Shown here piece by piece: positions 1-64,000 of a stretch of DNA of 64,000 nt (the stretch's first letter is position 1; the number at the start of each line of letters is the position of its first letter). Position numbers and translations under genes: made by a program. Location: positions 1 to 64,000 of the forward strand of contig NZ_NSFT01000010.1 of NCBI RefSeq assembly GCF_002294725.1, written 5' to 3'. The notes under the pieces were generated by a model that made no database searches, was not told the origin of the DNA, and saw nothing but the letters and a program-made list of their open reading frames with translations. The DNA comes from Mesorhizobium sp. WSM4313 (lineage in GTDB: Bacteria > Pseudomonadota > Alphaproteobacteria > Rhizobiales > Rhizobiaceae).

Positions 1-171
1 TACCGGCCTAGGGGCCGCACCGCCACCATCAAACTCAACCCCAAGGCCAAATCGCCCACCAAGCACAACACACTTCGCGGTCAAAACCCCTCTGCGAGCC
101 TGTTCTCGCTAACTGCGCAACAGGCCCCTTGTGGGAGAAGGTGGATCGGCGCGCAGCGCCGAGACGGATGA
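1..171 (+). other. Open frame entering from the left edge, unresolved
   Basis: A frame is open from base 1 to a TGA at 169-171. Its first 30 or so codons read as a basic, Lys/Arg/Thr-rich stretch that could be the C-terminal tail of a gene starting outside the window. The last part runs through a palindromic repeat, so the natural stop has probably been replaced or the frame is not coding. I do not recognise the protein. Low confidence that it is real. Confidence 0.2.
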
Positions 172-256
172 GGGGTGTTCCAGCGGAGTGAGGCGTAGGC
201 ATTCCCTGGAGCACCCCTCATCCGTCGCCTTCGGCGACACCTTCTCCCACAAGGGG
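125..256. repeat. Palindromic intergenic element, family A, copy 1
   Basis: Outer arms CCCCTTGTGGGAGAAGGTG (125-143) and its exact complement (238-256) form a perfect 19-base inverted repeat. Inside them, GGATGAGGGGTG is matched by CACCCCTCATCC, so the whole 132 bp can fold as one long hairpin. The same element recurs at 52111-52255 with small differences. It resembles the rhizobial intergenic mosaic type of repeat; that family label is inferred. No open frame is needed to explain this stretch. Confidence 0.85.
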
Positions 257-272
257 AGAAGGTGGAATCGCA

Positions 273-839
273 CTACTCCCTTGCGATAATCTCCTGGCCG
301 TCGATGACCAGCCTCAGGCCCAGATTGCCGGCCTTGCGGCGGGCGAGGAAGCGCGGGCGGCGCGTGGTGGAGACGCGGCCTTTGCGGCGCTCCTGCGGCG
401 GCAGGGCCTTGATGGCGGCGCCGAGCGATTCTTCCAGGGTGCGGGCAATGCCGTCGGCCTCGATCAGCAGCATCGGCAGGCGATAGGCATCGGCCCAGGC
501 GCGCCAGTCGGCGGCGACGTCGTCGAGGTCGTCGGCGACCAGGAGCGGCACAGACAGCATCGGATCATTGTGGAGGAGCTCGAGCGTCACGGTCACGTTG
601 CCGTCGGGATCCTCCATGGCGCGCGCGGCGACGCCGCGGAACGCATTGGGGGGCAGCGCGATGATCGCCGGCACGCCGCTCATCTCCAGCACACGGCGGA
701 TGACGGCGCCGCGCTGGTCGATGGTGAAGGTCACATCGCCATAGTCGTCGCGGGTGGCATAGCTCACCATCTGCGGCAGGCGAAATGGGTCGAGACGCAT
801 GTTGCGCCCGGCCCAGACTGGCTTCAGTCCAGTGTTCAT
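273..839 (-). CDS. Conserved hypothetical protein, probably DUF6101 family
   Basis: A 188-residue soluble protein with no signal peptide or membrane segment. The longer open frame reaches 923, but the ATG at 839 has AGGGAAG about ten bases upstream, and the extra N-terminus comes from a tandem repeat in the leader. The N-terminal half has a conserved-looking alternation of short hydrophobic strands, and the C-terminus is basic and ends in a strand-rich segment. I associate the pattern with the alphaproteobacterial family DUF6101, from memory only. No function can be given. It stands alone between a palindromic repeat and the convergent end of the next gene cluster. Confidence 0.7.
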   Translation of the reverse strand: MNTGLKPVWAGRNMRLDPFRLPQMVSYATRDDYGDVTFTIDQRGAVIRRVLEMSGVPAIIALPPNAFRGVAARAMEDPDGNVTVTLELLHNDPMLSVPLLVADDLDDVAADWRAWADAYRLPMLLIEADGIARTLEESLGAAIKALPPQERRKGRVSTTRRPRFLARRKAGNLGLRLVIDGQEIIARE

Positions 840-860
840 CGATGTCTTCCCTGTTAGTCC

Positions 861-902
861 TGAGGGCCGTTTTTCCGGTTCTCTCAGGGCCGGTTTTTCC
901 GG
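861..902. repeat. Short tandem duplication in the leader of the DUF6101-like gene
   Basis: The segment 861-878 (TGAGGGCCGTTTTTCCGG) is repeated at 884-902 with one substitution and one inserted G. It lies 22 to 63 bases upstream of the ATG at 839, where a promoter or leader would be. It may be a slippage duplication. Confidence 0.6.
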
Positions 903-1025
903 CCTCGTTATGGGAAGAAACATTAGCGCTCGCTTCTTACCGGCGCGCTTAAGAAAGTCGGTTAAATTTTGCTGATCTGAGCCGATGGTTATCGGAATGC
1001 GACCGGCCGGCGGATCGAGGAAGGA

Positions 1026-2459
1026 TCAGATAACCTTACCGGGATTCATGATGCCGGCCGGATCGATGGCCGCCTTCACGCGGCGCATCAGTTCGATCGC
1101 CATCGGCGGCGCCGTGGCGATCAGCTCGTCGCGCTTCAATTGGCCGATGCCGTGCTCGGCCGAGATCGAGCCATGGAAGGAGCGCACGACATCGTGCACG
1201 GCCTGGTTCATAGGGTGGTAGAGTTCGAGGAACGCCTCGTCCTGCCAATCCACGGGACGCGAGGTGTTGTAGTGCAGGTTGCCGTCGCCCATGTGGCCGA
1301 AGCAGACGACGCGCGCGCCGGGGCAGACTCCCTCCACCACGCCGGCCGCCTTTTCAATGAACTCCGGGATCGAGGCGATCGGCACCGAAATGTCGTGCTT
1401 GATCGAAGCGCCTTCGGGCTTCTGGCATTCGGGAAGCGTCTCGCGGAAATTCCAGAAGGCGTCGCCTTGGGCAAGGCTTGCCGATACTACCGCGTCGCCG
1501 ACGACGCCCTGATCGAGAGCCTCGGCCAGGACTTCTTCGATCAGCGCCCTGCCGTCTTCCTCGGAGCGGCCGGAAGAGACCTGCATCAGCACATACCACG
1601 GCCAGTCGTCGGCCAGCGGCCGCGTGATGCCTTGCCCGTGCTTGAGCGTGAAATCGTATGGCCTTTTGCCGATCAGCTCGAAAGCGGTGAGCGATGCGCC
1701 GGCGCGATCCATCGCCAGGGTGAACAGCGAAAGCGCATCTTTCGGCGACGATGGCAGGCCGGCAAAGGCCACCTCCCTGCCCTTCGGCTTCGGGAACAAT
1801 TTCATCACCGCGGCGGTGATGACGCCGAGCGTCCCTTCGGCGCCGACGAAGAGGTTCTTCAGATCGTAGCCGGTGTTGTCCTTCTTCAGCTTGCGCAGAT
1901 CGTCGAACACCTCGCCGGTCGGCAGCACCACTTCGACGCCGAGGCAGAGCTCGCGCGCATTGCCATAGGCAAGCACACCGGTGCCGCCGGCGTTGGAGGA
2001 GAGATTGCCGCCGATCTGGCACGACCCTTGCGCGGCGAGCGAGAGCGGAAACAGCCGATCGGCGGCGTCGGCCGCCTCCTGCAGCGTCTGCAGGATGACG
2101 CCGGCCTCGACCGTTACCGTGTTCGACAGGACATCGATCTCGCGGATGCGGTTCAGTCGCGACAGCGAGACCACGATGTCGCGGCCGGATTTGTCCGGCA
2201 CCTGGGCGCCGACCAGGCCTGTATTGCCGCTTTGCGGCACGATCGGCGTTCCGGTCTCGGTCGCAAGTCGCATGATGCGGCTCACTTCCTCAACGCTGCC
2301 GGGTCTCAGCACCAGTGATGTGCGGCCGTGCCAAAGGCCGCGCCGCTCGGTGATGTAAGGCGCGATGTCGGCCTGATCGCGCAATGCATATTTGTCGCCG
2401 ACGATTGCCGCGAAGCGGTCGATGAGGGCGGGATCGAGGTCCAAGGGCTGATCGTTCAT
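1026..2459 (-). CDS. FAD-binding oxidoreductase, D-lactate / D-2-hydroxyglutarate dehydrogenase type
   Basis: A 477-residue flavoprotein of the vanillyl-alcohol-oxidase fold. The N-terminal FAD-binding domain shows PQSGNTGLVG (about 75-84), IGGNLSSNAGG (about 149-159) and GAEGTLGVIT (about 206-215). The C-terminal FAD-oxidase domain carries HMGDGNLHYN (near residue 390) and EHGIGQLKRDEL (near 447), the histidine-rich active-site motifs of the GlcD/DLD/D2HGDH group. Such enzymes oxidise D-2-hydroxy acids and pass electrons to quinone or an electron-transfer flavoprotein. The exact substrate cannot be read from sequence; D-2-hydroxyglutarate or D-lactate are both likely. It lies 79 bases downstream of the tsaC/sua5-like gene on the same strand and may be cotranscribed. 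Confidence 0.9.
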   Translation of the reverse strand: MNDQPLDLDPALIDRFAAIVGDKYALRDQADIAPYITERRGLWHGRTSLVLRPGSVEEVSRIMRLATETGTPIVPQSGNTGLVGAQVPDKSGRDIVVSLSRLNRIREIDVLSNTVTVEAGVILQTLQEAADAADRLFPLSLAAQGSCQIGGNLSSNAGGTGVLAYGNARELCLGVEVVLPTGEVFDDLRKLKKDNTGYDLKNLFVGAEGTLGVITAAVMKLFPKPKGREVAFAGLPSSPKDALSLFTLAMDRAGASLTAFELIGKRPYDFTLKHGQGITRPLADDWPWYVLMQVSSGRSEEDGRALIEEVLAEALDQGVVGDAVVSASLAQGDAFWNFRETLPECQKPEGASIKHDISVPIASIPEFIEKAAGVVEGVCPGARVVCFGHMGDGNLHYNTSRPVDWQDEAFLELYHPMNQAVHDVVRSFHGSISAEHGIGQLKRDELIATAPPMAIELMRRVKAAIDPAGIMNPGKVI

Positions 2460-2473
2460 GGGCGGCGAGACTA

Positions 2474-2532
2474 GAGCAATTCCAGGAAAAGTGCGAAGCG
2501 GTTTCCGTCCGGAATTGCGTCAGAACAAAGAG
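2474..2532. repeat. Short dispersed repeat with dyad symmetry (GAGCAATTCCAGG type)
   Basis: GAGCAATTCCAGGAAAAGTG is followed by GCGAAGCGGTTTCCGTC and then GGAATTGC, so AATTCC and GGAATT form the arms. I recall near-identical segments in rhizobial intergenic regions. It fills the gap between the FAD oxidase gene and the tsaC/sua5-like gene. A decayed relative may lie at 20970-21025. Confidence 0.6.
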
Positions 2533-2538
2533 ATAGAC

Positions 2539-3510
2539 TCAGGCCGGCTTATCACGCGGCGCGGCGGCGCGGGCGAGCCGGTCATTGATCGCCTCGCCCA
2601 GGCCCTCGAACGGGATCGGCTCGACGGCGATGGTCGCGGCGCCGACACGGTCGAGCGCCTGCATATAGGCAAAGAGGTTGCTTGCCGCTTCGCGCAGGTC
2701 GCCCCTTTCAGAGAGATTGCGCAGCGCAACGGCCCGTTCCCAGCCCTCGGCGCGGTTGCGGCCGAACGCAAGCAACGCCTCGCCTTCGGCAATTTTTCCG
2801 ACGTTGAGCCGCATCGCGGCGGCCGGCGCGTAATGCGAGGCGAGCATGCCCGGCGCCTCGATGCCGCCAGCGCCGCGCGACAATTTCGCGCCGGCCACCG
2901 CCTCGATCTCCTCGGCGCCGATGCCGCCGGGCCGCAGCAGCCGCAACTTGCCGTTCTCGACCTTGAGAATAGTCGATTCCAGGCCTACGGGCGTCGCGCC
3001 GCCATCGACGACCAGCCTGATCCTGTCGCCGAGATCGGCGGCGACCGCTTGCGCTGTCGTGCCGCTGATCCTTCCGGAGGAATTGGCGCTGGGAGCGGCG
3101 AGCGGCCTGCCGAGCCGGGCAATCAGCTCGCCGCCGACCCCGCGCGGCATGCGCAGCGCGATGGTGTCCAGCCCCGCAGTGACGAGCGGGTGGATGCCGT
3201 TGCCGCCGCGCTGCGGCAGCACCAGCGTCAGCGGGCCGGGCCAAAAGGCTTCGGCCAGTTTTGCCGAGAGCGGATCGAAGCCGGCGATACGGTCCGCCAT
3301 CGCGCGATCGGCGACATGGGCGATCAGCGGGTTGAAGCGCGGCCGTCCCTTGGCCTCGAAGATGCGCGCCACGGCAACGCCATTGGTGGCATCGCCGGCC
3401 AGGCCGTAAACCGTCTCGGTCGGGATGGCGACCACGTCGCCACCTTCGAGCAGCGCCAATGCTTGCTCCAGAGCCTCGCCGACCGCCAGTATCTCAGCCA
3501 AATCCGTCAC
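2539..3510 (-). CDS. tsaC: L-threonylcarbamoyladenylate synthase, Sua5 type
   Basis: A 323-residue enzyme that makes threonylcarbamoyl-AMP from threonine, bicarbonate and ATP for the t6A37 modification of ANN-decoding tRNAs. The YrdC domain shows AIPTETVYGLAGDA near the N-terminus, KGRPRFNPL, and APSANSSGRISGT, the usual nucleotide and phosphate contacts. About 120 further residues form the Sua5-specific C-terminal domain, so this is the long two-domain form. I chose GTG at 3510, with AGGA five bases upstream; an in-frame ATG at 3582 would add 24 residues with a poor leader. It is followed by the FAD oxidase on the same strand. Confidence 0.9.
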   Translation of the reverse strand: MTDLAEILAVGEALEQALALLEGGDVVAIPTETVYGLAGDATNGVAVARIFEAKGRPRFNPLIAHVADRAMADRIAGFDPLSAKLAEAFWPGPLTLVLPQRGGNGIHPLVTAGLDTIALRMPRGVGGELIARLGRPLAAPSANSSGRISGTTAQAVAADLGDRIRLVVDGGATPVGLESTILKVENGKLRLLRPGGIGAEEIEAVAGAKLSRGAGGIEAPGMLASHYAPAAAMRLNVGKIAEGEALLAFGRNRAEGWERAVALRNLSERGDLREAASNLFAYMQALDRVGAATIAVEPIPFEGLGEAINDRLARAAAPRDKPA

Positions 3511-3675
3511 CAGTCCTGAACATGCCGGTCCCGTAATACGGCCGCTTGCATCGGGCAAGTGCGGGCATTGGCGATTTATCAATCCCTAAAATGTTAGGTT
3601 TCCGCGCAAGCCGGCTTCAATGTGCCGGCCCTAAGGTGCGAGTTCGATGTGGTTGCGGGCTTGGGAGTTGTTGTG

Positions 3676-4176
3676 ATGCGTTTGCTTGGAGCGTTCGGGA
3701 TCAGCCTTCTGGCGATGAACGGCGCGGCACATGCCTCGTCAATCGTCGTGGTGGCACCCTCGACCTCGACGCCTTCGGTTATCAGGCTGAATGCGATCGA
3801 CCCGACCAAGCTGTCCGCGGCCTCGGCGCCGTCGATGATAGCGCTTGGCGAGCCTGTGCCCGCCGTCACCGACGAAAAGGTCGCGGCAATCCCCGCGAAG
3901 TCCGGGCGCCAGCAGGCCCCGATGATCATTCGCGGCGGCATTGTCGGCGGCGCTTTCGAAACGCCCGCGGCGGCCAAGCCCACAGCACCGGCAAACACTA
4001 CCGCCGCCGCGCCGGCAAACGGCACCACGCCGGCAACGCCCGTGAACGGCACAGCGTCCGCTTCGAACGGCAACAGCGGAACCGGCGGACAGCCGGCCGC
4101 GACGGCCAATGCGTCGGGCGGCGGCGCGCAGCCGCAAGGCGCCCCGTCGGTGCCGCGCGTCGGCAAGGCGATGTAG
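3676..4176 (+). CDS. Secreted Ala/Thr/Asn-rich hypothetical protein
   Basis: A 166-residue protein. Residues 1-20 form a signal peptide (one Arg, a hydrophobic core, then Ala-His-Ala before the cleavage site), so export to the periplasm is likely. Residues 21-90 have ordinary composition. After about residue 95 the chain becomes a low-complexity Ala/Pro/Thr/Asn/Gly tail, probably disordered. The ATG at 3676 has GGGAG nine bases upstream; the frame is also open to 3622 but that would bury the signal peptide. No domain is recognised. A second small exported protein follows on the same strand. Confidence 0.6.
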   Translation: MRLLGAFGISLLAMNGAAHASSIVVVAPSTSTPSVIRLNAIDPTKLSAASAPSMIALGEPVPAVTDEKVAAIPAKSGRQQAPMIIRGGIVGGAFETPAAAKPTAPANTTAAAPANGTTPATPVNGTASASNGNSGTGGQPAATANASGGGAQPQGAPSVPRVGKAM

Positions 4177-4278
4177 ATCACACTGGATCCGGCCTTGGCA
4201 TGCTAGGCGCTTAACTTGTCCGATTCCCGTGATCGGATCGGGCACGATTGCGCCGGCATTTCAAAAAAAGGGGGTTTC

Positions 4279-4668
4279 ATGACTGTTTCGAAAGCAATGA
4301 CCGTTGCCGCACTGTTGGCGACGACGACACTGGGCACGGGTACGGCACGGGCCGACGACATGCTTGGCTCTTACACGGCGCGGATTTCCGACCGCGATCA
4401 CCGCGCCAGCGACGGCTACCCGCTCGGCAGCGCGGCGCAGATGGTGCGGCAGGACCGCGCCAACTGGCATAAATTCCACCAGCGCGACAGCGACGACCAG
4501 GGTGATGCCTGGTTCCGCAGCGACGGCTCGCGCGCCGACCTGCAGCGCATGCTGGAACGCGGCGGCGCCATGAGCAGCGCCACAAGGCGCGCCATCGTCA
4601 ATGGCGAGCCGTTGATCGAGGTCGATCTCTATTCGGACGGTGTGCGGGTCAGCATAGTGGAGGATTAA
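4279..4668 (+). CDS. Small exported hypothetical protein
   Basis: A 129-residue protein with a clear signal peptide (residues 1-26, ending in Ala-Arg-Ala-Asp-Asp). The mature part is charged and His/Asp/Arg-rich and has no transmembrane segment, so it is probably periplasmic. The ATG at 4279 follows AAAGGGGG at ideal spacing; an upstream in-frame ATG at 4216 has no such site. It may be cotranscribed with the exported protein ending at 4176. I do not recognise a family. Confidence 0.65.
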   Translation: MTVSKAMTVAALLATTTLGTGTARADDMLGSYTARISDRDHRASDGYPLGSAAQMVRQDRANWHKFHQRDSDDQGDAWFRSDGSRADLQRMLERGGAMSSATRRAIVNGEPLIEVDLYSDGVRVSIVED

Positions 4669-4765
4669 CGGGTCAATCTTCCTGGAAGACCGACAAGAGC
4701 CGCACCGAGGAAAAAGGGCGACGCGCGACGCGCCGCCCCTGATGGTTCAGACGAGAGGAGACGGC

Positions 4766-5116
4766 TCAGGCCGCTTCTTCCCTGTCGTCATCGTCGGACT
4801 CATCCTCATCGGCTTCGTCCTCATCATCGTCGCCATCTTCATCCTCGTCGTCGGACTCATCGTCGCCCGAGGCTTTGGCTTCTTCGTCGGCGTCTTCGTC
4901 GTCGCCGTCTTCGTCGCCTTCATCTTGGTCGTCCGACTCGTCGTCGGCCGAGGCAGTGGTTTCCTCGTCGCCGTCTTCCTCGTCGTCTTCGGACGGATCG
5001 GCGGATTCGACCGCCGCGGCGGCAGCGTGGTCGAGAAGGTTTTCGGAAGCGGATTCGATCGCCGCGGCGGCGGCCGGGGTCTCTTCATTCAGGTCGATAT
5101 CGTCAACGGAATTCAT
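4766..5116 (-). CDS. Extremely acidic low-complexity protein
   Basis: A 116-residue protein. Residues 1-40 are moderately acidic with Ala runs; from about residue 41 to the end nearly every residue is Asp or Glu, with scattered Ser, Ala and Gly. The start is supported by GGAGG eight bases before the ATG at 5116. The opposite strand gives an apparent Val/Phe-rich open frame, which is the mirror of the GAN codons and has no ribosome site. Such a polyanion is surely disordered. A role as a cation buffer or nucleic-acid mimic is only a guess. Confidence 0.65.
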   Translation of the reverse strand: MNSVDDIDLNEETPAAAAAIESASENLLDHAAAAAVESADPSEDDEEDGDEETTASADDESDDQDEGDEDGDDEDADEEAKASGDDESDDEDEDGDDDEDEADEDESDDDDREEAA

Positions 5117-5156
5117 GGCATGCCTCCGTGTTTTGGGAATGTCTTACGGCGCGCCC

Positions 5157-5262
5157 CACGAAACGATTTCGGGCAACGCGCCTTAGGTCTTTGGTTGATG
5201 CATGTCGTTGCCCCAGGACCGCTCAGCGCTTCTGGACGACATGCACCTTTGTCCCATGCGGA
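5157..5262. repeat. Dispersed repeat, family D, copy 3
   Basis: The segment contains the pattern (T)GATGCATGTCGTTG...CGCTTCTGGACGACATGCAC, in which GCATGTCGT and ACGACATGC are inverted. Related segments occur at 16267-16375 and 25222-25318. It fills the gap between the acidic-protein gene and glyS; nothing else is seen there. Confidence 0.5.
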
Positions 5263-5382
5263 GGTCATCGTCATATGACTGTAAGCCGGCTCCGGCGCAT
5301 TAAATTTCGAGCGCCGAATTGTTCAAGCCTGCCGGCATCCTAGCCGATGCGGGCAAGCTCGAATGTGCGGTTTTCCGAGCCG

Positions 5383-7710
5383 TCAGCCGACGATTTTTGA
5401 AAAATCCGCGACCTGATCGGTGGCGGCGCGGATGCGGGCGAGCAGCGCCAGACGGTTGGCGCGCACGGCCTGGTCCTCATCATTCACGAGAACACGCTCA
5501 AAGAATGAATCAACCGGTTCGCGCAACACGCTAAGCGCCAGCATGGCAGCAGAAAAATCTTCGTTTTGAATTGCTTGGCCGGCTTCCTTCTCGGCCTGAT
5601 TCACCGCGGCAAAAAGCTTCTTTTCCGCCTCCTCGCGGAACAGCGCCGGCTCAACGGTCTCGGCGATTGCCGTTTTCTTCTTCTCCTCGGCGGCCAGGAT
5701 GTTGGCGGCGCGCTTGGTTCCGGCAAGCAGGTTCTTGCCCTCCTCGGTGTCGAGCAAGGAGCCGAGCGCCTCGACGCGGCGCACGATCTGCAGGAGGTCG
5801 TCGTTCGGCGATTGCCCAATCTCCCCCCTTGTGGGGGAGATTGGGCGCGAGCCCGCTGACAGCACGGCATCGATCAAGTCATGCCGTGCACCGCTTTCAC
5901 GCAGATAGACTTTCAGACGGTCGTGGAAGAAGGCAAGGAGGTCGGACGACTGGTCCGCGCCGCCTTTGAAGTTTGCAAAGGCCTTGGCGAAAACAGACGT
6001 CAGCGCCAGACGAATCCGGTTCTCGACGAGTATTCTGACCACGCCAAGAGCCGCACGTCGCAGCGCGAACGGATCCTTGCTGCCCGTGGGCTTTTCATCG
6101 ATCGCCCAGAAGCCGGTGAGCGTGTCGAGCTTGTCGGCGAGCGCGACGGCAACCGAGACCGGATCTGTCGGCACGCGGTCGGATGGGCCTTGCGGTTTGT
6201 AGTGCTCCTCGGCGGCCGCGGCGACCGACGGATGCTCGCCCTGCAGCAGCGCATATTTGCGGCCCATGGCGCCTTGCAGCTCGGGGAACTCGCCGACCAC
6301 TTCGGTTTGCAGGTCCGCCTTGGCAAGCACGGCGGCACGGCTTGCGAGCGCGGTAATCTCCCCCCTCGAGGGGGAGATGTCGCCGGAGGCGACCGTCGGC
6401 GCCAGTTCCTCAGCCAACCGCTTGATACGCTCAACGCGCGCGCCTTGCGTGCCCAGCTTCGCGTGAAAAGTCACGTTGAGATGATCGAGGCGCGCCATGC
6501 GCTGGTCGAGCGGCTTCTTCAAATCCAGGTCGAACTTCGCCGCCGATTCGTTCAGCTGGTCGAGGTCGGGCAAATCGCCTTGATCGGTCCGCCAGAAATA
6601 GAGCGCATCGGACAGGCGGGCGCGCACCACCTTGCCGTTGCCGTAGGCGATCTCCTTGCCGCCGTCGCTCGCCTCGATGTTGGCGACCAGCACGAAGCGG
6701 TTCGAAAGCGGCGATTGGCCAATCTCCCCCCTTGAGGGGGAGATGCCCGGCAGGGCAGAGAGGGGGGCCTCGCGCTGAGTCCCCTCTGTCGGCTTCCCCG
6801 ACATCTCCCCCTCCAGCGGGGAGATCGGGCGCGACGTCACGAAACACTTCTGGTTGGCGCGGATGGTGAGGCGGATGACCTCGCCCGGAATGGTGAGGAA
6901 ATCCTGCTCGAACTCGCCCATCAGCACGACCGGCCATTCCACCAGGCCGGAGACTTCCTCCAGCAGGCCCTCGTCCTCGACCAGGTCGAGGCCGTTGGCG
7001 AAGGCGATGTTGCGGGCGTCGGCCAGGATGATCTCCTTGCGCCGGTCGGCATCGAGCACGACCTTGGCCGCCTCGAGCTTCGCCACATAATCGTCGAAGC
7101 GGCGCACGGTGATCGCGCCCGGCGCGTGGAAGCGATGGCCATAGGTGACGTTGCCGGCGCGGATGCCGTCGATCTCGAAATCGACGATCACCGGCTCCTC
7201 GGTCTCCGGGCCGAAGGTGCAGACGATCGACTGCAGCGGCCGCACCCAGCGCAGCGAGCCGGGTTTCGCCGAGGCCGGCCCCCAGCGCATCGATTTCGGC
7301 CAGGGAAAGCTTTTGATGATGCCTGGCACCAGTTCGGCGATGATCTCTTCGGCCGCCCTGCCCGGCTTGGAGATGTGCGCGACGTAGAAGTCGCCCTTCT
7401 TCGGGTCGGAATGGACATGCGCCTCCCCGATCGAGGAAAGCCCGGCCTTGCGAAGGAAGCCCTGCACCGCCTGCTCGGGCGCCGTGGTCGAAGGACCCTT
7501 GATCTCCTCGCGGATGTCCTTCGAGCGCGCGGTCAGGCCACGGATGTCGAGCGCCAGACGCCGCGGCGTCCAATATTCGCGCGCCGCCTCATAGGTGAGA
7601 CCCGCCTCGACCAGACCGTCGGTCAGCATCTTCCTGAGGTCGCCGGCCGCCTTGCGCTGCATGCGGGCGGGAATTTCCTCGGAGCGGAGTTCCAAGAGCA
7701 GGTCGGGCAT
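5383..7710 (-). CDS. glyS: Glycyl-tRNA synthetase beta subunit carrying in-frame palindromic inserts
   Basis: A 775-residue beta subunit of the tetrameric (alpha2-beta2) glycyl-tRNA synthetase, responsible for tRNA recognition. It begins [17 protein letters not shown], the family's hallmark N-terminus, and ends in an anticodon-binding DALR-like region. E. coli GlyS is 689 residues; the excess is largely explained by three inserts that read ISPLEGE, ISPSRGE or ISPTRGE, each the translation of a dispersed palindromic repeat (DNA at 6712-6833, 6352-6386 and 5811-5857). The frame is kept at every insert. The ATG at 7710 has GGGGAG seven bases upstream, and a further repeat hairpin lies just before that site. 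The open frame extends to 7785 only because it translates this hairpin. The alpha subunit gene is upstream, 431 bases away, on the same strand. Confidence 0.95.
5811..5857. repeat. Palindromic repeat inside glyS, insert nearest the C-terminus
   Basis: GCCCAATCTCCCCCCTTG and its complement form a hairpin with almost no loop. In the glyS frame it encodes [13 protein letters not shown]. It is the same family as the intergenic copies near 21.9 and 38.6 kb. Confidence 0.8.
6352..6386. repeat. Palindromic repeat inside glyS, middle insert
   Basis: ATCTCCCCCCTCGAGGGGGAGAT-type hairpin (arms ATCTCCCCC and GGGGGAGAT). In the glyS frame it encodes [10 protein letters not shown]. It is the shortest of the three coding copies. 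Confidence 0.75.
6712..6833. repeat. Palindromic repeat inside glyS, large insert
   Basis: A double element of about 120 bp made of two hairpins of the CTCCCCCTTGAGGGGGAG type joined by GATGCCCGGCAGGGCAGAGAG-like sequence and its inverted counterpart. In the glyS frame it adds roughly 40 residues rich in Pro, Ser and Gly between conserved blocks. Confidence 0.8.
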
Positions 7711-8141
7711 AGTTAAGCTCCCCACCCTCCCCTTGATGGGGAGGGTCGGCGCGAAGCGCCGAAACGAATGGGCGGGAGATAGCAACTCGGCCGCCCGCTG
7801 TCACCCCGCCAGCAGATCGCCTCTTCGACCGATTTCGCGGAATTTTTCGACCCGCTGTCGGGTTGGCGCCGGCCCACCCGTCCTTGGAGCAGAACTTCCC
7901 ATGAACCGAACGCTGCGCTGAAGCGACAAACGCTCAGGCAGAGACCTATTGGCTGAACGGCGATGAAGACGGCATCGAGAACCCTGCAGATCCTGGCGCT
8001 CAGCGCCTGCTTCGCCGCCCAGGCGCATGGCACCATCACGATGCCTGGGATCAGGCAGGCCATGCGCACGATCGACGGCGCATCGGCGCAGATCGTATTG
8101 CCGGCCGGCGCTGCCGTCGCGGCGGCGAAAGCCGTCTCGGC
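7711..8141. other. Gap between glyQ and glyS, no convincing gene
   Basis: The 431 bases start with a repeat hairpin (ACCCTCCCC at 7724-7732 with GGGGAGGGT at 7738-7746) and a GGCGCGAAGCGCC palindrome directly upstream of glyS. The rest holds a + strand frame of 60 codons (7963-8145) that looks a little like a signal peptide, and a - strand frame starting near 8069 that ends in the repeat. Neither has a ribosome site or gene-like composition. If glyQ and glyS are one transcript, this is an unusually long spacer. Confidence 0.5.
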
Positions 8142-9089
8142 TTAGGCCGCCGCCAGCCCGCCCGCCCGCGTCTTGAGGAACGCCTCGCCGCAAGCCTTGG
8201 CCAGATTGCGCACGCGCAGGATATAGCTCTGGCGCTCGGTGACGGAGATCACGCCGCGCGCGTCGAGCAGGTTGAAGACATGGCTTGCCTTGATGCACTG
8301 GTCGTAGGCTGGGAAGACCATGCGGTGCATCGCCAGATTGTCGCTTGGCTTGGGCGTGCCGGCATCGAGCAGCGCCTTGCACTCGGCCTCGGCGTCCTCG
8401 AAGTGCCTCAGCAGCATCGCGGTATTGGCGAATTCGAAATTGTGGCGCGAATATTCCTGCTCTGCCTGCAGGAAGACGTCGCCGTAAGTGACCTTCTCGG
8501 CGCCCTCGCGGCCGTTGAAATTCAGATCGTAGACATTGTCGACGCCCTGCACATACATGGCGAGCCGCTCCAGCCCGTAGGTCAGCTCGCCGGCCACCGG
8601 CGCGCATTCGATGCCGCAGACCTGCTGGAAGTAGGTGAACTGCGAGACTTCCATGCCGTCGCACCAGCACTCCCAGCCGAGCCCCCAGGCGCCCAGCGTC
8701 GGGCTTTCCCAGTCGTCCTCGACGAAGCGAATGTCGTGCAGCAGCGGATCGACGCCGATTGCTTTCAGCGAGCCGAGATAGAGCTCCTGCAGGTTCGGCG
8801 GATTGGGCTTCAGGATCACCTGGTATTGGTAATAGTGCTGCAGGCGGTTCGGGTTCTCGCCGTAGCGGCCATCCTTCGGGCGGCGCGAGGGCTGCACATA
8901 GGCCGCGTTCCAGCGCAGCGGGCCCAGCGCGCGCAAGGTGGTGGCCGGATGGAAGGTGCCGGCGCCGACCTCCATGTCGTAGGGCTGCAGGATGACGCAA
9001 CCATAGTCCGCCCAGTAATTGTGCAAGGTCAGGATCAGCCCCTGGAAGGAGCGGCTGGGATGCATATGGGCGGGAATCTCGATGGTCAC
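8142..9089 (-). CDS. glyQ: Glycyl-tRNA synthetase alpha subunit
   Basis: A 315-residue class II aminoacyl-tRNA synthetase subunit that activates glycine and forms the alpha2-beta2 enzyme with GlyS. It has the family motifs [16 protein letters not shown] near the N-terminus, [17 protein letters not shown] (motif 2 region) and [19 protein letters not shown] followed by YGLERLAMY (motif 3). Length agrees with E. coli GlyQ (303). The C-terminal Ala-rich tail is short. The glyS gene follows on the same strand after a 431-base spacer. Confidence 0.97.
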
Positions 9090-9256
9090 GGCGGCCTCGG
9101 AAAGCGCGGGATGACGCTTCCCTAGTTGCCGGGCCGCCGAGCGTCAAGGCGGTGGCTCGCGCCCGGCAAGGCGGAAAGCTTTGCCGCGGTTGGCCCATTG
9201 CCGTCGAGCGGCGGTCGCCGTTTGCTCCGTTCCAGCTCAACGACAGAGGTTTCGCT

Positions 9257-9718
9257 ATGTCCGGTCAACTCACCGTCCGACCCGTCACAAGGCAGGATTA
9301 CGAGCAGTGGCTGCCACTGTGGGACGGCTACAACGCGTTTTACGGACGCTCCGGGCCGACGGCGCTTGCCGGCGAGATCACGCAGATGACATGGTCGCGT
9401 TTCTTCGATGCCTATGAGCCGGTGCATGCGCTGGTGGCCGAGCAGGAGGGCAAGCTTCTCGGCCTCGTCCACTATCTCTATCATCGCTCGACCACATCGA
9501 TCGCGCCGAGCTGCTATCTGCAGGACCTCTTCACCACACAGGCCGCGCGCGGCCAGGGCGTCGGCCGGGCGCTGATCGAAGGTGTGTATGAACGCGCCAG
9601 GCAAGCGGGCGCGAACCGCGTCTACTGGCTGACGCATGAGACGAACCACACCGCGATGCAGCTCTACGACAAGATCGGCGAGAAGTCGGGGTTCGTCGTC
9701 TATAGAAAAATGTTCTAG
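9257..9718 (+). CDS. GNAT family N-acetyltransferase
   Basis: A 153-residue GCN5-related acetyltransferase. The acetyl-CoA pyrophosphate loop is visible as QAARGQGVGRALIEGV in the second half, preceded by the strand YLQDLFTT and followed by VYWLTHETNHTAMQLYDKIG, the usual motif B region. The substrate is unknown; small amines are possible. The ATG at 9257 has AGAGG eight bases upstream. The open frame begins earlier at 9152, but that part has no ribosome site. It is a single gene between glyQ (divergent) and a repeat. Confidence 0.88.
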   Translation: MSGQLTVRPVTRQDYEQWLPLWDGYNAFYGRSGPTALAGEITQMTWSRFFDAYEPVHALVAEQEGKLLGLVHYLYHRSTTSIAPSCYLQDLFTTQAARGQGVGRALIEGVYERARQAGANRVYWLTHETNHTAMQLYDKIGEKSGFVVYRKMF

Positions 9719-9814
9719 TTTCCTCGACACAGGGAAAGGCAGCTGTTTGTCGGCGCAAGATTGTCACCGGTCATTTCCACGACAACCGCTGAGATTGGTT
9801 GAAGCCTTCCAACC

Positions 9815-9997
9815 TCGTCATTCCAGGGCGGAGCAGCTGCGAAGCGGCGTCGCGGAGACCCTGGAATCCATTCCGTGACCTGAGCCGCGGAGTGCAGCGG
9901 AGCAGAATTCTGCACCGCGACAGCGCTCGGAAGTCACGGAATGGATCCTCGGGTCTGCGCGCGTCGCTTCGCTCCTTGCTCCGCCCGTGGATGACGA
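9815..9997. repeat. Palindromic intergenic element, family B, copy 1
   Basis: A 183-bp element that starts TCGTCATTCCAGGGCGGAGC and ends with the complementary GCTCCGCCCGTGGATGACGA. Inside it are inverted TCCATTCCGTGAC and GTCACGGAATGGA. A second copy of the same layout is at 29018-29201. It lies between the convergent GNAT and TPR genes. Confidence 0.85.
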
Positions 9998-10064
9998 CGG
10001 GGTGGCCGTTTCGGCCAATCTCCACCTGCCAAGGCCCGAGCTCGGCAGACGCCGAGCCGAAACG

Positions 10065-10088
10065 AAAACGGGGCTCGATGAGCCCCGC
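10065..10088 (-). terminator. Rho-independent terminator of the TPR gene
   Basis: On the - strand GCGGGGCTC-ATC-GAGCCCCG is followed by TTTTCG. The stem has eight pairs and a three-base loop and lies about 26 bases beyond the stop codon of the TPR gene. Confidence 0.7.
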
Positions 10089-10113
10089 ATTCTTCAATGT
10101 TGACGAAAAGCGC

Positions 10114-11889
10114 TCAGCCTTTCGGCGCGGGCGTCGGCTCCGGCTTCACTTTGGGGGTTTCCTGCGCGGTGTTGGATTCGATCGGCGGCAGGCCCTTGAG
10201 CAGCTTCTGCTGCAAAGTGGCGAGCACATCCGGCTCGGGCTTCAGGTCGCGTGCCTGCGTCCACTGATAGGTGGCCTCGAGCTTGCGGCCGACGCGCCAG
10301 TAGGCATCGCCGAGATGATCGTTGAGGACCGGATCCTCGGGCTTCAGCGAGACGGCGCGCTCCATCTCGCGCACGGCGTCGTCGAAGCGGCCCATGCGGA
10401 AATAGGCCCAGCCCAGCGAATCGACGATGTAGCCGTCGTTCGGCCGCAGATCCACGGCCTTCTGGATCATCGCCAGGCCTTCCTTGAGGTTCATGTTCAT
10501 GTCGACCCAGGAATAGCCGAGATAGTTCATGACCTGCGGCTGGTCGGGCTGCAGCTCCAGCGCCTTGCGGAAATTGGGTTCCGCCTTCGGCCATTCCTTC
10601 AGCCGCTCATAGGCGATGCCGCGCTGGTAGAAGATGTTCCAGTTGGCGGCGGTCGGCGTCTTCAGCTGCTCGACAGCCTTGTCGTAGAGACTGGCGGCCG
10701 AGCGGAAATCTTCCTTCGAGCCATAGACGCCGCCAAGCGCCAGATAGGCGCGCATGTCGTCCGGATGCCGGTCGAGATAGGCCTTGAGATGCGAAATCGC
10801 CTCGTCATGCTTGTCGAGATCGGCAAGGTTGAGGCCGATCTGCAGGTCGGAGAGCTCCTTCAGCGGCGAGGACGCCGGAATGCGGCGGTAGAGCGAGACG
10901 GCGCCTTCGCCGTCCTTCAACTGCTCGGCCACGGCGGCAAGCTGCACAAGGGCTGCGTCGCTGTCCGGCTTCAGCGCCAGGGCATATTGCAGATAGAGCC
11001 GCACGAAAGGCTCGCCGCCGCCGCGGTTGAGCGCGGTGGCAAGGTCAAGCAGGATTTCGGATGCGCCGTCGGCCGGACCGGTGACGAGCGGCTCGATCTT
11101 GTCGCCCTTGCTGATGCGGTCGCGCAGCGTGGTGATTTCGAGCTTGCCCGGCGCGAAGGCCTCGGCCTGGTTCAACACCGCCAGCGCCTTCGACTCGTCG
11201 CCCTTGCGGACCAGGAACGAGGCATAGGCCTGGGCGTTGCGCATCCAGGTTTCGGGCGCGGAGCCGCCGGCCGCGGTATCGGCCATGGTGGAGGCGTAAA
11301 GTTCCTCGGCCTTGTCGTTCAGGCCGGCGGCGTCGGCGATCAGCGCGCGGTGGAACGATTTGAACAGGCCGAACCAGTCCGGGCCCTTGAGCTTGTCGAT
11401 GGAGTCCATGGCCTCGGACGCGTTGCCGGCACCTTCCTTGGCCCAGCCGTCCATGACGCCCGAGAGCAGCCGGTCGAGATCGGATTCCAGCGAGAGCTTC
11501 AGCCAGTACTGCGCCTTGGCGTAGTCCTTCTTGTGGAAGGAATCGATGGCCAGAGCCAGGCGCGAGAAGCGCTCGACGTCCGGCACTTCCTTCAGCTTGT
11601 CGGCATAGACCAGCGATTCCTCGAAGCGGCCTTGCGCGACCAGAGCCAGCATCAGGCTCTGCTGCAATTCCTTGTCGTTCGGCGCAAAGGCCAGCGCCTG
11701 CTTGTAATAGGCGATCGCATCGTCGAGATCGTTGTCGCTTTCGGCGATATGAGCCGCGAGATAGGCGCCCGAGAAAGACGTGATCTGGAGCGGTCGGGCC
11801 TCTTCCTTGGCCTGGACCGGCAGCACCCAAAGCGCCACACCGGTCAAAAATGCCAGCCTCGTCAGCCAGCGCGCACGTCCTTGCCGCAT
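10114..11889 (-). CDS. Exported tetratricopeptide-repeat protein
   Basis: A 591-residue protein with an N-terminal signal peptide or anchor (residues 1-27, charged then hydrophobic, ending near Val-Gln-Ala) followed by many TPR units; clear ones fall in roughly residues 40-110, 300-420 and 440-560, for example NYLGYSWVDMNMNLKEGLAM and DSLGWAYFRMGRFDDAVREM. The C-terminal 35 residues are Pro/Lys-rich. TPR proteins serve as scaffolds; rhizobial homologues near polyprenyl synthase genes are uncharacterised as far as I know. ATG at 11889 has AAAGGG six bases upstream. It is followed by a terminator. Confidence 0.85.
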   Translation of the reverse strand: MRQGRARWLTRLAFLTGVALWVLPVQAKEEARPLQITSFSGAYLAAHIAESDNDLDDAIAYYKQALAFAPNDKELQQSLMLALVAQGRFEESLVYADKLKEVPDVERFSRLALAIDSFHKKDYAKAQYWLKLSLESDLDRLLSGVMDGWAKEGAGNASEAMDSIDKLKGPDWFGLFKSFHRALIADAAGLNDKAEELYASTMADTAAGGSAPETWMRNAQAYASFLVRKGDESKALAVLNQAEAFAPGKLEITTLRDRISKGDKIEPLVTGPADGASEILLDLATALNRGGGEPFVRLYLQYALALKPDSDAALVQLAAVAEQLKDGEGAVSLYRRIPASSPLKELSDLQIGLNLADLDKHDEAISHLKAYLDRHPDDMRAYLALGGVYGSKEDFRSAASLYDKAVEQLKTPTAANWNIFYQRGIAYERLKEWPKAEPNFRKALELQPDQPQVMNYLGYSWVDMNMNLKEGLAMIQKAVDLRPNDGYIVDSLGWAYFRMGRFDDAVREMERAVSLKPEDPVLNDHLGDAYWRVGRKLEATYQWTQARDLKPEPDVLATLQQKLLKGLPPIESNTAQETPKVKPEPTPAPKG

Positions 11890-12092
11890 CGTATCCCTTT
11901 CAGCCAGATGCGATCCCGCCCTTGGCGGACCGCCCACAGACTCGCTCTTTTCCGGTCAAAGCATGGCCTTTTTGGGGTCAGGCTTCAATTGCCGGGCGAA
12001 TCACAATGCAATCATCCGGCTTAAAAAACGATGCCGCGCCAGCGAAAATCCCGCGCGGAGGCCCGGGACGCCCATATGCGGCATCGGATTGC

Positions 12093-12509
12093 CTACAGAT
12101 AGGTATCGCTGAATCCGCTGGCGGCAACCGTATCGCACAGGCCGGACCATTCGCAGCCGGAGCACGCCTGGCGCGTCAGGCCGGCGGAAAAAGCCTTGCG
12201 CATCCCCGCCAGTTTGTGGGCGTCCAGCACCAACCGGTCTCCGGCCTGGATCGGCCGCCCGAGGAGAGCGCCGACATCGCGCGCCGCTATCCGGTCCCGC
12301 TCGGCGGCGCTCTCACGCAGGCAATGCGGCTCCGGCTCGCCGAGCAGCGGGGCGCAGACATCGTCCGGACCGGCAACGATCACCACCGCCTCGCCCTCGC
12401 CCAGCCGCTTCACCACCTTGTCGTAATTGGCGGTGAAGGCCGGCGAGTAGCCCTTGCCGACATAGGTCAGCAGGCAGAGCAGATGATGGGCGCGCAGCTT
12501 GACGGTCAT
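12093..12509 (-). CDS. DUF1284 family protein, possible Fe-S protein, coupled to bioY
   Basis: A 138-residue protein beginning TVKLRAHHLLCLLTYVGKGY, the hallmark of family DUF1284. Cysteines occur in the N-terminal LLCLL, in DDVCAP and EPHCLRE, and in the C-terminal CSGCEWSGLCD, a cluster that could ligate iron-sulphur or zinc. Its ATG overlaps the bioY stop by four bases (ATGA), so translation is coupled and it belongs to the BioR-controlled operon. Function is unknown; the context points to biotin or Fe-S metabolism, which is inference. Confidence 0.85.
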   Translation of the reverse strand: MTVKLRAHHLLCLLTYVGKGYSPAFTANYDKVVKRLGEGEAVVIVAGPDDVCAPLLGEPEPHCLRESAAERDRIAARDVGALLGRPIQAGDRLVLDAHKLAGMRKAFSAGLTRQACSGCEWSGLCDTVAASGFSDTYL

Positions 12510-13114
12510 CGCGTCCCGGACGAGCGGTCGCCTTGCTCCGCACGATAGGTGGAAAAGAGCTTCAGCGTCGCCGCGCCCAGCGCCGACTTGAGCAGGCCGC
12601 CGACGATGAAGGGCACGAAGCCGAAGGTGATGGCCTTTTCAGCGCCGATCATGACGGCAAGCCAGGCGGTGCCCAGAACCAGGCAGAGCAGGTTGCCGAT
12701 GAGCATGGCAGCGAAGGCAAGCATGACGCGGTTCCCGTTCCAGCCGCGTTCGGCCAGCCAGCCGACGACAGCGCCGACGACCGGGAAAGCGAAGAGATAG
12801 CCACCGGTCGGGCCAACGAAATGTTGTATTCCGGCCGCTCCGCCCGCCAGCACCGGAAACCCTGCCGCGCCCTCGACGAGCCAGGCGGCGATGGTCAGCG
12901 CACCGAAGCGCCAGCCATAAAGCGCGCCGACCAGTGTGACGGCGAAGGTCTGCATGGTGACCGGAACCGGCACCATCGGCACCTCGATATAGGACGACAG
13001 CGCCAGGAACAGCGAACCGAGGATCACGGCGCCGATCTGCCAGGCGAGCGAACGGCTGTGCAGCCGCAACGGGCTGAAGGAGGGCTTGTACGTCGAAACG
13101 GCTGCGTTGGTCAC
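12506..13114 (-). CDS. bioY: Biotin transporter BioY
   Basis: A 202-residue membrane protein, the substrate-binding S component of the biotin ECF transporter. It shows about six hydrophobic segments and the family signature PMVPVPVTMQTFAVTLVGAL followed by GPTGGYLFAFPV. No bioM or bioN is adjacent, so it acts alone or with shared energising subunits. The GTG start at 13114 has AAGGA eight bases upstream. A TTATAGATAA BioR box lies 26-35 bases upstream of the start. The downstream DUF1284 gene overlaps by four bases. Confidence 0.95.
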   Translation of the reverse strand: MTNAAVSTYKPSFSPLRLHSRSLAWQIGAVILGSLFLALSSYIEVPMVPVPVTMQTFAVTLVGALYGWRFGALTIAAWLVEGAAGFPVLAGGAAGIQHFVGPTGGYLFAFPVVGAVVGWLAERGWNGNRVMLAFAAMLIGNLLCLVLGTAWLAVMIGAEKAITFGFVPFIVGGLLKSALGAATLKLFSTYRAEQGDRSSGTR

Positions 13115-13139
13115 GGTGTCTTCCTTGGTTGGCGTGGAA

Positions 13140-13149
13140 TTATAGATAA
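13140..13149. promoter_or_regulatory. BioR operator upstream of bioY
   Basis: TTATAGATAA matches the published alphaproteobacterial BioR consensus TTATMKATAA exactly. It sits 26-35 bases before the bioY start. An imperfect second box (TCATCTATTA, two mismatches) begins at 13160. The identical decamer precedes the GntR regulator gene. Confidence 0.85.
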
Positions 13150-13307
13150 TTTTTCGACTTCATCTATTATCGAATCCATATTTTCGCGGAGATGGCAAGT
13201 CCGGCTGCGACACGGCTTGCGAACAGATGGCGGATACAGGCGATCTGGGTCGTAACGGATTGTGCCGAAGCGTGATGTCGACGCCGACCGCGATGCGACG
13301 GCGTCCG

Positions 13308-13973
13308 CTACCCCACGATGGCGAAGGCGTCGCGGGTCTTGCCGGAAGCGGTCTTGACCGGCTTCTGGCCGATCCATTGCACGTGCCGCCCGAGTGTCGC
13401 GGCGGCCGATTCGGTATTGCCTTGTCTCAGGGCGCTCAGGATCGCCCGGTGATCCTGGTCGGTGCGGATTTCCCATTCCGAGCGCCAGGCCGCGAACAGG
13501 AAGCGCGCGCTCGCGGCATGCAGGTCGTCGATGGTGGAGAGCAGGCGCGGCATGTTGCAGGGCGCCAGGATCAGCCGATGGAAGGTGCGATTGGCCTCTT
13601 CCCAGGAGCGCACGTCGCGGGATTTGTCGCCGGCCTTGGTCGCCTCCTCGGCTTGATCGAGGATCGACGCCGTCAAATGCGGCACGGCATGGCGCAGCGC
13701 CAGCACTTCGAGCGCCGCCCGCATCTCCGCCACCTCCCTGACCTCGCCGAGATCGAAAGAGGCGACGCGCACGCCGCGGCGCGGCTCGCCGATCGCCAAC
13801 CCTTGAGCCTCCAGGCGCCGGAAAGCCTCGCGCACCGGGACATGACTGGTGTTGAATTCCTCGGCGACATGGTCCTGGCGCAGCCGCGATCCAGGCTCGA
13901 TCGCACCCGAAATGATGCGATCCGCCAGTTCCTTGCTGATGCGGACGGCGATCGTGTCTTCTTTGCTGGCCAT
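13308..13973 (-). CDS. bioR: GntR-family biotin regulator BioR
   Basis: A 221-residue GntR regulator of the FCD subfamily. Residues 10-75 form the winged helix (IISGAIEPGSRLRQDHVAEE, then VPVREAFRRLEAQGL), and residues 80-200 the all-helical ligand domain. The identification as BioR rests on the exact BioR boxes directly before this gene and before bioY. The family is known to repress biotin synthesis and uptake genes. The box at 13977-13986 is only four bases from the ATG and there is no ribosome site, so the message may be leaderless and the protein would repress itself. It lies upstream of bioY on the same strand, but bioY has its own operator. Confidence 0.9.
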   Translation of the reverse strand: MASKEDTIAVRISKELADRIISGAIEPGSRLRQDHVAEEFNTSHVPVREAFRRLEAQGLAIGEPRRGVRVASFDLGEVREVAEMRAALEVLALRHAVPHLTASILDQAEEATKAGDKSRDVRSWEEANRTFHRLILAPCNMPRLLSTIDDLHAASARFLFAAWRSEWEIRTDQDHRAILSALRQGNTESAAATLGRHVQWIGQKPVKTASGKTRDAFAIVG

Positions 13974-13976
13974 GTT

Positions 13977-13986
13977 TTATAGATAA
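13977..13986. promoter_or_regulatory. BioR operator upstream of bioR
   Basis: An exact TTATAGATAA, ending four bases before the bioR start codon on the - strand. Binding here would block transcription or initiation directly, giving autoregulation. Confidence 0.85.
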
Positions 13987-14073
13987 TTTGCCGGACCGCT
14001 CCTTGTCGAGACGGCCGGCGCGGGATTCACAGGCGCCCTGCCCGGCGGACGCAAATGAGCCGAATCCGCGGGC

Positions 14074-15090
14074 TCAGTTGACGCGGCTGATGCAGAAATC
14101 GATCACGTCGATCAAAGCCGACTTCTGCGGCGTCGCCTCCAGCGGCGCCAGCGCGTCGCGGGCGATCTCGCCGAAATGGCGGGCGCGGCCGATCGTATCG
14201 GCGATGGCGCCGTGGCGGGCCATCAGGCCGATAGCCTTTTCAAGCCCGGCATCGTCGGCGACGTTGTCCTCGATGGCGCGCTTCCAGAAGGTGCGCTCGG
14301 CCTTGGTGCCGCGCCGGTAGGCGAGGATCACCGGCAGCGTCACCTTGCCCTCGCGGAAATCGTCGCCGACATTCTTGCCGAGATCCTTGCTCGAGCCGCC
14401 ATAGTCCAGCGCGTCGTCGATGAGCTGGAAGGCAAGGCCGAGATTCATGCCGTACGAGCGAAGCGCGGCGCGATCGGTGCGCGAGGCCTGGGCGATGACC
14501 GGCCCGACTTCGGCGGCGGCCGAGAACAGCGCCGCCGTCTTAGCCTTGATGACGGCGAAATGCTCGTCCTCGGTGGTCTCGAGGTTCTTGGCGGCGGCAA
14601 GCTGCATGACCTCGCCCTCGGCGATGATGGAGGCTGCGGCCGACAGGATGTCCAGCGCTTCCAGCGAGCCGACCTCGACCATCATGCGAAAGGCCTGGCC
14701 GAGCAGGAAATCGCCGACGAGCACGCTCGCCTGGTTGCCCCAGATCATGCGAGCCGTCTTCTTGCCGCGGCGCAGCGCGCTCTCGTCGACCACGTCGTCA
14801 TGCAGCAGCGTCGCCGTGTGCATGAACTCGACCGCCGTGGCGAGCTTGATATGGCCTTCACCGGAATAGCCGAACATCTGCGCGGCGGCGAGCGTGAGCA
14901 TGGGCCTGAGCCGCTTGCCGCCGGAGGAGATCAGATGATTGGCGATCTCCGGGATCATCTCGACGTCGGAGCCGGCCTTGGACAGGATCAGCTCGTTGAC
15001 CCGCCCCATATCGGCGGCTGTCAGATCGATCAAATCCTTGATGGAAGCGGGTTCCCGCTTGCCTTCGATGTTGAGAACGACACCCACCAC
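14074..15090 (-). CDS. ispB: Polyprenyl diphosphate synthase, octaprenyl/decaprenyl type
   Basis: A 338-residue trans-prenyltransferase that builds the ubiquinone side chain from IPP. The two Asp-rich motifs are LLHDDVVDES (first) and LIDDALDYGG (second), with GGKRLRPML before them and FREGKVTLPVILA after. Chain length (C40 or C50) cannot be decided; rhizobia make Q10, so decaprenyl is plausible. The GTG at 15090 has GGGAG five bases upstream. A longer frame to 15156 has no support. The DUF2007 gene is divergent. Confidence 0.93.
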   Translation of the reverse strand: MVGVVLNIEGKREPASIKDLIDLTAADMGRVNELILSKAGSDVEMIPEIANHLISSGGKRLRPMLTLAAAQMFGYSGEGHIKLATAVEFMHTATLLHDDVVDESALRRGKKTARMIWGNQASVLVGDFLLGQAFRMMVEVGSLEALDILSAAASIIAEGEVMQLAAAKNLETTEDEHFAVIKAKTAALFSAAAEVGPVIAQASRTDRAALRSYGMNLGLAFQLIDDALDYGGSSKDLGKNVGDDFREGKVTLPVILAYRRGTKAERTFWKRAIEDNVADDAGLEKAIGLMARHGAIADTIGRARHFGEIARDALAPLEATPQKSALIDVIDFCISRVN

Positions 15091-15241
15091 GACAACTCCC
15101 GTCAATCTGACGCACCCTTGGTCCCTCGCCGACTCTAGGGCGGCGCAACCGGACACGGCAAGAGGCGAATTAGCGCGGCTCCGCCGACGGAGTGTCCACG
15201 CGCACGTTTACACGAACGCCACAACCTGCGATTTTCGTTTC

Positions 15242-15466
15242 ATGATCGAGCTTGTCCGCACCAACGACGCCGTCGTCATCTCCTTTGTCGAATCGCTGAT
15301 GCGCGATGCCGGCATCGCCTGTTTCGTCGCCGACCAGAATATGAGCGTGCTCGACGGTTCGCTCGGCATCCTGCCGCGGCGCGTGATGGTCGACGCCGAA
15401 AAGGTCGATGCCGCACGGCGCATCCTCAAGGATGCCGGCATCGAGAACGAGATCCGCAAAAAATAA
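15242..15466 (+). CDS. DUF2007 family small protein
   Basis: A 74-residue protein matching family DUF2007 (putative prokaryotic signal-transducing protein), starting MIELVRTNDAVVISFVESL and containing the conserved DGSLGILPRRVMV. It folds as an ACT-like alpha/beta unit in the family. Its stop overlaps the start of the methyltransferase gene (TAATG), so the two are coupled. The function is unknown. Confidence 0.88.
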   Translation: MIELVRTNDAVVISFVESLMRDAGIACFVADQNMSVLDGSLGILPRRVMVDAEKVDAARRILKDAGIENEIRKK

Positions 15467-16263
15467 TGGGAGCCAGCACCGCCCCCGTCCCGGATACGCC
15501 GGCGCACACGATCGATGCCTTCCATCGCGGGCGCTTCTGGCTGGTGCAGCCGAGCCGCGGCGGTCATCGCGCCGGCATGGACGCCATGATGCTGGCGGCC
15601 GCCGTGCCGTCCGGCTTTTCCGGCCGGCTCGCCGATTTCGGCGCGGGCGCCGGCGCCGCCGCCCTTGCCGTGTTGTCGCGCTGTCCGGCGGCGCAGGCCG
15701 TGCTCGTCGAGCGCTCCGCCGAAATGGCCGGGTTCGCCACTGCCACGCTTTCGCATCCCGGCAATGGCCATCTCGGCGACCGCGCCTCGGTGCTGACCGC
15801 CGACGTGACGCTGACCGGCCGGGCGCGGACCGAGGCCGGGCTTGCCGGCAACTCCTTCGACTTCGTCATCATGAACCCGCCGTTCAACGCGGCCGAGGAT
15901 CGCTCGACGCCCGACGCGTTGCGCAGAGAGGCGCATGTGGCCGAGGACGGCCTGTTCGAGCGCTGGATCAGGAGCGCCGCCGCCGTCGCCAGGCCGCGCG
16001 GCGGGCTGGCCGTTATCGCGCGGCCCGAGCAGTTGGTTGCCATCCTGGACGCGATCGAGGGACGCTTCGGCGATGCCGAGTTGCTGTGCGTGCATCCGCG
16101 GCCGGATGCGGCGGCGATCCGCATCGTCGTCAGGGCGGTGCTCGGCGCGCGCGGAAAATTGTCGATCCGCCCGCCGCTCATCTTGCACGGGCCGTCCGGC
16201 AACGGGCCGGCGGAGCGGACGGAAATGATCAATAACGGCCTGGCATCGCTGTTCGGCGATTGA
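15466..16263 (+). CDS. tRNA1(Val) (adenine37-N6)-methyltransferase family protein
   Basis: A 265-residue SAM-dependent methyltransferase. The SAM loop is LADFGAGAGAAALAVL (about residues 54-69) and the catalytic base-flipping motif is NPPF in FVIMNPPFNAAEDR. RGGHRAGMDAMMLAA just before the SAM loop is typical of the TrmN6/YfiC group, which modifies A37 of tRNA1(Val). It is coupled to the DUF2007 gene by a one-base overlap. I am sure of the enzyme class, less so of the exact target. Confidence 0.85.
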   Translation: MGASTAPVPDTPAHTIDAFHRGRFWLVQPSRGGHRAGMDAMMLAAAVPSGFSGRLADFGAGAGAAALAVLSRCPAAQAVLVERSAEMAGFATATLSHPGNGHLGDRASVLTADVTLTGRARTEAGLAGNSFDFVIMNPPFNAAEDRSTPDALRREAHVAEDGLFERWIRSAAAVARPRGGLAVIARPEQLVAILDAIEGRFGDAELLCVHPRPDAAAIRIVVRAVLGARGKLSIRPPLILHGPSGNGPAERTEMINNGLASLFGD

Positions 16264-16266
16264 TCC

Positions 16267-16375
16267 TTGAAGCGCGTCGCGTTGAAATGGATTCTAGCGA
16301 CGCGCTTCAAGTTTTTGTTTTATGCATGTCTTTTTCGCAAAACCGCTGCACACTTTTGCGCGACATGCACTGGCC
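16267..16375. repeat. Dispersed repeat, family D, copy 1
   Basis: Begins with an inverted pair GAAGCGCGTCGC and GCGACGCGCTTC, then AAGTTTTTGTTTTATGCATG, and ends with GCATGTC...GACATGC arms. The 25222-25318 segment has the same order of parts. Confidence 0.7.
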
Positions 16376-16505
16376 GGCGATGCGGCATTGCCGTTGGCCG
16401 GCGAGTTCCTTACATGCCCAAGCAGGATGATGCCGCGACCGTGAAACAGACCAACCGACCTGATCTCATCTTGCTCCTTTGCCTTTTGTCCGGAGACAAT
16501 CGTTC

Positions 16506-17363
16506 GTGAAACGCCTTTTCAACCGCCTGCTGCCGAAATCCTGGCGCTCGACAGTCGTCACCATTCCGGTCATCCGGCTGCAAGGCCCCATCATGGCCGG
16601 CGGAGGCCAGTTCCGGCCGAGCCTGTCGCTCGCCTCGACGGCCGGCCTGATCGAAAAGGCGTTCGGCTTCGACGCGCCGGCGGTCGCCATCTCGATCAAT
16701 TCGCCGGGCGGCTCGGCGGTGCAGTCGCGATTGATCTTCAAGCGCATCCGCGACCTGGCGGCGGAAAAGAACAAGAAGGTGCTGGTCTTCGTCGAGGACG
16801 TGGCGGCCTCGGGCGGCTACATGATCGCGGTTGCCGGCGACGAGATCTTCGCCGACCCGTCCTCGATCGTCGGCTCGATCGGCGTGGTCTCGGCCTCTTT
16901 CGGCTTCCCGGAGCTGATGAAGAAGATCGGCGTCGAGCGGCGCGTCCACACCGCCGGCCAGAACAAGGCCGTGCTCGATCCGTTCAAGCCCGAGAAGGAG
17001 GAGGACGTCGAACGGCTGAAGGCGCTGCAGCTCGAAGTGCACGAGACCTTCATCGACCTCGTCAAGGAACGGCGCGGCAGCAAGCTCAAGGACGACCCGG
17101 ACCTGTTCACCGGCCTGTTCTGGACCGCCAAGCGCGGTCTCGAGCTCGGCCTTGTCGATGCGCTGGGCGATATGCGTAGCGTGCTCAAGACCCGTTTCGG
17201 CGAGAAGACGCAGCTCAAGCTGATCACCGCGCCGCGCGGTCTGTTCGGCCGTTTCGGCCTGTTCGGCTCGCGCGTTTCGGCGCCGGATATCGCGGCGGCC
17301 GCCGCCAGCGGCGTCCTCGATGCGGCGGAAGAGCGCGCGCTGTGGGCGCGCTTCGGGCTTTGA
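16506..17363 (+). CDS. S49 family serine peptidase (SppA-like)
   Basis: A 285-residue protease of the signal-peptide-peptidase family. The ClpP-like core shows AISINSPGGSAVQSR, EDVAASGGYMIAVAGDEIFA (the Ser is the nucleophile) and SSIVGSIGVVS; a Lys later in the chain completes the Ser-Lys dyad. It is the short single-domain form. There is no clear signal peptide, only a basic amphipathic N-terminus, so membrane association would be peripheral. GTG at 16506 has CCGGAGA ten bases upstream; an in-frame ATG at 16479 is possible. In the family it degrades leader peptides or membrane proteins. Confidence 0.9.
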   Translation: MKRLFNRLLPKSWRSTVVTIPVIRLQGPIMAGGGQFRPSLSLASTAGLIEKAFGFDAPAVAISINSPGGSAVQSRLIFKRIRDLAAEKNKKVLVFVEDVAASGGYMIAVAGDEIFADPSSIVGSIGVVSASFGFPELMKKIGVERRVHTAGQNKAVLDPFKPEKEEDVERLKALQLEVHETFIDLVKERRGSKLKDDPDLFTGLFWTAKRGLELGLVDALGDMRSVLKTRFGEKTQLKLITAPRGLFGRFGLFGSRVSAPDIAAAAASGVLDAAEERALWARFGL

Positions 17364-17447
17364 AAAAGCCATGAATGCGGCTAGCATGGCCGCTTGACCG
17401 ACCCATTCGGCCGGCCTTGCCGCGAGGACGCGGGAGGAGTTTTAGAG

Positions 17448-17633
17448 ATGCCGCAGATCATTTTCTTCGCCGTTGTCGGCGCCGCCGCTTACTTTGGCTA
17501 CCGCGCTTTCGTGCGTGAGGCCGAACGCGTGACGGCCAAGATCCGGCGTACAGAAAGACAGGCGGCGAACGGCACGACGGGCACGCTGGTCAAGGACCCC
17601 AAGACCGGCGAATATCGTCTCGCCAAGGACTGA
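17448..17633 (+). CDS. Small single-span membrane protein
   Basis: A 61-residue protein with one N-terminal membrane segment (about residues 3-19) and a basic cytoplasmic tail ending in DPKTGEYRLAKD. The ATG at 17448 has GGAGGAG eight bases upstream. It ends four bases before the proposed ispE start and its final codons contain the ispE ribosome site, so the two are probably translationally coupled. No known function. Confidence 0.7.
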   Translation: MPQIIFFAVVGAAAYFGYRAFVREAERVTAKIRRTERQAANGTTGTLVKDPKTGEYRLAKD

Positions 17634-17637
17634 TCCC

Positions 17638-18552
17638 ATCTCGCCAGCAGCCGACATCCTGGAGCCCGGCACAGAGGTCCGGACGTGGCTTGCGCCTGCC
17701 AAGATCAACCTGGCGCTGCATGTCATCGGACAGCGCGCCGACGGCTACCATCTCATCGACAGCCTTGCCGTCTTCACCCGCTTCGGCGACCGGCTCGAGA
17801 TCGAGCCGGCGGAAGAGGATGAATTCTCGGTATCCGGCCGTTATGCCGCCGGGCTGCCGCTCGACGGCGACAATCTGGTGGTGAAGGCGCGCGATGCCTT
17901 GCGCCGGGAAGCCGGCATGCAACAGGGATCGCCGGTCGCCATCCGGCTGGAGAAGAACCTGCCCATCGCCTCCGGAGTCGGCGGCGGCTCGAGCGACGCG
18001 GCGGCCGCGCTTAATGGCCTGGCGCGGCTCTGGAAGCTCGATATCGACGACAATTCGCTGGCCCGGATCGGGCTTTCGCTCGGTGCCGACCTGCCGATGT
18101 GCCTCGAATCAAAGCCGCTGATCGCACGCGGTATCGGCGATCAAGTCTCGCCGCTATCCGCCTTTCCTGCGCTTGGGCTGGTGCTGGTCAATCCGGGCAT
18201 CGCGGTCTCGACGCCGGACGTGTTCAAGGCGCTCTCCAGCCGCGATAACGAGAGGCTGCCGCCGCTGCCGAAGCGCCTCGATTTCCACACGATCCGCAAC
18301 TGGCTGGAGACGACGCGCAACGATCTCGAGCCCGCCGCCCGTTCGATCCAGCCGGCGATCGGCGAGGCGCTCAAGGCGCTCAAGCGTGCCGACGCCGCGT
18401 TCGCGCGCATGTCCGGCTCGGGCGCCACCTGTTTCGGCCTGTTCGAGACCGGCAATGTTGCAAAACGCGCGGCGATCGAGATCCGCGCCCGCCACCCCGA
18501 CTGGTTCGTTGCCGCGACGCGCAGCATGGAGGTGAGCGATGGCGAAGCTTGA
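17638..18552 (+). CDS. ispE: 4-diphosphocytidyl-2-C-methyl-D-erythritol kinase, apparent ATC start
   Basis: A 304-residue GHMP kinase of the MEP isoprenoid pathway. The N-terminal WLAPAKINLALHV holds the active-site Lys region, and PIASGVGGGSSDAAAALNGL is the glycine-rich ATP loop. No ATG, GTG or TTG occurs in frame between an upstream stop (17530) and GTG codons at 17875-17878, and a start there would delete the PAKINL motif. ATC at 17638 lies eight bases after AAGGA, in the position expected for a start, so I propose an ATC start, possibly a mutated ATG. The end overlaps moaB by 14 bases. Confidence 0.88.
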   Translation: MSPAADILEPGTEVRTWLAPAKINLALHVIGQRADGYHLIDSLAVFTRFGDRLEIEPAEEDEFSVSGRYAAGLPLDGDNLVVKARDALRREAGMQQGSPVAIRLEKNLPIASGVGGGSSDAAAALNGLARLWKLDIDDNSLARIGLSLGADLPMCLESKPLIARGIGDQVSPLSAFPALGLVLVNPGIAVSTPDVFKALSSRDNERLPPLPKRLDFHTIRNWLETTRNDLEPAARSIQPAIGEALKALKRADAAFARMSGSGATCFGLFETGNVAKRAAIEIRARHPDWFVAATRSMEVSDGEA

Positions 18553-19096
18553 CGAAAGCCGGCCCTTCATTCCGGTGCGCATCGCCGTGCTTACCGTCTC
18601 CGACACGCGCGGCCTCGCCGACGACAAATCCGGACAGACGCTGGCGGATCGCATCGCGGAAGCCGGCCATACGCTCGCCGCGCGCGATATTGTCACCGAC
18701 GACCGCGAAAAGATCCGCGACAAGGTGCTCGGCTGGTCGAAGGACGAAAACATCGATGTCGTGATCACCACCGGCGGCACCGGCTTCACCGGCCGCGACG
18801 TGACGCCGGAGGCGCTGGAGCCGATCTTCGAAAAGCGCATGGACGGCTTTTCGGAAGTCTTCCACCGCATCTCCTACGACAAGATCGGCACGTCGACGAT
18901 CCAGAGCCGGGCAACCGGCGGCGTCGTCAACGCCACCTTCGTCTTCGTGCTGCCGGGCTCGCCCGGCGCCTGCAAGGACGCCTGGGACGGCATCATCAAG
19001 GCGCAGCTCGACTATCGGCACATGCCCTGCAACTTCGTCGAGATCATGCCGCGGCTGGACGAGCATCTCAGGCGCGGCGGCAAGCCCACCTCGTAA
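18539..19096 (+). CDS. moaB: Molybdenum cofactor biosynthesis protein B
   Basis: A 185-residue MogA/MoaB-fold protein that acts on molybdopterin (adenylylation step in the family). Motifs are VLTVSDTRGLADDKSG near the N-terminus, ITTGGTGFTGRDVTPEA in the centre, and VFVLPGSPGACKDAWDGII near the end. It overlaps the ispE end by 14 bases and probably shares that transcript. The next gene is convergent. Confidence 0.93.
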   Translation: MAKLDESRPFIPVRIAVLTVSDTRGLADDKSGQTLADRIAEAGHTLAARDIVTDDREKIRDKVLGWSKDENIDVVITTGGTGFTGRDVTPEALEPIFEKRMDGFSEVFHRISYDKIGTSTIQSRATGGVVNATFVFVLPGSPGACKDAWDGIIKAQLDYRHMPCNFVEIMPRLDEHLRRGGKPTS

Positions 19097-19132
19097 AGCT
19101 CAGTTAAGGCGCCCGGCCGGCCCGGCGGGGCA

Positions 19133-19636
19133 TCATTTCGGCGGCGCGATCCAGATTTCGGCGTTCAGCCTTCTGGTCGCCAGGCCGCGCGCCAGGGCTT
19201 CGGCGCTGCGCGCGCTCTTTGCCAGAGCCGAGGCCTGACGCTTGCTGATGACAAGCCCCTCGGCCAGCGCACGATTGCTCGAGAACACCCTGGCCAGGAA
19301 AGGCGCACGGTTGGCGCGGGCGCGTGAAAAGCGCGCCGGCATGGTCTGTTTCGCCGTGTGCGCCACGACTTCGTCGATCCAGCCCTCGGCGAGCCGCGCC
19401 CCTGGCTCGAGCAGGAGCAGCCAGTCGCCCTTGGCCTGGCCGATACCGGCGCCGATCCCGCCGGTCGCATAGTGGCAGCCGGCATGCTCGGCCACCCGGT
19501 GCGTCTGATCGGTCGAGCCTTGATCGCAGACGATCACGTCGCGCACGACGCCTTCAACCGCGCCGCCGACCAGCGAGGCGAGCGTACGGGCAAGCCCCTC
19601 TTCGTCGTTGCGGGTTTCGATAAGGACGCTGAGCAT
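19133..19636 (-). CDS. Glycosyltransferase family 2-like protein, short form
   Basis: A 167-residue protein that begins like a GT-A domain: SVLIETRNDEEGLARTLASL, then VIVCDQGSTDQTHRVAEHAG and GDWLLLLEPGARL, where EPGAR replaces the usual metal-binding DxD. It lacks the C-terminal half and membrane part of most family 2 enzymes. Either it is a specialised short member or it is non-catalytic. It is convergent with moaB and the spacer is only 36 bases. Confidence 0.7.
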   Translation of the reverse strand: MLSVLIETRNDEEGLARTLASLVGGAVEGVVRDVIVCDQGSTDQTHRVAEHAGCHYATGGIGAGIGQAKGDWLLLLEPGARLAEGWIDEVVAHTAKQTMPARFSRARANRAPFLARVFSSNRALAEGLVISKRQASALAKSARSAEALARGLATRRLNAEIWIAPPK

Positions 19637-19733
19637 TTTAGCCGAATAGCGGAAAGTGCGGCGATGCGCCAGTTGTGCGCTTCAAGCGAAAAAGTTCTTG
19701 CTTTGTTCTCTTCGGTGAAATAGGAATAGTTTC

Positions 19734-20939
19734 ATGAACAGAGCGATTCGACAGCCTGCCGACAGTCCCTGGGAGAGGGCGAAAATGGAACAGATCGTGC
19801 GAGCCGACATTGCCGCTTTCGGAGCAGGCCGAGCCGAGATGGCAAACGTGATGATCGAGCAGAGCGGCATGCGCGTGCGGCCCGATCGAAATCGCGGCCG
19901 CTCGGCCGGGATCAATCCGTCCGGCCGGTTCGAGCCGATCAGCCGGCATGTGTTCGACGACGGCTGGAACTCGCTGGAGGAACTGCCGCCGTTCAAGACG
20001 GAAGTGCAGGTCGAAAAGCCGCGCACCATCATCACGCGCAACGAGTCGCCTGACATCTCCTTCGACCGTTCGATCAACCCCTATCGCGGCTGCGAGCATG
20101 GCTGCGTCTACTGCTTCGCCAGGCCGACGCATGCCTTCATGGGCCTGTCGCCGGGGCTCGATTTCGAATCGAAGCTGTTCGCCAAGCCGGATGCCGCGCG
20201 CATGCTGGACAGGGAATTGTCAAAACCGGGCTACCAGCCGCGCACGATCGCTATCGGCACCAATACCGATCCCTACCAGCCGATCGAGAAGCAATACCGC
20301 ATCATGCGCGAGATCCTGGAAGTGCTGGAAGCGCGCGGCCATCCGGTCGGCATCGTCACCAAGTCGGCGCTGGTGACACGCGACATCGACATCCTGTCGC
20401 GCATGGCCGAGCGCGGCCTTGCCAAGGTGGCGCTGTCGGTGACGACGCTCGACCGCATGCTGGCGAGAACGATGGAACCCCGCGCCTCGACCCCGACGAA
20501 GCGGCTGGAGGCGATCAGGCAGCTTTCGGACGCCGGCATCCCGGCATCGGTCATGGTGGCGCCGATTATTCCGGGGCTTACCGATCCGGAGATGGAGCGC
20601 ATCCTCGATTCGGCTAGAGCCGCCGGCGCGCGGGAGGCCGGCTATGTCATCCTGCGCCTGCCGCTCGAAGTGGCGCCGATCTTCAAGGACTGGCTGTTGC
20701 GCCATTATCCCGACCGCTACCGGCATGTGATGTCGCTTATCCGCTCGATGCGCGACGGCAAGGATTACGATTCCGAATGGGGCAAGCGCATGAAGGGCGC
20801 CGGTCCCTATGCCTGGCAGATCGGCCGGCGCTTCGAGATCGCCGCCAAGCGGCTCGGCCTCAATGTCGAGCGGCGGCAGCTTCGCACCGACCAATTCGTC
20901 GCAGGCGCCAGTGCCGGCGAGCAGCTGATGCTGCTTTGA
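19734..20939 (+). CDS. PA0069/SPL-type radical SAM protein
   Basis: A 401-residue radical SAM protein. The 4Fe-4S motif is CEHGCVYC in [20 protein letters not shown], followed by [18 protein letters not shown] and [13 protein letters not shown], as in the PA0069 group related to spore photoproduct lyase. The true substrate is unknown; DNA or RNA repair is often suggested by that relation. The ATG at 19734 has AGGA; alternatives at 19785 and 19842 also have purine-rich leaders, so the first 36 residues are uncertain. Confidence 0.88.
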
Positions 20940-21133
20940 CGCCAGCGCCGGCCATGACGACCGGCGCTAAGCACTTCCAGGCAAAGCGATTTTCGGTCTG
21001 GAATTGCCATTTGTTTCGAAATCCCGTCCGGCCCCTGTCCCCCGGCTGTGAGACGGTGCCTTCCCGGTCCGACGCCCCATCCGACCCGGAAGGACTTGCG
21101 GAGAATCGGAGCCGATGCGAACCTCGCCGCACC

Positions 21134-21832
21134 ATGGCTCGCGCGCGTTCCGATTCTCCGCTTCTCTTTGAAATGGTCGAGAAGCCCGACTTCTCGATCG
21201 AGACGAAAGCGATAGCCGACGGGCTGTGGCCGGTCGCCGGCATGGACGAGGCCGGCCGCGGTCCGCTCGCCGGTCCGGTGGTGGCCGCCGCGGTGGTGCT
21301 CAACCCCGCCAACATTCCCGAAGGGCTCGACGATTCCAAGCGCCTCACCCATTTGCAGCGCGAGGCGCTGTTTCTCAAGATTCTCGGCTCGGCGCTCAGC
21401 ATCTCGATGGCTTCGATCAGCGCCGAAGGCATCGACAACAGCAACATTTTGAAAGCCAGCCTCGAAGCGATGTGCCGCGCCGCCGCCGGCCTGTCCTTGC
21501 GGCCGAAGCTCGCCCTGGCCGACGGCCGCGACATACCGCCAGGTCTCGCCTGCGAAGCCCGCGCGCTCATCAAGGGCGACCAGCGCTCGCAATCGATCGC
21601 CGCCGCCTCGATCGTCGCCAAGGTGATGCGCGACCGCATGATGTGCGGCTGCGGCGGACATCACGAGCACTACGGCTTCGAAGTGCATATGGGTTACGCG
21701 ACGGTCCGCCACCGCACCGCGATCGAGGCGCATGGGCCGGTGGCACGGCTCCACCGGGCCTCGTTCGCGCCGTTCCGGTTGGGTGGGGTTGAGATGGCGG
21801 AAGAGGAAGAGAGCCTCGCCGGGCTGGAGTAG
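21134..21832 (+). CDS. rnhB: Ribonuclease HII
   Basis: A 232-residue enzyme that cleaves RNA in RNA-DNA hybrids and removes misincorporated ribonucleotides. The acidic catalytic set is visible as [20 protein letters not shown] (Asp, Glu), ALADGRDIP (Asp), and [13 protein letters not shown] (Asp). [11 protein letters not shown] near the end is also typical. The frame extends upstream to 20777, but the region before 21134 has no gene-like composition; ATG at 21134 or 21173 are the candidates. A short acidic tail follows the catalytic core. Confidence 0.93.
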
Positions 21833-22222
21833 TTAGCTGATCTCCCCCAATGTGGTTACGGCTTGCGGACATCCTCTGTCAGTGGCGTGACTGATCGACC
21901 TGAGGCTTGATTGCCGGGTGGTTCCCCCAATCCGTCGCTGCTTCGCAGCGCCACCTTTCCCCCTGCGGAGGGAAAGGAAGGGAGCGTTGCTGGACGAGCA
22001 TTGACGGCAAAAAGCTTGGCGCCTTCCTCTACCCCCGTCGATCGGGGAGAGGTGGCTCGGCGGAGCCGAGACGAAGTGGGGGTCGACCTGCGCTACATAA
22101 GACAAATGCATGCGCCAAGCTGCCATGCACGCTATCGCCAAGACCAGCTGCTCGGAAATGTGTGCATAGCGTAGCCCCTTGTGGGGGAGATTGGCAGCTT
22201 CGGCGCCGCGCTCCTTCCAAAC
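21833..22222. repeat. Mosaic of palindromic repeats between rnhB and the ATP synthase genes
   Basis: This 445-base gap has no gene. It contains pieces of the CTCCCCC...GGGGGAG family: CTTTCCCCCTGCGGAGGGAAAGG (in two arms), CTACCCCCGTCGATCGGGGAG, a GGCTCGGCGGAGCC palindrome, and a final CCCCTTGTGGGGGAGATTGG. They look like several elements inserted next to or into each other. Confidence 0.7.
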
Positions 22223-22254
22223 AAAAAAGCCGCCGGGTTGCCCAGGCAGCTTTT
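22223..22254 (-). terminator. Terminator of the F0 ATP synthase operon
   Basis: On the - strand AGCTGCC-TGGGCAACCC-GGCGGCT is followed by TTTTTTG. The stem is seven pairs, extended by an inner GGG/CCC. It lies 24 bases after the atpF stop codon. The A-run on the other side could make it work in both directions. Confidence 0.8.
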
Positions 22255-22277
22255 GAGTTCGAAGTTTCGAAGTCAGC

Positions 22278-22769
22278 TCAGTTCAGCTTGGCCTTCACAT
22301 CATTGAGCGCCGACTTGAACAGATCCGCGCCGGTCTTGACGTCGACCTTGGCGGCGAGCAGCGTGCGGGCGGCTTCGACGGCGATGTCGACGGCGGTGGC
22401 GCGCACTTCGCTGACCGCCTCGCGCTCGGCCTGGCTGATCTTCTGCTCGGCAAGCGCGGTGCGCCGGGCGACATAGTCCTCGGTCTTCTTGGCCGCCTCG
22501 GAGGCAAGCAAGTCAGCCTCGCGTTTGGCGGCAGCGACGATGTCGGCGGCCTCCTTCTCGGCTTCCTTGCGCTTCTGCTGATACTGGCGCAGCAGCTGCT
22601 GGGCCTCCTCGCGCAGGCGCCGTGCCTCTTCGAGCTCGCTGCTGATCTTGGCCGCGCGGGCGTCGAGCGACTTGGCAAGCATGCCCGGCACCCTCAGATA
22701 GATGACGGCGCCGAGGAAGATGATCAGGGCGATGGTGGCCCAGAGCGTGGCGAGTGATGTGGCGTCCAT
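22278..22769 (-). CDS. atpF: F0F1 ATP synthase subunit b
   Basis: A 163-residue stator subunit: an N-terminal membrane helix (about residues 7-26) followed by a long charged coiled coil rich in Glu, Lys, Ala and Arg. The ATG at 22769 has GAGGAG seven bases upstream; a further ATG at 22784 overlaps the b' gene. It is the last gene of the I-a-c-b'-b cluster and is followed by a terminator. Separate F0 and F1 clusters are normal in alphaproteobacteria. Confidence 0.95.
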   Translation of the reverse strand: MDATSLATLWATIALIIFLGAVIYLRVPGMLAKSLDARAAKISSELEEARRLREEAQQLLRQYQQKRKEAEKEAADIVAAAKREADLLASEAAKKTEDYVARRTALAEQKISQAEREAVSEVRATAVDIAVEAARTLLAAKVDVKTGADLFKSALNDVKAKLN

Positions 22770-22780
22770 GATCCCGCTCC

Positions 22781-23362
22781 TCACCGGCTCGCGGATTTGA
22801 CCGCGGCCGCGATTTCGGCCTTGTCGGCCTTGCCGCCGACAAGCGCCTCGACGATGGCCGAGGTCGTGTCCTCGGCGATAGTGCCGACTTCCTTCATCGC
22901 CTTGGCCTTGATCGAGGCGATGCTCGCCTCGGCCTCGCCAAGCTTCTTCTCAAGCTCGGCCTCGAGCTTCTTGCGCGTGCCCTCGGCTTGCGCCTTGGCG
23001 GCGTCGTTCGCCTGCTGGCCGATCTTGTTGGCGTTGACCTTGGCTTCCGCCAGTTCCTGCTCATAGGCAGCAACCGCGGCGTCCGCCTCGCCCTTCAGCC
23101 TTGCGGCATGGTCGAGGTCCTGGGTGATGCGGTCGTTGCGGACATCGATGATGCCGCCAAGACGCGGCATCACAACCCGCTTCAGGAACAGGTAGAAGAG
23201 CCCGAAGGTGATGACCAGCCACAGGATCTGCGACGGGAAGGTTTTGGCATCGAACGGCGGGAACGCTTCATGCTCCGCGGCAGGCACAGCAGTGCCGGCA
23301 TGCGTATCGCCCTCGGCCGCGGCCGGCGCTGCTTCTTGCGCATAGGCAGATGTCACGAACAT
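22781..23362 (-). CDS. atpG: F0F1 ATP synthase subunit b'
   Basis: A 193-residue second b-type stator subunit. After about 35 Ala/Glu-rich residues there is one membrane helix (SQILWLVITFGLFYLFLKRV) and then a long coiled coil. The N-terminus looks like a short signal peptide (FVTSAYAQEA). Alphaproteobacteria and cyanobacteria use one b and one b' instead of two b. It ends 12 bases before the atpF start. Confidence 0.95.
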   Translation of the reverse strand: MFVTSAYAQEAAPAAAEGDTHAGTAVPAAEHEAFPPFDAKTFPSQILWLVITFGLFYLFLKRVVMPRLGGIIDVRNDRITQDLDHAARLKGEADAAVAAYEQELAEAKVNANKIGQQANDAAKAQAEGTRKKLEAELEKKLGEAEASIASIKAKAMKEVGTIAEDTTSAIVEALVGGKADKAEIAAAVKSASR

Positions 23363-23422
23363 CTCATTCCCCTGTCCCTAGAACGGGCCGCACCATGCGG
23401 CCCCTTTCGTCAGCGCCGGCTC

Positions 23423-23647
23423 TTACTTGAAGACCAGGAGCAGAGCGATCAGGAGCGAGAAGATGCCCAGAGCTTCGGTCACCGCGAAGCCGAAGATCAG
23501 GCGGCCGAACTGGCCGTCGGCAGCCGACGGGTTGCGGAGCGCACCCGAGAGGTAGCTGCCGAAGATGTTGCCGAGGCCGATGCCCGCGCCGCCCATGCCG
23601 ATGCAGGCGATACCAGCGCCGATAGCAGCTGCTGCAGTTGCGTCCAT
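23423..23647 (-). CDS. atpE: F0F1 ATP synthase subunit c
   Basis: A 74-residue hairpin of two membrane helices that forms the rotor ring. Helix 1 has the packing pattern [20 protein letters not shown], the loop is ALRNPSA, and helix 2 carries the proton-binding Glu in [10 protein letters not shown]. Full length and normal. It lies between the a and b' genes. Confidence 0.97.
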
Positions 23648-23722
23648 TTCAAAACTCCTGTGGTTTCTCTGTTCGTTGAAGTTGGTACGTTGGGTAAGCT
23701 GGCGCCGGGGCGCCGGTGAAAA

Positions 23723-24481
23723 TCAGTGGCTCGGGTGCAGGGCGTCGTTCAGATACATGCAGGTCAGCACCGCGAACACATAGGCCTGCAGGAAGGCGAC
23801 CAGCAGCTCGAGCGCCGAGAGCGCGACCGCCATGGCAAGCGGCAGCACCGAGCCGGCGATACCGACGGCGCCAAACGCGCTCAGGCTGACGACGAAGCCC
23901 GAGAACACTTTCAGCGTGATGTGGCCGGCCAGCATATTGGCGAAAAGACGAACCGAGAGGCTGACGGGCCTCGAGACGAAGGAGATGATTTCGATCGCCA
24001 CCACCAGCGGCAGAAGATAGCCCGGCACGCCATGCGGCACGAACAGCTTGAGGAAGCCGAAGCCGTGCTTGGCGAAGCCGTAGACGAGGACCGTGCCGAT
24101 GACCAGGATCGCCAGCGTGAAGGTGACGATGATGTGGCTGGTAACGGTGAAGAAATAAGGGAACAGGCCGATCAGGTTGGCGACCAGCACGAACATGAAC
24201 AGCGAGAACACCAGCGGGAAGAACTGCATGCCCTGCTTGCCCGCGGCATCGCGAAGCATGTTGCCGACGAATTCGTAGGCCATTTCGGACACCGACTGCA
24301 GGCGACCGGGAATCAAGGCCCGGCTGGCGGTGCTCATATAGAGGAAGGCGGAGGCCAGGACGATCGTCACGACCATGAACAAAGAGGAGTTGGTGAAAGA
24401 TACGTCGTAGCCGCCGATATGCAGCGGGATGATCGGATGGATCTGGAACTGGTGGATCGGATCGACCTTGTCAGCAGCCAC
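23723..24481 (-). CDS. atpB: F0F1 ATP synthase subunit a
   Basis: A 252-residue membrane protein with five to six helices that provides the proton half-channels. The essential Arg is in [14 protein letters not shown]. It starts [20 protein letters not shown] and ends in ALHPSH. It is the second gene of the cluster, with atpI before it and atpE after it. Confidence 0.97.
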
Positions 24482-24546
24482 TTTAAATCCCCGTCAAAGC
24501 CATAAACGGCTTTTAAGTTCACTTTAGCGCCCTGCGGCGCCTCACT

Positions 24547-24939
24547 TCATTCTCTCGGCTCGCGCGGCTTGCCGCCCTGGCCGAATTCCGATGCCAGTCC
24601 CGCCGAGCGCAGGACATTGAGTATGCCTGCGCCAAAGCCCAGCAACAGGCCGACGATCAGACCCCAGGGCGCTATTCCCGCCAGACGGTCGATGATCCAG
24701 CCCAAGCCGACACCGACCACCACTCCGGCGATGAACTCGCTGGACAGCTTCAGCGCCTGACCGTAACCGGTCGCAGCTTTCGCTTCGTCTTTCCCCTCGG
24801 ACCGGTCCGTGCGTCTCGTCGCAAGCGATGCTTCGAGGTCGCGCCGGCGGCGCTCAAGTTCGTCGTCGCGGATGGTGGCTTCTGGCTGCCTGCCGCGGCC
24901 GGTTTCTCCGGTTCCGTCTGGCCCGGTTTTGTCGGCCAT
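24547..24939 (-). CDS. atpI: ATP synthase protein I (AtpI)
   Basis: A 130-residue protein: a charged N-terminal half (residues 1-65), then two membrane helices with FIAGVVVGVGLGWIIDRLAG and GLIVGLLLGFGAGI, the AtpI/Mg2+-transport-like pattern that helps c-ring assembly. AGGGGGG lies five bases before the ATG at 24939. It opens the F0 operon; its promoter should lie in 24940-25100. Confidence 0.9.
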   Translation of the reverse strand: MADKTGPDGTGETGRGRQPEATIRDDELERRRRDLEASLATRRTDRSEGKDEAKAATGYGQALKLSSEFIAGVVVGVGLGWIIDRLAGIAPWGLIVGLLLGFGAGILNVLRSAGLASEFGQGGKPREPRE

Positions 24940-25199
24940 CGCAACCCCCCTGCCCGGGCAGACGATTGCCGTCCGTCCGCTTCTAAAGTCGCCGGCAACA
25001 TAGTTAGAGGGTCCGCCCCCGTCAAGCCACGGGCCAAACTTCCGAGCGATGGATTTTTAGCAGTTAAATCAATGGTTTATCGAGGTGCGACATCGTGCCC
25101 TTCACGCCTGCGTGAGGTAACGGCGCGAATCCGCGCGACAAGGCGCGTCCGCCCAGGCATTGCCGGGCGTCGAAGGAAGGATAGCCGGGGCGGTGTTTG

Positions 25200-25220
25200 G
25201 GCGGCTCAGTTTGAGCCGCC
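25200..25220. repeat. Perfect hairpin GGCGGCTCA-GTT-TGAGCCGCC
   Basis: Nine-base arms with a three-base loop, in the gap between atpI and the wall hydrolase gene. No T-run follows on either strand, so it is not a standard terminator. It directly precedes the family D repeat. Confidence 0.5.
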
Positions 25221-25221
25221 T

Positions 25222-25318
25222 AAGCGCGTCGCGATCCTTCAGATTCGCTCCACGCGCTTCAGTTTTTGATTTCGCGCGTGTCTTCCCGAACCGCTTACCA
25301 CTTTCGGGAGACATGCTT
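25222..25318. repeat. Dispersed repeat, family D, copy 2
   Basis: AAGCGCGTCGCGATCC, CCACGCGCTTCAGTTTTTG and CTTTCGGGAGACATGC appear in the same order as in the 16267-16375 copy. The gap 25038-25325 holds this and the hairpin just before it, and no gene. Confidence 0.65.
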
Positions 25319-25325
25319 TAGCGGC

Positions 25326-26507
25326 TCAGCTCCAGCCGCCGCCATAGGTGCGGTAGAAGATATGCAGGCCGATCCTGGTCATCTTGTGCATGGCCCGCGC
25401 CCAGCCGGGATGGACGTAATTGGCGTAGTAATGCGTCGAAGAACCGACCTCGGGAATGAATATCTTGCCGGCGGTCACCGCCATGGCAACCTCCTGGGCG
25501 GTCTTGTAGGAGGCCAGGTCGGTGATTGTCTTCTTCCTGCCGTCGCAGGCAAAGGAGAACTGGCAGCGGTTGAACCAGTTGTCGTTCTGGTAGACGACGC
25601 CGCAGATCGTCTTCGGATAGGTCGGATTGCGGACGCGGTTGAGGATCACCTGCGCCACCGCCGCCTGGCCGCGGACCGGCTCGCTGCGCGCCTCGAAATA
25701 GATGCCCTTGGCAAGGCAGGCCTGCTCGGGCTTGGAAAAGACACTTGCCGGCAGGGGGGTCTGCAGCCAGGCATGGTCGCCCTTGCCCATCGGCGGAATG
25801 AAGCGGCCATCGTTGGGATCGTCCTGCAGCAGCGCCTCGAAGGGCGAAGCCTTGGCGTAGTCGGGCGCGGACTGGGCATAGGCCGTGGCAAGGATGTCCG
25901 GCTTGTCGTTGTTGACGAGAGCGACAAGTGCCGCCGGCAGCGCCGGATCAGGCCTCTTGTCCTCGCGAAGATGGAAGGCCTGGGCGATCTGGACTTCCTT
26001 GCCCTTGATGCCCGGCTTGGCGAAGGTGAGCTTCAGGCCGCTGTCCATCGCGGGACGCAGCAGCGAGGAGGTGCGCTCGAAAATCGAGCCGGCGCTGAAA
26101 TTCTTGGGCGGCGCGACCGGCGACACCTTGACGATGCGGCCCTTCTTGTCGGCGCGTACGACACGATCCTCATCGGGCGTCACGCCCACGGCGCTGCCCT
26201 TGCCGCGGAAGGCGACGGTGCCCACCCCCGGCAAATTCACGCCGGAACCGGAGAGCGAGCCGGTGGTGACGGAATCGACAAACGGCATTTCGGCCGCATG
26301 CACCGAGCCGGCGGCGGATTTCTCGATATAGGCGTTCCAGCGGGTGTCGGACGATTCCAGGCCGGAGATCAGGCTTGCCATATCCTGGTAGGCGACGGCC
26401 GACGGGAAGCCGATCCAAATACCGAGCCCAAGCACCAAAGGAGGAAGAAAGGAACGTTTTTTCGCAACGGCGGCGGCGGCAAGCCGCAATGAAACGCGTC
26501 GATGCAC
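25326..26507 (-). CDS. SleB-like cell wall hydrolase
   Basis: A 393-residue protein with an N-terminal signal or anchor (residues 18-40), a long linker, and a C-terminal hydrolase_2 (SleB) domain from about residue 265: LAKGIYFEARSEPVRGQAAV with the catalytic Glu, VILNRVRNPTYPKTICGVVY and CQFSFACDG. The family cleaves peptidoglycan. The GTG at 26507 has GGAGAG. In non-sporulating alphaproteobacteria such proteins act in wall turnover. It is transcribed alone. Confidence 0.9.
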   Translation of the reverse strand: MHRRVSLRLAAAAVAKKRSFLPPLVLGLGIWIGFPSAVAYQDMASLISGLESSDTRWNAYIEKSAAGSVHAAEMPFVDSVTTGSLSGSGVNLPGVGTVAFRGKGSAVGVTPDEDRVVRADKKGRIVKVSPVAPPKNFSAGSIFERTSSLLRPAMDSGLKLTFAKPGIKGKEVQIAQAFHLREDKRPDPALPAALVALVNNDKPDILATAYAQSAPDYAKASPFEALLQDDPNDGRFIPPMGKGDHAWLQTPLPASVFSKPEQACLAKGIYFEARSEPVRGQAAVAQVILNRVRNPTYPKTICGVVYQNDNWFNRCQFSFACDGRKKTITDLASYKTAQEVAMAVTAGKIFIPEVGSSTHYYANYVHPGWARAMHKMTRIGLHIFYRTYGGGWS

Positions 26508-26678
26508 GGAACTCTCCAGAACGCTACTGACCCCGGAGAGTCAAAATGAAGCATTAACCTTGATGCGGGGTTAACGACATCGATCATGTTCTTTTCATGT
26601 TTGAGGAACGCCGGCTCGCAATTTCCACAGCGGGCCGATGAAGAATCAGCCCTGGGTGGGTGCATCAGTTTGGGTGAA

Positions 26679-27956
26679 TCAGGCGGGGCGCAGGAAGATG
26701 GGCCACGCGAGCGCCGCGCAGATCGCGGCCGCGAGCCACACGCCCGGCCATGCGAAGACCACCAGCAGCCATGGAATGGCGATCGGCACCAGGCAGAAGC
26801 CGATGAACACAAAACTGTTGGCCAGGCTGAGCGCGGTGCCGACATGGCCGGCGCCGGCAAGCGTGGCAAGCTCGGTATAGGCGACGCCGTGCCAGGCAGA
26901 AACGAATATGCCGGCAACGACGACCATCAGCGGAAGCAACGGCAGCAGCGACGGCGCGCCGGCAGCGCCGATCACCAGCAGCCACAGCGCCAGGAAGGCA
27001 AATGCGCTCAGCGCGCTGCAGAGTTTCAGGAATGGGCGGCGGTTGCCGTGGCGGTCGGTGAAACGGCCGCTCCATACGCGCATCGCCATGGCGCCGGTCT
27101 GCACGGCGGCGAGGCTCGCGCTGGTCACCAAGGTGCCCATGCCCGCAAAGTCATGCAGGAAGACCGAGGCGAAGGTCAGCACCGCGACCTGCGGAAAGCA
27201 GAGCAGGCCGATGGCGGTCGACATGCGCCACACCTCGATGTTGCGCAAGGGCGCCGGGCCGCTTGCCGCTGCGGCGGCGTGACCGCCGCTTTCCGCCGGC
27301 GGCTCGTACAGCCAGCGCCAGGCAAACCAGGCCGAGAGCGCGGAGACGGCTGCAAGCAGGCCGAAGACCGCCGTGAAGCCCAAACTCAACGCCAGCGACG
27401 GCAGGACAAGCGCGCCCAGCCCGCCGCCGAGCGGCACCGCCGTCTGCCTGATGCTCATGGCGAAGCCGCGCTCGCCGTCGCCGAACCAGCCCATGATGGC
27501 GCGGCCGCTGGAGCCGTTGACGCTGCCGCCGAGCAGGCCGGCGACGAGCAGGCTGGCCGACAGCAGCGCGACGCCGGGAACGGCCATTTTCGTCGGCACG
27601 ACAAGCAGCGCCATGATGAAAAGCCATGCGGCCGTCGCCCCGAGCCCGGTCAGGAGCACGCGGCGGTCGCCCCAGCGATCGGTGAGCACGCCCCAAGGCA
27701 ATTCGCTGAGCGCGACGCCGAGGCCGAGAAGGCCGAGCGCGAGACCCAGCGAGGCATTGTCGAGGTGGTAACCCTGGCGCATCACCACCGCAGTCGCCGG
27801 GATGCCAGAGAAGGTGGCGGAGAAGCCGGCATTGGCGGCGACGCCGATGCCCAGCACCTTCCAGCGATGGTTGGGGCCGAAAGCGCGGCGGGCTGAGGCG
27901 CTGGCAATGTCTCCCGCGGGCGGCTGGCAGACATTTCGTGTGACGATGGCGGACAT
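26679..27956 (-). CDS. MFS transporter, divergent from a LysR regulator
   Basis: A 425-residue major facilitator with 12 predicted helices. The loop 2-3 motif is GVLTDRWGDRRVLLTG (helix 2/3) and a second copy is RVWSGRFTDRHGNRRPFLK in the second half. ATG at 27956 has AGGAATGGAG. The divergent LysR gene starts 116 bases away, which suggests control by that regulator. The substrate is unknown; efflux of a small aromatic or an antibiotic is possible. Confidence 0.85.
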   Translation of the reverse strand: MSAIVTRNVCQPPAGDIASASARRAFGPNHRWKVLGIGVAANAGFSATFSGIPATAVVMRQGYHLDNASLGLALGLLGLGVALSELPWGVLTDRWGDRRVLLTGLGATAAWLFIMALLVVPTKMAVPGVALLSASLLVAGLLGGSVNGSSGRAIMGWFGDGERGFAMSIRQTAVPLGGGLGALVLPSLALSLGFTAVFGLLAAVSALSAWFAWRWLYEPPAESGGHAAAAASGPAPLRNIEVWRMSTAIGLLCFPQVAVLTFASVFLHDFAGMGTLVTSASLAAVQTGAMAMRVWSGRFTDRHGNRRPFLKLCSALSAFAFLALWLLVIGAAGAPSLLPLLPLMVVVAGIFVSAWHGVAYTELATLAGAGHVGTALSLANSFVFIGFCLVPIAIPWLLVVFAWPGVWLAAAICAALAWPIFLRPA

Positions 27957-28027
27957 GGCTCCATTCCTGTGATGGCCGGCTGACGGCTTGACGGACCGGA
28001 TGTAGCGCCATAGCTTCATCCATAAAA

Positions 28028-28055
28028 TCAGGAAGTTTTTCACCAACAATCCTGA
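28028..28055. promoter_or_regulatory. Dyad in the MFS/LysR divergent promoter
   Basis: TCAGGA (28028-28033) and TCCTGA (28050-28055) are inverted with 16 bases between. A third TCAGGA at 28059 includes the LysR ribosome site. LysR regulators often bind such dyads in the shared promoter. Weak evidence. Confidence 0.35.
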
Positions 28056-28072
28056 AAATCAGGACGATCCCG

Positions 28073-28993
28073 ATGCGCCGCGTCACGTTCGACCTCGATG
28101 TCCTCAGAACCTTCGTCACCGGCATGGAGCTGGGCAGCTTCGCCAAGGCGGCCGAACGGCTTGGCCGCTCGACATCCGCGGTCAGCGCGCAACTGAAGAA
28201 GCTGGAGGAGCAGGCGGACACGCCGGTCTTCCGCAAGGCAGGGCGCGGCCTGGCGCTCACCGAAGCCGGCGAGACGATGCTCGGCTATGCGCGGCGGCTG
28301 ATCGAACTCAACGACGAGGCGGCCTCCGCTATCCGCGACGTCGAGCTGGAAGGCTGGGTACGGCTCGGCCTGCAGGAGGATTTCGGCGAGGCCGTGCTGC
28401 CCGACGTGCTCGGCCGCTTCGCCCGCACTCATCCCAAGGTCCGCATCGAAGCACGGATCGGCCGCAGCCACGACCTTGCCGAGCGTGTCCTGTCAGGTAA
28501 TCTCGACATCGCGCTTGCCTGGCATGACGGCATGGCCCTGCCCTATAGCCGCCATGTCGCCGACGTGCCGGCGCGCTGGATAGGCCCGGCCAAGCCGATC
28601 GAGGCTGGTCCGCGCAATGGCGAGCCGCTGCCGCTGGTGGTGTTCGAGGCGCCGTGCCTGCTCAGAACCGTGGCGACCGAGACACTCGATCGCGCGGGCA
28701 TGCCCTGGCGCATGTCCTTCTCGAGTCCTTGCCTCGGCGGCATCTGGGCGGCGGTGGCGGCAGGCCTCGGCCTGACGATCCGCACTGATATCGGCCTGCC
28801 GGCCAATGTCAGGGCAATCGCGCCGGGCGTGCTCGGGCTTCCTGCCCTGCCGACGATGGCGCTGCACCTGCACCGGAAGGACGCCGAGCTCGACCCGGTG
28901 GCAGCGCGGCTGGCGGAGATATTGCTGCAGGCGGCGCTGGAGACGCTGCCGGAGGGGACGCGAACCGGCGATGGACTGCGGGAGGTCGCTTAG
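28073..28993 (+). CDS. LysR-family transcriptional regulator
   Basis: A 306-residue LysR regulator. Residues 7-66 form the winged helix (LRTFVTGMELGSFAKAAERL, STSAVSAQLKKLEE), followed by the linker helix and a periplasmic-binding-like ligand domain. AGGA lies eight bases before the ATG at 28073. It is divergent from an MFS gene, the likely target. The ligand is unknown. Confidence 0.9.
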   Translation: MRRVTFDLDVLRTFVTGMELGSFAKAAERLGRSTSAVSAQLKKLEEQADTPVFRKAGRGLALTEAGETMLGYARRLIELNDEAASAIRDVELEGWVRLGLQEDFGEAVLPDVLGRFARTHPKVRIEARIGRSHDLAERVLSGNLDIALAWHDGMALPYSRHVADVPARWIGPAKPIEAGPRNGEPLPLVVFEAPCLLRTVATETLDRAGMPWRMSFSSPCLGGIWAAVAAGLGLTIRTDIGLPANVRAIAPGVLGLPALPTMALHLHRKDAELDPVAARLAEILLQAALETLPEGTRTGDGLREVA

Positions 28994-29017
28994 CGTCTTA
29001 GCCGACGCCTTTCGACA

Positions 29018-29201
29018 TCGTCATTCTAGGGCGAAGCAAGGAGCGGAGCGACGCAGCGCAGACCCTAGAATCCATTCCGTTACTTCGCGCGAGGAATGCA
29101 GCGGAGCAGAATTCTGAACCGTCGCGGCGCTTCTAAGTCACGGAATGGATCCTCGGGTCTATGCGCGTCGCTTCGCTCCTTGCTTCGCCCGTGGATGACG
29201 A
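29018..29201. repeat. Palindromic intergenic element, family B, copy 2
   Basis: A 184-bp element with the same outer ends (TCGTCATTC and GTGGATGACGA) and the same inner inverted TCCATTCCGT and ACGGAATGGA as the copy at 9815-9997. Identity is high in the right half (GTCACGGAATGGATCCTCGG) and lower in the left half. It fills the gap between LysR and der. Confidence 0.85.
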
Positions 29202-29229
29202 GGGATCAGCGTCGGCGCTTTCCCAGAAG

Positions 29230-30660
29230 TCACCGCTTCTTCGCCCTGCCCGCAAACGGATTGTCCGAGGTGCGCAGCGCCATGCGGATCGGCACGCCTG
29301 GCATGTCGAAGGCCTCGCGCAGGCTGTTGGTCAAATAGCGGACGTAGGATTGCGGCATGGCGTCCGGGCGCGAGCAGGAGACGACGAAGCCCGGCGGGCG
29401 GGTTTTTGCCTGGGTGACGTATTTGATCTTCAGCCGGCGGCCGGCGACGGCGGGCGGCGGGTGATGCGCGAGGATGCCTTCCAGCCAGCGGTTGAGCTTG
29501 CCGGTGGAGACACGGCTGTTCCAGACCTTGTGCGTCTTGATGACGCTTTCCATCAGCCGGTCGAGGCCGCGCCCGGTCTCGGCCGAGACCGTCACCGCCT
29601 GGATGCCGCGCACCTGCGGCAGGAGCCGCTCGGTCTTTTCGCGCAGCTCGGCCAGCAGCTCCTGCGGATTGTTGATCAGGTCCCATTTGTTGAAGGCGAT
29701 CACCGGCGCCCTGCCCTCGCGGATGATGAGGTCGGCGATCTGCAGATCCTGCTTCTCGAACGGGATGGTGGCGTCGAGCATGATGATGACGATCTCGGCG
29801 AAGCGGATGGCGCGCAGGCCATCCTGCACCGAGAGCACTTCCAGCTTTTCATGGATCCTGGATTTGCGGCGCATGCCGGCCGTGTCGAACAGCTTTATCC
29901 TGCGGCCACGCCAGTCCCAGTCGACCGAGATCGAATCGCGGGTAATGCCGGCTTCCGGACCGGTGAGCAGCCGCTCCTCGCCGATCAGCGCATTGATCAG
30001 CGTCGACTTGCCGGCGTTCGGGCGGCCGACGACGGCGATGCGCAGCGGCTTGGTGTCGTCATAGGGCGCTTCAGCATCCGGGTCGGCGATGTCCTCGCCG
30101 ATCAGAACCTCGCTGGCGGCGATCTCGCCGGCTTCGTCTTCCTCATCCTCGCCGAAAGCGCGTTCCTGGCCGAGCGCTTCAATTACGGCGTCGCGCAGAT
30201 CCGGCATGCCCTGGCCGTGCTCGGCCGAGATCGGGATCGGCTCGCCGAGGCCGAGCTCCCAGGCTTCCAGCATGCCCCCTTGAGCGCCACGCGCCTCTGC
30301 CTTGTTGGCGACGAGCACCACCGGCTTGCCCGATTTGCGCACCACCTCGGCGAAGGTGCGGTCGTCGGGCATCAGGCCCGACTTGGCATCGACGGTGAAG
30401 AAGATGAGGTCGGCTTCGCGAATGGCGATCTCGGTCTGCTGGCGCATGCGGCCGGGAAGCGTCGAAGCCGCTGCGTCCTCGAAGCCGGCGGTGTCGATGA
30501 CATCGAAATGGAGATCGTAGAGTTTTGCCGCATGGACACGGCGGTCGCGCGTTACACCAGGCGTGTCGTCGACAAGCGCCAGCTTCTTTCCGACCAGCCG
30601 ATTGAAAAGAGTCGATTTGCCGACGTTAGGCCGGCCGATGATGGCGACTTTGAAGCCCAT
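29230..30660 (-). CDS. der: Ribosome biogenesis GTPase Der (EngA)
   Basis: A 476-residue double GTPase needed for 50S subunit maturation. Domain 1 has [16 protein letters not shown] (G1), [16 protein letters not shown] and NKAEAR; domain 2 has [35 protein letters not shown] and NKWDLI. A KH-like domain ends the protein. The acidic linker between the GTPase domains (about residues 170-205, rich in Asp/Glu) is longer than in E. coli. It starts seven bases after the TPR gene on the same strand, so they form an operon. Confidence 0.97.
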
Positions 30661-30666
30661 CCAGGA

Positions 30667-31332
30667 TCACGACACGTTGCCCGACCCGCGGATCAGCTCG
30701 GACATCAGCTGCGCGCGCTGGCGCACATTGCGCGGGGCGGCTTCATCCGAAGAGATCTGGTCGAACAGTTTGAGCGCGTCCGCCGACTTGCCGTCCTTCC
30801 AGGCGGCAAGGCCAAGCGCCTCGCGCGCCGAATGGCGCAACGGATTGGTGTCGGCGGTAAGCGCCTCGATGCGGCTGGAGACATCGGCGTAGGAGCCGTG
30901 GTCGACGAGCAGGAGCGCCGCCCTCAGCCGCGCAATATCGCGAATGCCGGCAGGAATGGCGTTGTCGGCGGCGACCTCGTCGAAATCCTTGACCGCGCCA
31001 TCGACGTCGCCCTTGTTGGCCTTGACGGTCGCGGCGCGCATGCGGGCGAGCAGCGGATAGGCGCCGTAGCCGTCCTTCTCCAGTTGGTCGAGAGCGGCGA
31101 TCGCTTCGTCGTTCTTGCCGTCATTGGCGAGCTTGAGGGCCGCCGAGAAGGCGTCGCCCGAGCGGTTGGCGCGGGTTTCGTCCCAATAGCGGTAGCCGAC
31201 GACAGCGGCGGTGCCGAGCACGATCAGGATGGCAAGGCCGAGAATGGCCGGGCCGAAACGGTCCCATAGCTTCTGCGCCTGCTCGCGACGAATCTCTTCG
31301 TTGACTTCGCGGATAAAACTGTCGTCCGACAT
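30667..31332 (-). CDS. TPR-like membrane-anchored protein (YfgM type)
   Basis: A 221-residue protein: a charged N-terminus (SDDSFIREVNEEIRREQAQ), one membrane helix (about residues 28-47), then helical TPR-like repeats outside the cytoplasm. The layout and the position just before der match YfgM/UPF0070, an ancillary SecYEG-associated chaperone in E. coli. The ATG at 31332 has no clear ribosome site; a TTG precedes it. Confidence 0.85.
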   Translation of the reverse strand: MSDDSFIREVNEEIRREQAQKLWDRFGPAILGLAILIVLGTAAVVGYRYWDETRANRSGDAFSAALKLANDGKNDEAIAALDQLEKDGYGAYPLLARMRAATVKANKGDVDGAVKDFDEVAADNAIPAGIRDIARLRAALLLVDHGSYADVSSRIEALTADTNPLRHSAREALGLAAWKDGKSADALKLFDQISSDEAAPRNVRQRAQLMSELIRGSGNVS

Positions 31333-31534
31333 CAATCAAAACCATTGCGGCCCCAGGAGGGGGCGCTTCTTGAGCCCGCGTTTTAGCGAAATTTCGTCGG
31401 CATGGAAGGGGGCGGACCGGAAAATCGGCTGAGAATGCCGGGCGCCCACAGTCCATACCTGAACGCAACCGCGCCACATTTGCGCGGTAGCCGGCTTCCG
31501 ATCGGCCGGAGACGTCCCCGCCAGAAGGTTGTCA

Positions 31535-32539
31535 ATGCTTCGTTCGTACCGCGTCCTTGCGATCAGTCTTGCCTCGCTCGCCTCAGCCAATGCCGCCTTC
31601 GCCGATCCGCCGAAATCGCCAACCGTTTCGCCGGCCAAGCAGGTCGTGCTGATCTCTTTCGACGCCGCCCGCGATATCTCGCAATGGCAGCGCAGCCGGG
31701 CGCTGGCAAAGCGCACGGGCGCGCATTTCACCTATTTCCTGTCCTGCGTCTTCCTGCTCTCTCCCGAGACGCGGCTGCACTATGCCGGCCCCGGCAAGGC
31801 CGCCGGCAAATCCAATGTCGGCTTCGGCGCCTCAAAGCAGGATGTCGCCGACCGGCTTGAGCAGGTCCGGCTGGCCGCGGCCGAGGGCCACGACATCGGC
31901 AGCCATGCCTGCGGCCATTTCGACGGCAAGGCCTGGAGCAAGGCCAACTGGCTGGCCGAATTCGCCTCCGCGCGGCGCATTTTCGAGAACGCCTATGCGA
32001 TCAACGGCATCCAGGAGCCAGCCGGCTGGCGCGATTTCGCCCGCCATACCGTAACCGGTTTTCGCGCGCCCTATCTGTCCACCGGCAAGGCGCTTTACGA
32101 AGCGCTGCCCGAGGCCGGCTTTGAATACGACGCGAGCGGCGTCTCGAGCGGCCCGGTCGTGCCGCCAACCCTGAATGGCACAACCCGCTTCGCCCTGCCG
32201 CTTATCCCGGAGGGAGACAAGGCCAAGCCGGTCGTCGCCATGGATTACAATCTTTATGTCCGCCATTCGGGCGGCACCGAAAAGCCGGCCGAGGCGGACG
32301 CATTCACCGAGCGCGCCTATCAGGCGTTCCGCGCCGCTTTCGAGGCTCAGTACAACGGCAAGCGCCTGCCGCTGGAGCTCGGCTTCCACTTCACCCTGAT
32401 GAACGACGGCGCCTACTGGAACGCGCTGGAGCGCTTCGCCGGCGAGGTCTGCGTGAAGGCCGATGTCGAGTGCATCAGTTTCCGCGATTATGTCGCGCGC
32501 CAACGCGCCGGCCAGGCACAGGCGACAGCGGGCGGCTAA
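31535..32539 (+). CDS. Secreted polysaccharide deacetylase-like protein
   Basis: A 334-residue exported protein (signal peptide residues 1-23) with a NodB/CE4-like fold. The first motif reads LISFDAARDI, where the usual catalytic TFDDG is altered; the metal-binding HxxxH is present as GSHACGHFDG and the RxP motif as TGFRAPYLSTG. The second motif supports metal binding, but the changed first motif makes activity uncertain. The family removes acetyl groups from chitin-like or peptidoglycan sugars. AGAAGG precedes the ATG. It is a single gene convergent with bacA and is not part of a nod cluster. Confidence 0.8.
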   Translation: MLRSYRVLAISLASLASANAAFADPPKSPTVSPAKQVVLISFDAARDISQWQRSRALAKRTGAHFTYFLSCVFLLSPETRLHYAGPGKAAGKSNVGFGASKQDVADRLEQVRLAAAEGHDIGSHACGHFDGKAWSKANWLAEFASARRIFENAYAINGIQEPAGWRDFARHTVTGFRAPYLSTGKALYEALPEAGFEYDASGVSSGPVVPPTLNGTTRFALPLIPEGDKAKPVVAMDYNLYVRHSGGTEKPAEADAFTERAYQAFRAAFEAQYNGKRLPLELGFHFTLMNDGAYWNALERFAGEVCVKADVECISFRDYVARQRAGQAQATAGG

Positions 32540-32555
32540 CTGGACCGGCCGCGCT

Positions 32556-33833
32556 CTAGCCTGCCGGCTGATCTTCGGGACGCATGCCAGCTTGCTCGCG
32601 CTCTAGATAGTGCTGATCGATAATCGGCAGTTGCTCACCCTGCAGCGTCGCTTCGAAAGCTCGCAAACGTTTGTGCACCGACTGCAGTTCAACAATCGTC
32701 GACCACGAATTCAACAGGAACTGCAGCGAATTCGTCACCTTGCCGAACGCGTTCGATATCTGGTTCAGGGCGCCGAACGTGATCTTATGCGCAACCAGCG
32801 AGGGCCCAAGGATGAGCAACGAAAAAATGTTGTCGGCTTGCAGGTAGGTGTAACGAACGACGTTGAAATAGATGTAGTGGAAATATAGCTTGAAATAATT
32901 GCGGCGGACATTGGCGAATAATTGTGTCGTCGTCGCCGGCTGCGCCCGATCGGGATGATCCTCGCCGTAGACAAGTTCCTTGCGATAGGCTGCCTCGACG
33001 CGCTGGTTGCGGAACTGCAGGCCCGGCAGCTTGAGACCCGCCACCATGACGGAAATCGTTCCGAACAGACACCAGCCCAATGCGGCGACGACCAGCGGCT
33101 GCGGGACCGTGCCGATGATCGGCAATTCGGTGATGTGGGCCTGCAGTTGAATCAAGACCGGCAGAAAGGCGATCAATGTCATGATCGACTGAACGAAAGT
33201 CGAGCCGAGATCTTCCATGATCTGCGAGAAGCGCATCGTGTCTTCCTGGATACGCTGCGAGGCGCCCTCGATGTGGCGCAGCCGGCCCCAGTTGGCCATG
33301 AAGTAATCGTTCATCGCGGTGCGCCAGCGGAAGATCCAATGGCTGACGATGAAGGCGTTGACCACCTGCACGTTCATGCCGACCAGCGCGAGCCAGGAGA
33401 AATCGGCCAACCCCTTGTAGAATTCGATGTCGGTCGAGGCCGTCGTTCCCGACATCAAGCCCTGAACATAATCGAAGAACGGGCCATACCAGTTGTTGAC
33501 CGCAACCGAGACCTGAACGTTGAAGTAGATGAAGAACAGGATGACGGCGGTCATCAGGATCGACCAGTTCTGCCACGGGTGCGGGGCGTACCAGCTCCAG
33601 AAGGCGTAGAAGATCGCCACGCAGGCCACGAAGTACATGTAGAACCACAGAAACGGCTTCGACCACAGCACCGCGATGCCGATGATCGGCGGCGAACCGG
33701 CCGCCACGGGTGGCAGGCCGAAGACGGCGCCCAACTGCTCGCCGCCGAAGAACCAGAACAAGATCGCGGCAAGGCTCCAGACGGCGGCCGAGGTGAAGAA
33801 AAGCTTCGGCTGCGGGAAGAAGGATACGAACAC
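32556..33833 (-). CDS. bacA: SbmA/BacA family peptide transporter
   Basis: A 425-residue inner-membrane protein of the SbmA/BacA family, which imports antimicrobial and Pro-rich peptides and affects very-long-chain fatty acids of lipid A. It has about seven hydrophobic segments, with family-typical QVSVAVNNWYGPFFDYVQ and FYKGLADFSWLALVGMNVQV, FRWRTAMNDYFMANW and YRKELVYGEDH. In rhizobia BacA is required for bacteroids in legumes that make NCR peptides. The start is GTG at 33833 with a GAGG further upstream than usual. It stands alone, convergent with the deacetylase gene. Confidence 0.93.
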   Translation of the reverse strand: MFVSFFPQPKLFFTSAAVWSLAAILFWFFGGEQLGAVFGLPPVAAGSPPIIGIAVLWSKPFLWFYMYFVACVAIFYAFWSWYAPHPWQNWSILMTAVILFFIYFNVQVSVAVNNWYGPFFDYVQGLMSGTTASTDIEFYKGLADFSWLALVGMNVQVVNAFIVSHWIFRWRTAMNDYFMANWGRLRHIEGASQRIQEDTMRFSQIMEDLGSTFVQSIMTLIAFLPVLIQLQAHITELPIIGTVPQPLVVAALGWCLFGTISVMVAGLKLPGLQFRNQRVEAAYRKELVYGEDHPDRAQPATTTQLFANVRRNYFKLYFHYIYFNVVRYTYLQADNIFSLLILGPSLVAHKITFGALNQISNAFGKVTNSLQFLLNSWSTIVELQSVHKRLRAFEATLQGEQLPIIDQHYLEREQAGMRPEDQPAG

Positions 33834-33955
33834 TGTGGCGGGTTTCCTCGGTCTGACCGCAAATCAGCGGCATTGCAGTTCGGCGGGCATAAAGTCACAC
33901 ATTAGGGGGAAAGAAAATGCCCGTGCCCGACGCCCGGCATCGAACAAACCGCAAA

Positions 33956-35113
33956 TCATGGCGATTTTGGCGCAGCCGACCAAGCAATGACGCCGGAGGC
34001 AAGCAGCGCCGACGCTGCCATGATCGAAGCAAGCATGTAATTGCCCGAAGCCTGGGCGAGCAGGCCGGCGGCGATCGGGCCGACGATCTGGCCAAGGCCG
34101 AAGGCCGCCGTCATCACCGCGAAGATGCGGCGCGGCGCCCGCGGCGCGAGCTGCCTGCCCATCTGTAGGCCCAGCGCCGTGATGGCGATGAAGGTGCCGC
34201 CGAGCAGGACGCCGGCGATCAGCGGTCCGGCGGCGCCCTTGACGACGACGCTGGCGGTGACGCCGACCACCTCGACCAGGCAACTCGCGGCATAAGTGGC
34301 ATAGAGCCCTAGCCGGCCGGCGAGCTTCTCCCACGCCCAAGTCGAGGGAAAGCCAGCGAGGCCGGCGACCATCCAGACAGTCGCCTCGAAGACGCGCCCG
34401 CCGCCGCCCTGGCGGACGATGGCGACCAGGAAAGTGGCGGTCACCACATAGCCGAAGCCGAACAGCCCATAGGCGACGATCAACTTCACCAGGGACCCGT
34501 CCTTCGGCAGCGCCGGCTCGCGCCCGCTGGCGACATTGGCCGGCATGGTCGAGCCGGCGAGCAGCGCGACGACAAGCAGGCCAAGCGCCGAAAGCGCTCC
34601 GGACCAGAGCCAGCCGGCGGCCCAGCCCGCATGTTCGGAGACGAGGACCGCCAGCAGCGCCGAGGACGCGGCAATGCCGAGGCCCACGCCGCCGAAATGC
34701 AGCGCCTGCAAATCGCCGCGGCCAGCCTCAGCCAGATGGCTGAAGACGATCGAGGCCATGAACACCATGACGAAGGCACTGGCGAGGCCGGCCAGGAAGC
34801 GGATGACGAGGAAGGCGGCCATCGTCTCGTTGAACCCCATGAGGGCCGCGAGCACGGCGCTGGCGGCGAGGCCGGCGAACATCAGCATGCGCTCGCGGCC
34901 ATGCGCCCAGCCACCGGCCGCGGCAAGCGCGCCGATGAGGTAGCCGAGATAATTGGCGGAAGCGATCCAACCGGCATCGGCTGGCGTCAGGCCAAGTCCC
35001 TCCATCATGCCCGGCAGGATCGGCGTGTAGACGAAGCGGCCGATGCCCATGGCGACGGCAAGCGCGACCATGCCGGCGAGAGCAAGCCGCAAGGGAGATG
35101 GCGAGGCGTTCAT
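33956..35113 (-). CDS. YbfB/YjiJ family MFS transporter
   Basis: A 385-residue membrane protein with 12 helices, matching the YbfB/YjiJ group: GIGRFVYTPILPGMMEGLG near the N-terminus, then ANYLGYLIGALAA and RFLAGLASAFVMVFMASIV. The substrate is unknown. ATG at 35113; an in-frame start at 35149 is less likely. A dyad (GCACA-N9-TGTGC) sits 7-25 bases upstream and may be an operator. A repeat element lies further upstream. Confidence 0.85.
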   Translation of the reverse strand: MNASPSPLRLALAGMVALAVAMGIGRFVYTPILPGMMEGLGLTPADAGWIASANYLGYLIGALAAAGGWAHGRERMLMFAGLAASAVLAALMGFNETMAAFLVIRFLAGLASAFVMVFMASIVFSHLAEAGRGDLQALHFGGVGLGIAASSALLAVLVSEHAGWAAGWLWSGALSALGLLVVALLAGSTMPANVASGREPALPKDGSLVKLIVAYGLFGFGYVVTATFLVAIVRQGGGGRVFEATVWMVAGLAGFPSTWAWEKLAGRLGLYATYAASCLVEVVGVTASVVVKGAAGPLIAGVLLGGTFIAITALGLQMGRQLAPRAPRRIFAVMTAAFGLGQIVGPIAAGLLAQASGNYMLASIMAASALLASGVIAWSAAPKSP

Positions 35114-35119
35114 TGCAGT

Positions 35120-35138
35120 GCACAATAATTGCATGTGC
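35120..35138. promoter_or_regulatory. Dyad just before the YbfB-like gene
   Basis: GCACAATAATTGCATGTGC, arms GCACA and TGTGC with nine bases between, ending seven bases from the start codon. It could be an operator or overlap the ribosome site region, which otherwise has no purine-rich sequence. Confidence 0.3.
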
Positions 35139-35221
35139 AGGTGAAACAATGCGCTTGCGTTGGGCCAGTGTCACGATCGTAGAAAGGACCGATCGCATCG
35201 GACTGGCGCGAAACTTTCTGC

Positions 35222-35411
35222 GTCAGCGCTGCCCCTCATCCGCCCTTCGGGCACCTTCTCCCCGTATAGTGACGGGGAGAAGGAAACCGGCCGCAACGCT
35301 GGCGATTATCCTACAGCGTTGAAAATTAGCGAAAGCGGCGATGACAGCGTCTTTCTCCCCGTCTCTATACGGGGAGAAATGCCCGGCAGGGCAATGAGGG
35401 GCAGCGCTGAC
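35222..35411. repeat. 190-bp MITE-like element with perfect terminal inverted repeats
   Basis: The ends GTCAGCGCTGCCCCTCA (35222-35238) and its exact complement (35395-35411) are 17 bases long. Inside are two hairpins, CTTCTCCCCGTATAG...GGGGAGAAG and TTTCTCCCCGTC...GGGGAGAAA. No open frame is present. It makes up more than half of the 367-base gap between the MFS gene and the small gene ending at 35481; the rest shows nothing. Confidence 0.8.
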
Positions 35412-35480
35412 GCCGGCAACGCTATGCACAATGGTCACATTAGTTTGTCTTTTGGTTTCCGCCGCTGCGGCAACGTGACT

Positions 35481-35672
35481 TCAACGGCAGCCGGTCTCGT
35501 AAGCTGTGCGGCGGGCCGTCAGCCGGAAGGGCATGTCGCCGAGCTCGCGCTCCGACATGGTGTCGAGCATCGGATGCGACAGCGGATCGATGATCCAGCG
35601 CGCGATCTCACCGTCCTCGGGCGGCCTCGCCTCGGTGCCGCAAAGCCCTTTCAGCAAAGATAAAATCTTCAT
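35481..35672 (-). CDS. Small conserved-looking hypothetical protein
   Basis: A 63-residue soluble protein beginning MKILSLLKGLCGTEARPPED. It has GAGGTG six bases before the ATG and gene-like codon use, so I call it real. The sequence has no membrane segment or metal motif apart from two Cys. It is divergent from the LysR gene that starts at 35770, which could control it. Confidence 0.6.
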   Translation of the reverse strand: MKILSLLKGLCGTEARPPEDGEIARWIIDPLSHPMLDTMSERELGDMPFRLTARRTAYETGCR

Positions 35673-35769
35673 CGGGCCACCTCATGGCTCAAGGCTGTTT
35701 CAGGTAAATTCTGCCGTTTCCTGTCGGGTTTCAATTGAGATTTCGGTCCGTTCACTTTAGAAAAACTGG

Positions 35770-36684
35770 ATGGCTATGCTGAACCGCGTCCATCTCAACG
35801 GCCTGCGCGCCGTGGAAACCGTCGCCCGGCTGGGATCGCTGGCGGGCGCGGCGGCCGAGTTGAACGTCTCGGTCAGTGCCGTCAGCCAGCAGGTCAAGCG
35901 CACGGAAAAGCAGCTGGGCCAGGCGCTGTTCGAACGGACGCCGGGCGGGCTCGTGCCGACCGAATTTGGCGCCGCCTTCACGACGCGACTCAGCGCCGGC
36001 TTCCGCGAGCTCGCGCAAGCCGTAGCGCTGGCCGACGAGGCCAACGAGTGCACGCTGGTCGTCTCGGTGGCGCCGGCCTTCGCCTCGAAATGGCTGCTGC
36101 CGCGGCTGTCGCGGCATTTCGCGCGACATCCGAATGTGCTTTTGCGCATCGACGCCTCGGCCAGGGTCGCCGATCTCGACCGGTCCGACATCGATATCGC
36201 AATCCGGCTCGGCGACGGCAAATGGCCGGGCGGGCGCGCCGAGCTCCTGCTTGCCCAGGAAGTGTTTCCGGTCTGCGCGCCCTCGATCGCGGCCAGGCTG
36301 AAGTCGATCGGCGATCTGGCGCAGACCTGCGCCATCACCGACGAGCGGGCGATGTTCAGCTGGGACGGCTGGTTCGAGGCGGCCGGCGTCGAGCCAGTCA
36401 CCTTCCAGAAAGGGGCTCGCTTCACCGATCCGATGCTTTGCCTGGAATCGGCGATCGCCGGCCATGGCGTGATGCTCGCCTGGCAGTTGCTGACCGCCGA
36501 CGCGCTGGCCGACGGCCGGCTGGTTGCGCCCTTCGGGATCAGGGCCGAGAGCGGTCTGGGTTACTGGCTGGTGACCTCGGCCACCAAGAGCGAAAGCCGC
36601 AAGGTGCGCGACTTCAAGGCCTGGATCCGCGAGGAGATCGAGGCGACCATGGCGCAGTTCCGGGCGCTGGACAGCGCCGCCTAA
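35770..36684 (+). CDS. LysR-family regulator, GcvA-like
   Basis: A 304-residue LysR regulator with the helix-turn-helix in LRAVETVARLGSLAGAAAEL and VSVSAVSQQVKRTEKQLGQ. The ligand domain carries RSDIDIAIRLGDGKWPG, typical of the GcvA branch. The target is not known; the divergent 63-residue protein is the nearest candidate, and an aminopeptidase lies downstream in the same direction 127 bases away. Confidence 0.9.
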   Translation: MAMLNRVHLNGLRAVETVARLGSLAGAAAELNVSVSAVSQQVKRTEKQLGQALFERTPGGLVPTEFGAAFTTRLSAGFRELAQAVALADEANECTLVVSVAPAFASKWLLPRLSRHFARHPNVLLRIDASARVADLDRSDIDIAIRLGDGKWPGGRAELLLAQEVFPVCAPSIAARLKSIGDLAQTCAITDERAMFSWDGWFEAAGVEPVTFQKGARFTDPMLCLESAIAGHGVMLAWQLLTADALADGRLVAPFGIRAESGLGYWLVTSATKSESRKVRDFKAWIREEIEATMAQFRALDSAA

Positions 36685-36810
36685 CCGCTCCGCACTTTTC
36701 AATAATGCGGTCCGTCATGCTTGAGAGCAGGCCCAGTCGATCGCGGTGGAAAGGTCAATCGCAGCGGTCTATGTAAGGATGAGAACCCCAACATAACGGC
36801 AGGCAGGATC

Positions 36811-38067
36811 ATGACCACACATTCGCGCGGCGTTTCGGCAAGCATCGACCCGGTGAAGCTCGACAGGCTGGCGGAAGTCGCCGTCAAGGTCGGACTGCAA
36901 TTGCAGCCCGGACAGGACCTGGTGCTGACCTCCTCGATCGCAGCGCTGCCGCTGACCCGCCGCATCGTCGAGCACGCCTACAAGGCGGGCGCCGGGCTGG
37001 TGACGCCGATCTTCAACGACGACGAGATCACGCTGGCGCGCTTCCGCTACGGTGCGGATGCCGGTTTCGACCGCGCCGCCGGCTGGCTCTACGAAGGCAT
37101 GGCGAAGGCCTTCTCCAACAATGCGGCGCGGCTTGCGGTGCGCGGCGAAGACCCGTCGCTGCTGTCGACACAGGATCCAGCCAAGGTGGCGCGTGCCAAC
37201 AAGGCGAACTCGATGGCCTACCAGCCGGCGCTGGAGAAGATCACCGGCTTCGACATCAACTGGAACATCGTCGCCTATCCCGATCTTGCCTGGGCAAAAC
37301 AGGTGTTTCCGGGTGAGTCGGACGACGTCGCGGTGGTGAAGCTTGCCGACGCCATCTTCTCGGCCTCGCGGGTCGACGTCGAGGACCCGATCGGCAACTG
37401 GAAGGCGCATAACGCCGCCTTGGCCGAGCGCACGAAGTGGCTCAACGAGCACAGTTTCCACGCGCTGCATTTCACCGGACCGGGCACCGACCTGACCGTC
37501 GGGCTGGCGGACGGCCATGAATGGATGGGCGGCGCTTCGACGGCGAAGAACGGCATCACCTGCAATCCGAACATCCCGACCGAGGAGGTCTTCACCACGC
37601 CGCATGCAAGGCGCGTCGAGGGCCATGTCTCCTCGACCAAGCCGCTCTCCTATCAGGGCACGCTGATCGACGAGATCTCGGTGCGCTTCGAGGGTGGGCG
37701 GATCGTCGAGGCCAAGGCCTCGAAGGGCGAGGATGTGCTGCAGAAGGTGCTCGACACCGACGAGGGCGCGCGCCGTCTCGGCGAAGTGGCGCTGGTGCCG
37801 CATTCCTCGCCGATCTCGCGGAGTGGGCTGTTGTTCTTCAACACGCTGTTCGACGAGAACGCCGCCTGCCATATCGCGCTCGGGCAGTGCTATTCGAAAT
37901 GCTTCGTCAACGGCGCGTCGCTGAGCCAGGACGAGATCGCGGAGCGCGGCGGCAACAAGAGCTTCATCCACATCGACTGGATGATCGGCTCCGACAAAAT
38001 CGACATTGACGGCGTGGCCAAGGATGGCGGCCGCGTGCCGGTGATGCGCAAGGGCGAGTGGGCATAA
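36811..38067 (+). CDS. M29 family aminopeptidase
   Basis: A 418-residue metallo-aminopeptidase of the thermophilic aminopeptidase family. Metal-ligand regions visible are NIPTEEVFTTPHARRVEG, GEVALVPHSSPISR and NAACHIALGQCYSKC, then SFIHIDWMIGSDKIDIDG, with the conserved Glu, His and Asp of a two-metal centre. It starts MTTHSRGVSASIDP; ATG at 36811 has AGGA three bases upstream with a longer purine tract. It frees N-terminal residues from peptides in the cytoplasm. Confidence 0.93.
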   Translation: MTTHSRGVSASIDPVKLDRLAEVAVKVGLQLQPGQDLVLTSSIAALPLTRRIVEHAYKAGAGLVTPIFNDDEITLARFRYGADAGFDRAAGWLYEGMAKAFSNNAARLAVRGEDPSLLSTQDPAKVARANKANSMAYQPALEKITGFDINWNIVAYPDLAWAKQVFPGESDDVAVVKLADAIFSASRVDVEDPIGNWKAHNAALAERTKWLNEHSFHALHFTGPGTDLTVGLADGHEWMGGASTAKNGITCNPNIPTEEVFTTPHARRVEGHVSSTKPLSYQGTLIDEISVRFEGGRIVEAKASKGEDVLQKVLDTDEGARRLGEVALVPHSSPISRSGLLFFNTLFDENAACHIALGQCYSKCFVNGASLSQDEIAERGGNKSFIHIDWMIGSDKIDIDGVAKDGGRVPVMRKGEWA

Positions 38068-38164
38068 CGGTACTTTGTTGGCGCAATTCCGAACGGACGG
38101 CCACGGCGAAGTCGCCGAGCCCAGCCGCTGCATACTTTGCCGGGGCTTGGCAAAGGAGGCATAA

Positions 38165-38518
38165 GTGGGCTTCGACATTGCGGTGAAGCGTGTCTATGAG
38201 CCGCCGGCGAAAGCCGACGGCCAGCGGGTGCTGGTCGACCGCATCTGGCCGCGCGGCGTCAGCAAGAAGGACGCCGAACTGACGCTTTGGCTGAAGGACA
38301 TCGCGCCGAGCGACGCGCTGCGCAAATGGTTCGGGCACGAGCCGGAGCGCTGGCCGGAATTCCAGAAGCGGTATCGGGCCGAGCTCGACGCCAACAAGGA
38401 AGCGGTAGCGCAGCTGCGTGGCCTGCTGCGTGAGGGCAAGGTGACGCTGCTCTACGGCGCGCATGACGAAGCGCATAACAATGCGGTGGCGCTGGCGGAC
38501 TATTTGCGCGGGGCGTGA
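38165..38518 (+). CDS. DUF488 family protein (YeaO-like)
   Basis: A 117-residue protein with the family pattern VKRVYEPPAKADGQRVLVDR, IWPRGVSKKDA, WFGHEPERWPEFQKRY and TLLYGAHDEAHNNAVAL. GTG at 38165 has GGAGG seven bases upstream. Function is unknown; the family has been linked to stress. It is followed by a repeat and a convergent gene. Confidence 0.9.
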   Translation: MGFDIAVKRVYEPPAKADGQRVLVDRIWPRGVSKKDAELTLWLKDIAPSDALRKWFGHEPERWPEFQKRYRAELDANKEAVAQLRGLLREGKVTLLYGAHDEAHNNAVALADYLRGA

Positions 38519-38573
38519 TGTATCCCGCTACGTTGGCGATCGGCGAAAGCGACGGCGACATCTGATTTCCCCC

Positions 38574-38729
38574 CTTGCGGGGGAGATGCCCGGCAGGGCA
38601 GAGGGGGGTGCTGTCCCTCCAGCCTCTCAAACATCAACCGCATACCCGAGGCAGCTTCGCGTCGCCACGTTGGCCAACGCCGCGTTCCTTCACACCCCTC
38701 TCTGGCCTGCCGGCCATCTCCCCCGCAAG
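38574..38729. repeat. Palindromic intergenic element, family C
   Basis: CTTGCGGGGGAGATG (38574-38588) is matched exactly by CATCTCCCCCGCAAG (38715-38729). Inner GCCCGGCAGGGCAGAGGGGGG and CACCCCTCTCTGGCCTGCCGG are also nearly inverted. This is the intergenic form of the inserts found inside glyS. Confidence 0.8.
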
Positions 38730-38757
38730 GGAGATTGGGAGCTTCGGCGTCCCGCCT

Positions 38758-39105
38758 TTACTTCACCGCCTCCTCGTAAACATCCGGCTTGAAGCCAACG
38801 ATAACGTCATTCCCCACCTCCAGCACCGGGCGCTTGATCATCGTCGGCTTGGCGAGCATCAGCTGCTTCGCCTTCTTCTCGTCCAGCCCGGTCTTGTCCT
38901 TCTCCGGAAGCTCGCGAAAGGTCGTGCTGCCCTTGTTGAGCAGCTTTTGCCAGCCGACCTTGCCGATCCAACCGCTGAGCCTGTCGGCCTCGATCCCCTC
39001 TGCCCGGTAGTCATGAAAGCGATACGGCACGTCATGGCTTTCCAGCCAGACGCGCGCCTTCTTGATCGTGTCGCAAGTGGTGATGCCATACATGGTGATG
39101 GTCAA
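38758..39105 (-). CDS. ArsC-family reductase (YffB/Spx-like)
   Basis: A 115-residue thioredoxin-fold protein. YGITTCDTIKKARVWLE holds the single N-terminal Cys, and LAKPTMIKRPVLE is the family's C-terminal signature. YffB-like members are glutathione-dependent and are not proven arsenate reductases. It stands alone, convergent with the DUF488 gene across a repeat. Confidence 0.9.
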   Translation of the reverse strand: MTITMYGITTCDTIKKARVWLESHDVPYRFHDYRAEGIEADRLSGWIGKVGWQKLLNKGSTTFRELPEKDKTGLDEKKAKQLMLAKPTMIKRPVLEVGNDVIVGFKPDVYEEAVK

Positions 39106-39277
39106 GGCAGCCTCTGTCGGATGAGATTTTCGAATCCGGCAGAAGCCTAGGCCGGCCCTATAGGCTTTGCCAGCGCTTTACGCCGGTGCGATTGGCTCTT
39201 GCCAATACTAAGGTTTTTTCCTAAGTATTTTCTTGCAAGGATCACCTGACCGCCAGGCGGTCTCGGAAGGAACAGCC

Positions 39278-39631
39278 ATGAGCCTGCAGGCCGTCAGCCC
39301 AAACCCGCCGCCGATCGACGGCATATTTCGCGCGCTGGCCGATCCGACACGCCGGCGTGTCGTGGAGCGGCTGAACAGGAGTCCCGCCTCAGTCAGCGAG
39401 CTGGCGGAGCCGTTCGGCATGACGCTCCCCTCCTTCGTCGAGCACCTAAAGGTGCTGGAAGGTTGCGGGCTGGTGCAATCGCAAAAGTCCGGTCGGGTCA
39501 GGACCTACAGCCTTTCGCCCGAGCCGCTGAAGCTGGCGGAAAACTGGCTCGCCGAACAGCGCGCGCTGTGGGAGCGCCGCCTCGACCAGTTCGACGCCTA
39601 TGTGATGAGCCTCAAGGAGAGTGAAAAGTGA
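39278..39631 (+). CDS. ArsR-family transcriptional regulator
   Basis: A 117-residue winged-helix regulator: [19 protein letters not shown], then [20 protein letters not shown] and [18 protein letters not shown]. It has no Cys motif for metal in helix 3 or 5, so it probably is not a metal sensor. The stop overlaps the start of the SRPBCC gene (GTGA), an arrangement common for this regulator group. ATG at 39278 has AAGGA. Confidence 0.9.
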
Positions 39632-40107
39632 GCTATCCGTTCAAGCCGAACCCGAAACTGGACCTGACGCTGGAGCGCTTTCTCGACGCGCCGCGCGAAC
39701 TCCTGTGGCGCGCCTGGACGAGGCCGGAGCATGTGAAGCAGTGGTTCACGCCGAAGCCATGGATCATCACCGACTGCGAGATCGACCTCAGGCCCGGCGG
39801 TCTGTTCCGCACGCGCATGCAATCGCCCGACGGCAAGGAGGTCAACGACCGCCATTGCTGCTATCTCGAGATAGTGCCGAACGAGCGGCTGGTGTGGACC
39901 GACGCGCTGCTGCCGGGCTACCGGCCGTCCGGCGAGCCCTTCATCACCGCGATCATCACGCTGACGCCCGAGGGCAAGGGCACGCGCTACACCGCCACCG
40001 CCATCCATCGCGACGAGGCGACCCGCAACAGCCACGAGGAGATGGGTTTCTTCGACGGCTGGGGCACGGTGGCCGACCAGCTTGCGGATTACGTGAAGAC
40101 GATTTGA
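39628..40107 (+). CDS. SRPBCC / AHSA1 domain protein
   Basis: A 159-residue START-like lipid-binding fold protein: [40 protein letters not shown], then [10 protein letters not shown] and THEEMGF-like [11 protein letters not shown]. It starts with GTG that overlaps the ArsR stop by four bases. Family members bind small hydrophobic ligands; the pair often works as regulator plus effector of unknown role. Confidence 0.9.
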
Positions 40108-40198
40108 GAAGCAGACATGGCGGCCTGGACATCATCCGAGGCCGTCATGCCTGATTTTTTAAATCGCGGCACGAAGGACATTCAGAGCCCAGCAAGGC

Positions 40199-40552
40199 TC
40201 AATAGTAGAACCGCTCTTCGCTGATCTTGCCGTTCTTGACCGTGTAGAGGCCAACCTCGTCCATCTTGACGCGTTCGCCGGTGGATTTGGGCGTCACGTC
40301 GAAGCTGAAGCGCAAGGCGAACTGGTCGCCATTGACGTAAGGCCCCTCGACCGAGCCGCCGTGAACCTCATGGTTGGCCTCCCACCACTCGCCCTTCTGC
40401 TTGACGGCTTCCTTGCCGTTGCACACGGCCATCGGACCTTCCATGGCTTCGTGGCTGACGATGTCATCGGCATTGTATTTCGCGGCGGCACCGTGGCTGT
40501 CGCCCTTCTTGAGGAGCTCGGTGAAATCCTTGGCAATTTCCGCAGTGTTCAT
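40199..40552 (-). CDS. SnoaL-like / NTF2-fold protein
   Basis: A 117-residue protein of the nuclear-transport-factor-2 fold: EIAKDFTELLKKGDSHGAAA, YNADDIVSHEAMEGPM and NGKISEERFYY at the end. GGGAGG lies six bases before the ATG at 40552. Some members are enzymes (polyketide cyclase type) and others bind ligands; no call is possible here. Confidence 0.85.
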   Translation of the reverse strand: MNTAEIAKDFTELLKKGDSHGAAAKYNADDIVSHEAMEGPMAVCNGKEAVKQKGEWWEANHEVHGGSVEGPYVNGDQFALRFSFDVTPKSTGERVKMDEVGLYTVKNGKISEERFYY

Positions 40553-40639
40553 GATTTCCTCCCGGTTTGGACAACATATCAAGTAGGTACCGATGGTTCA
40601 TCTGCCAGCGGTGCGGCGCTCCGCAGGTGACAATTCGTG

Positions 40640-41251
40640 TCAGGATGACGCGGCCGTCAGCGGCCAGCGGCTCATATCCTTGTAGATCGTCAGGCCGCGC
40701 AGGCTGTGAATGAGGACGAACTCCCTTGCTACAAAGCCGATTGGCTCGATCGGCTGCCTGGGGACGAATTTCTCGTCATAGGCAATCGTCATATGCGGGA
40801 CGAAGTGATCCGCCGATTTGAGACCATTTGCTTTCATGGCGGTGCCAATCAACCGGCTGAGTTCGCAGACCGGCCCATCGTCTGCCAAAAGCACGAACGG
40901 ACGCGACGGCGGCCTGCCTTTTGCCGCCGGGCGGCCGGGAAAACTTACAGCATGGCTAAACGTGACTTCAAACGCCGGCATTTCAACCATTCGGCCGGCC
41001 CGCTTGGCCGCGAATTCGATTTTCGATCTAAGTCTTTTGTAGTCGCCCACATGCTGTTGAGTGATGTGAAATCGCTCTTTCAGCAGCAGCGTCCCGGTTA
41101 TCCCGTTGAGATCGCACAGATGTTTCTGCAACGACCAAAACGCGGCACGATCCTTGGCCTGCAAAAACAGCGCGAAGAACACCCGGTCCGGCCGCCTCGG
41201 CTGCAGTGGAGGAATCGGAATGCCGAAATCAAACTCTTGCTGCCGAGACAT
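40640..41251 (-). CDS. 2'-5' RNA ligase-like 2H phosphoesterase
   Basis: A 203-residue protein with two HxT motifs, HIT in KERFHITQQHVG and HMT in HFVPHMTIAYDEKF, the hallmark of the 2H phosphoesterase (2'-5' RNA ligase/CPDase) fold. I chose ATG at 41251; an ATG at 41293 is also in frame. Neither has a strong ribosome site. Substrate could be cyclic phosphates or RNA ends. No linked RNA gene is seen. Confidence 0.8.
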   Translation of the reverse strand: MSRQQEFDFGIPIPPLQPRRPDRVFFALFLQAKDRAAFWSLQKHLCDLNGITGTLLLKERFHITQQHVGDYKRLRSKIEFAAKRAGRMVEMPAFEVTFSHAVSFPGRPAAKGRPPSRPFVLLADDGPVCELSRLIGTAMKANGLKSADHFVPHMTIAYDEKFVPRQPIEPIGFVAREFVLIHSLRGLTIYKDMSRWPLTAASS

Positions 41252-41352
41252 CTGTACTCGTTCGGCTGAGAACGCTCCTGTTAAGCTCTTCATGAGAACA
41301 AAACATGAACATTGGCAAGAGTCAAGGGCGAATGGTCTTCACGTCTATGAAG

Positions 41353-42330
41353 TCAATAACACCCGCGCTCGATCGCAAGCCGCCGCACCAGCGCCTGCAC
41401 GCTGTCGATGGTCGGCGTCGGTTGGCCGGTCAGGCGGCCGAGCTCCTGCACCGCGGTGACCAGCGCGTCGATTTCCATCGGACGGCCGCGCTCGAGATCC
41501 TGCAGCATCGAGGTCTTGTGCTGGCCGACATCGCCGGCGCCCTTGATGCGCCGGTCGACCGGGATGAGGAAACGCACGCCGAGGCGCTCACCGATCGCCT
41601 GCGCTTCCAGCATCATGGCGCGGGCGACGGCGCGTGTGGCTTCGTCGGCGACGATGGCCGCAAGCGTGCTGCCGGTCAGCGCCGAGATCGGATTGAAGGA
41701 GAGATTGCCCCAGAGTTTCACCCAGATCTCCGTGCGGATGTCCTCGCGCACCGGCGCCTGCAGCCCGGCCTTGACCATTTCGCGCGCAAGCGCGGTTGCC
41801 CGCTCGCTCTTCTCGCCCGAAGGCTCGCCCAGCGAAAAGCGCCTGCCTTCGACATGACGGATCAGGCCCGGCGCATCGACCTCGACAGCGGGATAGACGA
41901 CGGAGCCGATGACGCGCTCGGGCCTGATGCGCTGCCAGATCGCTCCGCCCGGATCGACCGCGTCCAGCCGCGTGCCTTCGAGAGCGCCACCCGCCTTGTA
42001 GAAGTACCACCAGGGCACGCCGTTCTGCATGGTGACGACGACTGTCCCCTCGCCCAACAGCGGCGCGATCTCGTCCAGCGCCGGGGCCAGCGAATGCGCC
42101 TTCAGCGCCAGCACGACATAGTCCTGCACGCCGAGTTCCTCGGCGCGTGCCGCCGCCCTCACCTGCGCCACGGTTTCCTTGCCGTCCTCGATCAGGCGCA
42201 GGCCGCCGGCCTTGATGGCTTCGAGATGCGCGCCGCGCGCCACAATCGACAGATCGACAGAACCGGAGATCGCCAGCTTCGCGGCGAGGTAGCCGCCGAT
42301 CGCGCCGGCGCCAAAGACTGTAACGCGCAT
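41353..42330 (-). CDS. 2-dehydropantoate 2-reductase family protein
   Basis: A 325-residue NADPH-dependent reductase of the PanE/ApbA family: VTVFGAGAIGGYLAAKLA (dinucleotide loop), ALKAHSLAPALDEIAPLL, VVTMQNGVPWWYF and VKLWGNLSFNPISALTGSTL (catalytic Lys and Asn). PanE makes pantoate; many family members act on other 2-oxo acids. It overlaps the acyl-CoA ligase stop by one base (TGATG) and is the last gene of a long - strand operon with an importer and a gamma-glutamyltransferase, so a catabolic role is as likely as pantothenate synthesis. Confidence 0.88.
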   Translation of the reverse strand: MRVTVFGAGAIGGYLAAKLAISGSVDLSIVARGAHLEAIKAGGLRLIEDGKETVAQVRAAARAEELGVQDYVVLALKAHSLAPALDEIAPLLGEGTVVVTMQNGVPWWYFYKAGGALEGTRLDAVDPGGAIWQRIRPERVIGSVVYPAVEVDAPGLIRHVEGRRFSLGEPSGEKSERATALAREMVKAGLQAPVREDIRTEIWVKLWGNLSFNPISALTGSTLAAIVADEATRAVARAMMLEAQAIGERLGVRFLIPVDRRIKGAGDVGQHKTSMLQDLERGRPMEIDALVTAVQELGRLTGQPTPTIDSVQALVRRLAIERGCY

Positions 42331-43859
42331 CAGCCGAGTCCGAGCTTGGCCGCCAGCCCGATGCGCTGCAGCTTGCCCGTCGCGCCTTTCGGGATCTCGT
42401 CGAGGATCACCACCTTGCGCGGCACCTTGAAATCAGCGAGCCGGGTCGATGCAAAGCCACGGATATCGGCCTCGCTGGCCCTCTCGCCTTCGCGCAGCAC
42501 GACGGCCGCCGCCACCTCTTCGCCCAGCTTGTCATGCGGCATGGCGAAGGTGACGACCTGCGCCACCGCCGGGTGATCCATCAAAACGCCGTCGACCTCG
42601 AGCGGCGAGATCTTCTCGCCGCCGCGGTTGATGATCTCCTTCAGCCGGCCCGTGACGCGCAGATAGCTATCCTCGTCAAGCACGCCCTGGTCGCCGGTGT
42701 GGAACCAGCCATGGGCGAAGGCGCTGGCATTGGCATCCGGGTTCTTCTCGTAGCCTGCCGTGACGTTCGGTCCGCGAATGACGATCTCGCCGACCTCTCC
42801 GGGCTTGAGCAATCGCCCGTCCGGCGCCATGACGGCAACCTCCGGCCCGGCCGACGCGCCGACGCTGCCGGGCTTGCGCACGCCCGGCGGCAAACGGTTG
42901 GACGCCATCTGGTGCGCGGCCTCCGTCATGCCGTAAGCCTCGATCACCGGGCAGCCGAAGGTGGATTCCAGCTCGGCCATCACTTGCGCCGGCAGCGAAG
43001 CGGACGACGAGCGGATGAAGCGCAGCTTCGCCTCGGCAAGCTGCTCGGGATTGCGGGCGGCGCGCGGCAGGATCGCCTGATGCATGGTGGGCACGGCGGT
43101 GTACCAGCTGGGCTTGGCCTCAGAGAGCCACTGGAAGAAACGCAGCGCGTTGAAGCCCGGCGTGCAGAAGACGCTGCCGCCGGCGGCGAGCGAGGACAGC
43201 ACGGCGGCGATCAGCCCATGGATGTGGAACAGCGGCATGATGTTGAGGCAGCGGTCGGCCGGCGTCAGGCCGAGCGTCGCGCCGATATGCGCAGCCGACG
43301 CCGCAAGGTTGGCGTGGCTGAGCGGCACCAGTTTCGGACGCGACGTCGTGCCGGAGGTGTGGAGCAGCAGCGCAACATCGCTTTCCGCGGCGAAGCCAGA
43401 CGAGACCGGCGATCCAACCGGCTCACCCTCGATCGTGAAGGTTCCGGACGGCGCGCCCTCCGGCACGACCAGCCGCAGCACCGGGATGCCGAGGCGCCCG
43501 GCAACTTCGACCGAGAAGCCTGCCTCCTCTTTGCCCACGAGGATCGCCTTGACGCCGATATCGCTGAGATAAAAATCGAGCTCGTCGGCCCGGTAGGCCG
43601 GGTTGAGCGGGGCGGTGGACGCAGCCGCCGCCACCGCGATGAAGGCCGTGGCCATTTCCGGGCCGTTCGGCAGTACGATGGCGACGCGGTCGCCGCGGCC
43701 GATGCCGAGCGCGTTGAGCCGAGTAACGGTCTCATGGATTAGGCGGCGCAGCCCGCCATGCGAGAGTGCTGCCCGTTCGGGTGCGACGATGGCCGGCGCG
43801 TCGTCAGCGCCGGGGGCAAGGCGATGGGCGAGATCGTTGGCGTTTTCGCTGTTTGTCAT
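42330..43859 (-). CDS. Acyl-CoA synthetase, AMP-forming (oxalate-CoA-ligase-like)
   Basis: A 509-residue ANL-superfamily ligase. The ATP loop is LLHTSGTTSRPKLVPLSHA, the adenine motif YGMTEAAHQM, then GWFHTGDQG, GRLKEIINRGGEKISP and the catalytic Lys in PKGATGKLQR. The overall pattern resembles oxalyl-CoA synthetase (AAE3), but the acid is unknown. It lies 50 bases after the gamma-glutamyltransferase gene and is coupled to the ketopantoate-reductase-like gene. Confidence 0.9.
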   Translation of the reverse strand: MTNSENANDLAHRLAPGADDAPAIVAPERAALSHGGLRRLIHETVTRLNALGIGRGDRVAIVLPNGPEMATAFIAVAAAASTAPLNPAYRADELDFYLSDIGVKAILVGKEEAGFSVEVAGRLGIPVLRLVVPEGAPSGTFTIEGEPVGSPVSSGFAAESDVALLLHTSGTTSRPKLVPLSHANLAASAAHIGATLGLTPADRCLNIMPLFHIHGLIAAVLSSLAAGGSVFCTPGFNALRFFQWLSEAKPSWYTAVPTMHQAILPRAARNPEQLAEAKLRFIRSSSASLPAQVMAELESTFGCPVIEAYGMTEAAHQMASNRLPPGVRKPGSVGASAGPEVAVMAPDGRLLKPGEVGEIVIRGPNVTAGYEKNPDANASAFAHGWFHTGDQGVLDEDSYLRVTGRLKEIINRGGEKISPLEVDGVLMDHPAVAQVVTFAMPHDKLGEEVAAAVVLREGERASEADIRGFASTRLADFKVPRKVVILDEIPKGATGKLQRIGLAAKLGLG

Positions 43860-43909
43860 GGTTCCAGACTATGTTTCGAACGATCGGCTTATGTCCAGCA
43901 AAGCGCCGC

Positions 43910-45496
43910 TCAATATCCGAGCGCCAGGCCGTCCTTGCGCGGATCGGACGCGCCGGTCAGCGTGCCCTTTTCCCAGTCGATCAGCACCGCCTGACCGCCG
44001 CCCAGCGGGTGGTCGGGCCCCACAATGCGATGTCCACGCCGGCGCAGGCCTTCGATGGCCTCTGGATGCACGCTTCGCTCGGTCTCGACGACGTCGTGGT
44101 TATAGAAGACGCGGGCCGCATCAATCGCCTGCTGCGGATCCATGCCGAAGTCGATCATGTTGGTCAAAAGATGCACATGGCCGAAGGGCTGGTAGCCGCC
44201 ACCCATGACGCCGAAAGGCATGAGGGCGCGGCCATCCTTCGTCATCATGCCCGGCATGATCGTGTGCATCGGCCGCTTGCCGGGCGCTATCACATTCGGG
44301 TGCTTCGGATCGAGGCGGAAGCTGGAACCGCGGTTCTGCAGCACGACTCCGGTCTTCGGGCCGACAACGCCGCTGCCGAACGAATAATAGGTCGAGTTGA
44401 TGAAGCTCACCGCGTTGCGGTCGCGGTCGACGACGCTGATATAGACCGTGTCGCTGCCGGGAAGATCGAGACGCGGCAGATCGGTCATGGCGCGTTCGGG
44501 ATCGATCGCGGCGCGCAGGCTGTCGGCATAGGCGCTGGAAAGCAGCGCCTTGACCGGGACATCGACATGATCCTGGTCGGCGAAAAAGGCATCGCGATCC
44601 TGATAGGCGAGTCGGCCCGCCTCGATCTCGAGGTGCAGCCGCGCGGCGCCGTCCGGATCGAGCCTGCCCAGTTCGAAGCCCGAGAGCAGGTTCAGCATCA
44701 GAAGCGCGGTCAGGCCCTGGTTGTTGGGAGGCATCTGGTGGATGTCGTAGCCGCGATAGGAGGTGCTGACCGGAGTCCGGTAATCGCCCTTGGTGGCGGC
44801 GAAATCGTCGAGCGTATGCAGGCCGCCGAGCGCGCGAAGCCGTCCGACCAGATCGTCCGCGACCGCGCCTTCGTAGAAACCGGCGCGGCCCTTCTTCGCG
44901 ATGATGCGCAGCGTCTCCGCCAGCTCGGGCTGGCGATGAACATCGCCGGCCTTCGGCGGCTTGTCACCCGGCAGGAAGATGCGTGTGGCCACCTCGTCGG
45001 CCGTCAGGTCGGTCTCGGGATCCCTCCAGTCGAAGGCGACGCGGTCGTGCACGACATAGCCTTCTTCCGCGTAACGGATGGCCGGAGCGAGCGCGTCGGC
45101 CAAACCCTTGCGGCCATGATCCTCCAGCAGCCGACACCAGGCGTCGACGGCGCCTGGGATGGTGACCGCGTGCGGACCCTGCTTCGGAAGCTCGCTGAAT
45201 CCTTTGTCCAGATACCAGTCGACCGTCGCGGCCTTGGGTGCACGGCCCGAGCCGTTAAAGGCAAGCACGTTGCCGTCGCCCTTCGGGCAATAGAGGACAA
45301 AGCAGTCGCCGCCGATGCCGGTCGATTGCGGCTCGACCACAGCCTGAACCGCGGCCGCGCAGACCGCGGCGTCCATCGCATTGCCGCCGGAGCGCAGCAT
45401 GTCGATGGCCGCGAGCGTAGCGAGCGGATGCGAGGTCGCGGCCATCGCCTCGGTGGCGCGGACCGGGGAGCGGCCGGGAAACTGGAAATCACGCAT
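43910..45496 (-). CDS. ggt: Gamma-glutamyltransferase without signal peptide
   Basis: A 528-residue Ntn hydrolase that cleaves gamma-glutamyl bonds. MAATSHPLATLAAIDMLRSG and GIGGDCFVLYC are typical of the large subunit; the self-processing Thr is expected in SDTVYISVVDRDRNAV, and FGSGVVGPKTGVVLQNRGS and GVMGGGYQPFGHV follow in the small subunit. It has no signal peptide, unlike E. coli Ggt, so it should act on substrates already in the cytoplasm. It begins 21 bases after the second permease gene of an ABC importer, so that importer is likely to bring in a gamma-glutamyl compound. Confidence 0.9.
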   Translation of the reverse strand: MRDFQFPGRSPVRATEAMAATSHPLATLAAIDMLRSGGNAMDAAVCAAAVQAVVEPQSTGIGGDCFVLYCPKGDGNVLAFNGSGRAPKAATVDWYLDKGFSELPKQGPHAVTIPGAVDAWCRLLEDHGRKGLADALAPAIRYAEEGYVVHDRVAFDWRDPETDLTADEVATRIFLPGDKPPKAGDVHRQPELAETLRIIAKKGRAGFYEGAVADDLVGRLRALGGLHTLDDFAATKGDYRTPVSTSYRGYDIHQMPPNNQGLTALLMLNLLSGFELGRLDPDGAARLHLEIEAGRLAYQDRDAFFADQDHVDVPVKALLSSAYADSLRAAIDPERAMTDLPRLDLPGSDTVYISVVDRDRNAVSFINSTYYSFGSGVVGPKTGVVLQNRGSSFRLDPKHPNVIAPGKRPMHTIMPGMMTKDGRALMPFGVMGGGYQPFGHVHLLTNMIDFGMDPQQAIDAARVFYNHDVVETERSVHPEAIEGLRRRGHRIVGPDHPLGGGQAVLIDWEKGTLTGASDPRKDGLALGY

Positions 45497-45517
45497 GCGG
45501 GTCTGGGTATCCTTGTA

Positions 45518-46318
45518 TCAACGTCCGCGGCCGAAAAGCTGGGCAGCGGACAACAAGACGATCGATAGCACGATCAGGCAAGTCGAAATGGCGGCGATCG
45601 TCGGATCGATCTGATCGCGCAGCGCATTGAACATGCGCCGCGTCAGCGTCGTGGTCTCGCCGCCGGAGATGAACAGCGACACCACCACCTCGTCGAAGGA
45701 GGTGATGAAGGCAAACAGCGCGCCGGAGACGATCGAGAAGCGTATCTGCGGCATCGTCACCTGGAAGAAGGCCGAGAAGCGGCCGGCCCCGAGGCTGCGC
45801 GCCACCATCTCCTGGTTCATGTCGTAGGACCGCAGCCCCGAAAGGACTGTCAGCACGACCAGCGGCAGCGCCTGCACTGTGTGCGCGATGACCAAGCCGG
45901 TCAGTGTGTTGTTGAGGCCGATGCGGGCATAGAGGAAAAAGGTGCCAATGCCGATCAGGATGACAGGGATGATCAGCGATGCCGTGAGCAGCGCGTTGAT
46001 CGCTCCGGTCAGCCGCAGTGTGCGGGCGTAGATGGCGTAGGCGGCGGCGGTGCCGAGCAGCGTTGCGACGATCGCCGTCATCACGGCAACCTTGACCGAT
46101 ACGACGGTGGCGTCGCGCCATTCGACCGAGCCGAAATAGCTTTCATACCAGCGCAGCGACCATTCCTGCGGCGGGAACTCTAAGAGCGACGAGCCGGAAA
46201 AGGACATGATGACGATGATCACCGACGGGGCGATCAGGAACAGCATGACAAGGCCGCCGAGCGCGTAGAGCCACAGGCGTTGCCGATGCGAGATGGGCAG
46301 GGCATTTTCCATACTCAT
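45518..46318 (-). CDS. ABC transporter permease, PotC type (system 1)
   Basis: A 266-residue inner-membrane permease with six helices and the EAA loop MVARSLGAGRFSAFFQVTMP. It starts with the ATG that overlaps the stop of the first permease (ATGA). It serves the importer formed by the genes 45518-49432, whose substrate is probably a polyamine, opine or gamma-glutamyl compound. Confidence 0.92.
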   Translation of the reverse strand: MSMENALPISHRQRLWLYALGGLVMLFLIAPSVIIVIMSFSGSSLLEFPPQEWSLRWYESYFGSVEWRDATVVSVKVAVMTAIVATLLGTAAAYAIYARTLRLTGAINALLTASLIIPVILIGIGTFFLYARIGLNNTLTGLVIAHTVQALPLVVLTVLSGLRSYDMNQEMVARSLGAGRFSAFFQVTMPQIRFSIVSGALFAFITSFDEVVVSLFISGGETTTLTRRMFNALRDQIDPTIAAISTCLIVLSIVLLSAAQLFGRGR

Positions 46319-47238
46319 CGCTCGCTCCACACACCGGTGGCGCGGGTGCCGAGCAGCCAGTGGAAGAGGCCAAGCAGTGCCAGCGTGACGGCGAGCAGCA
46401 CGACTCCGAGGGCGGCGCCCGCGCCCCAATTGGAATAGAGGCTGGTGGTCTGCTCCATGCGCATCGCCCACATGATGACCTTGCCGCCACCCATCAGCGC
46501 CGGCGTGACGAAGAAGCCGAGGCACAGCACGAAGACGATGACCACGCCCGAGGCCAGGCCGGGCAGCGACAGCGGGAAGAAGACCTGCCGGAAAGTGGCG
46601 GCCGGGCTGGCGCCGAGATTCATACCCGCGCGCAAGCAGTCGACGTCGATGGTCTTCATCGAGGCGTAGAGCGGCAGCACCAGGAAGGGCAGCATGATGT
46701 GGGTCATGCCGATGACGACGCCGGCGAAATTGTTGGCGAGCGGCAGCGGCTGGCCAATGACGCCGAGATCCATCAGCCATGTGTTGACCAGCCCCTTGCG
46801 CTGCAGGATGACGAGCCAGGCATAGGTGCGCACCAGCACCGAGGTCCAGAACGGCAGGATGACGAAGATCAGGCAGACCCCGGCGGCGCGGCGCGGCAGT
46901 TGCGACAGCATATAGGCCAGCGGATAGCCGAAGAGCACGCAAGCGCCGGTGACGACGAAGGCCACCTTGAAGGTGGTGACGAAGGTCTTGATGTAGGAGG
47001 CCTGCTCGAAGAAGCGCGCATAATTGGCGGCGCTGAGCTGGCCGCTCTCGTCGAACAGCGAAAGCCAGAACAGCCAGCCGATCGGCACGATGATAACGGC
47101 GAAGACCAGAAGCAGTCCGGGGGACAAAAGCGCGAACAGGCCTCGCGATTCCCGCCGTGCGTCGGCGCGCAAGGCATCGGTATTGAGCGCGCCATTGGGC
47201 CGCCCGGCGTGGTCGAGGCTTACGGACGCGGTACTCAT
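46315..47238 (-). CDS. ABC transporter permease, PotB type (system 1)
   Basis: A 307-residue permease with a 40-residue polar N-terminus and six helices; LRAGMNLGASPAATFRQVFF is the EAA loop. It starts at ATG 47238, overlapping the ATPase stop by four bases, and overlaps the next permease by four bases. Confidence 0.92.
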   Translation of the reverse strand: MSTASVSLDHAGRPNGALNTDALRADARRESRGLFALLSPGLLLVFAVIIVPIGWLFWLSLFDESGQLSAANYARFFEQASYIKTFVTTFKVAFVVTGACVLFGYPLAYMLSQLPRRAAGVCLIFVILPFWTSVLVRTYAWLVILQRKGLVNTWLMDLGVIGQPLPLANNFAGVVIGMTHIMLPFLVLPLYASMKTIDVDCLRAGMNLGASPAATFRQVFFPLSLPGLASGVVIVFVLCLGFFVTPALMGGGKVIMWAMRMEQTTSLYSNWGAGAALGVVLLAVTLALLGLFHWLLGTRATGVWSER

Positions 47239-48320
47239 TGGTCCGCCACCAGCACAACGTCCTGCGCATCGATGCCGAGCGTTATCGGCTCGCCCGGCGC
47301 CGGCAGTCTCGCCAGCACGTCGGAGCGGCAATAGTCGCGCAAAATCACCTGCCGGCCGTCCTTGAGCGTCGCATAGCAGACGAAGCTGTCGCCCTGGTAG
47401 ATAACATCGCCGACCGTTGCCGGCAGCGCATTGATCTCGCCAGTCTGTTCGCCAGCGATCAGGCGCAGCTTCTCCGGCCGCACCACCATCAGATGCCGGC
47501 CCGAAGACGGCATTGGGTCCTTCATGCGCAGCTTGTTGCCTTCATGCCAGACGCCGCCATTGCGGCATTCGACCGGAATGAAGCTGGATTCGCCGATGAA
47601 GCCGGCAACGAACTTCGTTTTTGGCCTGGCGTAGAGGATCTCGGGCTGATCGATCTGCTCGATGCGCCCCGCATTCATGACGGCGACGCGGTCCGACATG
47701 GTGATCGCCTCGCGCTGGTCGTGCGTGACGTAGACCGTCGTCATGCCGAGCCGGCGGTGCAGGTTGCGCAGCTCGATCTGCATATGCTCCCGCAGGCTCT
47801 TGTCGAGCGCGGACAGCGGCTCGTCCATCAAAACGATGCGCGGCTCGAAGACAATGGCGCGGGCCAAGGCCACACGCTGGCGCTGGCCGCCGGAGAGCTG
47901 GTCGACACGGCGCTCGCCGAGGCCTTTCAGTTGCACAAGGTCCAGCGCCCTCTCGACACGCTCGGCCGTTTCGGCCGTCGACACGCGGCGCTGCTTCAGC
48001 GGAAAGGCGATGTTGTGGAAGACGTTCATATGCGGAAACAACGCATAGTTCTGGAACACCATGCCGATGTTGCGCTTGTGCGGCGGCATGGTGATGATCT
48101 CCTCGCCGCCGACCTTGATGGAGCCGGCATTGGCCCGCACGAAGCCGGCCAGGATCATCAAGAGCGTCGTCTTTCCCGAGCCGGACGGCCCGAGCAGCGT
48201 CAGGAATTCGCCCGCCGCCACATCGAGGCTGAGATCGCTGAGGATGGAGACAGCACCGAAGCGCTTCTCGATACCGCTGATGCCGATGGGAAGCGCGGAC
48301 TGCGCGAGAGACAAGAGCAT
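47235..48320 (-). CDS. ABC transporter ATP-binding protein, PotA type (system 1)
   Basis: A 361-residue ATPase: Walker A GPSGSGKTT (about residue 48), LSGGQRQR signature, Walker B IVLMDEPLSALD, and a C-terminal TOBE domain that can bind ligand. The ATG at 48320 has GGAG nine bases upstream. It lies between the binding protein and permease genes, with a hairpin in the 71-base gap before it. Confidence 0.93.
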   Translation of the reverse strand: MLLSLAQSALPIGISGIEKRFGAVSILSDLSLDVAAGEFLTLLGPSGSGKTTLLMILAGFVRANAGSIKVGGEEIITMPPHKRNIGMVFQNYALFPHMNVFHNIAFPLKQRRVSTAETAERVERALDLVQLKGLGERRVDQLSGGQRQRVALARAIVFEPRIVLMDEPLSALDKSLREHMQIELRNLHRRLGMTTVYVTHDQREAITMSDRVAVMNAGRIEQIDQPEILYARPKTKFVAGFIGESSFIPVECRNGGVWHEGNKLRMKDPMPSSGRHLMVVRPEKLRLIAGEQTGEINALPATVGDVIYQGDSFVCYATLKDGRQVILRDYCRSDVLARLPAPGEPITLGIDAQDVVLVADQ

Positions 48321-48359
48321 CTCCTTCAACTCCGGATCATTTTTCGCGAAACGATGCGA

Positions 48360-48382
48360 AGCGGCGCCTCGTGGACGCCGCT
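48360..48382 (-). promoter_or_regulatory. Hairpin between the binding-protein and ATPase genes (system 1)
   Basis: AGCGGCG and CGCCGCT arms with a nine-base loop, nine bases after the binding-protein stop. There is no T-run, so it is more likely an RNA stabiliser that keeps the binding-protein message high relative to the rest of the operon. Confidence 0.5.
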
Positions 48383-48391
48383 CCGATGTCG

Positions 48392-49432
48392 TTATTGCTG
48401 GATCAGGTTGTTGAATTTCTCGGTCGCCTCGACGAGGGTATCGCGCCAGAAGGCGGGATCCTGCAGCACCTGTTTCTTGACGTTCTCCGGCGCGGAATTG
48501 ATGTCCTTGATCCGCTCCGGCGGAATCTTGCCCGTCTCGAAAGCCTTCTCGTTGGCCGGGCCATTGTCGACATAGAGGGGCAGGTTGGCCTGGAGGTCGG
48601 GGCTGACGAACTTGGCCAGCGCCTTCATGGCGATGTCCTTGTTCTTCGAACCCTTCGGGATGACCATGCAGTCGGCGGTGAGCACGCCCTGATCGAAGGA
48701 GAAGCTGACCGGCGCGCCTTGCTTCTTCAGCGTGCCGGCGCGGCCGTTCCAGATGCTCGCCATGTCGACCTCGCCGTCTTTGACGAGCTGCATGGCCTGC
48801 GCGCCGGAGGTCCACCAGGCATCGATATGGCCCTTGACCTTGTCGACGGATTGCAGCGCGCCGTCGATGTCGACCGGATAGACCTTGTCGATTGGAATGC
48901 CCTTGGCTAAAGCGGCGACGCTCAGCGTCTCCGTCGCCTGGCTGCCGGAGAGCGCGCGGCGCCCAGGGAATTTCTCGACATTCCAGAAATCGGCCCAGGT
49001 CTTCGGACCTTTGTCGCCGAAAACATCGGTGCGATAGATCAAAACCACCGACGTGTAGGAAATGCCGACCCAATCATCGTGGACAAGCTTCGGGTTGATG
49101 CCGCTCTTGTCGATAACGTTGTAGTCGAGCTTCTCGAACAGGCCTTCCTTGGAGCCGCGCGCGCATTCGTCGGCGCCGAGTTCGGTGATGTCCCATTTGA
49201 CGGCATTGCCGGTGACCTGCAGCCGCACGTCGTCGAGGCCGTTGGTGGTGTCCTGCTTGATGGTGATGCCGAGTTCCTTGGCCGTCGGATCGAAGAACGC
49301 CTTGGTCTCTGCTTCCTGATAGGTGCCGCCCCATGAGGCGACGGTGATGGTGTCGGCGGCCGAGGCCGGAACAGCGACCGTGGCCAGCAGGCCGGCGACG
49401 GCCAAGCCTTGAATACAGAGTCTCTTCGTCAT
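48392..49432 (-). CDS. ABC transporter substrate-binding protein, PotD type (system 1)
   Basis: A 346-residue periplasmic binding protein with a signal peptide (residues 1-25). The mature protein opens DTITVASWGGTYQEAETKAF, typical of the spermidine/putrescine/opine group, and shows SYTSVVLIYRTDVFGDKGPKTW. The ATG at 49432 sits in an A/T-rich leader. It is the first gene of the operon and has a GntR-type palindrome 51-60 bases upstream. Confidence 0.92.
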   Translation of the reverse strand: MTKRLCIQGLAVAGLLATVAVPASAADTITVASWGGTYQEAETKAFFDPTAKELGITIKQDTTNGLDDVRLQVTGNAVKWDITELGADECARGSKEGLFEKLDYNVIDKSGINPKLVHDDWVGISYTSVVLIYRTDVFGDKGPKTWADFWNVEKFPGRRALSGSQATETLSVAALAKGIPIDKVYPVDIDGALQSVDKVKGHIDAWWTSGAQAMQLVKDGEVDMASIWNGRAGTLKKQGAPVSFSFDQGVLTADCMVIPKGSKNKDIAMKALAKFVSPDLQANLPLYVDNGPANEKAFETGKIPPERIKDINSAPENVKKQVLQDPAFWRDTLVEATEKFNNLIQQ

Positions 49433-49482
49433 TTTCGCTTCTCCAACCGGTGTTCCCGTTATCGTTGATTTGGTATGCGAAT

Positions 49483-49492
49483 TTGTATACAA
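49483..49492. promoter_or_regulatory. GntR-type operator between system 1 and its regulator
   Basis: TTGTATACAA, a perfect ten-base palindrome of the type bound by FCD-GntR proteins, inside an A/T-rich segment. It is 51-60 bases before the binding-protein start and 168 bases before the divergent GntR gene. Confidence 0.65.
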
Positions 49493-49659
49493 TTTTGAGT
49501 GTAATTCGCCGGAAGCCGATGTCAACACGGGGTATCGGGTTTTTTGGTGTGCAGAAGCAGGGCAGTTTCGGAGCGGTTGCGCCGAGACAGGATCTGTTCA
49601 AGCAGGCGCTAAAAGGCACTAGACTGCGATTCCATGACTGACCGTTGGAGGCGGGGCGC

Positions 49660-50358
49660 TTGAAGGAAAGAAAGAACACGCTGCGCGACTCGGTGTTCGA
49701 GGCGCTGAAGGCGTTGATCATCACCGGCCAAATCCCGCCGGGCGGCCGCGTGACGGAAAACGAAATCGCCGAGCGCCTGAAGGTGAGCCGCACACCGGTG
49801 CGCGAGGCCTTCAACCGTCTGGAGCGCGACGGCCTGGTGATCGGGCGCCCGCGCCAGGGCTATGTCGTGGCCGAATTCAACCTGACCATGTTCCGCGAGG
49901 CTTTCGACATCCGCGAATTGCTCGACGGGCGCGCGACCGAGCTGGCGGCGGCCAACGCCACCGCCGCCGACAAGGCGCGGCTGCGCGAGATGCTCGCCGA
50001 ATGCGAGCGGCTGGCGGCGATCCCGGATCGCAGCACGCGGGAGAAATTCGAGGAGCTCCAGGTCGGCATCGACCTGCACCGGGTGATCGCCGAAATCAGC
50101 GGCAATGAGATGCTGCATGGCATGCTTTGCGGCATCCTCGACAAATGCCAGCAATATGTGTGGACCGAGCTTCTGTGGCTGGACGAATGGAAGCTCACCC
50201 GCGAGGAACATGCCGGCATCGTCGACGCGATCTGCGCCGGCGATGTCGCCTTGGCCGGCGAGCGCGCCCGCGCGCATGTGCGCGGCTCGCGCGAGAACAT
50301 TCTGCGCCTGCTGCAGGCCAAGTCCGACTATCAGGGATTCTTCGCCAAAGCGTCGTGA
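49660..50358 (+). CDS. GntR-family regulator, FCD subfamily (system 1)
   Basis: A 232-residue regulator: VFEALKALIITGQIPPGGRV and AERLKVSRTPVREAFNRLER (winged helix), then the FCD ligand domain with metal-ligand-type His in VGIDLHRVIAEISGN and LTREEHAGIVDAI. The frame opens at 49645; I chose TTG at 49660 because GGAGG lies eight bases upstream. It is divergent from the system 1 operon and is its likely repressor. Confidence 0.88.
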   Translation: MKERKNTLRDSVFEALKALIITGQIPPGGRVTENEIAERLKVSRTPVREAFNRLERDGLVIGRPRQGYVVAEFNLTMFREAFDIRELLDGRATELAAANATAADKARLREMLAECERLAAIPDRSTREKFEELQVGIDLHRVIAEISGNEMLHGMLCGILDKCQQYVWTELLWLDEWKLTREEHAGIVDAICAGDVALAGERARAHVRGSRENILRLLQAKSDYQGFFAKAS

Positions 50359-50374
50359 GTCTAGGCCCGTTCCA

Positions 50375-51460
50375 TCAGGCGGAAAGCATTGGGCAATTGG
50401 CGCCGCGCCGCAGGCTGACATGGGCTACGTCGCCGACGCTGAATTGAGTACCGTCGGCGCGGCGTGGGGCATCGATGACGATCGAAGTCCCCTGTCCGAG
50501 CTCGGCATGCAGGCGCAGCGTGCGGCCATGGAAGACGACGCCACTGACGCGCGCCGGCGCGGTGCCTTCGCCGGCTTCACCGACAACCAGGAGATCTTCC
50601 GGCCGCACGCCGATGGTTCGCGTGTCGCCGGCGGCCGGCGTCTCGCCGCTGTCTGAGATCGCTTCCAGCGGCAGGTCGCCGGCGGCAAAGCGCAGGCGCT
50701 CGCCGTCGCGGCCGACAAAGCGCGAGCGCAACAGATTCATGGTGCCGATGAAGGAGGCGACGAAGCGTGTCGCAGGCCGGTCGTAAAGCGTGGCCGGCGG
50801 CGCGATCTGCTCAATGCGGCCCTTGTTCATGACGACGATGCGGTCGGAGATCGACAGCGCCTCGGTCTGGTCGTGCGTGACCATGACGAAGGTGGTGCCC
50901 AGCCGCGACTGCAGCCGCTTCAATTCGACCTGCATCTGCTCGCGCAGATGCGCATCGAGCGCCGACAGCGGCTCGTCGAGCAGAAGCACGCGCGGTTCGC
51001 AGACGATGGCGCGTGCAAGCGCCACGCGCTGGCGCTGGCCGCCGGACAGTTCCGAAACGCGTGCGCGCAGCTTGTCGGCGAGCCCCACCATGTCGAGCGC
51101 GTCGCGGACGCGTTTGGCCTGCTCGGCGCCGGTGAGCTTGCGCAGCGACAGGCCGAAGCCGACATTGGCCGCGACATCCATATGCGGGAACAGCGCATAG
51201 TCCTGGAAGACGGTGTTGACCGGGCGTTCGAAGGGCCTGAGGCCAGTGATGTCGCGGCCGTCGAGCAGGACATTGCCGCCGGTCGGGCTTTCGAAGCCGG
51301 CGATGACCCGCAGGCTCGTCGTCTTGCCGCAGCCGGAAGGGCCGAGCAAGGTCAGGAATTCGCCGGGGGCGATATCCAGATCAACGACGTCAAGGCCGAC
51401 CACGCCACCTGGAAAAACCTTCGAAACCTTATGCAACCGAACGAGTGGTTCAGGCGCCAT
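50375..51460 (-). CDS. ABC transporter ATP-binding protein, PotA type (system 2)
   Basis: A 361-residue ATPase with Walker A GPSGCGKTT, LSGGQRQR, LLLDEPLSALDAHLR and a C-terminal TOBE domain. ATG at 51460 has GAGGTG. Its N-terminus overlaps the XRE-cupin gene by 11 bases. It is the last gene of the system 2 operon and is convergent with the GntR gene. Confidence 0.93.
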   Translation of the reverse strand: MAPEPLVRLHKVSKVFPGGVVGLDVVDLDIAPGEFLTLLGPSGCGKTTSLRVIAGFESPTGGNVLLDGRDITGLRPFERPVNTVFQDYALFPHMDVAANVGFGLSLRKLTGAEQAKRVRDALDMVGLADKLRARVSELSGGQRQRVALARAIVCEPRVLLLDEPLSALDAHLREQMQVELKRLQSRLGTTFVMVTHDQTEALSISDRIVVMNKGRIEQIAPPATLYDRPATRFVASFIGTMNLLRSRFVGRDGERLRFAAGDLPLEAISDSGETPAAGDTRTIGVRPEDLLVVGEAGEGTAPARVSGVVFHGRTLRLHAELGQGTSIVIDAPRRADGTQFSVGDVAHVSLRRGANCPMLSA

Positions 51461-52058
51461 CGCGCACCTCGGACGGTTTTGTCGTGTTGACCCACAGGAT
51501 CTGGCAGCGCTCGGCGCCGGGATTGCGGAAGGCATGCAGCAGCGTGCTCTTGAAGGCAAAGCTGTCGCCGGCTTTCAGCACATAGGTGGTCGCATCGACC
51601 ACCAGCTCGACCTCGCCGGTCATGACGAAGCCGAATTCGTGACCGGCATGGGCGTAGGCTTCCGCCGTGCCGCCGCCGGCCTCGACCGTGACCAGCATGC
51701 CGGTAAGCGTGGCGGCAGGGGGCGACAGCAGCGCCTTGGCGATACCTTCGGATTTGACCGGAATCTGCCGTCGCTTGTCGGCGCGCACGCAATAGAGATC
51801 GTTGACCGCTTCGCTGCCGTCGGCGATCAGCGCCGACGGCTCGATGTCGAGCGCCGCGGCCAGCGGCCAGATCACCTTGACGCGTAGCGAGGACATGCCG
51901 CGCTCGATCTGGCTGAGCGCACCGATGGAGATGCCGGCCTTGGCCGCGAGCTCGGCCAGCGACAGCTTGCGCTCTAGCCTGAGCGCCCGCACGCGGCGGC
52001 CGACGCGGATATCGGCATCGTCTTTCGGCTTTGCCGCCGCTTCGTCAAGAATGTCCAT
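51450..52058 (-). CDS. XRE-cupin regulator (PuuR-like)
   Basis: A 202-residue regulator: residues 20-80 form the helix-turn-helix (VRALRLERKLSLAELAAKAG, ISIGALSQIERGMSSL), and the C-terminal half is a cupin (HAGHEFGFVMTGEVELVV, then GDSFAFKSTLLHAFRN). E. coli PuuR has the same architecture and controls putrescine use. It sits inside the system 2 operon, 206 bases after the binding-protein gene, with a repeat between. Candidate operator motifs are at 55113 and 56498. Confidence 0.9.
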   Translation of the reverse strand: MDILDEAAAKPKDDADIRVGRRVRALRLERKLSLAELAAKAGISIGALSQIERGMSSLRVKVIWPLAAALDIEPSALIADGSEAVNDLYCVRADKRRQIPVKSEGIAKALLSPPAATLTGMLVTVEAGGGTAEAYAHAGHEFGFVMTGEVELVVDATTYVLKAGDSFAFKSTLLHAFRNPGAERCQILWVNTTKPSEVRDGA

Positions 52059-52110
52059 GCGTTGGTCCTTGTTGTCTTTCCCCGGTGTGGTGCAGCGCCG
52101 CCAGGCTCCC

Positions 52111-52255
52111 CCTTCTCCCCCTGTGGGAGAAGGTGGATCGGCGCGATAGCGCCGAGACGGATGAGGGGTGTCCCAGCGAAGTGAGACGTCTGTGTTCCCT
52201 GGAGCACCCCTCATCCGGCCGCTTCGCGGCCACCTTCTCCCACAAGGGGAGAAGG
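52111..52255. repeat. Palindromic intergenic element, family A, copy 2
   Basis: Arms at 52111-52136 and 52230-52255 are inverted over 26 bases with one mismatch; GGATGAGGGGTG and CACCCCTCATCC lie inside. It is inserted within the system 2 operon, between the binding-protein gene and the regulator gene, and could affect downstream expression. Confidence 0.85.
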
Positions 52256-52264
52256 GGGAGCTGG

Positions 52265-53335
52265 TCATCCCCCGGCCTTCACCTTCTCGAACATCTTCGC
52301 CATATCGTCATTCTGCTTCATCGGGCCGGTGAAGATGGTGCTCTTCAGCATCACGTCCGGATCCGCCGGCAGCTGCAGTTTCTCTAACTCCTCCTTCGAC
52401 ACGCCGGCGAACGCGGTCGAGAGCGAGCTGCCGTAGCCATAGGACTGGATCAGGAATTTCCCCGAGTCGGCGTCGAGGCGGCTGTTGATGAAGTCATAGG
52501 CGAGATCGACGTTCTTGGCGTCCTTGAGCATGACGAAGCCGCAGGCCCAGGTCAGCATGCCTTCTTTCGGCTTCATGAACTCGACCGGCACGCCCTGCTT
52601 CTTCAGCGAGGTGGCGGACGCGTTCCAGGTCATGGCGGCGACCAATTGGCCGCTGGCCAGCGCCTGCTCGACCGAGGTCATGTCGGTGGTGTAGCTCGAC
52701 AGCAGCGGCCGCTGCTCGCGCAGTTTTGCCGCCACCTTGTCCATCTGGTCCGGCGTCATGTCGAAGGGGTTCACACCCGCCAGCAGGGCCGCGACGATCG
52801 GCGTGTCGTGCACGGCGTCGATGGTCGCCATGCGGCCGGCATAGTGCTTGTCCCACAGAAGATTCCAGCTCGCCTCGGGGTTCTTCACCAGGTCGGTGCG
52901 GTAGAGGATCGAGGTGTTGCCCCAATCCCACGGCACCATCCACACCTTGCCGTCGCCGGCCTGCAAGTCGGGCAGGTTCTTGAACACCGGGAAGATCGAA
53001 TCCCAGTTCTTGATGCGCTTGGTGTCGATCGGCTGCAGCAGGCCTTCCTTGTTCCAGCGCGCCACCTTGTCGTAGCAGGGATGCGCGATGTCGGGCCTGA
53101 AGCCGGCCTTGACCTTGGTGAAGGCGTCGTCATCATCGCCGAAGATCGTCGCCTCGACGCCATCGGGATGCGCGGCAAGGAAGCTCTTGTTGAAGTCGGG
53201 CAATTCGTAGCCAGACCAGGTGAAATATTGCAGCTTGTCGGCGGCCAGAGCGACCGTCGAGGACAGCGCGAGCGCCAGTGCGGCAAGACCGGCCCGGGCT
53301 TTTTGTCCGGTGAGCGATTTCAGGTGGACTGTCAT
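52265..53335 (-). CDS. ABC transporter substrate-binding protein, PotD/PotF type (system 2)
   Basis: A 356-residue periplasmic binding protein (signal peptide residues 1-31). The mature part opens KLQYFTWSGYELPDFNKSFL; VWMVPWDWGNTSILYRTDLV is like the polyamine-binding group. With the PotA/B/C-like partners, the PuuR-like regulator and the PuuB-like oxidase, putrescine or spermidine is the likely ligand. Confidence 0.92.
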   Translation of the reverse strand: MTVHLKSLTGQKARAGLAALALALSSTVALAADKLQYFTWSGYELPDFNKSFLAAHPDGVEATIFGDDDDAFTKVKAGFRPDIAHPCYDKVARWNKEGLLQPIDTKRIKNWDSIFPVFKNLPDLQAGDGKVWMVPWDWGNTSILYRTDLVKNPEASWNLLWDKHYAGRMATIDAVHDTPIVAALLAGVNPFDMTPDQMDKVAAKLREQRPLLSSYTTDMTSVEQALASGQLVAAMTWNASATSLKKQGVPVEFMKPKEGMLTWACGFVMLKDAKNVDLAYDFINSRLDADSGKFLIQSYGYGSSLSTAFAGVSKEELEKLQLPADPDVMLKSTIFTGPMKQNDDMAKMFEKVKAGG

Positions 53336-53362
53336 TTTCGTTCTCCTCTTCTTTGTTGTGGT

Positions 53363-54181
53363 TCAGGCTGGATTGCGGCGCGCAGCGCCGAGGCCGCGAT
53401 GGCGAAGGATTTCGGCTGTGCCCGCGATGATGAAGGAGACAGTGAGGATCACCGTGCCGAGCGCCATCACGGTCGGCAGCGAGCGCGGGAAGCGCAGCTG
53501 GCTCCAGATGTAGAGCGGCAGCGTCGGCTCGGTGCCGGCGAGGAAAAAGACGACGATGAACTCGTCGAAGGAAATCAGGAAAGACAACATGAAGGCCGAC
53601 AGCACGGCGGGCGCACTCAGCGGCAGCATCACGCGCCGGAACGTCGTCCAATCGGAGGCGCCGAGATCGAGCGCGGCTTCGCGGATCGTCTTCGGGATAG
53701 CGGCGAAGCGGCTGCGCATCACCACCACGGTAGTCGGCAGCGCGACCAGGATATGGCTGAGCACGATCGAAACGCGCGATGGGCCGAGCCCGATGAGGTT
53801 GACCAGGATCAAAAGCGAGATGCCGACGATGACGCCGGGGATCAGGATCGGCAGGCGAGCGATGGCGCTGATCGTGGCGGCGAGCGGCGAGCGGCCATAG
53901 AGGTCCATATAGGAGACGGTGATGCCGCAGAGCGTCGCGCCGAAGGCGGCGATGACGCCGATGACCAGGCTATTGGCCAAGGCGTCGGAGAGCGCCGGAT
54001 TGCCATAGAGCGTCCGGTACCATTCGAGCGTGAAACCCTGCAACGGAAACGCCGCCTGGATCGAGTTGTTGAAGGAAAACAGCGGGATCAAGAGCACCGG
54101 CAGATAGAGGAAGACGAGATAGCCAAGCACGTAGACGCCGAGCCAGCGGCCGTCGCTATTGATGTCTGCCCGGGCGCTCAT
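53363..54181 (-). CDS. ABC transporter permease, PotC/PotI type (system 2)
   Basis: A 272-residue permease, six helices, EAA loop REAALDLGASDWTTFRRVML. It overlaps the upstream permease by four bases (ATGA) and is followed 27 bases later by the binding-protein gene. Confidence 0.93.
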   Translation of the reverse strand: MSARADINSDGRWLGVYVLGYLVFLYLPVLLIPLFSFNNSIQAAFPLQGFTLEWYRTLYGNPALSDALANSLVIGVIAAFGATLCGITVSYMDLYGRSPLAATISAIARLPILIPGVIVGISLLILVNLIGLGPSRVSIVLSHILVALPTTVVVMRSRFAAIPKTIREAALDLGASDWTTFRRVMLPLSAPAVLSAFMLSFLISFDEFIVVFFLAGTEPTLPLYIWSQLRFPRSLPTVMALGTVILTVSFIIAGTAEILRHRGLGAARRNPA

Positions 54182-55065
54182 GTGCGGCTGCCGAACCGGC
54201 GGTCGGCGCCGCGCGCGACCAGCACCACGCAGAGGATGACCAGCATGACGCAGACCGAGAGCGCGGCGCCGAACGGCCAGTCATTGGCTTTGCCGAATTG
54301 CGACTGGATCAGCGTGCCGATCATGGTGCTGGCCGGACCGCCGACCATGGCCGGCGTGACATAGTCGCCGACCGTCGGGACGAAGACGACGAGCGCCGCC
54401 GCCAGAACGCCCGGCATCGAATTTGGGAGCACGACGCGGCGGAAGCTGGTGAAGGGCCGCGCGCCAAGATCGGAGGCTGCTTCGAGCAGCGATTTGGGGA
54501 TCGTGTCCAGCGCCACGTAGATCGGCAGGATGGCGAAAGGCGCATAGGCGTGGGCGAGTGTCACCACGACCGCGGCCGGCGTGTTGAGGAAGGCGAGCGT
54601 CGGCTCCTTCCAAAGGCCTGTCTCGATGAAGGCCGAGTTCAGAACGCCATTATAGGCAAGCACGATCTTCCAGGCGAAGACGCGCAAAAGATAGCTGGTC
54701 CAGAACGGCAGCGTGACCAGGAAGAGCAGCAGGTTGCGGCGCCGCCCGGCATGAAAGGCGAGATAATAGGCGACCGGATAGGCGGTGACGACGGTGGCGA
54801 GCGTCACCAGGCCGGCGATGACCAGCGAGCGCAGCGTCACCGTCCAATAGAGCGGATCGGTGGCGACGGTGACGAAGTTCTCCGCTGTCAGCCCGACGCC
54901 GAGCAGCGAGCCGTCATTGCCCCTGAAGGCGAGAAAGACCACCAGGCCAAGCGCGAACAGGATCAGAAAGAAGGTGACCAGCCCACCCGGCAGCAGCATG
55001 GCGAAACGGAAGACCGGCGAGATGCGGTTTTCCGGCAAGGGCCGTGTTCCGGCGATGGTCGACAT
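54178..55065 (-). CDS. ABC transporter permease, PotB/PotH type (system 2)
   Basis: A 295-residue permease with six helices; LEAASDLGARPFTSFRRVVL is the EAA loop. I chose ATG at 55065; one at 55086 is possible. It is the first gene of system 2. The motif TTTCATATTCATGAAA lies 48-63 bases upstream. Confidence 0.92.
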   Translation of the reverse strand: MSTIAGTRPLPENRISPVFRFAMLLPGGLVTFFLILFALGLVVFLAFRGNDGSLLGVGLTAENFVTVATDPLYWTVTLRSLVIAGLVTLATVVTAYPVAYYLAFHAGRRRNLLLFLVTLPFWTSYLLRVFAWKIVLAYNGVLNSAFIETGLWKEPTLAFLNTPAAVVVTLAHAYAPFAILPIYVALDTIPKSLLEAASDLGARPFTSFRRVVLPNSMPGVLAAALVVFVPTVGDYVTPAMVGGPASTMIGTLIQSQFGKANDWPFGAALSVCVMLVILCVVLVARGADRRFGSRT

Positions 55066-55112
55066 CGAAGTGCCTATTGGCTCCATCGGATTATTGAAAT
55101 CGCCTGATGCTT

Positions 55113-55128
55113 TTTCATATTCATGAAA
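55113..55128. promoter_or_regulatory. Candidate operator of the polyamine operon
   Basis: TTTCATATTCATGAAA, with six-base arms TTTCAT and ATGAAA around ATTC. It shares TTTCATA at the left and TGAAA at the right with the motif before the oxidase gene. Confidence 0.55.
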
Positions 55129-55168
55129 CTGTCAAGCAGATTCGCTTGTGCGCTGCACGCATTCGGCG

Positions 55169-56461
55169 TCAGCGTTCGAACGCGTCGAGCATGCGGTACC
55201 AGGTGATTGCCGCGGCGACGCCGACCTGGCGGAAAGCGTGGAACGGGATCGGCTTGATCGGCGACAGCGGAAACGGCAACTGCCTCACGTCGCCGCTTGC
55301 AAGGTAGTTTGCCATGCGCTTGCCCAGCGCGCTCATCAGGCCGACGCCCCTGCCTTGGCAGCCGACGACCGCGAGCAGGCCTTTTTCCGGTTCATGTAGA
55401 TGCGGCAGGTGATTCGGCGTCAGCGCCACGCGGCCGAACCAACGCTTTTCGATGGCGATGCCGGCAAGCGCCGGATAGAGGCGGGTGAGCGCGCGTTCGC
55501 AATGCGCCCAATCGGCAGCGCTTGAAGGCAGCGCCATGCGGCCGCGACCGCCCAGCACCATCCGGCCATCGGGAGTCCGGCGGTAGTAGACCAGGATGCG
55601 ACGGGAATCGGAAACGGCCTGACCACCCGGCAGGATACTTGCAGCAAGCTCGGCCGGAAGCGGCGCGGTGGCGATCTGGAAGGAATGCAGCGGTACGATC
55701 GTCTGGGCAAGACCAGGCAATAGCCCGTCCGTATAGGCGTTGGTGGCGAGCACGACCGACTTGGCCCGCAATTCGGCGCCGCCTTGTGTCGAGACCCGCC
55801 ATGCGCCGGCTTCCTTGCGGAGCTTCACAACCCGCTGCTGCTCAGCGATTCGGGCGCCAGCGATCGCGGCGACGCGGGCGAGCTCGAGCGTGTAGGACAG
55901 CGGATCGATGACGCCGGCGCGGCGGTCCAGCCAGCCGCCGAGATAGCCTTTGGCGCCGGTCATGGCTGCGATCTCGGCCTGGTCAAGCAATTTGACGTCG
56001 GCGCCGCGCGAGCGCCACTGGCGATCCCGGTTCGCCGCTGCCTTCAGCGCGGTCTTGGTGTGCGCGGCCTGGATCCAGCCATTGCGCGTGAACGGCACCG
56101 CCAGCTTCTCGTCGCGGATCACGTCGAACACGGCATCGGCCGTCGAGGCGGCGAACGCGACCAGGGCTTCGCCGCGTTCCTTGCCGAAGTGTTCGATCAG
56201 CCATTCCGGATCGTATTTGAGGCCGGGAATGACCTGGCCGCCATTGAGGCCTGAAGCGCCCTGCCCGATCGCGCCGGCATCCAGCACCTGAACGGAACGG
56301 CCCGCGCGCGCCGCATGGAGCGCGGTCGACAGCCCCATGATGCCGCCGCCGACGATGACCGCGTCCAGCGTGCCGTCGGCCGAAAGCTCAGACTGAAACG
56401 CCGTAGCCGCCTGGGGCTTTCGCCAGATCGGATCGGAAAAGGCTTCGGCCAAGAGGATCAC
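55169..56461 (-). CDS. FAD-dependent amine oxidase, PuuB-like
   Basis: A 430-residue DAO-family flavoprotein: VIVGGGIMGLSTALHAARAG (dinucleotide loop), GASGLNGGQVIPGLKYDPEW and RVALTPNHLPHLHEPEKGLL. The GASGLNGG pattern is like the gamma-glutamylputrescine oxidase group. It should oxidise a polyamine or its glutamylated form. The start is GTG at 56461; a TTG three codons later has AGGTG at better spacing. It lies upstream of the permease operon but has its own TTTCATA-type motif. Confidence 0.87.
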   Translation of the reverse strand: MILLAEAFSDPIWRKPQAATAFQSELSADGTLDAVIVGGGIMGLSTALHAARAGRSVQVLDAGAIGQGASGLNGGQVIPGLKYDPEWLIEHFGKERGEALVAFAASTADAVFDVIRDEKLAVPFTRNGWIQAAHTKTALKAAANRDRQWRSRGADVKLLDQAEIAAMTGAKGYLGGWLDRRAGVIDPLSYTLELARVAAIAGARIAEQQRVVKLRKEAGAWRVSTQGGAELRAKSVVLATNAYTDGLLPGLAQTIVPLHSFQIATAPLPAELAASILPGGQAVSDSRRILVYYRRTPDGRMVLGGRGRMALPSSAADWAHCERALTRLYPALAGIAIEKRWFGRVALTPNHLPHLHEPEKGLLAVVGCQGRGVGLMSALGKRMANYLASGDVRQLPFPLSPIKPIPFHAFRQVGVAAAITWYRMLDAFER

Positions 56462-56497
56462 CTACGCGCTGGAACTTCGTGAAAATCCTATTGCCAA

Positions 56498-56513
56498 TTT
56501 CATACATTTGAAA
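56498..56513. promoter_or_regulatory. Candidate operator of the oxidase gene
   Basis: TTTCATACATTTGAAA, 37-52 bases before the oxidase start. Seven bases at the left end and five at the right end are the same as in the motif at 55113. The spacing to the start codon is also similar. Confidence 0.55.
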
Positions 56514-56650
56514 GAGCGCTTCGATGGGCCAGTTCGGCCGTGGCTGTGTGACAGCATATGCATGGTCATAAATGTTGCGGCTGGCGGGATAGACGTTTCC
56601 GCGAAATCGGGGAAAAGTGCCGCGCGCGAAAAATTGAGAGGAATGATGCC

Positions 56651-57808
56651 ATGACCGATCCGACCCGCTTGCCCGCCGATGGAATTTTCGTCGGCCGCGC
56701 CAAGACCAGCGCCGCTTCCCATCCGCTGGTGGTGACGGTGCGGGACGGCGAGGTGATCGACATTACCTCGAGCGCGGCGCCTACGGTGCGCGATCTTTGC
56801 GAGTTGAAGGATCCGGCTGACTATCTGCGCTCGGCCAAGGGCAAGGCGATCGGCGCGCTGGAAGAAATCGCGGCGAACAGCTTCGAGGCCAAACGTGACG
56901 CCGGGAAGCCGATCCTGCTGTCGCCCGTCGACCTGCAGGCGGTGAAGGCCTCCGGCGTCACCTTCGTCGTCAGCCTGCTCGAGCGCGTCATTGAGGAACA
57001 GGCGCGCGGCTCGGCCGAAAAGGCCGACGCCATCCGCGCCGACATCGCCGGACTGATCGGCCACGATTTGTCGAAGCTCAAGCCCGGCTCGCCGGAAGCG
57101 ATGGAGATCAAGGCCAAGCTGATCTCGCGCGGCGCCTGGTCGCAATATCTCGAAGTGGGCATCGGCCCGGACGCCGAGATCTTCACCAAGTGCCAGCCGA
57201 TGGCTTCCGTCGGCTTCGGCGCCGATGTCGGCCTGCATCCGGTCTCCACCTGGAACAATCCGGAGCCCGAGATCGCCATGATCGCCGACAGCTCGGGCCG
57301 CATCGTCGGCGCCACGCTCGGCAACGACGTCAATCTGCGCGACGTCGAAGGGCGCTCGGCGCTGCTGCTCGGCAAGGCCAAAGACAACAATGCTTCGGCC
57401 TCGCTCGGGCCGTTCATCCGCCTCTTCGACGAAACCTTCTCCATCACGGACGTGAAGCGCGCCACGGTGCGGCTCAGCGTCGAGGGCGAGGACGGCTTCT
57501 CGCTGGAGGGCGCGAGCTCGATGGCCGAGATCAGCCGCTCGCCGGAAGAACTGGTCAAGGCGGCGATGGGCCCGCATCACCAATACCCGGACGGACTGGC
57601 GCTCTATCTCGGCACCATGTTCGTGCCTTCGAAGGATCGCGGCGAGAAGGGCAAGGGTTTTACGCACAAGGTCGGCGACATCGTCACCATCTCGTCGGAA
57701 AAGCTCGGCGCTCTGGTCAACCGCGTAAGGCTGTCGCCGGACTGCCCGCACTGGACCTACGGCGCCAGCCATCTGATGCGCGACTTGGCCAAGGCGGGCC
57801 TGATCTAA
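56651..57808 (+). CDS. Fumarylacetoacetate hydrolase family protein
   Basis: A 385-residue protein of the FAH fold: YLEVGIGPDAEIFTKCQPM, NPEPEIAMIADSSGRIVGAT, GNDVNLRDVEGRSALLLGKA and GTMFVPSKDRG carry the metal-binding Glu/Asp pattern. Length and pattern fit the XylX-like 2-keto-3-deoxy-sugar-acid dehydratases, which are about 385 residues, better than short FAH enzymes. An FrcBCA-like sugar importer follows on the same strand after 269 bases. The substrate is inferred, not proven. Confidence 0.85.
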   Translation: MTDPTRLPADGIFVGRAKTSAASHPLVVTVRDGEVIDITSSAAPTVRDLCELKDPADYLRSAKGKAIGALEEIAANSFEAKRDAGKPILLSPVDLQAVKASGVTFVVSLLERVIEEQARGSAEKADAIRADIAGLIGHDLSKLKPGSPEAMEIKAKLISRGAWSQYLEVGIGPDAEIFTKCQPMASVGFGADVGLHPVSTWNNPEPEIAMIADSSGRIVGATLGNDVNLRDVEGRSALLLGKAKDNNASASLGPFIRLFDETFSITDVKRATVRLSVEGEDGFSLEGASSMAEISRSPEELVKAAMGPHHQYPDGLALYLGTMFVPSKDRGEKGKGFTHKVGDIVTISSEKLGALVNRVRLSPDCPHWTYGASHLMRDLAKAGLI

Positions 57809-58077
57809 CGCCGCACCGGAAGGGCGGTTGCTTTGAGGCCAATCCGTGCAGCGGATGGTCGATGGCGCTGCTTGCCCAACGAATATCACCGCTGCTGATG
57901 CAATCTGATGGGATTGCTGATGGCGCGCGCGCCTGTGCCAACATCCATTGGCGATGGAGGCTTGCCACTGCCTGAAAAAGAGAATGCTCTAGACGTTCCG
58001 GTCGGCGCGGGCAGGAGATGCGGCCAAGGTCGCATCGCGCCGATCCAGGAGGAGAGTTCAACATGGGAGGAAATCGA

Positions 58078-59010
58078 ATGCTTTCGCGGCTAAGACTGCT
58101 CGTGCTTGGCTTGATCGCGGCTATCGCCATTCCGGCGATGGCCGAGGCCAAGACGTTCTACTGGATTTCGCATGGCGGCCCGGCCGATCCGGTCTGGACC
58201 TACTTCCTGGCCGGCGCCAAGCAATGGGCGAGCGACACCGGCAACAAGGTGAACACCTCGTTCCACAATGGCGATGTCGCCTCGCAGCAGGAGGCCGTCC
58301 GTGCCGCCATCTCAGCCAAGGCAGACGGCATCGTCACCACTAGCCCCGATCCGGGCAGCCTTGTCGAGATCGTCAAGGAAGCGCGCGCGGCCAACATCCC
58401 GATCATCAACTTCAACACGCCCGATCCGAAGGCCAACTTCAACGCCTATGTCGGCGGCGACAACGTCACCTTCGGCAAGCACTGGGCGCAATATCTGGTC
58501 GACAAAGGCCTGGTGAAGAAGGGCGATTTCGTCTGGATGCCAGTCGAGGTTCCCGGCGCCACCTATGGCGTGCAGGAAGAGGAAGGCATCAAGAGCGTGT
58601 TCGAACCGGCCGGCATCACCTATGAGGTGACCGAAGCGACGCTCGACCAGGCCGAAGTGATCAACCGCATGGTCGACTATCTCACCGCTCACAAGGGCAA
58701 GGTGAAGGCGATCATCGGCCTCGGCGACCTCGTCACCGGCTCGATCAAGCGCGTCTTCGACCAGGCCGGCGTCAAGCCGGGCGAAATCCCGGTCGTCGGC
58801 TGGGGCAACTCGCTCGACACCACGCAGGAAGTGCTGAACGGATACGTCAATGCCGGGCAGTGGCAGGACCCGCAGGCGACCAGCTATGTGGCGCTTTCGC
58901 TGGCCAACATGGCCGCCAGCGGCATTCCTCCGGGCTTCAACGTCATCACCGGCGCGCTCTATGAGAAAGACACCGCCGGCGTCTACGACAAGATCCTGTC
59001 CGGCAAATAA
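58078..59010 (+). CDS. Sugar ABC transporter substrate-binding protein
   Basis: A 310-residue periplasmic binding protein of the Peripla_BP_4 (ribose/fructose) type, with signal peptide residues 1-24. FYWISHGGPADPVWTYFLAG and ADGIVTTSPDPGSLVEIVKE are ligand-site regions. I chose ATG at 58078, which has GGGAGG seven bases upstream; ATG at 58063 also has a strong site. It opens the importer operon. Confidence 0.9.
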   Translation: MLSRLRLLVLGLIAAIAIPAMAEAKTFYWISHGGPADPVWTYFLAGAKQWASDTGNKVNTSFHNGDVASQQEAVRAAISAKADGIVTTSPDPGSLVEIVKEARAANIPIINFNTPDPKANFNAYVGGDNVTFGKHWAQYLVDKGLVKKGDFVWMPVEVPGATYGVQEEEGIKSVFEPAGITYEVTEATLDQAEVINRMVDYLTAHKGKVKAIIGLGDLVTGSIKRVFDQAGVKPGEIPVVGWGNSLDTTQEVLNGYVNAGQWQDPQATSYVALSLANMAASGIPPGFNVITGALYEKDTAGVYDKILSGK

Positions 59011-59024
59011 TCCCTGACATCCAC

Positions 59025-59048
59025 GGTCGCGGCTTTCGGGCCGCGGCC
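59025..59048 (+). promoter_or_regulatory. Hairpin after the sugar-binding-protein gene
   Basis: GGTCGCGGC and GCCGCGGCC arms with a six-base loop (one G-T pair), 14 bases after the stop. There is no T-run. As in the system 1 operon, it may stabilise the binding-protein message. Confidence 0.45.
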
Positions 59049-59116
59049 GCTTTCCTGTACCGTCGAGCCCTGCCTGATCGGAGCGGGCTTAGCCAATCAT
59101 TCACGCCGCGGGCTCA

Positions 59117-60103
59117 ATGGAAAACCGTTCCTTCATTCAAAGTTTCATCGCTCGAGCGGAATTCGGTCCGCTGGTGCTGCTTATCGTCGAGCTCGTCGTC
59201 TTCTGGGGCATCAATCCCGACTTCCTGTCGCCGCAGAATATCTCGAACATCCTGGCCTTCACCGTCGAGCTCGGCCTGATCGCGCTGGCAATGACCTTGC
59301 TGATGACATCCGGCGAGTTCGATCTTTCGGTCGGCTCGCTGTTCGGCTTCTCGCCGGTGCTGATGTGGACGCTCTACAACAGCGGCGTCACTTCGCTGGA
59401 AATGGGCCTGCTGATCGCGCTGATCGTCGCTGCCCTGATCGGGCTGGTGAATGGCTGGTTCGTTACCCAGCTCAAGATCCCGTCCTTCCTGGTGACGCTC
59501 GGCATGCTGCTGGTCGTGCGCGGCTCGGCGCTGTTCATCACCGACGGCTTTCCGCAGCGCACCTGGAGCGCGGAAGGCAGTTGGCTGGCGAACATCCTGG
59601 TCGGCGACTTCTATGTCGGACCTTTCCGCATCTACGCCTCGCTGTTCTGGTTCATCGGCGCCGCGATCGTGCTCGGCTATGTGCTGACGCAGAGCCGCAC
59701 CGGCAACTGGATCCAGGCCGCCGGCGGCAATCCAAACGCAGCCCGCGCGCGCGGCGTCAACGTCAGCCGCGTCAAGGTCGGCCTGTTCATCCTGTCGGCG
59801 GTGATGGCCTCGCTCGCCGGCGTGATCTCCTCGCTGCGCACCTCCGCGGCCAACCCCAACAGCGGCACCGGCTACGAGCTCGAGGTCATCGCCATGGTGG
59901 TGATCGGCGGCACGGCGCTGACCGGCGGGCGCGGCACCATCATCGGCACGGTGCTTGGCATCCTGATCCTGCGCGTGATGCGCAACGGCATCGTGCTGAT
60001 CGGCGTGCCGGGGCTCGCCTACAATATCTTCATCGGCGCGATCATTCTCGGGATGATGGCGCTGCATTCATGGCTCGAACGCCGGCACCAGGCGGGAACT
60101 TAG
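59117..60103 (+). CDS. Sugar ABC transporter permease
   Basis: A 328-residue permease of the BPD_transp_2 family (RbsC/FrcC-like) with about nine helices; GEFDLSVGSLFGFSPVL and VIGGTALTGGRGTIIGTVLG are the family signatures. It is followed four bases later by the ATPase gene. Confidence 0.93.
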   Translation: MENRSFIQSFIARAEFGPLVLLIVELVVFWGINPDFLSPQNISNILAFTVELGLIALAMTLLMTSGEFDLSVGSLFGFSPVLMWTLYNSGVTSLEMGLLIALIVAALIGLVNGWFVTQLKIPSFLVTLGMLLVVRGSALFITDGFPQRTWSAEGSWLANILVGDFYVGPFRIYASLFWFIGAAIVLGYVLTQSRTGNWIQAAGGNPNAARARGVNVSRVKVGLFILSAVMASLAGVISSLRTSAANPNSGTGYELEVIAMVVIGGTALTGGRGTIIGTVLGILILRVMRNGIVLIGVPGLAYNIFIGAIILGMMALHSWLERRHQAGT

Positions 60104-60107
60104 GACG

Positions 60108-60902
<795 letters not shown>

Positions 60903-60975
60903 CTGCTGACCGGCGGCCGACGGCGGCCGGCAGCCGCTTCACGCCCGCCGCTGGCACAGGATTGCATCGGCGCCT

Positions 60976-62010
60976 ATGACTGGACCAATGAAAGCCACCG
61001 TAGCCGATATCGCCCGGAGCTGCGGCCTGTCGACCGCGACCGTCGATCGGGTGCTCAACAACCGCCCGGGTGCAAGCGCGGCCAATCGGCAGCGCGTGCT
61101 GGAAGCGGCCAAGCAGCTCGGTTATCTGCCGACGCTCGACCAGGTCGTGCTGCCGTCGAAGCCGGCGCATCTCGAATTCTTCCTGCCGATCGGATCCAAC
61201 GCCTTCATGGCCGATCTCGCCCATCACATCGAGGATTATGCCCAGCGTCTGCCCCTGGTCGCCTCCTGCCGCATCCACAACCTTGCCGGCATTTCACCGG
61301 GCGCGCTGCAGAGCGCTGTGGAGAATCTGTCGCTCAAGGCCAATGGCGTCGGCGTGATCGCTGTCGATCATCCGCGCACGCGCAACATCCTGCGCGAGCT
61401 GGTCGATGCCGGGATCCGACTGGTCACGCTGATTTCCGACGTGCCGGCCGCGCCCCGCTCGGCCTATGTCGGCATCGATAACCGCGTGGCAGGCCGCACC
61501 GCGGCGCTGCTGATGGGTCGCTTCCTTGGCGGCCGTACCGGACATCTGGCGATGGTGGTCGGCTCGCGCTCCTATCGCGGCCACGAGGAGCGCGAGATGG
61601 GCTTTCGTTCGGTGCTCGCCGAAGAGTTTCCCGACCTCACGGTCTCAAGCGCCGCCGAGAGCAATGACGATCCGGACGCCAGCTACCGCGCGACCGTCAA
61701 GGCGCTGCACAACGAACCGGAGCTGCTCGGCATCTATTGCGTCGGCGCCGGACGGTCCGGCGTGGCCAGGGCCTTGCTCGAGGTCAAGCCGCGCAAGAAG
61801 CCGGTCTTCATCTGTCACGACCTGACCAAGGAAACACGGCGCTATCTCGTCGACGATCTCGCCGACGTTGTCATCGACCAGAATGCGCGGCTGATCGCGG
61901 AACAATCGGTGATCCGCCTGCTCGGCTCGATCGCCTCGTCGGCGCCGTATCTGACGAAGAAATTCATTGAGCCGCGGCTGATCTTCAAGGAAAACGTGCC
62001 GGTGCAGTAG
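60976..62010 (+). CDS. LacI-family regulator
   Basis: A 344-residue regulator: helix-turn-helix and hinge in VADIARSCGLSTATVDRVLN, then a periplasmic-binding-like sugar domain. It follows the importer genes on the same strand after 73 bases and probably controls them. Starts at 60976 or 60988 are both possible; neither has a strong ribosome site. Confidence 0.92.
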   Translation: MTGPMKATVADIARSCGLSTATVDRVLNNRPGASAANRQRVLEAAKQLGYLPTLDQVVLPSKPAHLEFFLPIGSNAFMADLAHHIEDYAQRLPLVASCRIHNLAGISPGALQSAVENLSLKANGVGVIAVDHPRTRNILRELVDAGIRLVTLISDVPAAPRSAYVGIDNRVAGRTAALLMGRFLGGRTGHLAMVVGSRSYRGHEEREMGFRSVLAEEFPDLTVSSAAESNDDPDASYRATVKALHNEPELLGIYCVGAGRSGVARALLEVKPRKKPVFICHDLTKETRRYLVDDLADVVIDQNARLIAEQSVIRLLGSIASSAPYLTKKFIEPRLIFKENVPVQ

Positions 62011-62107
62011 CGCGGGCGGCCACTCGCTTATTTGTCTGACGATTGATCCCGCAATTCTGCACAGCTGCTATGCAGGTTTCGCAATTGCCGAATCGTTAGG
62101 CACCTCG

Positions 62108-62237
62108 TATTTATCTGGGTGTCGGCCGTCTCCTCCTCCCAGATGTGATGCCGACGCTGAGTGCGGTACACCTCCTCCCGTGCCGTATTCGAAATCGAGC
62201 CCGCTGCCACCTCCTCCCGGCAGCGGGCTTTTTCTTT
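62108..62237 (+). ncRNA. Probable small RNA with three CCTCCTCCC loops (cuckoo/CcsR-like)
   Basis: Three stem-loops in a row. The 9-mer CCTCCTCCC occurs at 62132, 62171 and 62210, exactly 39 bases apart. In the second and third hairpins it lies in an identical ten-base loop ACCTCCTCCC, closed by eight pairs (62162-62169 with 62180-62187) and ten perfect pairs (62199-62208 with 62219-62228). The first hairpin has ATCTGGG/CCCAGAT arms. The last is a terminator with a T-run. CU-rich anti-Shine-Dalgarno loops define the cuckoo (CcsR, alpha-r14) RNAs of alphaproteobacteria. The 5' end is not known; it may be cotranscribed with the LacI gene. Confidence 0.75.
62199..62237 (+). terminator. Terminator hairpin of the small RNA and/or LacI gene
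   Basis: GCCCGCTGCC and GGCAGCGGGC are perfect ten-base arms around ACCTCCTCCC, followed by TTTTTCTTT. It is the strongest terminator in the window. Confidence 0.9.
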
Positions 62238-62285
62238 GCGTGCCAAAGGCGGAGGGAAGCTACCCAATGCTGAGCAGATACGCGC

Positions 62286-63074
62286 CTAGCCTTTCGCCGT
62301 CACCAGATTGGAGCTGAGTTCGAAAGCGACTCCCGATCCATCCGCATAAGACTGCAGCACGGGCGCGCTCCCGCTCATGATGTCCTCCACGACGTGCTTG
62401 CGTTCCTGATCGGCCATTGCCTTGCCGGCGGCGCTCATGCCGACCAGGGCCATCGTGTTCAACCGCAGGAGAGGCGCCCCGTCCTCAAAGCGTATCCTGC
62501 GCGATATTGTCCTTGATCGGACGTCGTGGAAGCCGGCGTCCCGGAGCAGCACCTCGATCGGCGCCGCATTCCCAAAGCTGTGGCGCAGGTCCACCACTGG
62601 GCCGAGGAGGCGCTCGGCGACGCGGCGGAGATCCCGAAAGAAGGGGATTTCCTCATCGGGGCGCCACGTGGCAACGGCCAGCCGGCCGCCCTGCGCCAGT
62701 GCTCGCCGCATCTCCGCCGCCGCAGCGGACTTATCGGGAAAGAACTGCAGCCCTTGTTGACAGACGATCAAATCGAACTGCTCTCCGTCATGGAGGGGCA
62801 GTGCACCGGCATTGCCTACGCGCCAATCGATGTCTGGCGCCACGGTGCGCGCGACAGCAAGCATATCCGGATTGATGTCGATGCCGAGGACATATCCGGC
62901 GGCACCGAGCCGTTCCCTGGCAACCCGGGCAACTATTCCCGTGCCGCAGGCGATGTCCAGCACACGATGGCCTGGAGACAGCTTCAGGTCTTCGAAGGTC
63001 ACTTCGGCCCAGGGGCGGAAGAGAGGACCCACGAGCCAGCGCTCATACATCTCCGGAAAACTTGCCTGACCCAT
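62286..63074 (-). CDS. Class I SAM-dependent methyltransferase
   Basis: A 262-residue methyltransferase: VLDIACGTGIVARVA (SAM motif I, about residues 39-53), LGIDINPDMLAVA, FDLIVCQQGLQFFPDK and GGRLAVATWRP. The pattern is that of UbiE/COQ5-like enzymes of unknown target. It is convergent with the small RNA and lies downstream of the TetR gene on the same strand, 54 bases away, so it may be controlled by that regulator. Confidence 0.9.
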   Translation of the reverse strand: MGQASFPEMYERWLVGPLFRPWAEVTFEDLKLSPGHRVLDIACGTGIVARVARERLGAAGYVLGIDINPDMLAVARTVAPDIDWRVGNAGALPLHDGEQFDLIVCQQGLQFFPDKSAAAAEMRRALAQGGRLAVATWRPDEEIPFFRDLRRVAERLLGPVVDLRHSFGNAAPIEVLLRDAGFHDVRSRTISRRIRFEDGAPLLRLNTMALVGMSAAGKAMADQERKHVVEDIMSGSAPVLQSYADGSGVAFELSSNLVTAKG

Positions 63075-63128
63075 CGTCTAGCGCCCGTTTCCGGAACAGC
63101 ATAACAGAATCAGGACGAGGCGAAGAGA

Positions 63129-63710
63129 TCAGCGCGCCCGGAACGAGGCGATCAGGCTTTCGGCCATGCGCACGAATTGCGCGCTCGGACCTTCGGCGCC
63201 GACGCTCTGCATCGAGACGCGCGCGCCTTCGAGCAGCAGCGACAGCGTGTCGGCGAGAAGCTCGGCCTGGCCGATGCCGGCATCGCGGCAAAGCGCGACC
63301 AGCTTCTCGCGCTGGGCTTCCTTCAGTTCCTTGATGACGCGCCTTGCCGGGTGATCGGTCTCGGTGAGCTCGACGGCGGCATTGGCCATGTCGCAGCCGC
63401 GGCTGTCGGCGCTGAGCAGCTCCGAAGCCTTTTGCACCCAAGCATGCAACTGGGCGAGCTTGTCGCCGGGATGCTTAGCCTCGACCTCGTCCCAGATCCT
63501 CGAAGCCTTTGCCGCCGTTGCGCGCAGGCATTCGACAATCAATTCGTCCTTGGACTCGAAGTGACGGTAAAGCGTCATCTTGTTGGTGCCGGCAGCCTCG
63601 GTGATGGCGTCGACGCCCACACCCTTGATGCCGTGCTTGTGGAACATGTCCTGCGCCGTCTCCAGGATTCGGTCCCGGGGACGGGAACGCTCCGCAACGC
63701 CGTCAGTCAT
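63129..63710 (-). CDS. TetR/AcrR-family regulator
   Basis: A 193-residue repressor: ILETAQDMFHKHGIKGVGVD and EAAGTNKMTLYRHFESKDEL form the DNA-binding domain; the C-terminal ligand domain is helical. I chose ATG at 63710, six bases after GGAG (63713 is only three). Two palindromes upstream (63765-63780 and 63790-63805) are its likely operators. Confidence 0.92.
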   Translation of the reverse strand: MTDGVAERSRPRDRILETAQDMFHKHGIKGVGVDAITEAAGTNKMTLYRHFESKDELIVECLRATAAKASRIWDEVEAKHPGDKLAQLHAWVQKASELLSADSRGCDMANAAVELTETDHPARRVIKELKEAQREKLVALCRDAGIGQAELLADTLSLLLEGARVSMQSVGAEGPSAQFVRMAESLIASFRAR

Positions 63711-63764
63711 CATGCTCTCCTTTCGTCGTTTCCAAAAAAACCGTCGCCACCTCTTGACTAGGGT

Positions 63765-63780
63765 GTTACCGGTCTGTAAC
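63765..63780. promoter_or_regulatory. TetR-type operator, proximal copy
   Basis: GTTACCGGTCTGTAAC, arms GTTAC and GTAAC around six bases, 55-70 bases before the TetR start. It is part of a larger GGTGTTACC-N29-GGTAACACC dyad with the second copy. Confidence 0.7.
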
Positions 63781-63789
63781 TTCCAGCAT

Positions 63790-63805
63790 GTTACTTACTG
63801 GTAAC
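63790..63805. promoter_or_regulatory. TetR-type operator, distal copy
   Basis: GTTACTTACTGGTAAC, the same arms and spacing as the first copy, centred 25 bases from it. It lies on the side of the divergent gene that starts near the window edge. Confidence 0.7.
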
Positions 63806-63961
63806 ACCTATATCACTCGCCGTCAAACGACAAGGCCCTCCGATAGCCCTGCCAGAGTGAGATAGGACGCAAAACCTGCCTGTCATGCGGCTTTGGCCGG
63901 TGAAGAACGAGAAAAAGCGGTTCGTGATCAAGCGATGCGGACCGAGCAAGGAGCCACTCCT

Positions 63962-64000
63962 ATGCAAAAGCGCAAAGACCTGACGATCGACGAAGCCATC
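63962..64000 (+). CDS. Start of a gene that runs off the right edge
   Basis: ATG at 63962 with AAGGAG ten bases upstream; 13 codons, MQKRKDLTIDEAI, are visible. It is divergent from the TetR gene and is the likely target of that regulator. The family cannot be named from so short a piece. Confidence 0.55.
   Translation, partial: MQKRKDLTIDEAI

Follow-up and report, generated by a model that had tools for sequence, protein, structure and literature searches.

A Mesorhizobium locus that appears to encode an ordinary member of the alpha-r14 (cuckoo) family of small RNAs

The stretch of DNA analyzed here (the window, 64,000 nucleotides) contains a small RNA locus that is preceded, on the same strand, by genes for a substrate-binding protein, a permease and an ATPase of an ABC importer and for a LacI-family regulator, and followed, on the opposite strand, by genes for a methyltransferase and a TetR regulator. 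Among named records, the closest come from Mesorhizobium. The LacI gene (60976..62010, + strand; Pfam LacI and Peripla_BP_4) is a neighbor that lies outside the RNA gene, from which it is separated by a gap of about 110 bases. The motif CCTCCTCCC starts at 62132, 62171 and 62210 on the + strand, exactly the coordinates, 39 bases apart, that an earlier sequence-only reading of this DNA had given, and it occurs nowhere else in the window. All three copies fall inside 87 bases, against a chance expectation of 0.60 for the whole window; three copies in the window were reached by 2 of 100 shuffles.

Each copy sits in the loop of a hairpin. Hairpin 1 (62121..62155, + strand) is two-tiered: consensus pairs from 81 relatives define a 6-pair outer stem (62121-62126/62150-62155) and a 5-pair inner stem (62127-62131/62141-62145) that closes the nine-base loop CCTCCTCCC (62132-62140). 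When the window RNA is folded as a single sequence, by contrast, some bases of this loop are paired. Hairpin 2 (62159..62190, + strand) has 11 pairs, including G-U, and hairpin 3 (62198..62233, + strand) has 11 pairs followed by TTTTT, the form of an intrinsic terminator, as the sequence-only reading had recognized. The same reading was right that these two hairpins share an identical ten-base loop, which is ACCTCCTCCC in both (62170-62179 and 62209-62218). Hairpin 3 was not listed by the terminator scan, which admits loops of 3 to 8 bases only. Compared with their own shuffles, hairpins 1, 2 and 3 have z scores of -4.0, -5.7 and -5.9, each beating all 200, and the whole RNA (119 bases, three hairpins) has a z score of -8.6 against dinucleotide shuffles.

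For covariation, relatives were collected with a pattern that requires the loop motif three times, with a T run, in no more than 124 bases, identical copies being counted once. This found 93 sequences; the alignment leaves out the 12 whose first spacing is short and holds 81 distinct sequences comprising orthologs, paralogs and copies from other genera. Since the selection pattern includes the loop motifs, fixed loops in this alignment are no evidence, and the claim for the loops rests on the 72 orthologs described below. The structure has 33 pairs, and 97.7% of the cells are paired; none of 500 shuffles scored as high. Seventeen of the 33 pairs are changed on both sides; shuffles give 7.6, and slid controls reach no more than 7, with 43.7% of cells paired at best. 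Kinship of the sequences inflates the shuffle comparison, a weakness from which the slid controls are free. Most of the covariation comes from hairpin 2, where 94.1% of cells are paired and 10 of the 11 pairs have changes on both sides. In hairpin 1 the pairs persist in 98.8% and 99.8% of cells, and 4 pairs are changed on both sides; hairpin 3 is the least variable stem (99.9-100% of cells paired).

A covariance-model search against Rfam identified positions 62117..62234 (+ strand) as ar14 (RF02344), with 74.1 bits versus a gathering threshold of 58.8 and with the model aligned over its full length (1-123 of 123); it is the sole match at the gathering threshold in the 64-kb window. The assignment to the alpha-r14/cuckoo family, for which the sequence-only reading had proposed just such a search, is thus borne out. 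The family has been described as three hairpins with CCUCCUCCC in each (PMC10746234, PMC3927594), and the Rfam consensus shares its three CCUCCUCCC hairpin loops with the window RNA, in which the motif is likewise unpaired and carried on stems that vary in sequence among relatives. The "three fused units" that had been taken for a special form are therefore the normal architecture of ar14. Because the RNA apparently also comes with its own conserved promoter, the window element appears to be a genuine but ordinary alpha-r14 RNA, and not a new fused RNA made from the neighboring sugar regulator.

Matches to ar14 were found in all 81 sampled Mesorhizobium genomes (above the cutoff in 80), and the RNA is present at the window locus in 72 of the 81. 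Among 199 genomes sampled from the order, 63 have ar14 at E <= 0.001, 29 of them above the cutoff. In the 72 orthologs, where the RNA was located by its third loop plus the T run, an anchor that cost no locus, all three CTCCTCCC loops are kept. The sequence-only reading had staked its case on conservation of the loops in relatives, and this held in part: loops 2 and 3 carry the exact CCTCCTCCC in 72 of 72, whereas three exact copies are found in just 25, the other 47 having no exact motif in loop 1, where CTCCTCCC remains. Around the best 80 LacI relatives in named genomes, the RNA was present on the same strand within the examined flank in every case; one of these 80 loci has a single exact CCTCCTCCC.

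Upstream of the RNA, conservation among the orthologs peaks at two places. One is a TGCA-N9-TGCA dyad (62058..62074, + strand), kept in 70 of 72 orthologs and lying upstream of the promoter as a possible regulator site. The other is TTGCCG-N17-TA (62085-62109), kept in 72 of 72, which we read as a predicted -35 element TTGCCG (62085..62090, + strand) and a predicted -10 element TATTTA (62108..62113, + strand), the first two bases of which, TA, are invariant. Transcription would start near 62119-62120; similarity to most paralogs elsewhere starts at about 62113-62122. A generic scan found no sigma-70 promoter at the RNA. The LsrB motif TGCA-N6-GCAT, as given for NfeR1 in the source (PMC10746234), was present upstream of none of the 72 orthologs, so the window copy is probably regulated differently from NfeR1. 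A PhaR motif was likewise found upstream of none of the 72, the window copy included. Five patterns, each allowed as many as two mismatches, were used to look for an operator shared by the sRNA promoter and the importer upstream region (57807-58080); none gave a match with fewer than two mismatches.

Whether the RNA is made from this promoter or from the LacI transcript is a question on which the sequence-only reading and our analysis part. On the one hand, the RNA could be processed from the 3' end of the transcript of LacI or of the whole importer, coupling sugar sensing to translation. It begins only some 110 bases behind LacI; LacI orthologs were found in 71 of the 81 Mesorhizobium genomes (two as partial matches), the window-type RNA accompanies all 71, and 9 of the 81 genomes have neither, so the neighborhood is conserved. 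There is also a precedent, as CcsR1-4 are described as processed from ccaF1 mRNA (PMC10253847), and in the same genome two other ar14 copies lie behind two DUF1127 genes with the same orientation; the negative result of the generic promoter scan also speaks for this explanation. On the other hand, the promoter-like pair TTGCCG-N17-TA is kept in every ortholog, and the RNA with its upstream sequence has outlasted both insertions and the loss of LacI. In three genomes (L101, L102 and L127), about 2.7 kb separates LacI from the RNA and its promoter; in one genome (G039, locus L111) the RNA and its upstream sequence persist beside a 40-residue LacI remnant; and at four loci in other genera (L317, L323, L326 and L335), LacI was not found in the examined flanks while the promoter is recognizably similar, L335 having TTGTCG instead of TTGCCG. 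These gaps, the remnant and the LacI-free loci do not support co-transcription with LacI. We therefore reject a 3'-UTR origin, for which the chances look slim, although the null result of the generic scan and the 71/71 co-occurrence stand against the rejection; a functional link between LacI and the RNA would also explain that co-occurrence. As its upstream sequence stays with it through all of these rearrangements, the RNA is, judged from the sequence, most likely a separate transcription unit.

Two further explanations concern the hairpins themselves. Hairpin 3 is strong, ends in a T run and is the least variable stem, as might be expected if it were simply the LacI terminator and the other hairpins were incidental; hairpins 1 and 2, however, covary (14 double-changed pairs) and their loop motifs have been retained by all 72 orthologs, and a terminator needs no fixed loop. 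We rejected this explanation on the stem covariation and the kept loops, and consider it scarcely credible. The exact 39-base period, from which unit duplication had been proposed, could indicate a recent origin of the RNA from a single 39-base unit copied in tandem, and the 39/39 spacing is indeed exact both in the window and in 48 of 72 orthologs. Yet the remaining orthologs have spacings of 34/39, 34/40, 39/40, 40/39 or 38/43, the genome's own ar14 paralogs have spacings of 35-41, and the unit flanks outside the loop are identical at 7/30, 10/30 and 4/30 positions, a level that shuffled flanks also reach. With flank identity at chance level and spacing this variable, we discarded recent duplication, which is very improbable; by sequence, the 39-base period is a shared module size that bears no trace of it.

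The reading that we prefer, and think very likely, is that the locus encodes a chromosomal-type alpha-r14 trans-acting sRNA with its own promoter and an end at the third hairpin, whose anti-Shine-Dalgarno loops would repress many mRNAs; its transcription, start, pairing, repression and targets are all inferred. An RNA of about 115-120 bases would be transcribed from the promoter at about 62085-62113 and would be terminated by the third hairpin. The three stems would act as scaffolds that display the CUCCUCCC loops as redundant anti-Shine-Dalgarno seeds, and the expressed RNA would block ribosome loading on many mRNAs with GGGAGGA or a similar Shine-Dalgarno sequence. The loops are complementary in sequence to such sites, as the sequence-only reading had proposed. 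Plausible targets would include the binding protein of the adjacent ABC importer, enzymes of formaldehyde oxidation and the pyruvate dehydrogenase E2 gene.

The candidate target nearest at hand is the GGGAGGA plus ATG of the substrate-binding protein gene of the adjoining importer (58065..58080, + strand), a 7-base complement of the loop UCCUCCC; among the 80 named loci, 10 of which were not readable here, 69 of the 70 readable importer binding-protein starts have GGGAGGA. In this genome, GGGAGGA-N4-9-ATG occurs at 148 sites versus 5 in the backward control, and the control set, AAGGAGG-N4-9-ATG, at 106 versus 13. GGGAGGA is a good ribosome-binding site in itself, and its abundance and conservation are thus no proof of regulation or pairing. 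The first 30 sites of each kind were read: open frames of at least 90 amino acids lie behind 24 of the 30 GGGAGGA sites and 13 of the 30 AAGGAGG sites, and 20 of the 24 were scanned against protein families. Above the curated cutoff, these 20 frames included S-(hydroxymethyl)glutathione synthase, class III alcohol dehydrogenase, pyruvate dehydrogenase E2 and the beta subunit of malate-CoA ligase; three had substrate-binding proteins as best matches, below the cutoffs, and for four no family match was found. CcsR1-4 of Rhodobacter are described as modulating C1/formaldehyde and pyruvate dehydrogenase processes, the direct target named being flhR (PMC8625941, PMC8307010), and by analogy our formaldehyde and pyruvate dehydrogenase candidates would fit the processes reported for those RNAs.

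The window copy is one of four ar14 copies in this genome. Two copies lie in tandem on contig C1 (4410-4733, minus strand, and 4738-5139 of locus L155), behind two small DUF1127 genes with the same orientation, and a copy on contig C17 (4372-5252 of locus L156) lies between a phasin gene and a tRNA, after the phasin. A second lineage of similar RNA (lineage B), mostly at 82-92% identity, is found elsewhere in other Mesorhizobium genomes; it starts at about the same base as the window RNA and has a different upstream sequence. The promoter count for this lineage covers 30 of the 32 fetched loci (L137-L154, L161, L162 and L165-L174), with the truncated L163 and L164 left out. The PhaR consensus YGCRNYGCR (PMC12542648, PMC6201568) is present within 90 bases upstream in all 30 copies read, versus 0.3 expected from shuffles, and neither TTGCCGA nor TGCA-N9-TGCA was found upstream of any of the 30. 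The PhaR-like site suggests, from sequence, that lineage-B RNAs may be wired to polyhydroxybutyrate storage. The same kind of site was also seen at several loci in other genera (L318-L320 and L322). Three CTCCTCCC motifs are present in 28 of the 32 lineage-B copies, while L161, L163, L164 and L168 are degenerate or truncated. In L163 (about 5013-5100) and L164 (about 4992-5080) a T run comes directly after hairpin 2, which suggests loss of a hairpin by deletion. A similar RNA body is also present in 17 plasmid records. Two side observations concern other elements: L157-L160 contain a related element that resembles a three-hairpin RNA, with short loops of the TCCTCCC type and a terminator stem that is nearly that of the window RNA (39.1 bits for ar14 in L157, below the cutoff), and in one genome less than 1 kb separates an ar14 RNA from an ar15 RNA (L137, about 4851-5835).

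A pattern scan of IMG/VR retrieved 59 stretches (L345-L403), many of them near-identical, on predicted viral contigs; three hairpins with the motif are formed by 46 of them but not by the other 13. Thirteen loci were submitted to Rfam, and all of these were identified as ar14. In the four contexts read by open reading frame (L359, L376, L384 and L391) the RNA adjoins a helicase-like gene; the two helicases scanned match the phage DNA helicase phrog_16, with exonuclease and methyltransferase families close by. Separately, a 40-base segment of Rhizobium phage RHph_I4 (MN988552.1, 25797-25836) matches the window terminator hairpin at 85% identity (E 2e-3). A thin literature search in an incomplete library found no paper joining prophage and the loop motif, and the review with "cuckoo RNA" that it returned mentions phage solely in connection with Hfq. 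One tentative reading, which we hold to be possible but rather unlikely, is that ar14 is a portable output module: a very similar Mesorhizobium body with three anti-Shine-Dalgarno loops would be attached to separate inputs, among them the window promoter and a promoter with a PhaR-like site that would link it to polyhydroxybutyrate storage, copies with other stems would lie 3' of DUF1127 and phasin genes, and temperate phages of related bacteria would have taken up ar14 beside a replication-type helicase gene, perhaps turning down host translation. The PhaR-site paralogs and the viral-contig copies may be worth more than the window locus itself. Very similar RNA bodies behind quite different upstream sequences make it testable how a single global anti-Shine-Dalgarno RNA can respond to several signals.

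One of the closest known systems is NfeR1 of Sinorhizobium meliloti, the founding member of ar14, which likewise has three CCUCCUCCC-loop hairpins, the third with a T run. The two differ upstream, where the window RNA has the TGCA-N9-TGCA dyad instead of the reported LsrB motif TGCA-N6-GCAT, and in hairpin 1, the two-tiered form of which sets the window RNA apart from NfeR1 and the ar14 family. The three motifs of NfeR1 are described as redundantly silencing target mRNAs, including ntrB and two ABC-transporter binding-protein mRNAs (PMC10746234). SmelA075 on S. meliloti pSymA is also ar14 by Rfam (89.9 bits, with coordinates taken from a table in PMC7143759) and is described with three motif-bearing hairpins (PMC3927594), but it has other stems and another genomic place. 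The locus adds a well-supported Mesorhizobium member to a family known from Sinorhizobium and relatives, and the alignment of 72 orthologs, together with the promoter prediction, makes knock-out and target tests easy to design. CcsR1-4 of Rhodobacter sphaeroides are stress-induced RNAs classed with the cuckoo family. They follow the DUF1127 gene ccaF1 and are processed from its 3' UTR, as described in PMC8625941 and PMC10253847, whereas the window copy follows LacI, has a conserved promoter-like sequence of its own and appears to persist without LacI, so that it would not be counted with CcsR by its upstream gene. The window RNA nevertheless resembles CcsR1-4 in having C1 metabolism and pyruvate dehydrogenase among its candidate targets, and the counterpart in this genome to the ccaF1-CcsR operon of Rhodobacter is the C1 tandem pair behind its two DUF1127 genes.
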